Source: Chthoniobacterales bacterium (GTDB lineage: Bacteria > Verrucomicrobiota > Verrucomicrobiia > Chthoniobacterales > JACTMZ01). From it: 32,385 bases of DNA. Below the pieces are notes generated by a model that saw only the letters and a program-made list of their open reading frames with translations, did no database searches and was not told where the DNA came from. Made by a program: the position numbers and the translations under genes. The stretch lies in the NCBI GenBank assembly GCA_014879535.1, contig JACSRX010000050.1, positions 1 through 32,385 of the forward strand, in the 5' to 3' direction. This document shows positions 1-32,385 of this stretch, piece after piece (the stretch's first letter is position 1; every line of letters starts with the position of its first letter).

Positions 1-35
1 CAATATTCAACACCGTTGACCAATATACGTTCGGC
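1..35 (+). other. attC, 3' end only (preceding cassette)
   Basis: GTTCGGC at 29-35 is the same R' box that closes the attC at 1308-1314 and is likewise followed by a run of A. The first bases of the window are therefore probably the right arm of the attC of a cassette lying to the left. The left arm is outside the window, so pairing cannot be tested. Confidence 0.5.
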
Positions 36-56
36 CAAAAAACCGAGTTCACCGCC

Positions 57-572
57 ATGGTAGCAATCACGGAACAACCCGCACCTCGCAAGCGTGACGC
101 ATCGTGGATTTCCTTCCTGAGTGTCGCTGCTGCCATTTTGTTACCTGCATACCTGCTGAGTTACAATGTCGTCTTCACAGAAGGCGAGGTGGTGCAGGGC
201 TTGTATTGTCTGTTGCTCATCATTGCAAGCCTGTCGTCGCTAACAGCATTCTATCGGCGGGACGTTGGCATTACCCTAGTCGCCCTGTCCGGCGGTTTCC
301 TGCTCACATGGCAGGCATATCAGTCTCGCAAGTGGGCTATGATCCATGAGGACATCACGTCTATCGTCACTTCCGCGATGAAGCAGCATAAGGAGTCCGG
401 AACCTACCCGAAGTCCATTGATGACTTGAAGTTTGAGCACTCGTTCGTGAGGAAGCACATCCACGGTTTTAGCTCGGACGCCGATGGATTCAGGATTAGC
501 TACTTCATTAACCAGCCGGGCATCACATACTCTTATTCTTCGATTGATGGCTTCTGGTATTACCCAGACTGA
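57..572 (+). CDS. cassette 1: membrane protein of unknown function
   Basis: This 171-residue protein is encoded 22 bases after an R' box (29-35). An N-terminal charged stretch of about 17 residues is followed by hydrophobic segments at roughly 18-36, 45-62 and 70-85, predicting two or three membrane spans. A soluble C-terminal half of about 85 residues follows, rich in Lys, Ser and aromatic residues. The C-terminal part resembles a small periplasmic or cytoplasmic domain of no family I recognise. The gene is less GC-rich than the chromosomal genes, as is usual for cassettes. The ATG at 57 is the first in frame and fits the cassette layout. No function is assigned. Small membrane proteins of unknown role are common in integron cassettes. 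Confidence 0.7.
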   Translation: MVAITEQPAPRKRDASWISFLSVAAAILLPAYLLSYNVVFTEGEVVQGLYCLLLIIASLSSLTAFYRRDVGITLVALSGGFLLTWQAYQSRKWAMIHEDITSIVTSAMKQHKESGTYPKSIDDLKFEHSFVRKHIHGFSSDADGFRISYFINQPGITYSYSSIDGFWYYPD

Positions 573-607
573 CTGACAGCAATGAACGAATGCCAAACAA
601 CACCAAG

Positions 608-700
608 GCCGAACAAAACGGATGCAGGCAACGGCTCGAAGGCTATCTGTCGTGTCAGCAACGCCTCCCGCTCGCCGTCGCCTGATCCGAGACGTTAGCT
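608..700 (+). other. attC site 1, non-canonical core
   Basis: R'' is GCCGAAC at 608-614 and R' is GTTAGCT at 694-700. The arm CGGATGCAGGCAACGGC (619-635) pairs with GCCGTCGCCTGATCCG (675-690), leaving one extrahelical G and one mismatch. This is the attC signature. The central part lacks the hairpin core shared by the next three sites, so this cassette probably has a different origin. The ATG of the next gene is 9 bases downstream. Confidence 0.75.
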
Positions 701-708
701 AATTTTAT

Positions 709-1194
709 ATGCCCGTTGACGATGACTATCCAACTTGCTGCGAAACGTATGTCACTTTGCGCCTCTATCATCCGAGTGATAATCCGGAGAAGGTGACCGA
801 ATTCCTTGGCATCACCCCGAGCAAATCTCAGATGGTCGGCGAGATGTGGGAACAAAGAAATAGGAAAGAAAAATACCAGTTATCGGGCTGGTTTTTCACT
901 TCCGAAGGATCTCTTGAGTCATACGATTCTGAAAAGCATTTGGATTGGCTTCTCTCTCAGATCGAGCCGAAACTCTCGATATTGCAATCATTGATTGCTG
1001 AGCATGGCTGGCGTGCTGATATAGCCTGTCTTTGGGATTCGCAATCCGGTCACGGAGGACCCACTCTGTCCCCAGCGCTTCTACGCCGACTTAGCGTCTT
1101 AGGCATTGAACTTTGGTTCGACGTATATTTCCATGGTGCGTATTTCAAGATTCGTAATCGGAAGACAGTCGATGCCATTCAACAAAACAGCTAA
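709..1194 (+). CDS. cassette 2: DUF4279-like protein
   Basis: This 161-residue soluble protein has no signal peptide or membrane segment. The N-terminal part carries a 'TLRLYHPSDNPEKVTEFLGI' stretch (about residues 11-30), the middle a 'SGWFFTSEG' strand, and the C-terminal part 'GGPTLSPALLRRLSVLGIEL' (about 126-145) followed by FDVYF. This order matches the DUF4279 family from memory. DUF4279 proteins are small and uncharacterised and often occur in accessory or immunity-like contexts. The start at 709 lies 9 bases after attC 1. The stop codon TAA at 1192-1194 lies inside the R'' box of the following attC. The family call is moderate and the biochemical role is unknown. Confidence 0.7.
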   Translation: MPVDDDYPTCCETYVTLRLYHPSDNPEKVTEFLGITPSKSQMVGEMWEQRNRKEKYQLSGWFFTSEGSLESYDSEKHLDWLLSQIEPKLSILQSLIAEHGWRADIACLWDSQSGHGGPTLSPALLRRLSVLGIELWFDVYFHGAYFKIRNRKTVDAIQQNS

Positions 1195-1314
1195 CGAACC
1201 GGTCCAGGAAATCCCCGTCCCTGCGGGACTTCCGGCATGTCTCCTGCTGATTCCGCTTCGCGGGCAGGAGCCATGCCGGAAGCAAGCGGGGATTTCTGAC
1301 CGGGGACGTTCGGC
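1189..1314 (+). repeat. attC site 2 (homogeneous core)
   Basis: R'' is AGCTAAC at 1189-1195 and R' is GTTCGGC at 1308-1314. The L'' box CCGGTCCAG pairs with CTGACCGG apart from one extrahelical C. AATCCCCG pairs with CGGGGATT, and the central arm CTTCCGGCATG-t-CTCCTGC pairs with GCAGGAG-c-CATGCCGGAAG. Length is 126 bases. The core is shared with the sites at 1699-1824 and 2411-2536. Confidence 0.85.
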
Positions 1315-1320
1315 CAAATT

Positions 1321-1689
1321 ATGAACACCTCCAACCCCTATAAAGGTCGAGAAGCCGTCATGTTTGACTTCGCAGTTGAGGCACGACTACGAGGCGAGAC
1401 ATTTTTCTATCTTAAGATCCCCGAGAACATCGGACCAGAAGAGAGAGGAAGAAAATATGAAGATCCCATTCAGGCAGCACTTGACAGATCGGAGCTTGGG
1501 CAAGTCACTGGCGGAGGATCGCAGCTTGGTGAAGGCAAGACAGTTGAATTTTGCGGAATTGATGTCGTTACCAGCGAAAGAGACTTGGGTTTGAAACTCC
1601 TTAAACGAGAGTTGGTTCGCTTGAACGCGCCTGTGGGCTCGCTGATTGAAGAATATCTCCCTGAGAGAATTGACCATCCGATAAGATAG
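1321..1689 (+). CDS. cassette 3: unknown soluble protein
   Basis: This 122-residue acidic protein starts 6 bases after the R' box of attC 2. There is no signal peptide or membrane span. Visible features are an N-terminal strand with 'VMFDFAVEARLRGETFFYLK', a 'GQVTGGGSQLGEG' glycine-rich turn near residues 60-72, a 'VEFCGIDVVTSERDLGLKLL' segment and an amphipathic C-terminal helix. The layout of a Gly-rich turn, a strand and then a helix beginning with an acidic pair recalls small immunity-type proteins, but I cannot name the family. The stop is 9 bases before the R'' box of attC 3. Function is unknown. Confidence 0.7.
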   Translation: MNTSNPYKGREAVMFDFAVEARLRGETFFYLKIPENIGPEERGRKYEDPIQAALDRSELGQVTGGGSQLGEGKTVEFCGIDVVTSERDLGLKLLKRELVRLNAPVGSLIEEYLPERIDHPIR

Positions 1690-1698
1690 TATGAAGAA

Positions 1699-1824
1699 GC
1701 CGAACAGACCGATGGAGCAAATCCCCGTCCCTTCGGGACTTCTGGCATGGCTCCTGCTGATTCCGCTGCGCGGGCAGGAGCCATGCCAGAAGCAAGCGGG
1801 GATTCCTCATCGGGGACGTTGGGC
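1699..1824 (+). repeat. attC site 3 (homogeneous core)
   Basis: R'' is GCCGAAC at 1699-1705 and R' is GTTGGGC at 1818-1824, a perfect GTTRRRY. CCGATG pairs with CATCGG in the L boxes, and AATCCCCG pairs with CGGGGATT. The central arm reads CTTCTGGCATGGCTCCTGC and pairs with GCAGGAGCCATGCCAGAAG. Compared with attC 2, a C-to-T change on the left arm is matched by G-to-A on the right arm, which preserves pairing. Confidence 0.87.
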
Positions 1825-1856
1825 GACAAAATATACCCCTTTGAATTTGACCTCTT

Positions 1857-2408
1857 ATGCCAGATCCCGAAGACACAATTGATTTAGAAGCACCATCCGA
1901 ATTTGGAATTTGGCTGCGTCAACGCCGTGAGGCCAAAGGGTTGACCCCTCAGCAGCTGGCCGAGCAAGCTGGAGTTTCATTTCCGCAGATTTACAATATA
2001 GAAAGCGGTCGTTCGCGAAATCCACGTGACGCTACACGGAACCGTCTCGCGAAAGCACTCGACGAAGAGGTTCCTAAAGAGGTTGAGGAGAAGACCGAAC
2101 AGGCTGCGACGATCGGGCAACTGGAGTTCGTTGATTTTGATCCGCATAGAGAGGAGGACTATCCCGAAGAACCAGGGATTTACGTATTTTATGACATAAG
2201 CGAACGTCCAGTTTATGTCGGCCAAGGGCAGAATATACGAACACGGATAAGGGACCATTATACAAGGTTCTGGTTTAAACGACCAATTGTTCAGGATGCC
2301 GCTTTTGTGAAAATTGAAGACAAGGAACTGAGGGAAAAGATCGAAAAGATCATGATACAATTTATGAAGTCGAATGCTGTGCTGAATAAGCATCACGTTG
2401 AAAGATAA
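1857..2408 (+). CDS. cassette 4: XRE-type HTH fused to GIY-YIG nuclease domain
   Basis: This 183-residue protein has two recognisable domains. Residues about 12-70 form a Cro/C1 (XRE) helix-turn-helix, with 'GIWLRQRREAKGLTPQQLAE' followed by a recognition-helix segment ending in 'IESGRSRNP'. Residues about 98-180 form a GIY-YIG-like domain, with GIYVFY as the first motif, YVG about 10 residues later, an Arg-containing 'GQNIRTRIRDHY' helix and a late Glu. A short Lys/Glu-rich linker joins them. GIY-YIG domains are usually endonucleases, and XRE domains bind DNA or autoregulate. The fusion suggests a self-regulating toxin or restriction-like enzyme, which is inference. The ATG at 1857 is 32 bases after attC 3. 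The stop precedes the R'' box of attC 4. Confidence 0.8.
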   Translation: MPDPEDTIDLEAPSEFGIWLRQRREAKGLTPQQLAEQAGVSFPQIYNIESGRSRNPRDATRNRLAKALDEEVPKEVEEKTEQAATIGQLEFVDFDPHREEDYPEEPGIYVFYDISERPVYVGQGQNIRTRIRDHYTRFWFKRPIVQDAAFVKIEDKELREKIEKIMIQFMKSNAVLNKHHVER

Positions 2409-2410
2409 AT

Positions 2411-2536
2411 GCCCAACGAGCCAGTGGACCTAATCCCTGTCCCTTCGGGACTTTCGGCATACCTCCTGCTAATTCCGCTTCGCGGGCAGGAGGTATGCCG
2501 AAAGCAAGCAGGGATAGGTCACTGGGGACGTCGGAA
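2411..2536 (+). repeat. attC site 4 (homogeneous core)
   Basis: R'' is GCCCAAC at 2411-2417, a perfect RYYYAAC. The R' box is less regular (GTCGGAA, 2530-2536). L'' CCAGTGGACC pairs with GGTCACTGG except for one extrahelical G. The central arm CTTTCGGCATACCTCCTGC pairs with GCAGGAGGTATGCCGAAAG. The changes relative to attC 2 and 3 are compensated on the opposite arm. Confidence 0.83.
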
Positions 2537-2541
2537 ATGAA

Positions 2542-2907
2542 ATGAAGTCATTCTGCATTACCATCCTTCTTTTAGGAGTCGCATCGATATGGGCCGCAGA
2601 TCCCGCAAGAAAAGAAATCAACCTCGAATCCTCCCCTTTTTCTGCTGCATCCCCCAAGGGAGACTCGATCTCATTGACCGTGAAAGGCAATTGGATCCTG
2701 CTCCTGCCCGGAAAAGAATCCAAAGTCATAAAAAGGGGGGAACAGATAGTTTTGAACCCCCATGCCCCCATAACCTTGTCGGAGAGGCATACGCAGATGG
2801 TTATTTGCCACGTTCCAGAGCAAGGCATCCTCTTAACAACCACTTTTGATGCCCGCTCATTTGGCGGGAAAGAAGAAACAACAAACGAGCTGCTAAAACT
2901 CAAATAA
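2542..2907 (+). CDS. cassette 5: small secreted protein of unknown function
   Basis: This 121-residue protein has a clear signal peptide: MKS, a hydrophobic core 'FCITILLLGVASIW' and a probable AxA-type cleavage after about residue 19 (WAA/DP). The mature part of about 100 residues is rich in beta-forming residues with scattered Lys and no cysteine pairs, metal motifs or membrane segments. It probably acts in the periplasm or is exported. The start lies 5 bases after the R' box of attC 4. The stop at 2905-2907 coincides with the start of the next attC. No family is recognised. The reading frame is well supported by cassette position and signal peptide. Confidence 0.72.
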   Translation: MKSFCITILLLGVASIWAADPARKEINLESSPFSAASPKGDSISLTVKGNWILLLPGKESKVIKRGEQIVLNPHAPITLSERHTQMVICHVPEQGILLTTTFDARSFGGKEETTNELLKLK

Positions 2908-2969
2908 GAACCGAGCCATCCGGTCCAGCCAAGCTCGCTTCGCTCGGCGGCTGACCGATGACGCTCGCC
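2905..2969 (+). other. attC site 5, short and degenerate
   Basis: CATCCGGTCCAGCC (2917-2930) pairs with GGCTGACCGATG (2949-2960), leaving two extrahelical C residues. Between them is a small hairpin-like segment with GCTTCGC. The outer boxes are eroded: AAC at 2909-2911 on the left and GCTCGCC rather than GTTCGGC on the right. It closes the last recognisable cassette, and the lost GTT may make it inactive. Confidence 0.6.
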
Positions 2970-3506
2970 TCTCAAATGCCCCCTCCACGGCTCATCACTG
3001 TTGCCTTCGCGTTTCTCCTTGGAAGCCTGGCGACTGGGCGCTCCAACGACGGCTTAACTTTGGAGTGGCATCCGCTTTCCAACGGGCTGTCCCGTCTTGT
3101 GCTGATCGCCAAGGATGAGCCGGTCACGATCTGCATGGACTGGTCCCAAGGATCCAAACCGGCTCCGATGGCTCCGACCGACACTTTCTACAGCCACTCC
3201 ATGGAATCTGGACCGATGGTTTTGCGGCCATTTTGCTCGATCGAGGTGTATGACGAACATGGCGAACGTGTCAGACGAAGCCCATTTGACGGTCGCTCGC
3301 TTCTGGAGGTCCAGAGGAGGCCGCCTCATCACGTCCTCCAACTTGCGCCGGGTGATCGCCTGTCTCTCGACAGGACGTATCGCGACAAGCCCTTTCGAGT
3401 CGTCGTTCGTTTGGTGATCTTCGAGGGTGGAGGCTGGAAGGAAGTCATTCTGGAAACGAAATCGATGCAAACGTCCCGGCACCGCAACCACGAGGGCGAG
3501 CAATGA
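2958..3506 (+). CDS. secreted protein of unknown function
   Basis: This 182-residue protein begins at ATG 2958, or more likely at the in-frame ATG 2976, which gives a cleaner signal peptide (MPPPRLITVAFAFLLGSLA). The first ATG lies inside the right arm of attC 5. The mature part has 'LVLIAKDEPVTICMDWSQG' and later 'LQLAPGDRLSLDRTYRD', suggesting a compact beta-sandwich, but no family is recognised. The stop is 13 bases before the haloacid dehalogenase start on the same strand, so the two may be cotranscribed. GC is closer to the chromosome than to the cassettes, and no attC follows it. It therefore probably belongs to the chromosome and not to the array. Confidence 0.65.
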   Translation: MTLASQMPPPRLITVAFAFLLGSLATGRSNDGLTLEWHPLSNGLSRLVLIAKDEPVTICMDWSQGSKPAPMAPTDTFYSHSMESGPMVLRPFCSIEVYDEHGERVRRSPFDGRSLLEVQRRPPHHVLQLAPGDRLSLDRTYRDKPFRVVVRLVIFEGGGWKEVILETKSMQTSRHRNHEGEQ

Positions 3507-3519
3507 ACGATCGGCAGTC

Positions 3520-4341
3520 ATGATTTCCCCTTCCAAAGCTCTGATGCTGCTGCTCATCTGGGGATCATTCTGGATTCCCGTGGCAGAAGCCCGTGAGAAC
3601 CGCGCCATCAAGGCAATCGCGTTTGATGCCTTCCCGATTTTTGATCCGCGTCCCATAGAGGCTGCCGCGGTGGACATGTTCCCGGAGAAGGGGAAGGAAC
3701 TGGTGAGGCTGTGGCGCTCGAGGCAGTTTGAGTATCAATGGCTGCGTGCCTTGGGGGGACAATACAGGGATTTCCAGGGAATCACCGAGGATGCCCTTGC
3801 TTTTGCCGCAGCCCAGCTTGATCTCCCGCTCACGGAGGATGCCCGCAGGAAGCTGATGGCACCGTATGCCGGTCTTTCCGCATGGCCTGACGCGAAGGCG
3901 GCGCTGAGCAAACTCAAGGCGGACGGCTACAAAGTCGTCTTCCTGTCCAACATGACCGGGGAGATGCTCCGGTCCGGGCTGGCGGCATCCGGACTCGAGG
4001 ATGTCTTCGACGGCGTTTACAGCACCGATTCCAAGGGGACGTTCAAACCCAGTCCACAGGCCTATCAGATTGCGCTCGAGGAACTGAACCTGGCACGCGA
4101 GGAGATTCTGTTTGTTGCGTTTGCTGGCTGGGATGCCGCTGGTGCGAAATGGTTCGGCTACCCCACCTTCTGGGTCAATCGCGCGGGCGGAGCCTTGGAG
4201 GAGCTTGGCACGGCCCCGGATGGATCAGGCCGCGATCTGCAGGCTTTGTTGGATTTTCTTGAGATCAAATCAAAGGCAAACGGGGAATACGCAGAACATG
4301 GTGCTGCAGTTGCGGCCCCACACTCCACAACGATCCAATGA
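3520..4341 (+). CDS. type II haloacid dehalogenase-like HAD hydrolase, exported
   Basis: This 273-residue HAD-superfamily protein most resembles L-2-haloacid dehalogenases, which hydrolyse carbon-halogen bonds via an aspartyl ester. The probable nucleophile is Asp36 in 'AFDAFPIFDPRP'. Motif II is 'VVFLSNMTG', motif III Lys is in 'GTFKPSPQAYQIALEEL', and motif IV is 'FAGWDAAGAKWFGYPTFWVN'. The usual GTL after the nucleophile is replaced by FPIFD, a subfamily feature. An N-terminal hydrophobic segment (residues 7-22) ending in AEA predicts export, unlike classical cytoplasmic dehalogenases. ATG 3520 was chosen over the upstream in-frame 3427 because it removes an overlap with the preceding gene and exposes the signal peptide. 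The stop overlaps the next start (ATGA). The actual substrate is unknown. Confidence 0.85.
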   Translation: MISPSKALMLLLIWGSFWIPVAEARENRAIKAIAFDAFPIFDPRPIEAAAVDMFPEKGKELVRLWRSRQFEYQWLRALGGQYRDFQGITEDALAFAAAQLDLPLTEDARRKLMAPYAGLSAWPDAKAALSKLKADGYKVVFLSNMTGEMLRSGLAASGLEDVFDGVYSTDSKGTFKPSPQAYQIALEELNLAREEILFVAFAGWDAAGAKWFGYPTFWVNRAGGALEELGTAPDGSGRDLQALLDFLEIKSKANGEYAEHGAAVAAPHSTTIQ

Positions 4342-4595
4342 AATGCAAAGCATCACGCGTCCGGGGGGTTCCGGCCGCGGCGACCGGCGCCCACGCTCTC
4401 GGCGCCGTCGCGGTGGGCGCCTTCTCATTGGGAGTGCTCACCACGGGGGCGCTGGCCATCGGTGCCGTGGCCATCGGGCGGCTGGCGATCTGCCGCGCCC
4501 GGATACGGCGGCTGCAGATTGATGAACTCGTGGTCGGTCGCCTGCACGTCACCGGGCAAATCAAGACACCCTCGGGGCCGGAAAGCTCGAACTGA
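4338..4595 (+). CDS. Gly/Ala-repeat hydrophobic small protein
   Basis: This 85-residue protein starts in a 4-base ATGA overlap with the dehalogenase stop. Residues about 16-52 are a run of short repeats on the pattern G-A-hydrophobic-A-(I/V), as in 'GALAIGAVAIGRLAI'. A C-terminal 'RIRRLQIDELVVGRLHVTGQ' follows in which the pattern continues with charged residues. The six-residue periodicity resembles small proteins of a beta-helical or membrane-associated kind found next to unrelated genes in many bacteria. No catalytic motif is visible. Function is unknown. The tight overlap suggests translational coupling with the dehalogenase. Confidence 0.68.
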   Translation: MKCKASRVRGVPAAATGAHALGAVAVGAFSLGVLTTGALAIGAVAIGRLAICRARIRRLQIDELVVGRLHVTGQIKTPSGPESSN

Positions 4596-4635
4596 CGTGT
4601 CACGCAACTTCGGCCAACCTTGCCTCGACCGTCCC

Positions 4636-5598
4636 ATGCGGTCTGCCATGGCCATCCTCCCGGCGATTCTCGCGATACTCTTTCCCGCCTCGGCCAAGGC
4701 GCAGGAAGCGGCATCGCCGGCCGCGACAAACGAAACCGCCCCGAGAATCGTGTTCGTCGGCAACAGCTTCACCTTCGGGGCCGGCTCGCCCGTGCGACTC
4801 TACCGCGCCGAGACGGTCAACGATTTGAATGGCGAAGGCATTGGCGGAGTGCCCGCACTGTTCAAGATGTTCAGCAGGCAGGCCGGGCGCGACTTCGACG
4901 TGAGCCTGGAAACGGCGGCTGGCAAGAACCTCGACTTCCATGTCCAGAACAAGGCGGCCGTGCTCGACCAGCATTGGGATTTCGCGGTGCTGCAGGGACA
5001 CAGCATGCTGGATCCGAAGAAGCCCGGCGATCCGGCCCTGCTTGCGAAGTCGGGCAGGGAGCTGACGGAGTTGCTGCGCCGCAGGAATCCCAAGGTGGAA
5101 ATCCTCCTTGTCGCGACGTGGTCGCGGGCCGACCAGGTTTATCCGAAGACCGGACACTGGCACGGGAAGCCGATCGAGCAAATGGCTCGGGACGTCCGCA
5201 CAGGCTACAACTTCGCCGCCGCCGCGGCCGGGGGTGCCATCCACGACGTCATCCCGGTCGGCGAAGCGTGGAACCGCGCCTTTCGGACGGGAGTGGCCGA
5301 CCCGAATCCCTACGACGGGATTTCCGCCCGCCAGCTCAACCTGTGGGGCCGCGATGAATATCACGCGAGCGCGTTCGGATACTACCTGGAGGCGCTGATG
5401 ATCTTCGGGGACCTGACCGGACTCGATCCCCGCTCACTCGGCAAGAACGAGCGCGCGGCATGGGAGCTTGGATTCTCGCCCGAGCAGGCCTCCGCCTTGC
5501 AGCAGGTGGCCTTTGATGAACTCAGCGCGACCAAGGGCCGCGCGAAGCTGCAGCCGTTCAAGCCCGCGAATCTCCGTCCGCCCATCTCCTCCCGCTGA
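4636..5598 (+). CDS. secreted SGNH/GDSL-type hydrolase
   Basis: This 320-residue protein has a signal peptide (hydrophobic residues 4-20, cleavage near AKA/QE). The block I motif 'IVFVGNSFTFGAG' carries the probable catalytic Ser44. A 'DFAVLQGHS' segment gives the block III-like element, and the C-terminal 'DEYHASAFGYYLEAL' supplies the Asp and His of the triad. These place it among SGNH hydrolases, which deacylate esters on sugars or lipids, and it should act in the periplasm or outside the cell. The ATG at 4636 was chosen because it directly precedes the signal peptide; 4648 is an alternative. It lies 40 bases after the small repeat protein on the same strand and converges with the RND gene 6 bases on. 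Substrate is not predictable. Confidence 0.85.
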   Translation: MRSAMAILPAILAILFPASAKAQEAASPAATNETAPRIVFVGNSFTFGAGSPVRLYRAETVNDLNGEGIGGVPALFKMFSRQAGRDFDVSLETAAGKNLDFHVQNKAAVLDQHWDFAVLQGHSMLDPKKPGDPALLAKSGRELTELLRRRNPKVEILLVATWSRADQVYPKTGHWHGKPIEQMARDVRTGYNFAAAAAGGAIHDVIPVGEAWNRAFRTGVADPNPYDGISARQLNLWGRDEYHASAFGYYLEALMIFGDLTGLDPRSLGKNERAAWELGFSPEQASALQQVAFDELSATKGRAKLQPFKPANLRPPISSR

Positions 5599-5604
5599 CT
5601 GGCG

Positions 5605-8600
5605 TCAGGCCGGGGTGTCGTTCGGCTTTTCCGTCTCCGGCGCGGGTTCGGGGGCGGCGCCCGGCTTGGATCCGGACAGCTTCTCGACCGCGTAGAATGT
5701 CACGGGGATGATGAAGATGGCGAACAGCGTGGCGGCCAGCATGCCGCCGATGACGGCGGTGCCCATCGTCTGCCGCGAGATCGCGCCGGACCCGGTGGCC
5801 ATCCACAGCGGCACGCAGCCGAGGATGAAGGCGAAGGCCGTCATCAGGATCGGACGCAGCCGCACCCGCGCCCCGGCAAGCGCGGCGTCGTAGAGGTTCT
5901 TCCCGCCCTCGTATTCCGACTTGCAGAACTCGACGATGAGGATGGCGTTCTTGGCCGCCAGGCCGATGAGCATGATCAGGCCGATCTGTGCATAGACATT
6001 GTTCTCCATCGACCGTCCCCACAGCGCGAAGAACGCACCGAACACCGCGATCGGCGTGCCGAGGAGCACGCTGAACGGAAGCGACCAGCTCTCGTATTGC
6101 GCGGCGAGGATGAGGAAGACGAAGACCAGCGCGAGCGCGAAGATGACGACCGGGGACACACCCTCGGCGGCCTGCTTTTCCTGGAAGGACATGCCGAGGT
6201 AGTTGTAGCCCATTTCCTTCGGCATCGTCTGGGCGAAGACCTCCTCGAGCGCCTGCATGGCCTGCATCGAGCTGAACCCGGGCGCGGCATTGGCATTGAT
6301 CTGCGCCGAGCGATACATGTTGAAGCGCATCGTGAATTCCGGCCCGAACCGCTGCTCGGTCGTGATGAGGGCCGAAAGCGGGACCGAAGCGCCGTTGCGG
6401 TTGCGGACGAAGAACTGTCCCGCCTTCTCGATGACATTGCGGAACTCGCTGGAGGCCTGAACGTAAACCTGCCACTGCAGGCCGAATCGGTTGAAATAGT
6501 TCACCATCGTGCCGCCGAGGAAGGTCTGCAGCGTGTTGTAGGCGCTGTCGATCGGGACGCCCTGCGTCATGGCCATCTCGCGGTCCACATCCAGCCGGAT
6601 CTGGGGCACGGAGGGCAGCAGCGTCGTGTTGATGCGCTCCAGCTCGGGGCGCTTGGCGGCGGCCTCCATGAAGGTCTTCGTGTTCTCCGCGAGGAACTCC
6701 ACCGTGCTGCCGCTGCGGTCCTGCAGGATGAAGTTCACGCCGCCCGAGGTGCCGACGCCGGGGATGGCGGGCGGCGAGAATGCGAAGGCCACCCCGCCGG
6801 GAAGCGCCATGAGCTGCGCATTGATGCGGCGCATGATCACGTCGTATTGCGTCTCAGGCGTCGTGCGTTCGTCCCACGGCTTGAGGGTCACGAAGAAGAA
6901 GCCGTTGTAGGTCGTCTGCACCTGGCTGAGCAGGTTGAAGCCGACGATGGTCGTCACATACTCGACACCCGGCGTGGCCATCATGATCTTCTCGATCTCG
7001 CGGCACACATCGCTGGTGCGCTCGAAGGACGAGGCGTCCGGAAGCTGGACCCCCGCGTAGAAATACCCCTGATCCTCCTCGGGCAGGAACGAAGGCGGCA
7101 GCTTGTCCCCGAAGAAGAGCGCCAGCCCGGCCATGATCCCGAGGAACCCGAAGCTGAGCACGATCTTGCGGATCGCCGCACCGCAGATGCGCACGTAGTT
7201 GTCGGTCGCGCGGCCGAACATGCGGTTGAACCACGCGTAAAAGGCGCCAAGCGGCCCGCGGGATTCGCCTTTCGGCCGCAGGATCAGCGCCGCCAGGGCC
7301 GGGCTGAGCGTGAGCGCGTTGAAGGCCGAGATGCAGACCGAGATCGCGATGGTCACCGCGAACTGCTGGTAAAGGCTCCCCGTGATGCCGGGGATGAAGA
7401 TGGTCGGGATGAAGACCGAGGACAGCACCAGCGCGATGGCCACGACCGGGCCGGACACCTCCCGCATGGCCTTGAGCGTCGCGTCGCGCGGCGTCATTCC
7501 CTGCTCGATGTGGTGCTCGACCGCTTCGACCACCACGATGGCGTCGTCCACGACGAGGCCGATGGCGAGCACGAGGCCGAAGAGCGAAAGCGTGTTGATG
7601 GAAAAGCCCACCATCGGGAAGAGGGCGAACGTCCCGATGAGGGACACCGGCACCGCAAGCAGCGGGATCATGGTCGCGCGCCAGCCCTGCAGGAAGATGA
7701 AGACGACGATGATGACGAGCAGCATCGCCTCGAAGAGCGTCTTGACGATTTCCTCGATGCCGGCGGTCACCGCCTTCGTGGTGTCGAGCGACTCGACATA
7801 CTCGAGGCCCGGAGGGAAGCGCCCGGAAAGGTCGCGCATGAGCTTCTTCGCCCCCTCGGCGGCATCGAGCGCGTTCGAACCGGGGAGCTGGTAGCAGGCA
7901 ACGACGGCCGCGGGTTTCCCGTCGAAACGGCCCTGCAGGTTGTAGTTCTGCGCGCCAAGGTCGATCTTCGCGACATCCTTGAGCAGGAGGGTCGAACCGT
8001 CTGGGTTCGCCCGCACGATGATGTTGCCGAACTCCTCGACCGTGGTCAGGTAACCCTGGGTGATGACCGTGTAGGCGAATTCCTGTCCCGGCGGGATCGG
8101 CGGCGCGCCGACTTTGCCTGCGGGGTTGACGCGGTTCTGCGCGCGCACGGCGGAGATGATCTCGTCGGTGGTGACATCCAGCTTGGCCAACTGGTCCGGA
8201 CGCACCCAGATGCGCATCGCGTATTGGCCCGCACCGAAAATCTGCACCTGCGAGATGCCGGCGATGCGCCCCAGCTCGTTGTTGATGTTGATGTAGGCGT
8301 AGTTGGCCAGGAACGTCGCGTCGAACTCCCCGGTCGGCGAGTAGAGCGCGAACAAAACCAGCGGCGCGGACGAGCTTTTCTGCACGGTCACGCCGAAGTT
8401 GCTCACCGCGGAGGGCAGCTGCGCCACCGCCTGTCCCTGCCGCATCTGCGTGAGGATCTGGTCCGTCGTCGCGTCGGTCTCCACGCCGAAGAAGACGTTG
8501 AGCGTCATCTGGCCGTTGTTGGCGTTGACGGAATACATGTATTCCATGTTGTCCACACCGTTGACCTGCTGCTCGATGGGGGTGGCGACGGATTCCTCGA

Positions 8601-8769
8601 CGGTGAGGGCATCGGCGCCCACGTAGGTTGCGAGGACCTGGATCTGGGGCGGGACGATGTTCGGATACTGCGCCACCGGCAGGCCGGCCATGGAAACCAG
8701 GCCGACGATCACGGTGATGATGGCGATGACCATCGCCACAATCGGCCGGTTGACGAAGAACTGCGACAT
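5605..8769 (-). CDS. RND multidrug efflux transporter, inner-membrane subunit (AcrB/MexB type, HAE1)
   Basis: This 1054-residue protein is full length for hydrophobe/amphiphile efflux-1 RND pumps, which export drugs, dyes or detergents using the proton gradient. It starts with the typical 'MSQFFVNRPIVAMVIAI' and the first membrane helix. The proton-relay Asp pair is in TM4 ('LAIGLVVDDAIVVVEA') and the partner Lys is in TM10 ('GLAAKNAILIVEF'). Two large periplasmic loops and twelve membrane helices are consistent with the sequence. The C-terminal tail is Pro/Glu-rich. It lies 21 bases after the membrane fusion protein gene, forming one operon. No TolC-type outer-membrane gene or dedicated regulator is adjacent, so the channel must be encoded elsewhere. 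Confidence 0.97.
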   Translation of the reverse strand: MSQFFVNRPIVAMVIAIITVIVGLVSMAGLPVAQYPNIVPPQIQVLATYVGADALTVEESVATPIEQQVNGVDNMEYMYSVNANNGQMTLNVFFGVETDATTDQILTQMRQGQAVAQLPSAVSNFGVTVQKSSSAPLVLFALYSPTGEFDATFLANYAYININNELGRIAGISQVQIFGAGQYAMRIWVRPDQLAKLDVTTDEIISAVRAQNRVNPAGKVGAPPIPPGQEFAYTVITQGYLTTVEEFGNIIVRANPDGSTLLLKDVAKIDLGAQNYNLQGRFDGKPAAVVACYQLPGSNALDAAEGAKKLMRDLSGRFPPGLEYVESLDTTKAVTAGIEEIVKTLFEAMLLVIIVVFIFLQGWRATMIPLLAVPVSLIGTFALFPMVGFSINTLSLFGLVLAIGLVVDDAIVVVEAVEHHIEQGMTPRDATLKAMREVSGPVVAIALVLSSVFIPTIFIPGITGSLYQQFAVTIAISVCISAFNALTLSPALAALILRPKGESRGPLGAFYAWFNRMFGRATDNYVRICGAAIRKIVLSFGFLGIMAGLALFFGDKLPPSFLPEEDQGYFYAGVQLPDASSFERTSDVCREIEKIMMATPGVEYVTTIVGFNLLSQVQTTYNGFFFVTLKPWDERTTPETQYDVIMRRINAQLMALPGGVAFAFSPPAIPGVGTSGGVNFILQDRSGSTVEFLAENTKTFMEAAAKRPELERINTTLLPSVPQIRLDVDREMAMTQGVPIDSAYNTLQTFLGGTMVNYFNRFGLQWQVYVQASSEFRNVIEKAGQFFVRNRNGASVPLSALITTEQRFGPEFTMRFNMYRSAQINANAAPGFSSMQAMQALEEVFAQTMPKEMGYNYLGMSFQEKQAAEGVSPVVIFALALVFVFLILAAQYESWSLPFSVLLGTPIAVFGAFFALWGRSMENNVYAQIGLIMLIGLAAKNAILIVEFCKSEYEGGKNLYDAALAGARVRLRPILMTAFAFILGCVPLWMATGSGAISRQTMGTAVIGGMLAATLFAIFIIPVTFYAVEKLSGSKPGAAPEPAPETEKPNDTPA

Positions 8770-8790
8770 GGATCGTCGGGGCGGGAGGGG

Positions 8791-10113
8791 TCAGGAGGCG
8801 GCCGGCGAAGCCGCGGATTCCTTAGTCGGAGAGGCTTCCGGAGCCGGTGATGGAGCGGCCGCAGGCGGGGAAGCGGGTGCGGAATCCCCGCCCTCCACTT
8901 CCGCGGTCGGGGGAAGCCTTTGGAAATCCGTGTCCTTCGGTTCGACCGGAGCGGGAAGCTCTGGGTGCTGCTCAAAGCCCTCGGGCGCCTTCCATGGCAC
9001 GGTTTTGACGGTCATGCCCTCCCTCAATTTCTGCATCCCCTCGACCACCACGTTCTCGCCCGTCTTGAGGCCATCGGTGATGACCTGCATCGACGCGTAG
9101 GTCGGCCCGGTCTCCACAAGGCGGAGATCCACCTTGCCGTCCGAGCCGATCACGGCGATCTGGGATTTCCCCTGGAGATCGTTGATGGCGCGCTGCGGAA
9201 TGAGCAAGGCGTCCTTGAGCCAACGGGTGACGCCGCGCACGCGGGCGAACTGGCCGGCGCGCAGGAGATTTCCGGGATTGGGGAACTCCGCCTCGACCTG
9301 GAGCGATCCCGTGTTCTGGCTCACCTCGTTGTCGATGGCGAGCAGCCGCCCCGGCTGCGGGTAGATGGTCTGGTCGCTCAGCACGATCTGCAGCCCGAGC
9401 CCACCGCGCTTCGACACCTCGACCAGCTCCTTCGGGTCGCCGAAGTAGGGTTTGATGTATTTGAGGAACTCGTTCTCGCTGAGATAGAATTTCACCTTGA
9501 TCGGATCCACCATGGTGAGGGTCGTGAGGGTGCCCGACGTCGGGCCGATGAGATTGCCGACCTGGGCCTTGGCGATGCCGGCCAAACCATCCACCGGGGC
9601 GATGATGCTGGTGAACTCGAGATTGAGCCGGGCCTGCTCCACGGCGGCCTCGGCGGCGGCGGTCGCCGCCTTGCTGGCCTCGAAGGCCTGGATTTCGTCG
9701 TCGTATTGCTCGCGGCTGATGACGTTCTTGGAAAGGAGGTCAACGGCCCGCTTGGCATTGGCCTCGTCGCGCACAAGCCGGGCCTGGGTCTGCGCGAGAT
9801 TGCCCTGCGCCTGATCCAAGGCCGCCTGGAACGGACGCGGATCGATCTGGAACAGAAGCTGGCCCTGCTTGACGAATGCACCGTCCACGTAATTCTGCGA
9901 AATCAGATAGCCGCTGACCTGCGCGAGGATCTCCGCGTTGACCATGCCGTAGGTCAACCCCACCCACTCCCGCACGACCGGCACATCCTGCTGCACCGCC
10001 TGGGTCACGGGGACCGTGAGCGGGGGAGGTTCCGGTTTGGACGGCTTGGGGCAACCGGCCAAGCCGGCAGCCAACAAAGCGGAGAGCAATACGCGCCACG
10101 AAATTCCCTGCAT
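8791..10113 (-). CDS. RND efflux membrane fusion lipoprotein (periplasmic adaptor)
   Basis: This 440-residue HlyD/AcrA-family adaptor joins the RND pump to an outer-membrane channel. The signal peptide 'MQGISWRVLLSALLAAGLAG' ends in a lipobox with Cys21, so the protein should be anchored to the membrane by lipid. The order after it is a lipoyl/barrel-sandwich half ('GYLISQNYVDGAFVKQGQLL'), a coiled-coil hairpin (residues about 105-165), the second lipoyl half ('IIAPVDGLAGIAKAQVGNLI') and a beta-barrel. A Pro/Ala-rich C-terminal tail of about 50 residues is unusual in length. The start at 10113 was chosen for the lipoprotein signal; the open frame extends upstream, but that part overlaps the divergent gene. 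It is transcribed just ahead of the pump gene. Confidence 0.95.
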   Translation of the reverse strand: MQGISWRVLLSALLAAGLAGCPKPSKPEPPPLTVPVTQAVQQDVPVVREWVGLTYGMVNAEILAQVSGYLISQNYVDGAFVKQGQLLFQIDPRPFQAALDQAQGNLAQTQARLVRDEANAKRAVDLLSKNVISREQYDDEIQAFEASKAATAAAEAAVEQARLNLEFTSIIAPVDGLAGIAKAQVGNLIGPTSGTLTTLTMVDPIKVKFYLSENEFLKYIKPYFGDPKELVEVSKRGGLGLQIVLSDQTIYPQPGRLLAIDNEVSQNTGSLQVEAEFPNPGNLLRAGQFARVRGVTRWLKDALLIPQRAINDLQGKSQIAVIGSDGKVDLRLVETGPTYASMQVITDGLKTGENVVVEGMQKLREGMTVKTVPWKAPEGFEQHPELPAPVEPKDTDFQRLPPTAEVEGGDSAPASPPAAAPSPAPEASPTKESAASPAAS

Positions 10114-10210
10114 GAACCCGAAATAAACCGTGCGGCACCCGCCTTGCACAGCAGAAAACACGAGCAGGCTCTGGCCAACACCGCGGAGGAATGCTTTCTT
10201 GTCGGAGGGA

Positions 10211-11494
10211 ATGAAGTTTCTCCGCGTTTTCATCGTCCTTCTCGTGCTGCTGCTCGTGGCGGCGGGAAGCGCCGTGCTCCTGCATGAAAGAATCCTCGAA
10301 TGGTGGGCGCAGCGCAGCCTCGCGGAACGGTTGGGTGCCGCCCTCGGCGCGGATGTCGAAATCGAACACCTCGCGTGGAGCGACGGTGTCCTCCGCGCCG
10401 GGACCGTCCGGCTGTCGGGAGGCCGCCTGCCGTTCGACCGCCTCGACGTGCAGGAACTCCAGACCGCCGCAACCTGGCGGCGCCTGTGGGAACCGGCACT
10501 CGAACCCCTCAACATCGAGGCGGTCGAGGCGAATCTGATCTGGCCCGGGGAGGACAAGGCGGCCGCCGCACCCGCACACACCAAGCCGGCCACCGGCACG
10601 GCGATGCCCGAATTGGACCTGCTCATCGCGAGATTCTCCCTGAGCCAGCCGGAGGGCTGGTCGGTGAAGTCATCCACCTTCCGGGCCCAGCACAAGAGCG
10701 GCGTGTGGTCCTTCTCCGCGCGGGGAGGAACCATGTCCTTGCCGGGCTCCCACCCGATGCACATCGATCGCATCTCGGCGGAGCGCAACGGGGACTCATG
10801 GAAAATTCCGGGCTTCGCGCTCAACGACGGCAGCAAGGGTGCACTGGCGGGATCGGCCGCGAAACCTTCCGGCGGTGCGTGGTCCGGGGAATTTTCATGG
10901 CAGGATCTCGCATTGGCTCCGTTGATGGGCGGTCCGGCAACCACCCACTTCGAGGGGACGGGCAGCGGCGAAGCCACGCTCAAAAACGGAGTGCTCCAAG
11001 GCCGGATGAAGATCGTCGGCGCTGCAACCAGGCAAGTGCCGGTGCTCGTCAAAATGGCCAGCCTTTTCACCGGCGAGAACTGGGATGTGATCCCTTGGGA
11101 AACCCTGGATTTCGATTTCACGCGCGGGGCGGACGGGACAACCGCGATCACCAACCTCCATGCCGTCTCGAGCAAGGGGCTCGTCGTGAACGGATCGGGA
11201 ACCTACGGCAAGGACAGCATCCGTGCCGACCTCCAGCTCGGCGTGCTCCGTCAGGGGCGTCCATGGCTGGTGGCATTCATGCCCGTGCTCTTCCGGAACG
11301 AACGCGACGGCTACTTGTGGACCTCGGTGCGCGTGGGGGGCACTCCGGAAGCCCCGGTCGAGGACCTCAGTTCCCGCGTGGTGGCCGCACTCGCCTCCGC
11401 CCCGGCCAGCGGTGCCGTGGAAGCCGCCACGGAAATCCCCGCAACCGCCGTGGAGGCGGCAGGACACCTGCTCAAAGGCGTGTTCGGAAACTGA
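10211..11494 (+). CDS. AsmA/TamB-like membrane-anchored periplasmic protein
   Basis: This 427-residue protein has a single N-terminal membrane anchor ('MKFLRVFIVLLVLLLVAAGS'). The 'LAERLGAALGADVEIEHLAW' segment that follows is characteristic of AsmA-type proteins, which lie in the envelope and are linked to lipid or outer-membrane homeostasis. The remainder is beta-rich and repetitive, with 'GSGEATLKNGVLQGRMKIVG' and a C-terminal 'DGYLWTSVRVGGTPEAPVED' segment, as in AsmA/DUF3971-like domains. A GGAGG-type sequence precedes ATG 10211. The gene is divergent from the efflux operon across about 97 bases, which must hold both promoters. The family call is by overall pattern, without catalytic motifs to test. 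Confidence 0.7.
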   Translation: MKFLRVFIVLLVLLLVAAGSAVLLHERILEWWAQRSLAERLGAALGADVEIEHLAWSDGVLRAGTVRLSGGRLPFDRLDVQELQTAATWRRLWEPALEPLNIEAVEANLIWPGEDKAAAAPAHTKPATGTAMPELDLLIARFSLSQPEGWSVKSSTFRAQHKSGVWSFSARGGTMSLPGSHPMHIDRISAERNGDSWKIPGFALNDGSKGALAGSAAKPSGGAWSGEFSWQDLALAPLMGGPATTHFEGTGSGEATLKNGVLQGRMKIVGAATRQVPVLVKMASLFTGENWDVIPWETLDFDFTRGADGTTAITNLHAVSSKGLVVNGSGTYGKDSIRADLQLGVLRQGRPWLVAFMPVLFRNERDGYLWTSVRVGGTPEAPVEDLSSRVVAALASAPASGAVEAATEIPATAVEAAGHLLKGVFGN

Positions 11495-11500
11495 CGCCCG

Positions 11501-12553
11501 TCAATCTTTCCCGCGGAAGAGCCGGATGGCGACGATGAGATCGATGGCTCGTTGAAGCGGACGATCGAAGAGGGAACCCTCCTCCAAGGTCGCATCCCCA
11601 TTGTCGAGTTCGGGGTTCGTGCCGGCCACAAGGGCCGCCTCGTTCATCTGTGCGCGGCCGTGTTCGAATACGAATGCCGCCACACCCTTGCCGGTCGAGG
11701 CCGCGAGGACGGCATCGCGCAAGGCCGGGTCTTGGGACACCGACAGATCGGGAGACAGTCCGTCCGGATATATGGGCGGCAATCCCTCCACCCTTGCCTC
11801 CGCCACCGCCAACCGCAACTGCTGACCCTCCCCGAGCGGCAAACTCTCGAACTCGACCGCGCGTCCACCGGTTGTCGCCCCGACAAGCATGGCATGCGCA
11901 TGGCGGCGCAGCACCGCCGCGATGACCTCCGCGGCACCACGCGTGGAGGAATCGACAAGCACCACCAGCAAGCCGCGGTAGAGCGGTTCGGATGAAATGA
12001 AGGGCTTCCCCGCGGCATCCGTCCGCCCCTGCATCGAGAAAAGCGTCGTGGCTGCCGGGACAAACCGCCCTGCGATCTCCGCGGCAAGCGCGAAGTCCCG
12101 GGACTCCGGCGTGGCGCGAAGATCAAGCACGATGCCATCGGTCTTCCCGTCTCCGAAACTGTCCAAGGCGGCATCGAGTTGCGCGATGTTTTCCGTCCGC
12201 AGCGATCCCAAACGGACGTAGCCGACGCGATCTTCCAGGATCTCCGATTGGAATGGCACCACCTTCGGCTCTTGGAGGTCCCCGCCGTTCAACTCGGCGC
12301 CGGGCTGCAGCCTCTCCAACAACCCCAGCAGGGTCGCGCGGGACAACTCGGCCGCATCGATCGACGCCGCACCCACATGACGCTGCTGGATCGCGGACAA
12401 CGCCTGTTGGATCTGCTCCGGCGTGAGTGATTTCACGCGCGCGGCGACGGACTCCGGGGCGGGCGCCACAGAAACGGTTTCGGACGATGCGGTGCGCGCG
12501 TGGAGGGACGCAGCCGATGCGGCGGCGAGGAGGATTGCCTGGATTGCTCTCAT
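11501..12553 (-). CDS. S41-like (C-terminal processing peptidase fold) protein lacking catalytic residues
   Basis: This 350-residue exported protein has a signal peptide 'MRAIQAILLAAASAASLHA'. The C-terminal half follows the S41 core: 'DGIVLDLRATPESRDFALAA', then 'GLLVVLVDSSTRGAAEVIAA', then 'AMLVGATTGG'. In active enzymes such as E. coli Prc, the Ser in SASASE and the Lys in TFGKG form the dyad. Here the aligned positions appear to be Gly (in TRGAAE) and Arg (in TTGGR), so it is probably a non-catalytic homologue. No clear PDZ domain is seen; the middle is short. The ATG at 12553 overlaps the purD stop (ATGA), which favours this start over 12586. It is the last gene of the minus-strand run and converges with the AsmA-like gene. 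Confidence 0.75.
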   Translation of the reverse strand: MRAIQAILLAAASAASLHARTASSETVSVAPAPESVAARVKSLTPEQIQQALSAIQQRHVGAASIDAAELSRATLLGLLERLQPGAELNGGDLQEPKVVPFQSEILEDRVGYVRLGSLRTENIAQLDAALDSFGDGKTDGIVLDLRATPESRDFALAAEIAGRFVPAATTLFSMQGRTDAAGKPFISSEPLYRGLLVVLVDSSTRGAAEVIAAVLRRHAHAMLVGATTGGRAVEFESLPLGEGQQLRLAVAEARVEGLPPIYPDGLSPDLSVSQDPALRDAVLAASTGKGVAAFVFEHGRAQMNEAALVAGTNPELDNGDATLEEGSLFDRPLQRAIDLIVAIRLFRGKD

Positions 12554-13815
12554 GCGGGCTCGGGTGCCCCAATGTCGTTGCGCCACGCCGCATTTTCAAA
12601 GCCAATCCGCCGGACTCCGGCATACGCGGCGCCGACCGCCTCCGCGGCATCCCTCCCCATGGCCGTCACCCCGAGCACACGGCCGCCGGATGTGACGGTT
12701 CTTCCTTCCTCCAATCTTGTGCCGGCATGGAAAACAAGGGCGCCCCCGGCCTCCGCCTCTCCGCAGCCCGTGACAGTGAAGCCGGTTCTGTAGCTTCCGG
12801 GGTAGCCGCCGGATGCCATCACCACGCAGCATGCCGCGCGCGAATCCCACTCGGGCCGCTCGGCGTCGAGTCTCCCCTCCGCCGCGGCCTCGAGCAGATC
12901 GAACAGATCGGTCTTCAATCGCGGCAGAAGCACCTGTGTCTCCGGGTCGCCGAACCGTGCATTGAATTCGAGCACCTTCGGTCCCTCCGCCGTGAGCATG
13001 AGGCCGGGGAAGATCATGCCGCGGTAGGCCAGACCATCCGCCTGCAAACCCCTCAAGAATGGCGCAAGGATGTCGCTCTCGATCCGCCTGCGCAGCGCGT
13101 CATCAACCCGGCCCGAGGGGCTCAATGTGCCCATGCCCCCGGTGTTCGGTCCGAGATCGCCGTCGAGTGCGCGCTTGTGGTCGCGCGCGTCGGGAAACAT
13201 CAGCCAGCTTTTTCCGTCCACCAACGCGTGGATCGAAGCCTCGCAACCGGACAAAAATTCCTCGATCACCACGATGCGCCCCGCTTCGCCGAATGCGCCC
13301 TGCACGAGGGCTTCCTCCAAGGCGTGCTCGGCCGCAGGGTAATCCGCCGCAATCGTCACACCCTTTCCGAGCGCAAGACCATCCGCCTTGATGACCAGCG
13401 GATAGGATTGGTTCCGCGCGTGGGTGCAGGCCGCCGAGAAGTCCGTGAACTTTTCCGCGCGCGCCGTCGGAATCCCGTGCCGGCGCATGAAATCCTTGGC
13501 GAAGCTTTTCGAAGACTCCAACCGGGCGGCGGACGCCGTGGGGCCGAAAGCGCGGACGCCCACCGCCTGCAGACGATCCACCAACCCTGCCGCGAGGGGA
13601 TCGTCCGGGCCGACCACCACGAAATCCGCCTCCTCCCGCACCGCGAGATCAACGATGCCGGCGAGGTCGGACGCCGCCACCGGGATATTTTCCGCGAGCG
13701 ATGCCGTCCCGGCATTCCCGGGCGCGCAGATCAGGCGCTTGAGGCGCGGGGACTGCGCCAGTTTCCACACCAGCGCGTGTTCGCGCCCCCCGCCGCCGAC
13801 CACAAGGACGGTCAT
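12550..13815 (-). CDS. purD: phosphoribosylamine-glycine ligase (GAR synthetase)
   Basis: This 421-residue enzyme has the expected length for PurD. PurD joins glycine to 5-phosphoribosylamine with ATP hydrolysis, the second step of purine synthesis, in the cytoplasm. The N-terminal domain begins 'MTVLVVGGGGREHALVWKLA'. The ATP-grasp domain carries 'GDLGPNTGGMGTLSPSG' and the metal/ATP motif 'LEFNARFGDPETQVLLPRL'. The C-terminal domain contains 'CCVVMASGGYPGSYRTG'. The start overlaps the thiD stop by 4 bases and the stop overlaps the next gene start by 4 bases. No other purine genes are nearby, so its placement between thiD and a peptidase-like gene is unusual. Confidence 0.97.
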   Translation of the reverse strand: MTVLVVGGGGREHALVWKLAQSPRLKRLICAPGNAGTASLAENIPVAASDLAGIVDLAVREEADFVVVGPDDPLAAGLVDRLQAVGVRAFGPTASAARLESSKSFAKDFMRRHGIPTARAEKFTDFSAACTHARNQSYPLVIKADGLALGKGVTIAADYPAAEHALEEALVQGAFGEAGRIVVIEEFLSGCEASIHALVDGKSWLMFPDARDHKRALDGDLGPNTGGMGTLSPSGRVDDALRRRIESDILAPFLRGLQADGLAYRGMIFPGLMLTAEGPKVLEFNARFGDPETQVLLPRLKTDLFDLLEAAAEGRLDAERPEWDSRAACCVVMASGGYPGSYRTGFTVTGCGEAEAGGALVFHAGTRLEEGRTVTSGGRVLGVTAMGRDAAEAVGAAYAGVRRIGFENAAWRNDIGAPEPA

Positions 13816-14621
13816 AAATGGCGCAGGGCCGCGGTGGCCGTCCGTCCGCGCCGCCACTCCCATTGCCGGGCCATGGCCCGATGGAGAAATTTTTTGGCCT
13901 CGAGCGAGGCGGTCCGGAGACTGCGTCCCTTGGCCAGACCGGCAGCCACGGCCGCCGCCAGCGTGCAGCCGGTGCCGTGCGTTTCGCGTCCGGGAAGCCG
14001 GGGCAGCACGAACTCATCCACGCCCTCCTTGCGGCAAAGCACATCCACGGCATCGCGCCCGCGGAGATGGCCGCCCTTGAGCAGGACCGCGCATCCGTAT
14101 TTGCCGCGCAGTTCCCGTGCGGCGGCACCCATGTCGCGGCGCCCCTTCACCCTGCGTCCGAGCAGCACCGCCGCCTCGTCCAGATTCGGCGTGATCACGT
14201 CGGCCAAGGGGAGAAGTTCCTCCTCGTAGGCGCGCACGGCATCGGGCTTGAGGAGGGGGTCGCCGCTGCTGGCCACCATGACCGGATCGACCACCAGGTG
14301 GAACATTCCCAAACGGTCGGCCAGTTCCTCGGACACGACGCGCAGCAGGGCACGCGAGTAAAGCATCCCGGTTTTGACCGCCGCGATCGGGTAGGCCTCG
14401 AAGAGGATCCGGATCTGCGAGCGCAGCACTGCGGGAGTGACCGCCTGCACGTGCTCGACGCGCCCGGGCACCTCGGACACCACGCAGGTGATGGCGGTGA
14501 GCCCGTAAACCCCGAACGCGGAGAATGTCTTGAGGTCGGCCTGCGCACCGGCGCCGCACGAGTTGTCGGAGCCCGCGATCGTCAGCGCGACCGGCGGCGC
14601 GGCGGACGGGCGGCGGGTCAT
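13812..14621 (-). CDS. thiD: hydroxymethylpyrimidine/phosphomethylpyrimidine kinase
   Basis: This 269-residue ribokinase-fold enzyme phosphorylates HMP and HMP-phosphate in thiamine synthesis. The N-terminal signature 'LTIAGSDNSCGAGAQADLKT' resembles the usual IAGSDSSGGAGIQADLK with small changes. 'DPVMVASSGDPLL' and the anion-hole motif 'THGTGCTLAAAVAAGLAKG' are intact. The start at 14621 overlaps the upstream peptidase stop (ATGA), and the stop overlaps purD (ATGA), so translation is probably coupled. No TPP riboswitch is visible, as expected for an internal operon gene. The extra C-terminal part after the kinase core is short and basic. Pyridoxal kinase activity is an alternative within the family but less likely. 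Confidence 0.95.
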   Translation of the reverse strand: MTRRPSAAPPVALTIAGSDNSCGAGAQADLKTFSAFGVYGLTAITCVVSEVPGRVEHVQAVTPAVLRSQIRILFEAYPIAAVKTGMLYSRALLRVVSEELADRLGMFHLVVDPVMVASSGDPLLKPDAVRAYEEELLPLADVITPNLDEAAVLLGRRVKGRRDMGAAARELRGKYGCAVLLKGGHLRGRDAVDVLCRKEGVDEFVLPRLPGRETHGTGCTLAAAVAAGLAKGRSLRTASLEAKKFLHRAMARQWEWRRGRTATAALRHL

Positions 14622-15295
14622 TGCCTGCGGGACGCCATGATCAGCCACACGAGGTTGCCGAGGGCGGCCACGAAAGCGGCGACGTAGGTCAGAGCGGCCG
14701 CGTTGAGCACGCTGTTGACTCCTGCCGCCTCGCCACCGGGCTGGATCATGCCCATCTGCTGCAGGATCACCTTGGCGCGCTTGGACGCGTCGAACTCCAC
14801 AGGAAGCGTGATGAGTTGGAAAAATGCCAGGACCGCGTAGCACACGATACCGAGCGTGATCAGCCCGCTGATGTGGAACAGGAATCCGCCGATGATGACC
14901 AAAGGCAGCATCTGCGAGGCCACCTGCGTGGCCGGCACCACGGCCATGCGCCACTTGAGCGGGGCGTAGGCGCGGGCGTGCTGGATCGCATGCCCGCACT
15001 CGTGGGCCGCGATGCCGAGGGCCGCCACGCTCGGCGTGTTGTAAACCTCGGAGGACAGGCAGAGACGCTTGTGCGTCGGGTCGTAATGGTCGCCAAGCAA
15101 CCCGTTAATCTCGCGCACCTCCACATCGTGGATCTGCGCGGCATTGAGAATCTCCCGGGCCGCCTGGGCGCCGGTCACATTCGAGGTCGCGCGCACCTTC
15201 TTGTATTTTCCGAACGCCCCCGACACGCGCATCTGCGCGTAGAGGCCAAGTAGGAGCGGAACACCGATCAGCACAAGATAAACGGTCATGTTCAT
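14618..15295 (-). CDS. zinc-dependent membrane metallopeptidase (YugP/Zn_peptidase_2 family)
   Basis: This 225-residue membrane protein has a membrane helix at residues 3-20. The zinc motif 'AALGIAAHECGHAIQHARAY' contains HECGH, with the catalytic Glu and two His ligands. Two further hydrophobic segments lie near 120-170, and the last helix is at about 200-220. This matches the PF04298-type (YugP) family, putative zinc proteases of unknown substrate. ATG 15295 was chosen, with 15289 as an alternative. The stop overlaps thiD by 4 bases. The next upstream gene is an M24 peptidase 55 bases away. Position in a run headed by a zinc importer may be meaningful because the enzyme needs zinc. Confidence 0.88.
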   Translation of the reverse strand: MNMTVYLVLIGVPLLLGLYAQMRVSGAFGKYKKVRATSNVTGAQAAREILNAAQIHDVEVREINGLLGDHYDPTHKRLCLSSEVYNTPSVAALGIAAHECGHAIQHARAYAPLKWRMAVVPATQVASQMLPLVIIGGFLFHISGLITLGIVCYAVLAFFQLITLPVEFDASKRAKVILQQMGMIQPGGEAAGVNSVLNAAALTYVAAFVAALGNLVWLIMASRRQ

Positions 15296-15350
15296 AAGCC
15301 TGCAATCATCTCCACTGACAACGGATGCGCAACCGTGTTCGAAATTTTTT

Positions 15351-16451
15351 TCACAATTCGAGCGGAACATCCAGGCGGGACAAACGCCGGTTGCCGGTCG
15401 CCGTCACGACAATCATGTCCTCGTGGCGCGCCCCGCCGACCGACGGGTAGTAGAGGCCCGGCTCCACCGTGAAGACCTGCCCGGCCCGGAAGGATGTCGC
15501 CGCAAGGCGCGGCTCCTCGTGCAGATCGAGCCCCAAGCCGTGACCGGTCCCGTGGAAAAATCCCGTCCATCGTCCGCCCTTGCGCCCGGTGGGATACCCC
15601 TCCGCCCGGAAGAATTCCTGCACGGTCTTGTGCACGGCCGCGCCTTTCACGCCGGGTTTCATCATGCGGATCGCCAGCCTCTGCGCCTCGCAGACCGTCT
15701 GCCACATCCTGCGCTGGGCCTCGTCCGCGCGTCCGCGCACCACGGTGCGCGTGAGGTCACCGTAAAATCCCGTGGCGCGATCACGCGGGAATACGTCCAG
15801 AATGATCAACTGATGGGCCCGCAGCGGTCCGTGTCCGCGTTCGTGGGGATCGCAGGCTTGGCGCCCGCCGGCCACGATCGTCCCCTCGACCGCGCCTCCC
15901 GCGTGCAACACGGCACAATCGATCTCCGCGCGGAGGAGTTCGCTGGTAAGCGGCCGGCCTCCCCATGTGAGCTTTCCGGAGCGTCCGATCTTCGACGCCC
16001 GGAGAACCTCCACCGCACGGAGAATGCCGGCTCCCGCGAGAGATGCCGCACGGCGGATTTGGCCGATCTCCCGGGGACTTTTGCATTCCCGTTCGGGCCA
16101 GAAGTGTCCCTCGACCGGCACCACCTTGATCCCTGATTTCTCAAGCATCCTCGCCATGCCGAGAGGGAAGTCCGCGGGAACATCCACCCGGCGGATCCTG
16201 AGGCGGCGCAGCAACTTCGCCGCCACGGCCCCCACGCTTGGACGCTCTCCGAGCCCGCGTGCCAGTTCCGTGAGGGAAAGCACCTCATCCACGCGCGCTT
16301 CGCGCCTTCCCCGGTCGATCTCGAGGTCGCTCAGCAGGACCGCGGTCTTTCCGCGATGCTCCAGGAAAATGAACGCATCCGGTGCCTGGAACCCGGTGGC
16401 ATAAAGCATGTCCGCCGAATCCGGACTGGCCGCATAAATGAGTTTCGCCAT
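15351..16451 (-). CDS. M24-family metallopeptidase (Xaa-Pro aminopeptidase-like)
   Basis: This 366-residue protein has an N-terminal creatinase-like domain (about 1-130) and a C-terminal pita-bread peptidase domain. The metal ligands are all visible: Asp in 'IILDVFPRD', Asp in 'TGFYGDLTRTVV', His in 'FHGTGHGLGLDLHE', Glu in 'VFTVEPGLYYP' and Glu in 'GGARHEDMIVV'. Such enzymes remove an N-terminal residue preceding proline and use Mn, Co or Zn. The ATG at 16451 was preferred. A TTG at 16487 would overlap the upstream stop by 4 bases (TTGA) and is a possible alternative. The neighbouring genes on the same strand are an alpha/beta hydrolase and a zinc peptidase. Confidence 0.92.
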   Translation of the reverse strand: MAKLIYAASPDSADMLYATGFQAPDAFIFLEHRGKTAVLLSDLEIDRGRREARVDEVLSLTELARGLGERPSVGAVAAKLLRRLRIRRVDVPADFPLGMARMLEKSGIKVVPVEGHFWPERECKSPREIGQIRRAASLAGAGILRAVEVLRASKIGRSGKLTWGGRPLTSELLRAEIDCAVLHAGGAVEGTIVAGGRQACDPHERGHGPLRAHQLIILDVFPRDRATGFYGDLTRTVVRGRADEAQRRMWQTVCEAQRLAIRMMKPGVKGAAVHKTVQEFFRAEGYPTGRKGGRWTGFFHGTGHGLGLDLHEEPRLAATSFRAGQVFTVEPGLYYPSVGGARHEDMIVVTATGNRRLSRLDVPLEL

Positions 16452-16483
16452 CACGCGCAGGGTCCGCCGCAGGCCTGCGCGGA

Positions 16484-17155
16484 TCAAGCCGTCAATCGGT
16501 CCAAAGCCCGCGCCACCTCCCGCGGCGCATCATGGAGAAGGCGGTGCCCGGCTCCGGGGACGGCATCGAACACCCCGGGAAATCCGGCATCCCTCATCGC
16601 CGCCAGCAGGCCCGTGAACTTCGCGTCACACACACCGGCCATCCAGACCAAGGGCCCTTCGAGACGCGCAGCTTCGGTGAATTGGTCGGCCACCGAAAAG
16701 TGCTCCAGCGCATCCGCCAGCTTCGCGCGGTCATAGTCCGCCTCCACACGTGGCGGAACGGCCCCGCCGGCGAGAACGTCCTGCGCATTCCACCTCGGGA
16801 TCAGGCTGTCCCATGGTTCGCTCCGGAATGCCGACGCCCAAGAGTCGTCCGATTCCCGCCGCGCCGACCGGGCGGCATCCGTCTGGAAATTCCCGGGGTT
16901 GGCCGAAAGCAGCAAGGCCCCGTGCCAGCGCTGGGGTTCCTCGACAAGCCAGCGGAGAGCGAGCCGCGCCCCGAAGGAATATCCGGCGAGCCAGGACTTC
17001 CCGACGAATGCCGGCGGCTTGCGCCAATCATCCCCTCCCGGCGCAAACAGGTCCGGGCAGCGCCAGTCGATATCCCCCTGCGAGGCGGCCTTCACCCCGT
17101 CCCAATCGCCGCCGCGACCGAGGAACCCGTGCAGCGCCAGCACGGACTGCTTCAT
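16484..17155 (-). CDS. alpha/beta hydrolase, MenH-like
   Basis: This 223-residue cytoplasmic protein has the oxyanion/HG motif 'LALHGFLGRGGDWDGV' and the nucleophile elbow 'LAGYSFGARLALRW' with Ser near residue 59. The acid Asp is in 'MAGVCDAKF' and the His in 'VPGAGHRLLHDAP' near the end. The pattern and size resemble MenH (menaquinone synthesis) and related small esterases, but no other men gene is present, so I call only the fold. The start overlaps the znuB stop by 4 bases (ATGA), so it is almost certainly translated from the transporter transcript. A role in zinc metabolism would be pure inference. Confidence 0.85.
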   Translation of the reverse strand: MKQSVLALHGFLGRGGDWDGVKAASQGDIDWRCPDLFAPGGDDWRKPPAFVGKSWLAGYSFGARLALRWLVEEPQRWHGALLLSANPGNFQTDAARSARRESDDSWASAFRSEPWDSLIPRWNAQDVLAGGAVPPRVEADYDRAKLADALEHFSVADQFTEAARLEGPLVWMAGVCDAKFTGLLAAMRDAGFPGVFDAVPGAGHRLLHDAPREVARALDRLTA

Positions 17156-18012
17156 GATTCGCGGCGGAAACCACCCGCACCCACCAGCGTCAGCAGATAG
17201 ATCCCCATGGCCACCAGCACGATGGTCGCGCCGGTCGCCGTCGAGGCGTAGAAGGACACGATCAATCCCGCCACCCCGGCCAGCACGGCCACGGCCACGG
17301 CCCACGCGAAGAACTCCGCGGTGCTGCGGGCGAGATTGCGCGCGGTCGCCGCCGGGAGGATGAGCAGCGCGTTGATCACCAGGATCCCGATCCACGGCAG
17401 GCTGAACGTCACGGTCACCGCCAGCGTGCCGGCGAAAAGCAGTTCCGCGGCGCCGGGTCGCCTCATCCGGCTGCGGGCGAGCGCCGGACTCACGCTCGCC
17501 AGCAGCAGGCGGTTGAAAAACACCAGGAACACCGACAGCACCGCAACGGCCAGCAACCCCAGCGAGGCGATGTCCCCCGCGGAAATCCCGAGCATGTCGC
17601 CGATGAGGAACTTCGTGTAACGGGCGAAGTCCCCGCCCCTTGAAAGAATCACGATCCCGAGCGAAACCGTGAATGCCATGACGAGGCCGATGGCGGTGTC
17701 GGACGACAAGCCGCCCCGCCGCCTCACCCATGCCACGAAGACCGTCAGGAACAGCGAGAAAAGGACCATGGACCACAGCGGGTTGCCCAGGCCGAGGATC
17801 ACCCCGAGGGCGATGCCCGTGAAGGCCGCATGGCCGACCGCCTCCGAGAAGAATGCCAGTCGGTTGGCGACCACCACGGTGCCGAGGGCGCCCAGCAACG
17901 GCGCGATGATCAGCACCGCCAGCAGCGCGAGGCGCATGAACTCGAATTCCGTCCATTCAAACGGCAGCGCCGCGACGGCCTGCTGCCACGGTTCGAGCCA
18001 CCCGCCGCTCAC
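17152..18012 (-). CDS. znuB: zinc/manganese ABC transporter, membrane permease
   Basis: This 286-residue permease of the ABC-3 family has about eight hydrophobic segments, including 'LALLAVLIIAPLLGALGTVV' and 'TLAVTVTFSLPWIGILVINA'. The cytoplasmic coupling region includes 'RLAFFSEAVGHAAFTGIALG', which is a hallmark of ZnuB/MntB-type proteins. It imports divalent metal with ZnuC and ZnuA. The start is GTG at 18012, overlapping the znuC stop (GTGA). The upstream open frame is not coding. The stop overlaps the alpha/beta hydrolase start. Zn is favoured over Mn because of the divergent Zur-like regulator, but the sequence does not settle it. Confidence 0.93.
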   Translation of the reverse strand: MSGGWLEPWQQAVAALPFEWTEFEFMRLALLAVLIIAPLLGALGTVVVANRLAFFSEAVGHAAFTGIALGVILGLGNPLWSMVLFSLFLTVFVAWVRRRGGLSSDTAIGLVMAFTVSLGIVILSRGGDFARYTKFLIGDMLGISAGDIASLGLLAVAVLSVFLVFFNRLLLASVSPALARSRMRRPGAAELLFAGTLAVTVTFSLPWIGILVINALLILPAATARNLARSTAEFFAWAVAVAVLAGVAGLIVSFYASTATGATIVLVAMGIYLLTLVGAGGFRRES

Positions 18013-18788
18013 GACAGCAATCCCTCCAGGCTGAACGCCTCGCGCACCCTCGGGTCGCGCAGCACCTCGGCGGGCGTCCCCTCGCACACGATCCTGCGGT
18101 CGAGGAAGACCATGCGGTCGGCGAATCGCGCCAGCGACGCCAGGTCGTGCGACACCAGCAGCACGGCAAGGTCGTATTCCCGGCGCAGGCGCGAGAGCAG
18201 TTCGTAGAATTTCTCCCGTCCGCTGTGGTCCACGCCGGACATCGGCTCGTCCAGCACGAGGATGTTCGGAACGGGGGTGAGCGCCAGCGCGAGAAGCACG
18301 CGCTGCAATTCTCCCCCAGACAAGGTCCCCAACCGCCGGTGCAGCAGGTGCACCGAGCCGCTGCGCGCCAGCCCCCCGGTCGCCTGGTCCAGCACCCCGC
18401 GCGACACCCCCAGACAAGCGGGGCGCGCCGCCAGCGAGGCCGCGAAAAGATCGAGCACGGAGATCGGCGCATCACGGTCGAAGCTCGCATGCTGCGGCAC
18501 ATAGCCGATCACGGGGCTGTCCGGACGACGATGCGCCGCGTCGAGGAAATGCACCTCCCCCTCATGCGGAATCTCGCCGAGCAGGCAGCGCACGAGCGTC
18601 GTCTTCCCCGCGCCGTTCTCGCCGACGACGGCCGTGAGCTCCCCGCAGTGAAGATGCAGGTCGACATTCTCCAGCACGGGCACGCCGCGGCGCGACACGC
18701 CGAGGCCGCGCATGGTCGTGCAGCACTCGCCGCACCGGTGCGGGGCGATTCCGTGGTGGGAGGGGGCGTCGTCGGCGGGAAGCTGCAC
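18009..18788 (-). CDS. znuC: zinc/manganese ABC transporter, ATP-binding subunit
   Basis: This 259-residue ATPase (from GTG 18788) has Walker A 'VGENGAGKTTLVR', signature 'LGTLSGGELQRVLLAL', Walker B 'ILVLDEPMSGVD' and H-loop 'LLVSHDLASL'. It belongs to the ABC family of ZnuC. An N-terminal extension of about 25 residues before the first strand contains HH, His and 'HRCGECCTTMRG'. This is a Cys/His cluster of the kind seen in a subset of metal-transport ATPases and may bind metal. The GTG start was chosen so that this cluster is included and the gene lies 16 bases after znuA. ATG 18713 would give a shorter protein. It overlaps znuB by 4 bases. Confidence 0.9.
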   Translation of the reverse strand: MQLPADDAPSHHGIAPHRCGECCTTMRGLGVSRRGVPVLENVDLHLHCGELTAVVGENGAGKTTLVRCLLGEIPHEGEVHFLDAAHRRPDSPVIGYVPQHASFDRDAPISVLDLFAASLAARPACLGVSRGVLDQATGGLARSGSVHLLHRRLGTLSGGELQRVLLALALTPVPNILVLDEPMSGVDHSGREKFYELLSRLRREYDLAVLLVSHDLASLARFADRMVFLDRRIVCEGTPAEVLRDPRVREAFSLEGLLS

Positions 18789-18804
18789 GGGATGAACGAT
18801 GCTC

Positions 18805-19683
18805 TCAGCGCAACGCCTGCGCCAGCACGGAGACGTTGTTCTCCATCGCCCGAAGCCAAGCCTCACGCGCCTCCTCCGGGGCAGACGGTCCGGTCACCAC
18901 CGGATCCAGCTCGTGGACCGTGAGCCCGGTCTCCCGCGCGACGATCCCGGCGCTCTGCTCGGGAAATTGCGGCTCGGCGAACAGGCCCTTCACATGGCGC
19001 GCACGCACCAGCTCGATCGTGGCGGCCAGTTCCTGCGCAACCGGTTCGGAGCCCGGCTCGCGTGCGATGACACCCGCAATCTCCAGCCCCAAATCGCGCG
19101 CAAGATACGGAAACGCCGCGTGGAACGTGACGATCGGCGCCCCCGCGAAGGGCCGCATCCGCTCCCTCGCCCGCATCTCCAAGGCGTTGATGCGCTCCTT
19201 GTATCGCCCCGCGTTGGCGCGGAACGCCTCCGCATTCGCCGGTGACGCCTCGCCCAGGACCTCCGCGATGTTGTCCACCTGACGGCGGGCGCCCTCGAAG
19301 CTCACCCACACATGGGGGTTGCCGTCCAGCAATGGAATCCCGCGGCTCACCTCGACCACCCGCAGGCGCGGAGACTGCCGTGCCACGCTTTCGAGAAACG
19401 GCTCCATGCCGGCACCGTTCACGAGAAACACGTCGGCCGCGGCAATCTTCCGGGCATCGCCCGTCGTCATCTGGTAGTCATGCAGGCATCCGACACGGGG
19501 ACTCGCAAGGTTGTCCACCTCCACCCCGTCAATGCCCGCCGTCACGTTCAGCGCCGCCACATACACCGGATAGAACGAGGTCAGCACCCGCAGCGGTTCC
19601 GCCTGTGCAGCCCCCGCGCGAAACCCTGCAAGGACCACCCCGCACAGCACGAGGGATTTGCAGACTGACAAATTCATTCTCAT
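18805..19683 (-). CDS. znuA: zinc/manganese ABC transporter, periplasmic binding protein
   Basis: This 292-residue member of the TroA/ZnuA cluster A-I binding proteins captures metal in the periplasm for ZnuBC. The signal peptide is at about residues 8-25 (AQA/EP). Likely metal ligands are His in 'GCLHDYQMTTGD', His in 'NPHVWVSFEG', His in 'VTFHAAFPYLARDLGLE' and Asp in 'VHELDPVVTG'. There is no long His-rich loop, unlike typical proteobacterial ZnuA, so Zn versus Mn is not decided. The start is 19683 or 19677 (MRMNLS or MNLS). It leads the run of nine minus-strand genes and is divergent from a Fur-family regulator. Confidence 0.93.
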   Translation of the reverse strand: MRMNLSVCKSLVLCGVVLAGFRAGAAQAEPLRVLTSFYPVYVAALNVTAGIDGVEVDNLASPRVGCLHDYQMTTGDARKIAAADVFLVNGAGMEPFLESVARQSPRLRVVEVSRGIPLLDGNPHVWVSFEGARRQVDNIAEVLGEASPANAEAFRANAGRYKERINALEMRARERMRPFAGAPIVTFHAAFPYLARDLGLEIAGVIAREPGSEPVAQELAATIELVRARHVKGLFAEPQFPEQSAGIVARETGLTVHELDPVVTGPSAPEEAREAWLRAMENNVSVLAQALR

Positions 19684-19824
19684 ATGATACGCAAATGTAT
19701 TCTGATTTATCGTATGCACGTTCTTTGCTCGTGCAATGCAAAAAATTGTCTTGGCAGTTTCAAGTCTGGGTCTGAGTTTGTCCGGGGAAGGCGCATCGTA
19801 ACGCCGTAACACGCAACAAATAAA
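19684..19824. promoter_or_regulatory. znuA/zur divergent intergenic region with candidate promoter and operator
   Basis: On the minus strand, TTGCAC and TACGAT lie 16 bases apart just upstream of znuA and could be its -35 and -10 elements. Between them and the start codon are ATACG (19687-19691) and CGTAT (19711-19715) as a 5-bp inverted pair, and a smaller ATAC/GTAT dyad lies inside. A Zur-type repressor could bind here, but the dyads are short and I cannot match them to a known consensus. This stretch is clearly more AT-rich than its neighbours. Confidence 0.35.
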
Positions 19825-20220
19825 GTGAACTACGCAACCCGACAAAGATCAGCAGTGCAAAAAACCTTGGATGATGCAGGCCGTCCGATGACGCCCGCAG
19901 AAATCTGGCAAGTTGCGCGGACAATATCCCCAGGATTGGGTATCGCCACCGTTTACCGCGCCCTACGCATCCTCATGGACATGGGCACCGTGGAGGTGGT
20001 GGACATTCCCGGGGCACCGCCGCACTACGAACGCAAACATCCGCACCATCACCATCATTTCCTCTGCGAGTCATGCCAGAGGGTTTACGAGGTGGAAGCG
20101 TGCACATCCGGCATCGACCAGACCGCCCCACCGGGGTTCCTGGTCAAGAGCCACTCGCTCACGCTTTACGGTGTCTGCGCGGAGTGCGCCGGAAAGGTGG
20201 CGGCCTCAAGCGCGGCCTGA
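19825..20220 (+). CDS. zur: Fur-family metalloregulator, probably Zur
   Basis: This 131-residue Fur-family repressor has an N-terminal winged helix (about 1-75), including 'MTPAEIWQVARTISPGLGIA' and 'TVYRALRILMDMGTVEVVD'. A metal-sensing half follows, with a His-rich stretch of 'HPHHHHH' and two CxxC pairs ('LCESCQRV' and 'VCAECAGK') that would hold structural zinc. It is divergent from znuACB, so zinc-dependent repression (Zur) is the most likely role. Fe (Fur), peroxide (PerR) or Mn sensing is possible. The start is GTG at 19825. A strong terminator follows the gene. Confidence 0.85.
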   Translation: MNYATRQRSAVQKTLDDAGRPMTPAEIWQVARTISPGLGIATVYRALRILMDMGTVEVVDIPGAPPHYERKHPHHHHHFLCESCQRVYEVEACTSGIDQTAPPGFLVKSHSLTLYGVCAECAGKVAASSAA

Positions 20221-20242
20221 ACTTCAAGGTTTCCCCACAACG

Positions 20243-20273
20243 GGCGGTTCGTTCTTCGGGACGAACCGCCTTT
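20243..20273 (+). terminator. rho-independent terminator after zur
   Basis: GGCGGTTCGT (20243-20252) pairs perfectly with ACGAACCGCC (20261-20270) around an 8-base loop containing TTCG, followed by TTT and a T-containing stretch. It lies 22 bases after the zur stop and before the prepilin-like gene. Confidence 0.85.
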
Positions 20274-20330
20274 GCGTTCGCACAAAGCGCTTCCATGCAC
20301 GATGGGGCGGTGGATACTGCGCCAGACACG

Positions 20331-20978
20331 ATGCCTCACCGCGGAGCGACTTCCGGGTTTTCCATCATCGAACTGCTGGCCACCCTTGCCATCATCCTCG
20401 TGCTGGCCGCAGCCGGCATGGCGGCGTGGCACGCGGCGATGCTTCAGGCGGATCGCGCCGATGCACTGGCCAAAATCCGCACGATGGGGACCGCCGTCCT
20501 GCAATACACCCACGATCACGGGGGCACTCTGCCACCGTTGTTTCCCGGGCAGGTCCTTGAATACGAAGCGGGCCGCGGCGGCCGGATCGTCACGGAATGC
20601 GCACCCTACCTCGGGGTGGAGGCGACCCCGGGCAAGCATCTTGTCGCCGCCCTCATGCCCCGCGCCTATGCACGCGTGGAATCCTCCGACCCGGCCGCCA
20701 AGCGCGTCTGTGTGATGAACACCTCCATCACCAACAATCTTGGCACCATCGCGCCGTTCGGCAGCGTGGTCGTTGGCGGACAGCCTCCCATCGGCCCCGT
20801 CCCTCTCGTGCAGCTCGGCGACCAGACCGGCCTGTGGATGATGAGCACGGCGGACCAGCAGCATCCGAACGTTGCCACGGCGCCGTGGAAAAACAACACG
20901 CCCCCGGATCCTCCACTGCAGGACATGCGCGCGGTTTTTCACTTCGACGGGTCCGCCGTCTTGGAGAAAACTCGCTGA
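20331..20978 (+). CDS. prepilin-type (type II/IV pseudopilin-like) protein
   Basis: This 215-residue protein has a type IV prepilin signal: a short basic leader, then 'GFSIIELLATLAIILVLAAA' with cleavage expected after the Gly and Glu at mature position 5. The long hydrophobic helix would pack into a pilus or secretion pseudopilus. The remainder is a globular domain with a C-terminal 'DMRAVFHFDGSAVL' segment. That segment resembles the C-terminal DG motif of the prepilin-like proteins common in Planctomycetes and Verrucomicrobia. ATG 20331 gives the shortest leader; ATG 20295 is an alternative. No pilus or secretion machinery is adjacent. It is followed 3 bases later by the sugar dehydrogenase gene. 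Confidence 0.82.
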   Translation: MPHRGATSGFSIIELLATLAIILVLAAAGMAAWHAAMLQADRADALAKIRTMGTAVLQYTHDHGGTLPPLFPGQVLEYEAGRGGRIVTECAPYLGVEATPGKHLVAALMPRAYARVESSDPAAKRVCVMNTSITNNLGTIAPFGSVVVGGQPPIGPVPLVQLGDQTGLWMMSTADQQHPNVATAPWKNNTPPDPPLQDMRAVFHFDGSAVLEKTR

Positions 20979-20981
20979 GTC

Positions 20982-22097
20982 ATGAAACCCCTCATCTTCC
21001 TCCTGCTTGCCGTCCAGACGCTTGGCGCCCAAGACGCGGTGACATCCTCGGTCCACCGCTTCCGCGTGGAGAAGGTTGCCGAGGGGCTCGACCATCCATG
21101 GGGTGTCGAGAAGCTTCCCGACGGCAGGTTCCTCATCACCGAGCGCGGCGGACGCCTGCTCCTGGTCTCCGCGAACGGCGTGGAAATGACGCCGGTCTCG
21201 GGCGTTCCCCCCGTCTTCGCACAGGGCCAAGGCGGCCTCCTCGACGTGACACTCCACCCCGAATATGCGGACAACGGCTGGATCTACCTCGCGCTTTCCA
21301 AACCGATCGGCGACGGCGCCCTCACATCGATCGTGCGTGCCAAGCTCGACGGCGACCGCCTCACGGATCTTGAGACGGTCTTCGATCCCCCCCCGGGCGA
21401 GGCCACCGACAAGAACATCCACTTCGGCTCCCGCATCGTGTTCGACGGACGGGGCTTCATGTTTTTCCCCGTCGGTGACCGCGGCGGCCCGACAACCCCT
21501 GACAACCTCGCCCAGAGCCTCGGCAGCGTGACCGGGAAAATCCACCGACTGCACGACGACGGACGGGTGCCGGAGGACAATCCCTTCGTCGGCACGCCCG
21601 GAGCGGTGCCTTCCATCTGGGCCTACGGCGTGCGCAACCCGCAGGGACTCGTTCACGACGCAGCCACCGGACGCCTGTGGGAGACCGAGCACGGCCCCCG
21701 CGGGGGCGATGAACTCAACATCATACGGAAAGGCGCCAACTACGGCTGGCCCGTGGCCACCTACGGCATCAACTACAGCGGCACGAAGATCACCGACAAG
21801 ACCTCGGCCCCCGGCATGGAGGACCCCATCGTGCAATGGACTCCTGTCATCGCCGCATCCGGGCTGGAACTTTACAAAGGCGGCAAATTCCCCCGCTGGC
21901 GCGGCAACCTTTTTGCCGGCGGACTTGCCGGACAAAAGCTCGTCCGCATCCAGCTCAACGGCACCGCCGTGACACGCCAGGAAAACCTCCTCGAGAACAC
22001 CGGACGCATCCGCGATGTGCGCACGTTCGACGACGGATTCCTCTACGTTCTCTACGACGAGCCCGGACAACTCGTCCGCCTCGTGCCCGCCGACTGA
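20982..22097 (+). CDS. PQQ-dependent aldose/glucose-sorbosone dehydrogenase, secreted
   Basis: This 371-residue GSDH-family protein is a six-bladed beta-propeller oxidoreductase related to E. coli YliI (aldose sugar dehydrogenase). The signal peptide is 'MKPLIFLLLAVQTLGAQ'. Family landmarks are 'GLDHPWGVEKLPDGRFLITE', 'GQGGLLDVTLHPEY', 'VFDGRGFMFFPVGDRGG', 'AYGVRNPQGLVHD' and 'ETEHGPRGGDELNIIRKGANYG'-type residues (the last spans about 228-249). It should act in the periplasm with PQQ and calcium. No PQQ biosynthesis genes are present here. The start is 3 bases after the prepilin-like gene stop. The gene converges with a metallophosphoesterase. The actual sugar substrate is unknown. Confidence 0.92.
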   Translation: MKPLIFLLLAVQTLGAQDAVTSSVHRFRVEKVAEGLDHPWGVEKLPDGRFLITERGGRLLLVSANGVEMTPVSGVPPVFAQGQGGLLDVTLHPEYADNGWIYLALSKPIGDGALTSIVRAKLDGDRLTDLETVFDPPPGEATDKNIHFGSRIVFDGRGFMFFPVGDRGGPTTPDNLAQSLGSVTGKIHRLHDDGRVPEDNPFVGTPGAVPSIWAYGVRNPQGLVHDAATGRLWETEHGPRGGDELNIIRKGANYGWPVATYGINYSGTKITDKTSAPGMEDPIVQWTPVIAASGLELYKGGKFPRWRGNLFAGGLAGQKLVRIQLNGTAVTRQENLLENTGRIRDVRTFDDGFLYVLYDEPGQLVRLVPAD

Positions 22098-22100
22098 CGG

Positions 22101-22874
22101 TCATTCTCCCAAGGCGAGCCGCACGGAGTTGAAGCCGCTGAGGCCGCGCTGGAAAAAGCGCTTCTGCGCGCTGTCGATGTCATACGCCACCCGCCGGATC
22201 ACGAGCCGGCGCTTGTCCGGATCGAAGAGCGCATAAGCCGCGCGGGTGTCGTGGTTGCGCGGCTGCCCGACACTGCCGACGCAAATGGTGTAGCGGCAGG
22301 CGGGGTCGAGCTGGACCGGTTCCTCGCCGGGCATGGTGTAGTGGATTGCACCGCGCCGCTCCTCCCAGATGACCGGCACATGCGTGTGCCCATGGAACGA
22401 GACCGGCGTCTCCTGCGCCCGGAAATGATCCCCGGCGAGTTCGAGGGAGTAGATGTAGTCGAACTCCTGCGGTTCATGGAGCGATGCATGCAGGAACGTG
22501 ACGTCGCCCATGATGGCAACCAAAGGCATGTCGCGGATCCATTCCTTGTCATCTGGGGTGAGCGCCTCGCGGCAAAGGCCGAGCGACTTCCAGATGCTGT
22601 TGGATTGCTCACGCTCGTCGGGTTCCTTCCCGTCGATCTCGAGGAACATGGCCTCGTGATTGCCCATGACGGTGATGGCGGCGACCTTGCGGATGAGCCG
22701 GACGCATTCGCCCGGTTCGGGGCCGTAGCCGACGATGTCCCCGAGGCAGATGAGGCCCTGGCATTCCTGCGTCGCCACGTCGCGAAGGACGGCGGTCAAT
22801 GCATCGATGTTGCCGTGGATATCGGAAATGATCGCCAAGGCTCCGGGGACGACGGGTGATGGGGCTTCTGGCAT
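22101..22874 (-). CDS. calcineurin-like metallophosphoesterase
   Basis: This 257-residue protein has all five metal motifs of the calcineurin-like family in order: 'IISDIHGNIDALTAVL', 'LICLGDIVGYGPEPGE', 'ITVMGNHEAM', 'TFLHASLHEP' and 'VSFHGHTHVPVIW'. Such enzymes hydrolyse phosphomonoesters, phosphodiesters or diadenosine tetraphosphate with two divalent metals. The protein is soluble, without a signal peptide. The ATG at 22874 gives a start just ahead of the catalytic domain, and the frame upstream overlaps the divergent gene region. It is convergent with the sugar dehydrogenase, 3 bases apart. Substrate cannot be read from the sequence. Confidence 0.92.
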   Translation of the reverse strand: MPEAPSPVVPGALAIISDIHGNIDALTAVLRDVATQECQGLICLGDIVGYGPEPGECVRLIRKVAAITVMGNHEAMFLEIDGKEPDEREQSNSIWKSLGLCREALTPDDKEWIRDMPLVAIMGDVTFLHASLHEPQEFDYIYSLELAGDHFRAQETPVSFHGHTHVPVIWEERRGAIHYTMPGEEPVQLDPACRYTICVGSVGQPRNHDTRAAYALFDPDKRRLVIRRVAYDIDSAQKRFFQRGLSGFNSVRLALGE

Positions 22875-23029
22875 ACGGCGGACGGGCGCTGCCCGGGGCA
22901 GACACCGGAGGAATACTCCCGCCCCACCCGCAAAACCGCGAGTCCATTCGATCATGGGAAATATTTTGCGGACTCCGGCCATCCGTGCACAAAACACCCG
23001 GGACTTCCGCACCAACGCCATCCCCACCC

Positions 23030-23608
23030 GTGAATCCCGATCGGTCCGCCATCCGAATTCCGCACGCCGCGACGGCCGAACACGGTGCGGTGTTCCACTT
23101 GACCCAGCCGTGGGCGCCGCAACCCGAGGCGCGATTCCGCCCCGGCACGGTGAGGCTGGCATGGAGCGGGGATGCTTTGTTGGTCCTTGCCGATCTTCAG
23201 GATGACGAGGTGCGGACATCCGCCGCCGCGGACAACCAGCGTCTGTGGGAACTCGGCGATGTGTTTGAAATCTTCCTGCAGGTGGAGGGAAGCGGCGCTT
23301 ACACCGAGTTGCATGTGGCCCCCAATGGCGTGCGCATGCACCTCCGGTTCCCGGAGAACCTCCCGGTCACCCCCGTGGGATTCCCGGCCTCCGCGAAACT
23401 CACCGCCGGCGGCTGGCGGGTGGAGGCAGAGGTTCCCGCGGACGTCTGCGGGCTCGCCCGTTTCGAGGCCGGAAGGGAGCTGCGCGTGAGTTTCTGCCGC
23501 TACGATGCCGGGACCGATTCGCCCCCGGTGTTGTCCACGAGCGCGGCCCATTCCGCGGTGTCGTTCCATCACCCGGAGGATTGGCCGCGCGCCGTGCTGG
23601 TAATTTAG
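23030..23608 (+). CDS. CBM9/DOMON-like carbohydrate-binding domain protein
   Basis: The frame is open from 22856, but a start near GTG 23030 (192 residues) fits best because the first ATG overlaps the divergent phosphoesterase. GTG 22985 is possible. The recognisable part is a CBM9-like beta-sandwich: 'VRLAWSGDALLVLADLQDDE', then 'NQRLWELGDVFEIFLQVEGS', 'YTELHVAPNGVRMHLRFPEN', 'GWRVEAEVPADVCGL' and 'RVSFCRYDAGTDSP'. These modules bind sugars or heme-like ligands. No signal peptide or catalytic domain is visible in any plausible start, which is odd for a carbohydrate-binding module. Start confidence is low; family confidence is moderate. Confidence 0.65.
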   Translation: MNPDRSAIRIPHAATAEHGAVFHLTQPWAPQPEARFRPGTVRLAWSGDALLVLADLQDDEVRTSAAADNQRLWELGDVFEIFLQVEGSGAYTELHVAPNGVRMHLRFPENLPVTPVGFPASAKLTAGGWRVEAEVPADVCGLARFEAGRELRVSFCRYDAGTDSPPVLSTSAAHSAVSFHHPEDWPRAVLVI

Positions 23609-23628
23609 CCGTCCCCGGTCGGCTTTTG
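23606..23628 (+). terminator. possible terminator overlapping the CBM9-like stop codon
   Basis: AGCCG (23607-23611) and CGGCT (23620-23624) form a short stem with an 8-base loop, followed by TTT. The stem includes the stop codon region. It is short, so the call is tentative. Confidence 0.4.
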
Positions 23629-23731
23629 ACAAGACCGCGGCCGGCTGTTACTTGCATCTCAACGATGGATTGCACGCTCCTCCAATCACGCGGCCGACCG
23701 TTCCATCCGGTCACCGCGGGTTCTTCGCTCC

Positions 23732-24124
23732 ATGTTGTCTAGCTACCTCGCCGTGATGGCCGGCGGCGCCGTCGGCTCGGCGGCGCGCCTGTGGATGTCG
23801 GGCTCGCTCGCCGCGCGCTTCGGCGAGACGTTCCCGGTGGGCACGCTTGCCGTGAACATCCTCGGATGCCTGCTCATCGGGATTTTCACCGGCCTGACCA
23901 AACCGGAGGGGCTGCTCACCGTTTCCCCGGTCGTCCGGCAGTTTGTCAGCATCGGCGTCCTCGGCGGCTTCACCACGTTTTCCTCCTTCGGACTCCAGAC
24001 CTTCAACCTGATCCATGACGGCGAGTGGCTCTACGCCGCGGGCTACATCGCCGCCTCGGTGATCGTCTGCCTCGCCTTCGTCTGGGTCGGCATCATGCTG
24101 GCCTCGATCCTCAGCCCCCATTGA
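23732..24124 (+). CDS. crcB: fluoride exporter CrcB (Fluc)
   Basis: This 130-residue membrane protein of four helices has the Fluc signature. 'GGAVGSAARLWMSG' and 'FPVGTLAVNILGCLLIGIFT' carry the conserved Asn, and 'GVLGGFTTFSSFGLQTFNL' is the Phe/Thr/Ser-rich pore segment. Fluc channels form antiparallel dimers and release fluoride from the cytoplasm. The next gene, 8 bases on, is DUF190, a frequent partner of crcB. I looked for a fluoride riboswitch in 23609-23731 and could not find the crcB-motif sequence. Confidence 0.93.
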   Translation: MLSSYLAVMAGGAVGSAARLWMSGSLAARFGETFPVGTLAVNILGCLLIGIFTGLTKPEGLLTVSPVVRQFVSIGVLGGFTTFSSFGLQTFNLIHDGEWLYAAGYIAASVIVCLAFVWVGIMLASILSPH

Positions 24125-24132
24125 CATCCGCC

Positions 24133-24483
24133 ATGAGACACCTTCCGGAAAACGCCGTCCTGCTCCGAATCATGCTCGGGGAGAGCGACCGGCACGGACA
24201 CCAACCGCTCTACGAGGCCCTCGTGCTCAAGCTGCGGGAACTCGGCCTGGCCGGCGCCACCGTCCTGCGCAGCCCGATGGGGTTCGGAGCCAACAGCACG
24301 ATCCACACCGCAAAAATCCTCCAGCTGTCCATGGACATGCCCATCATCATCGAGGTCGTGGACACACGGGAGAAAATCGAGGGTTTCCTCCCCGTGCTTG
24401 ATGAAATGATGGACGGCGGCCTTGCCACGATGGAGGACATCAGGGTCATCCACTACCGCCCCGGCGGGAACGCCTCCGCCTGA
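24133..24483 (+). CDS. DUF190 family protein
   Basis: This 116-residue soluble protein matches DUF190, a PII-like small fold. Visible features are 'MRHLPENAVLLRIMLGESDR', 'HGHQPLYEALVLKLRELGLA', 'GATVLRSPMGFGANSTIHTA', 'LSMDMPIIIEVVDTREKIEG' and 'LATMEDIRVIHYRP'. DUF190 genes commonly neighbour crcB, so a fluoride-linked accessory role is likely, though no biochemical function is established to my knowledge. The start at 24133 is 8 bases after crcB, so the two are cotranscribed. The next gene begins 47 bases later and has an unrelated architecture. Confidence 0.9.
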   Translation: MRHLPENAVLLRIMLGESDRHGHQPLYEALVLKLRELGLAGATVLRSPMGFGANSTIHTAKILQLSMDMPIIIEVVDTREKIEGFLPVLDEMMDGGLATMEDIRVIHYRPGGNASA

Positions 24484-24530
24484 CCTGTCGTGCGGTTGTT
24501 TTCGGCGTGGTTTTCGGATAATCACGGGCC

Positions 24531-26096
24531 ATGAATCCCGTGGCGTTCATCAGCTACTGTCGCGAAGACAAGGCGGTCGCCGAGGCGGTGGTGGCCGGGT
24601 TGGAGGCGAACGGGATCCCCTGCTGGATCGCCCCGCGCAATGTCCGCCCCGGCGAGAATTGGGGCGGTTCGATCATCAAGGCCATCACCAACGCGAAGGT
24701 CATGGTGCTGGTCTTCTCGCAGCACACGAACAACTCGCCGCATGTGATGAATGAAATCGAGCGTGCCGTGTCGCGGCGCGTGACGATCATCCCCTTCCGC
24801 CTCCAGGATGTGAAACCCTCCGAGGACCTGGAACTGTTCATCAGCAGTTGCCATTGGCTCGATGCGCTCACCCCGCCGCTCGACGCCCACGTGGCCGATC
24901 TGGTCCGCGCCGTCCAAGGCGTGCTCGGCATCGAGTTCTCGGGCGCCGCGGACATCCCGGCAACCACCGTTCCCGCGGCGCCGGTCCAGACCGCGCCCCC
25001 GAAAACGTCCAAGACCCCGCTGCTGTTGGGCGCCGCCGTGGTGATCGTCCTCGTTGCCGCCGCGGCGCTTTATCATTTTTCGCGCGGCTCGGACGCAACA
25101 CCGCCCCAAGAGAATGCCTCCCCCGCAGTGGCGGCAGCCGACAACGCGGAGGTGGAAGCAAGGCCGACCGCGGAAGCCGAGGCACCGGAAGCGACCCCGC
25201 TTGATCCCCTCGCCGCAGCAAAGGATCTCGAGGACAGGCAGGATTTTGTCGGCGCCCTTGCCGCCTACGCCGACCTGCTGGCCGCCGACCCCGGGAACCC
25301 CGACCTCCGCCTCCGCGCGGAAAATGTGATCTCCCGCCTGCTCGAGGATGGCAATGTTTCGGACACGGACGGACGGCTTGGGGGTTCCACGCGCAAGCTT
25401 GCGGATGCCAACCTTGCCGCCGCCCAGAACTTCCTCGGCATCCAACTCCGCAAGTCCAATCCCGAGGAAAGCCTGGTGTTCTTCAAGAAGGCCGCCGCAC
25501 AGGGGATGCCCCGCGCCATGGCCGAAGTCGGATTGATGCTCTCGAACGGGGACGGTGCGCCGATGGATCTGACCGAGGCCGCCGCATGGCTGAAAAAGTC
25601 CGCCGAGGCCGGGTCGACCGACGGGATGTTGCTCTACGCGGAATGCCTGCTCGGGGGCAAGGGCGTGCCGGTCAACGAGGCGGAGGCCGCCACGCTCTAC
25701 ACGCAGGCTGCGGCACTGGGAAATCTCGGGGCAAAGATGCACCTCGCACGGATGTATCAAAAGGGCATCGGCATGCCGGCTCCCGACCCCAAGGAGGCCT
25801 TCCGGCTTTACCAAGAGGCGGCCGACCAAGGATATGTCGAGGCCCAAGGACGCTTGGGTGCCATGTATATGTCGGGCGAAGCCGGCGAGGCGGACCGTGA
25901 AAAGGCCGTCCAGCTCTGGCAGGACGGCGCGAGGAAGGACGATGCCGTGTGCATGCTTTTCTACGCCATGGCGCTGGAAAACGGCGACGCCGGCCCGCCG
26001 AACCGGGACGAGGCCTCGGTCTGGTATCAACGGGCCGCCCGCAAGGGCAATGCCGACGCCGTGAGATGGTGCGTGGACAACAAGATCAGCTTTTGA
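24531..26096 (+). CDS. TIR domain-transmembrane-Sel1 repeat protein
   Basis: This 521-residue protein has a TIR_2-type TIR domain at residues about 3-130: 'VAFISYCREDKAVAEAVVAG', 'GIPCWIAPRNVRPGENWGGS', 'VMVLVFSQHTNNSP', then 'NEIERAV'. Glu75 is the likely equivalent of the TIR NADase glutamate, and 'HWLDALTPPL' closes the domain. A membrane helix at about 163-181 places the TIR domain in the cytoplasm and the rest outside. After a Pro/Ala/Glu-rich linker come about six Sel1-like repeats (298-515), with units such as 'YQEAADQGYVEAQGRLGAMY'. TIR domains cleave NAD+ or act as scaffolds, and Sel1 repeats bind partners. It leads a four-gene co-directional cluster. Confidence 0.88.
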   Translation: MNPVAFISYCREDKAVAEAVVAGLEANGIPCWIAPRNVRPGENWGGSIIKAITNAKVMVLVFSQHTNNSPHVMNEIERAVSRRVTIIPFRLQDVKPSEDLELFISSCHWLDALTPPLDAHVADLVRAVQGVLGIEFSGAADIPATTVPAAPVQTAPPKTSKTPLLLGAAVVIVLVAAAALYHFSRGSDATPPQENASPAVAAADNAEVEARPTAEAEAPEATPLDPLAAAKDLEDRQDFVGALAAYADLLAADPGNPDLRLRAENVISRLLEDGNVSDTDGRLGGSTRKLADANLAAAQNFLGIQLRKSNPEESLVFFKKAAAQGMPRAMAEVGLMLSNGDGAPMDLTEAAAWLKKSAEAGSTDGMLLYAECLLGGKGVPVNEAEAATLYTQAAALGNLGAKMHLARMYQKGIGMPAPDPKEAFRLYQEAADQGYVEAQGRLGAMYMSGEAGEADREKAVQLWQDGARKDDAVCMLFYAMALENGDAGPPNRDEASVWYQRAARKGNADAVRWCVDNKISF

Positions 26097-26149
26097 CTTG
26101 ACCGGCCCCCGTCTCTGGCGCGGGTATGGAGACCTTGACCCCAGATATC

Positions 26150-26698
26150 ATGCAACACTCAAAACCCCTTTCACTCCTGTTGGCCGCCGGTCTGCTCACC
26201 TCCGGTTGCCAGAACATGCAACCCGGCGAGAACGCCGCTGTTTTCGGCGGGTTGGGCGCCGCGGTGACAGGGATCGCGTTGGGAGCCGCCGGCGTGGATC
26301 CCGCCATAACGATCCCCGTGACCGCAGGCGCGGGGCTGGTCGCAGGAGCCGGCGCCTACATCATTTCCAAGAGCCAGGCAAACGCCCAACAGCGGAAGAT
26401 CGCGGAAGCCAACGCGCAGGCGGCCGTGGCGAAAATGGAAGCACAGAAGAAAAAGGCGGCCGCAAGCTCCTCATCGCGGACAACGAAATCCGCGAAAAAG
26501 CCCCGCTTCATCGCCGTGGACACCGTCGCCTCCAAGGAAAGCCCGAAGGGTTCGTCCCAAGTCATGGTCTATGACACAAAGACCAACCAGATCGTCGGCA
26601 ACAATGTCTACAATATCGGAGAAAAGCCCAAAGTCGGCTCGAATACCAGCTACGACACCATGACGGCGCAATACGTCGGCACGGGCCGGAGCCTGTGA
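26150..26698 (+). CDS. lipoprotein with glycine-zipper-like segment, unknown function
   Basis: This 182-residue protein has a lipoprotein signal: a hydrophobic segment 'PLSLLLAAGLLTSGC' with the lipobox LTSGC. A Gly/Ala-rich stretch follows ('AVFGGLGAAVTGIALGAAGV' and 'TAGAGLVAGAGAYIISKSQA'), resembling a glycine-zipper membrane region. Next is an Ala/Lys-rich helix and a C-terminal domain with repeated 'VYDTKTNQIVGNNVYNIGEK' and 'SYDTMTAQYVGTGRSL' elements. The ATG at 26150 was chosen for the lipobox; 26126 is an upstream alternative. It sits 53 bases after the TIR-Sel1 gene and 48 before the cyclase gene, so probably in the same unit. Function is unknown. Confidence 0.72.
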   Translation: MQHSKPLSLLLAAGLLTSGCQNMQPGENAAVFGGLGAAVTGIALGAAGVDPAITIPVTAGAGLVAGAGAYIISKSQANAQQRKIAEANAQAAVAKMEAQKKKAAASSSSRTTKSAKKPRFIAVDTVASKESPKGSSQVMVYDTKTNQIVGNNVYNIGEKPKVGSNTSYDTMTAQYVGTGRSL

Positions 26699-26746
26699 TC
26701 CCGTCGGCACACATCCTCCGGTGCCCGGACGCGGACCCGCCGGTTC

Positions 26747-28843
26747 ATGCATGGCCGGCTGACGATGGACGCGCCTGACCAGCCACCGCGGTGGATGCCG
26801 CCGCCCGACACCTCGGCATCCGTCGAAATCCCGGATTTCGTCGCGGAGGCCGTCGAGCGCCTCGCGGAGAGGGTTCACAATCGCTGGGCGGAGAAACGGC
26901 TCGAGGAGGGCTGGCGCTGGGGGCCCGAACGCAGCGACCAACTCAAGACCACGCCGAACCTCGTCGCCTATGGGGAATTGTCCGAGAAGGACAAGGACCT
27001 CGACCGCGCCACCGCCCTCGCCACGATCCGGAACCTGTATCAGGAGGGGTTCCGCATTGTCGCCGCGGACACCCCCGTTGACGCGGGCGCTGACGACGCC
27101 GCGCTTGTTGAGGCCAAATTGGCCGCCCCGGAAGCGCTTCGCTTCGAAACTGTGGACGCGCTCTGGCGCGGATATCCCGCGGCCTTCTGGCAAGTCCATG
27201 CGGGTTTGGGCGCACGGCTCGCGAAAATCGCCTGCGATGCGGGGTGGCCCCTGCTCGCTTACGACATGGCCTCGAGTCTGCTCACGGGCGAGGCACCGCT
27301 GTCCCCCGCCGCGGAGGCAGGGGTGCGCCACATCGCCGTGCTTTCCCTCATGGAGGTCGGCGCGATCGAGCGGGCCGCCCAGGAGTTGGACAAGATCGGG
27401 GATGGAACCCCGGTCGACGCGGATCTCCACGGCCTCCGCGGACGTCTCGCCAAAATGCAGGGTCTCCGGGCAAAGACACCGGACGATGCCTGTCGTTGGT
27501 TCGGAAGAGCCCGCGAAATTTACGGTGCCGCCTACGCCACATCCCTGGGCCGCTTCCGTCAACAGGGGAGCAGGAGTGCAGGCGAAGATGCCTATTACCT
27601 CGGCATCAACGCCGCCTCACTCGCCGCATGGTCGGGACACCGGGAGGAGGCGCGCCGGCTCGCCGCGGAAGTCCTCGAGATCTGCCGCAAAGTCACCGCC
27701 TTGTCTGCGCAGGACGAACCCCAACCGTGGCTTCAGGCGACCCGCGGCGAAGCATGCCTCCTCCTCGGGGAGTATTCCGAGGCGGAAGCGGCCTACCGCG
27801 GGGCGGCGGAGGCACTCTCCGGCCGCTGGCGCGCCCTCCAGTCCATGAGGCGCCAAGCCATGGAAACCGCCGCAAGGACCGGCGGTCCCGTGCAGGCCGT
27901 GGACGGCTGGTTCAAACGCCCCGCGATGCTGATCGCGGGTCTGGGGCGCCGGCCGGTGTCTTGCAGCTCGACGGGATCCTTTGTCTTCTATTACCTCCGT
28001 GAGCCATCCCAACTTGCGGAGGCCGAGGAACTGGCACGCGATTGTTCGGAGCTGCACCTGTGCTTCGAGGCGCCGCTGGCTTCATTCCGGGCAGCCTGCG
28101 GCGAGGAGGATCTGGTCCGGCTTGATTCGCTGCTCGCCCGCGCAACGCGTCTCCACGGAGCGGAGGATCCGCAGGTGGCCGGCGAGAAGCTCGAACCATC
28201 CATGGTGCATCTGCTCTTCCGGGGAGCATGCCTGCTCAGGGGTCAGGAGTTGGATCTGGAGACGGGACCGGCCTCAACACCGGAGGATGAGGAGCTCATG
28301 ACCGGCACGCGGGCGCCGTTCCGCGCCATCGTGTGCGCCGACGTCAAGGGGTTCAGCCGCCTCGACTCCCGAGGTTTGGAGATCTTTTGCAGCGAGCTGC
28401 TCGGGATGGTCGGAAAAATCGCCGATCGCTTCCGCAGCAACGCGCTTGTCCTGAAGACGGCCGGCGATGGCATTTTCGCGGTATTCCGCGACTTGGACTC
28501 CGCCGTCAATTTCAGTCTCGCGCTGCGCGACGGCGTTGCCTCGGTCGATTGGACCTCGCGCGGACTTCCCGACAATCTGGGCATCCGTATCTCGCTGGAT
28601 GCAGGACCGGTGCTGGAATTCAACGACCCGGTGACGGGCCGTCTTGATGTCGCGGGACGCATGGTGAACCGGGCCGCCCGCATCGAGCCGATCACGCCGG
28701 TGAACCACGTCTATGCGAGCCGCACGGCCGCTTCGCTCGCGCTGTCTCTGGGGCTTCCCGGGGTGCGCTTCGAATACGCCGGGGAGACGCCGCTTCCCAA
28801 GGGCTTCGGCGCCTTCCCCCTCTACCACGTGGCCTCCGCCTGA
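26747..28843 (+). CDS. RyR domain-DUF4071-class III nucleotidyl cyclase protein
   Basis: This 698-residue soluble protein has three parts. Residues about 35-105 form a RyR (ryanodine-receptor-like) domain, with 'VHNRWAEKRLEEGWRWGPER' and 'LVAYGELSEKDKDLDRA'. Residues about 140-400 fit DUF4071/TRAFs-binding helical repeats, with 'DAYYLGINAASLAAWSGHRE' and a 'RGEACLLLGEYSEAEAAYRG' repeat. The C-terminal 175 residues are a class III cyclase, with a metal Asp in 'IVCADVKGFSRLD', Lys and second Asp in 'VLKTAGDGIFAVF', and Asp, Asn and Arg in 'LDVAGRMVNRAARIEP'. The Lys/Asp pair matches adenylyl-cyclase specificity, so cAMP is the best prediction. ATG 26747 is uncertain; 26765 is a close alternative. 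It adjoins the transglutaminase-like gene by 6 bases. Confidence 0.82.
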   Translation: MHGRLTMDAPDQPPRWMPPPDTSASVEIPDFVAEAVERLAERVHNRWAEKRLEEGWRWGPERSDQLKTTPNLVAYGELSEKDKDLDRATALATIRNLYQEGFRIVAADTPVDAGADDAALVEAKLAAPEALRFETVDALWRGYPAAFWQVHAGLGARLAKIACDAGWPLLAYDMASSLLTGEAPLSPAAEAGVRHIAVLSLMEVGAIERAAQELDKIGDGTPVDADLHGLRGRLAKMQGLRAKTPDDACRWFGRAREIYGAAYATSLGRFRQQGSRSAGEDAYYLGINAASLAAWSGHREEARRLAAEVLEICRKVTALSAQDEPQPWLQATRGEACLLLGEYSEAEAAYRGAAEALSGRWRALQSMRRQAMETAARTGGPVQAVDGWFKRPAMLIAGLGRRPVSCSSTGSFVFYYLREPSQLAEAEELARDCSELHLCFEAPLASFRAACGEEDLVRLDSLLARATRLHGAEDPQVAGEKLEPSMVHLLFRGACLLRGQELDLETGPASTPEDEELMTGTRAPFRAIVCADVKGFSRLDSRGLEIFCSELLGMVGKIADRFRSNALVLKTAGDGIFAVFRDLDSAVNFSLALRDGVASVDWTSRGLPDNLGIRISLDAGPVLEFNDPVTGRLDVAGRMVNRAARIEPITPVNHVYASRTAASLALSLGLPGVRFEYAGETPLPKGFGAFPLYHVASA

Positions 28844-28849
28844 ACGCTG

Positions 28850-29476
28850 ATGACCGGGCTCACCCCGAAGGAAACCGCCGTCCTGCGGGGGCTCTCGACG
28901 CCGCGCAAGATCCAGGACTTTCTCGACCGGCTGCCGGTCAACTACGAGAAAAACGGCGAAACGCATTTTTCCCCGCGGCGGGTGTTGCAAGAGCGCAAGG
29001 CGCATTGCATCGAGGGCGCGCTGCTCGCCGCGGCGGCCCTCTGGTTCCATGGCGGGAAACCCCTCCTCCTCGACCTCAAGACGAAGCTGCTCGACGACGA
29101 ACATGTCGTCGCACTCTTCCGGGAGAACGGCTACTGGGGCGCGATCTCCAAGACGAACCACGCAGTCGTCCGCTACCGCGATCCCATCTACCGCACGATC
29201 CGCGAGCTGGCCCTCTCGTATTTCCACGAATACTTCCGCGATCATGACGGCGTGAAGACGCTCGTTTCCTACTCGCGGCCATTCGACCTTCGGACCTTGG
29301 GTGATGCGTGGATCACCAGCAGCGAGGATCTCTGGGATCTCGACGACCGGCTCAATGCCGTGCCGCACTTCCCCGTCGTTCCCGCGGCGAATGCACGCCT
29401 CATCCGCCGCGCCACGATCTTCGAACGCCGCGTGATCAATGTCCGCGAATGGTCGGCGGACGATCCGCGGACCTGA
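28850..29476 (+). CDS. transglutaminase-like protein
   Basis: This 208-residue soluble protein starts 6 bases after the cyclase stop. It has 'QERKAHCIEGALLAAAALWF' with Cys53, 'LDDEHVVALFRENGYWGAIS' with His85, and 'KTNHAVVRYRDPIYRTIREL' after it. The Cys-then-His spacing and the surrounding pattern fit a transglutaminase-like (papain-fold) cysteine enzyme, which could deamidate, cross-link or cleave peptides. I recognise the pattern from uncharacterised bacterial proteins but not a named family. No signal peptide is present. The tight spacing suggests translational coupling with the cyclase. The gene converges with alanine dehydrogenase. Confidence 0.72.
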   Translation: MTGLTPKETAVLRGLSTPRKIQDFLDRLPVNYEKNGETHFSPRRVLQERKAHCIEGALLAAAALWFHGGKPLLLDLKTKLLDDEHVVALFRENGYWGAISKTNHAVVRYRDPIYRTIRELALSYFHEYFRDHDGVKTLVSYSRPFDLRTLGDAWITSSEDLWDLDDRLNAVPHFPVVPAANARLIRRATIFERRVINVREWSADDPRT

Positions 29477-29487
29477 CGAAGAGAGGG

Positions 29488-30588
29488 TCAGGAAAGACGC
29501 AACTCGCCCGCGGTCATCCCGTGGGCCTCGGCCACGGCCGGCACGGTGAGGACACCTTCATGCACGTTGATGCCGCCGCGGAGGGCGGGCACCTTGTCGC
29601 AGGATGCGGCCAAGCCGAGGTCGGCGATCATCTCCACATAGCGCGCCGTGACATTGGTGAGCGCCTGCGTGGCCGTGCGGGCGTAGGCGCCGGGCATGTT
29701 GGCCACGCAGTAGTGCATCACGCCCTCCTCGACGTAGGTCGGATGCTCGTGGGTGGTCGGACGCGAGGTCTCGGCGCATCCGCCCTGGTCGATGGCGATG
29801 TCCACAAACACGCTGCCCGGTTTCATGCAGCGCAACATCCCGCGGGTGATGAGCCGCGGCGCCCGCGCACCCGGAACGAGGACGGCGCCGATGAGAAGAT
29901 CGACCTGCGGAAGCACCTCGGTCAGGTGCGACTCGCTGGAATAAAGGGTGTGCGCGGTGTGCAGGGTGATGTCGAGGAACCGCATCCGCTCGAGGTCGAC
30001 CTCGAGGATGGTGACGTCGGCGCCGAGGCCCTGGGCCATGCGTGCGGCGTTGATGCCCGAGGTGCCGCCGCCGATGACCACGACCTTGCCGGGGAGCACG
30101 CCGGGCACGCCGCCCAGCAGCACGCCGGTGCCCCCGTTGTGCTTGGCGAGGCAGTTCGCGCCGACCACCACGGACATGCGGCCGGCAATCTCACTCATCG
30201 GTTCGAGCAACGGCAGACGGCGGTTGATTTCAATCGTCTCGTAGGCGAGTCCCGTCACACCGCTCGCAAGCATCGCCTCGGTGAGCGTTTTGTCCGCCGC
30301 GAGATGGAGGTAGGTGAAAAGAACCTGGCCCCGCCGCAGCAGGGGGATTTCCGACGGCTGGGGCTCCTTGACCTTGACGACGAGATCGGACGAAAACGCC
30401 TCCTCGTGCGTGCCGACCATCTCGGCACCCGCCGTCTCGTAGTCCGCATCCGGATAACCGCATCCGGCGCCGGCTCCGCGCTCAACCAGCACGCGGTGGC
30501 CGCGTTTGGTCAGTTGATAGGCTGTGGCGGGAAGCAGGGCGACACGGTGCTCCTGCTTTTTGACTTCACGGGGGACTCCAACAATCAT
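29488..30588 (-). CDS. ald: alanine dehydrogenase
   Basis: This 366-residue enzyme has the length and motifs of L-alanine dehydrogenase, which interconverts alanine and pyruvate plus ammonia with NAD. The N-terminal domain starts 'MIVGVPREVKKQEHRVALLP' and continues 'LVVKVKEPQPSEIPLLRRGQ', with the catalytic Lys. The conserved 'LFTYLHLAADKTLTEAML' holds the catalytic His. The Rossmann motif is 'VVVIGGGTSGINAARMAQGLG', shortened here to its 20-residue core, and 'SVFVDIAIDQGGCAET' follows. The start at 30588 was chosen from alignment with family N-termini; the frame upstream is not coding. It is monocistronic on the minus strand. Confidence 0.96.
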   Translation of the reverse strand: MIVGVPREVKKQEHRVALLPATAYQLTKRGHRVLVERGAGAGCGYPDADYETAGAEMVGTHEEAFSSDLVVKVKEPQPSEIPLLRRGQVLFTYLHLAADKTLTEAMLASGVTGLAYETIEINRRLPLLEPMSEIAGRMSVVVGANCLAKHNGGTGVLLGGVPGVLPGKVVVIGGGTSGINAARMAQGLGADVTILEVDLERMRFLDITLHTAHTLYSSESHLTEVLPQVDLLIGAVLVPGARAPRLITRGMLRCMKPGSVFVDIAIDQGGCAETSRPTTHEHPTYVEEGVMHYCVANMPGAYARTATQALTNVTARYVEMIADLGLAASCDKVPALRGGINVHEGVLTVPAVAEAHGMTAGELRLS

Positions 30589-30661
30589 AGGGGACGATCC
30601 TTTTAGCACGATCCGGTCCGGATTGGACAGCATTAACGGGTTGCGACGGGGGCCGCCCCGG

Positions 30662-30949
30662 TCAGTTTTCCTCCTCCAACCGCTCGGCCAGCCACTGCTT
30701 GATCATGCTCTGGTAGTTCAGATAACGGGAGCGCGCCACGCGCTTGATGCGGGCAAGCATGCGGGGATCGAACCGGAGGGTCACCGTGGCGGACTCGCGG
30801 GCGTCGCCCTTGAGGATGGATGCGTTCATCAGCTTCGGATCGAGGCTGTGCTGCAGCCAGAATGCGGACTCGCCGGTCTCGGCGTCAAAGTCCGGAACCT
30901 CGGACCACGCACGGAGCGTGCGCAGATCATCACCGCCGCTATTCGTCAT
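30662..30949 (-). CDS. BrnA/CopG-like antitoxin
   Basis: This 95-residue protein has an acidic N-terminal half and a C-terminal ribbon-helix-helix-like segment: 'SATVTLRFDPRMLARIKRVA', followed by 'YLNYQSMIKQWLAERL'. This is typical of BrnA/CopG-type antitoxins, which bind DNA and neutralise the partner toxin. It starts 11 bases inside the upstream toxin gene, so the pair is cotranscribed with the toxin first. There are several family possibilities. The toxin identity makes BrnA the best call. Confidence 0.72.
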   Translation of the reverse strand: MTNSGGDDLRTLRAWSEVPDFDAETGESAFWLQHSLDPKLMNASILKGDARESATVTLRFDPRMLARIKRVARSRYLNYQSMIKQWLAERLEEEN

Positions 30950-31205
30950 TTTTGCGTTCGAAGAAGTTCTCCTCGTCCTTCGTCATCGGCCGTGCGGCGA
31001 TCACACGCAGGCTTTTGCCGTCGGTCCAGAAGACGCTGAAGATGCCGCGCCCGTCGGCCGAGCGTCCCAGGTTGAAATACCGCGCCTCGCCGTGCTCGAA
31101 ATCCGGGAGCAGGCGCAGGCTGAAGGGATCCTCGAAGGATTCCTCGATGGCCCGCGGGGTCAGCACCTTCAGGTCGAAGGGAGCGTCGAGCCAGTCGAAT
31201 TCCAT
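30939..31205 (-). CDS. BrnT-like toxin
   Basis: This 88-residue protein resembles BrnT toxins, which are RelE-fold ribonucleases. It has an N-terminal 'EFDWLDAP', a 'IEESFEDPFSLRLLPDFEHG' helix region, then 'RYFNLGRSADGRGIFSVFWT' and 'SLRVIAARPMTKDEENFFER', which match the core strand and the RxIsAR-type C-terminal segment. The usual 'KHGVsFeeA' helix is present only loosely, so it may be a divergent member. It lies upstream of and overlaps the antitoxin, as in brnTA loci. It is 22 bases downstream of the glyoxalase gene on the same strand. Confidence 0.7.
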   Translation of the reverse strand: MEFDWLDAPFDLKVLTPRAIEESFEDPFSLRLLPDFEHGEARYFNLGRSADGRGIFSVFWTDGKSLRVIAARPMTKDEENFFERKNDE

Positions 31206-31227
31206 GGCGCCTCCCGGTTGCGCGCCC

Positions 31228-31608
31228 TCAGCGGGGCGACTGGATCAACTCGATCTCGTAGCCCTCCGGGGCGTCGATGAAGGCGAAAACCGTGCCGGTG
31301 GACGTGGTGGTCGGACCATCCGAAAGCGGATACCCCTTGGCGGCGGATGAAGCGGCGAATTTTTCCAGATCCTGCACCTCGAATGCCAGATGGGTGATGT
31401 CGGTCCCGACCACCACCGGACCGCTCCCGGGGAAGCAGCAGATCTCGATGAGTTCCTCGCTTTGCGGGGCCTTGAGGAACACGAGCTCGGAGCCCCGCGG
31501 GGATTTGTGGCGCCGGATTTCCTCCAACCCGAGGACGTCCTTGTAGAAGTTCACCGTGCGGTCGAGGTCCTGCACGCGGTAGCGGGTGTGGAGCAGCTTC
31601 GTGACCAT
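31228..31608 (-). CDS. glyoxalase I/VOC-family protein (lactoylglutathione lyase-like)
   Basis: This 126-residue VOC-superfamily protein has the four metal positions of glyoxalase I: His in 'LLHTRYRVQDLDRTVNFY', Glu in 'GSELVFL', His in 'DITHLAFEVQDL' and Glu in 'GYEIELIQSPR'. It would isomerise the hemithioacetal of methylglyoxal and glutathione or a related thiol adduct. No glyoxalase II is nearby. The start at 31608 was chosen by family N-terminus; a longer frame exists. It precedes the toxin-antitoxin pair on the same strand with a 22-base gap, so some readthrough is possible. Confidence 0.9.
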   Translation of the reverse strand: MVTKLLHTRYRVQDLDRTVNFYKDVLGLEEIRRHKSPRGSELVFLKAPQSEELIEICCFPGSGPVVVGTDITHLAFEVQDLEKFAASSAAKGYPLSDGPTTTSTGTVFAFIDAPEGYEIELIQSPR

Positions 31609-31650
31609 GGGATACACCTATCACACCGGCTGGCCGCTTGTCTGCCCGTT

Positions 31651-32385
31651 TCAAGGGACGCCCGGGGCGGACTGTCCCCATGCATGCACCTGGTCGAGAA
31701 TGATCTCCGCCATGCCCGGGTCGGTGCCGACCGCCCTCGAATAGTAGAGTTCACGGTCGCCGAGGACATGCGGGTTGTGCCGCTCCCGGGCCTCCGCGGT
31801 TCCTCCCGCAGGGAGACCGAGCAAATTGGGGATGTCCTCGTCGCTGTGCAGGCCGTCGGAGATGAAGAACGGCACCGCGATCACCTGCCGACGGGTGGTG
31901 ATCGTCCGCCAATCCCCGATGCGCGGCGATGTCTCCATGAACGCCCCGTGCACCTCGGCGAAAAGCCGGCGCGCCCGGACGGCATTCACTTGGGCCTCCA
32001 CCCCCTCCGAACTGCGGGCGTCGAGCGGCGTCCCGTGACCGAGGACAAGCAGCGCCGCCTCCGCAGAAGCAATCCCCGGCGCCGCCTCCCGCGCACGGTG
32101 CAGCAGCACCTCGGTCATCCGCGGATGACACCCGACAGGCCGGCAGAGGCGGAGCACCTGGCCGCTGGGCCTCGTCGTGACCGGACCGCTGAGCGCGAGT
32201 TCCTTCGGGATCACGTTGCGGACAAAGTATCCCTCGACGGTGAAATTCGGAACAAGGAACACCTCGGGCTGTGTCAGCGAATCCAGAACCCCACGCATCC
32301 CCGGCTCCTCCTTCCAGAACCCGCACGCCACGGCGCCGAACAGCCTGGAAGCGCCCAGGCGCGCCGCCAGCCGACGCGTCGGCTG
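31651..32385 (-). CDS. CbiX-type sirohydrochlorin chelatase, 5' end outside window
   Basis: The visible 244 codons run to the stop at 31651, and the 5' end lies beyond base 32385. The sequence shows the CbiX/chelatase pattern: 'LVLGHGTPLDARSSEGVEAQ' with the conserved His of HGT, 'VIAVPFFISDGLHSDEDIPN' and, before these, 'VFLVPNFTVEGYFVRNVIP' from the end of a first domain. Two related halves suggest a duplicated chelatase of the CbiX long type, which inserts Co or Fe into sirohydrochlorin for B12 or siroheme synthesis. No other cobalamin genes are in the window. The metal cannot be read from the sequence. Confidence 0.85.
   Translation of the reverse strand, partial: QPTRRLAARLGASRLFGAVACGFWKEEPGMRGVLDSLTQPEVFLVPNFTVEGYFVRNVIPKELALSGPVTTRPSGQVLRLCRPVGCHPRMTEVLLHRAREAAPGIASAEAALLVLGHGTPLDARSSEGVEAQVNAVRARRLFAEVHGAFMETSPRIGDWRTITTRRQVIAVPFFISDGLHSDEDIPNLLGLPAGGTAEARERHNPHVLGDRELYYSRAVGTDPGMAEIILDQVHAWGQSAPGVP

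Follow-up and report, generated by a model that had tools for sequence, protein, structure and literature searches.

A RyR-TPR-S-cyclase protein encoded near a TIR gene in Chthoniobacterales and a possible relay between two nucleotide messengers

The gene at positions 26747 to 28843 (+ strand) of the window, the whole stretch of 32,385 nucleotides that was analysed, encodes a protein of 698 amino acids in which a RyR domain, a TPR-S scaffold, a Rossmann-like middle domain and a class III nucleotide cyclase follow one another. The only match to TIR_2 (PF13676) in the genome is a TIR-TM-Sel1 protein encoded two genes away, and this proximity suggests a relay between messengers in which the TIR product would be read by the RyR domain and the TPR-S scaffold and converted to cAMP. 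We give this two-messenger relay a probability of about one half. Phage RyR domains bind, and in one case cleave, both 2'cADPR and 3'cADPR made by TIR proteins (2026 preprint, PMC13232231), which makes the relay the best explanation. The fuller scheme, in which a bacterial NAD+-derived TIR messenger is read by RyR and turned into cAMP under the control of an envelope receptor, falls somewhat short of even odds. The preliminary description of this DNA had left the activating signal unnamed; the product of the neighbouring TIR protein is now a candidate for it. The features on which the argument is built are the following.

24531 to 26096, + strand: TIR-TM-Sel1 protein, 521 amino acids; TIR domain at residues 4-132, Glu75 encoded at 24753-24755 (Pfam, alignment)
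26126 to 26698, + strand: glycine-zipper lipoprotein, 190 amino acids, lipobox TSGC; pairs with the Sel1 protein
26747 to 28843, + strand: RyR-TPR-S-Rossmann-like-class III cyclase protein, 698 amino acids (open reading frame, Pfam, orthologues)
26798 to 27058, + strand: RyR domain (PF02026), residues 18-104 (Pfam E 7.4e-20, RyDEP spacing)
27089 to 27910, + strand: helical scaffold of TPR-S type, like the ASK1 central regulatory region, residues 115-388 (Pfam, relatives, fold)
27926 to 28261, + strand: Rossmann-like alpha/beta middle domain, residues about 394-505 (alignment A4, AF2 model)
28319 to 28834, + strand: class III nucleotide cyclase, residues 525-696, with canonical ATP-type residues D532, K570, D574, D634, N641 and R645
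28850 to 29476, + strand: 208-amino-acid protein, beginning 6 bp after the cyclase gene; missing from the other cassettes

Full-length orthologues of the cyclase protein were found in three other genomes (G003, G005 and G009), and the conservation of the reading frame at 51-54% identity along the entire length indicates that this is a real gene. The true start of translation may be 26765 or 26795, and no clear ribosome-binding site was seen upstream. The full-length form is present in 4 of the 11 genomes of the genus, which are also the only 4 among the 213 of the order Chthoniobacterales (phylum Verrucomicrobiota), and in another order (G513, with the more distant orthologue at L154). Two named relatives, both MAGs, likewise belong to Chthoniobacterales. 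The union of RyR, a TRAFs-binding-like scaffold and a cyclase in a single protein, as first proposed from the sequence, was borne out by Pfam, relatives, residues and structure. The TPR-S and cyclase matches are marginal in the 698-amino-acid protein itself and are backed by the last three of these. The AlphaFold (AF2) model has a mean pLDDT of 62, with a poor cyclase part that is uninformative about the active dimer, so statements about fold are confined to the TPR and RyR parts. RyR-TPR-S-cyclase proteins were not described in the literature searched, a search that did not extend to Burroughs and Aravind 2020 and is no proof of absence; among related papers, RyR is not mentioned in PMC7159879 and PMC9503650, and neither RyR nor TPR-S in PMC8195603.

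Analysis of the N-terminal region gave a strong RyR match (71.4 bits against a cut-off of 27.4, E 7.4e-20 in the Pfam search). It matches solved Bacteroides and animal RyR repeats in phmmer, and the corresponding part of the AlphaFold model matches the fold of 3nrt and relatives. In RyDEP, one of the phage RyR-domain defence evasion proteins, the ligand pocket is formed by H75, W78, H100 and D117 (PMC13232231). Mapping by residue spacing and the animal RyR repeat places H44, W47, Thr69 and D86 in the equivalent positions, with a spacing of 3/22/17 identical to that of RyDEP. Three of the four pocket residues are thus kept, and the equivalent of H100 is Thr in all four orthologues of the alignment; since H100 coordinates phosphates in RyDEP, the ligand may differ here. 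The shared features with RyDEP are the PF02026 domain and the equally spaced H, W and D pocket residues, whereas the protein of the window is host-encoded, is fused to an output enzyme and has one pocket residue changed.

The RyDEP catalytic pair H75/D117 is retained as H44/D86 at the same spacing, and it may be asked whether RyR acts as an eraser in cis, hydrolysing or sequestering the TIR product as a built-in timer while TPR-S alone senses it. TPR-S cyclases that lack RyR also adjoin TIR genes (L043, L108 and L114), so RyR is unnecessary for the link. However, cleavage of the signals was seen with none of the eight RyDEP homologues assayed, similar as they are in sequence, the phosphate-holding His is Thr here, and RyR is fused to several output enzymes, which fits sensing; we consider an eraser decidedly unlikely. 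RyR was joined to the TPR-S-cyclase family repeatedly: two lineages carry it fused at the N terminus, one clade of cyclase-RyR fusions has it at the C terminus (L044-L047, L050 and L096), and in L040 and L155 a separate RyR gene lies just upstream of the TPR-S-cyclase gene. Other RyR fusions in the order were a RelA/SpoT-SLOG-RyR protein (L102:8310-10859, - strand), a further nucleotide-messenger enzyme with RyR, adjoined by a TIR gene at 6081-7280 (+ strand) that is the sole TIR_2 match of G089, and TrkA_N-RyR proteins (L097:6860-8521, + strand; L104:2234-3907, - strand).

The scaffold identification was upheld in part by the profile searches. The RyR claim stood above its cut-off, TPR-S (PF20308, residues 188-292) reached 27.1 bits, just under the cut-off of 27.6, and the G003 orthologue exceeded it with 38.9 bits. 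The cut-off of PF13281 MAP3K_TRAF_bd, the family behind the 'TRAFs-binding' label of the preliminary description, is passed by the homologues L034 and L108. Residues 117-388 of the AlphaFold model have as best fold match 5ulm, the ASK1 central regulatory region (Z 18.2, rmsd 3.2 over 239 residues), a match that ties within 1 Z unit with other TPR proteins (LGN and RapI). The likeness to the ASK1 (MAP3K5) signalosome is a TPR central-regulatory fold ahead of a signalling enzyme, while here the output is a cyclase instead of a kinase and the sensor in front is RyR. The TPR-S scaffold was reportedly recognised by Burroughs and Aravind in 2020 (J Bacteriol) as ASK1-related and TIR-linked and is said to have been predicted there as a sensor of NAD+-derived signals. 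Both the ASK1-related TPR scaffold and the TIR linkage recur in the system of the window, which differs by the N-terminal RyR, by the ATP-type cyclase and by the two partners that complete the trio, an envelope TIR-Sel1 receptor and a lipoprotein.

The usual partners of TPR arrays are proteins, the RyR repeats of animals have adenine nucleotides, AMP-PCP for example, among their ligands, and the structures of RyDEP and bacterial RyR are dimers. The cyclase could therefore be regulated through its TPR part by partner proteins or membrane stress, with RyR as a dimerisation or ATP/ADP-sensing module unrelated to TIR. This explanation is unlikely, as it accounts neither for the repeated TIR linkage nor for locus L155, in which a RyR gene is grouped with TPR-S-cyclase and TIR genes.

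Between scaffold and cyclase lies a shortened version of an unnamed domain that is conserved in the TPR-S cyclases without RyR (alignment A4). The complete form, found between TPR-S and cyclase in L034:7660-8316 (+ strand) and relatives (alignment A6), is marked by GHMxDxPxR..PRFP..SAACGxDILFLEA..AVWDG..GGT, and neither Pfam nor the PDB gave a significant sequence match to the family of alignment A6. The AF2 model of the middle domain (m44982ac2b246, pLDDT 77.5) gave no clear fold match and only weak Rossmann-like ones. An assignment as SLOG was considered and is unproven, given the lack of significant Pfam or PDB matches and the weak fold matches, among them YpsA at Z 4.7.

The cyclase domain scored 20.6 bits with PF00211 (residues 528-682), against a cut-off of 21.9. 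The metal-binding Asp532 and Asp574 and the transition-state Asn641 and Arg645, all of which had been claimed at the outset, are present and invariant in the four orthologues, as are Lys570 and Asp634, the pair that selects adenine. The prediction of cAMP is thus supported at the residue level: given the canonical residues and the absence of any PADLOC model match at E 1 or less, PycC included, cAMP is predicted over a cyclic pyrimidine as the product of the protein of the window. The situation is different in related proteins of the same order outside the genus, both TPR-S cyclases without RyR and cyclase-RyR fusions. In these, Asn stands at position 570 in nearly all cases (motif NTWGD), position 634 mostly holds T, S, G or N and position 641 mostly Ser, with the metal Asp residues and Arg645 mostly retained. 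The L154 protein from another order has the NTWGD form as well. Since both residues for adenine selection (Lys and Asp), as well as the catalytic Asn, are replaced outside the genus, the prediction of cAMP is limited to the genus of the window. The NTWGD motif with altered Asp/Asn was recorded in the cyclase domains of L034, L037-L041, L043, L107-L111, L154-L157 and L161. These variant cyclases, which score faintly with the PADLOC model for PycC, likely make a changed nucleotide product, judging from their residues. In the cyclase tree the genus of the window forms one supported clade (99/99); the root is unsure owing to a long outgroup branch, so the canonical residues may be ancestral or regained.

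The TIR-Sel1, lipoprotein and cyclase genes form a run on the same strand with gaps of 29 and 48 bp, the cyclase gene being last. Glu75 of the TIR domain aligns with the catalytic glutamate of solved TIRs (WxxxE motif) and is invariant in three genomes, which makes it the candidate catalytic residue. The single hydrophobic segment of the protein (TM 162-180) has more K/R before than after it, and this charge distribution suggests a cytoplasmic TIR domain and periplasmic Sel1 repeats. The trio was found in three genomes of the genus (that of the window, G003 and G005), in rearranged form and with unshared flanking genes; in G005 the order is cyclase-TIR-lipoprotein. In G009 the cyclase is present and no TIR match was found in a MAG that is only 65% complete. 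The gene of the 208-amino-acid protein is possibly cotranscribed with the cyclase gene, and since the other cassettes lack it, this protein is probably not part of the system. Further downstream, a BrnT/BrnA-like toxin-antitoxin pair was seen at 30662-31205 (- strand). Members of the same lipoprotein family lie beside Ser/Thr kinase-Sel1 proteins with an N-terminal kinase (L117:6304-9291 and L118:6177-8351, both + strand). Sel1 protein and lipoprotein therefore seem to make up a receptor module on which kinase and TIR are interchangeable outputs.

The linkage between TIR and TPR-S-cyclase genes was also calculated across Chthoniobacterales. A TIR_2 gene was found within 4 kb at 8 of 27 TPR-S-cyclase loci, against 0.27 expected (Poisson P 6e-10), where the loci were taken from profile searches and the expectation from the number of TIRs in those genomes. 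Of these eight, the G095 locus was counted as a cyclase because its length and score almost equal those of G031 and G094, and the cyclase domain of G072 is decayed. With one locus per genus, 4 of 14 were linked, against 0.26 expected (P 1.6e-4). G000, G005 and G150 each have a single TIR_2 match, which in every case is the neighbour, and the remaining 19 loci have no close TIR. Outside the order, RyR, TPR-S-cyclase and TIR-TPR genes are successive in L155, and L156 and L157 have adjacent TIR genes. In L154:7186-14887 (- strand), the RyR-TPR-S-cyclase, nSTAND1-WD40-FGE and SIR2-TIR genes are consecutive on one strand, an immunity-like setting. An ordinary adenylate cyclase with accessory domains and a coincidental TIR neighbour would suit the mixed genome context, in which housekeeping genes such as those of alanine dehydrogenase and CrcB lie nearby, and the data come from MAGs only. 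The linkage statistics and the conservation of the trio despite rearrangement make such a coincidence extremely improbable.

The reverse order of events has also to be weighed, since cyclase-TIR pairs are known in Pycsar (PMC11224242) and the two genes are neighbours here: cAMP would then trigger the TIR protein as a NAD-depleting effector in the manner of PycTIR. Nevertheless, the TIR neighbour carries only a TM segment and Sel1 repeats and has no cNMP-binding domain, which disfavours this explanation; at other loci the partner TIR proteins have TPR repeats or SIR2 in place of cNMP-binding domains, and the cyclase does not match PycC. A downstream TIR is thus very unlikely. The system resembles Pycsar in that genes for a class III-type cyclase and for TIR proteins lie close together, and differs from it in the lack of a PycC match, in having residues of ATP type instead of pyrimidine type and in the proposed upstream position of TIR. 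No cNMP-binding effector (PycTM or PycTIR) was found among the neighbouring genes scanned, and membership in Pycsar was dropped on these grounds. Membership in Thoeris was likewise dropped: the TIR neighbour scores weakly with the ThsB models of PADLOC and no ThsA-like effector gene was found among the neighbours scanned. The proposed relay shares with Thoeris a TIR that would make an ADPR-type messenger activating a sensor protein, whereas here the output of the sensor is a cyclase and the TIR is membrane-anchored with Sel1 repeats.

In the relay as we propose it, an envelope-facing receptor made of periplasmic Sel1 repeats and the lipoprotein would turn on its own cytoplasmic TIR domain, which would convert NAD+ to an ADP-ribose-type messenger. 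This messenger would be bound by the RyR domain, probably with the TPR-S scaffold, and binding would bring two class III cyclase domains into an active head-to-tail dimer that makes cAMP from ATP. The receptors of the cAMP would be cNMP-binding proteins whose genes lie in other parts of the genome, as the trio cassette itself encodes no effector or cNMP receptor. The conservation of the trio, the TIR linkage, the repeated joining of RyR, the ASK1-like TPR and the intact catalytic residues favour the relay, while Thr69 in place of the phosphate His, G009 without TIR, the 19 of 27 unlinked loci and the missing effector in the cassette speak against it. Three matches to PF00027 (cNMP-binding) were found in the genome, one of them a patatin-like phospholipase. 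Within the genus this phospholipase occurs only in the three cassette genomes (L162:1333-3069, L163:6149-7882 and L164:743-2464, all + strand). Its gene shows no linkage to the cassette, and in G003 the nearby cyclase is another one, of CHASE2 type; as a cAMP effector the phospholipase is only a lead. As to purpose, an immune or cell-damage role appears likelier than a housekeeping one.

RyR is a module of animal calcium-release channels, and the direct control of animal ryanodine receptors by cyclic ADP-ribose is an old and debated question; that RyR domains of phages bind TIR products is a very recent finding. If the relay is true, a RyR domain of the host, not of a phage, would be a receptor for TIR products, and one nucleotide messenger would hand over to another. 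A RyR enzyme beside a TIR gene would offer a simple cAMP readout for ligand sensing by RyR, and the pair would be a testable instance of messenger-to-messenger conversion. Sensing of NAD-derived signals by TPR-S having already been predicted, our analysis suggests that the RyR-TPR-S-cyclase form is a variation on it, one in which a regulatory scaffold of the ASK1 type would be connected to nucleotide sensing.
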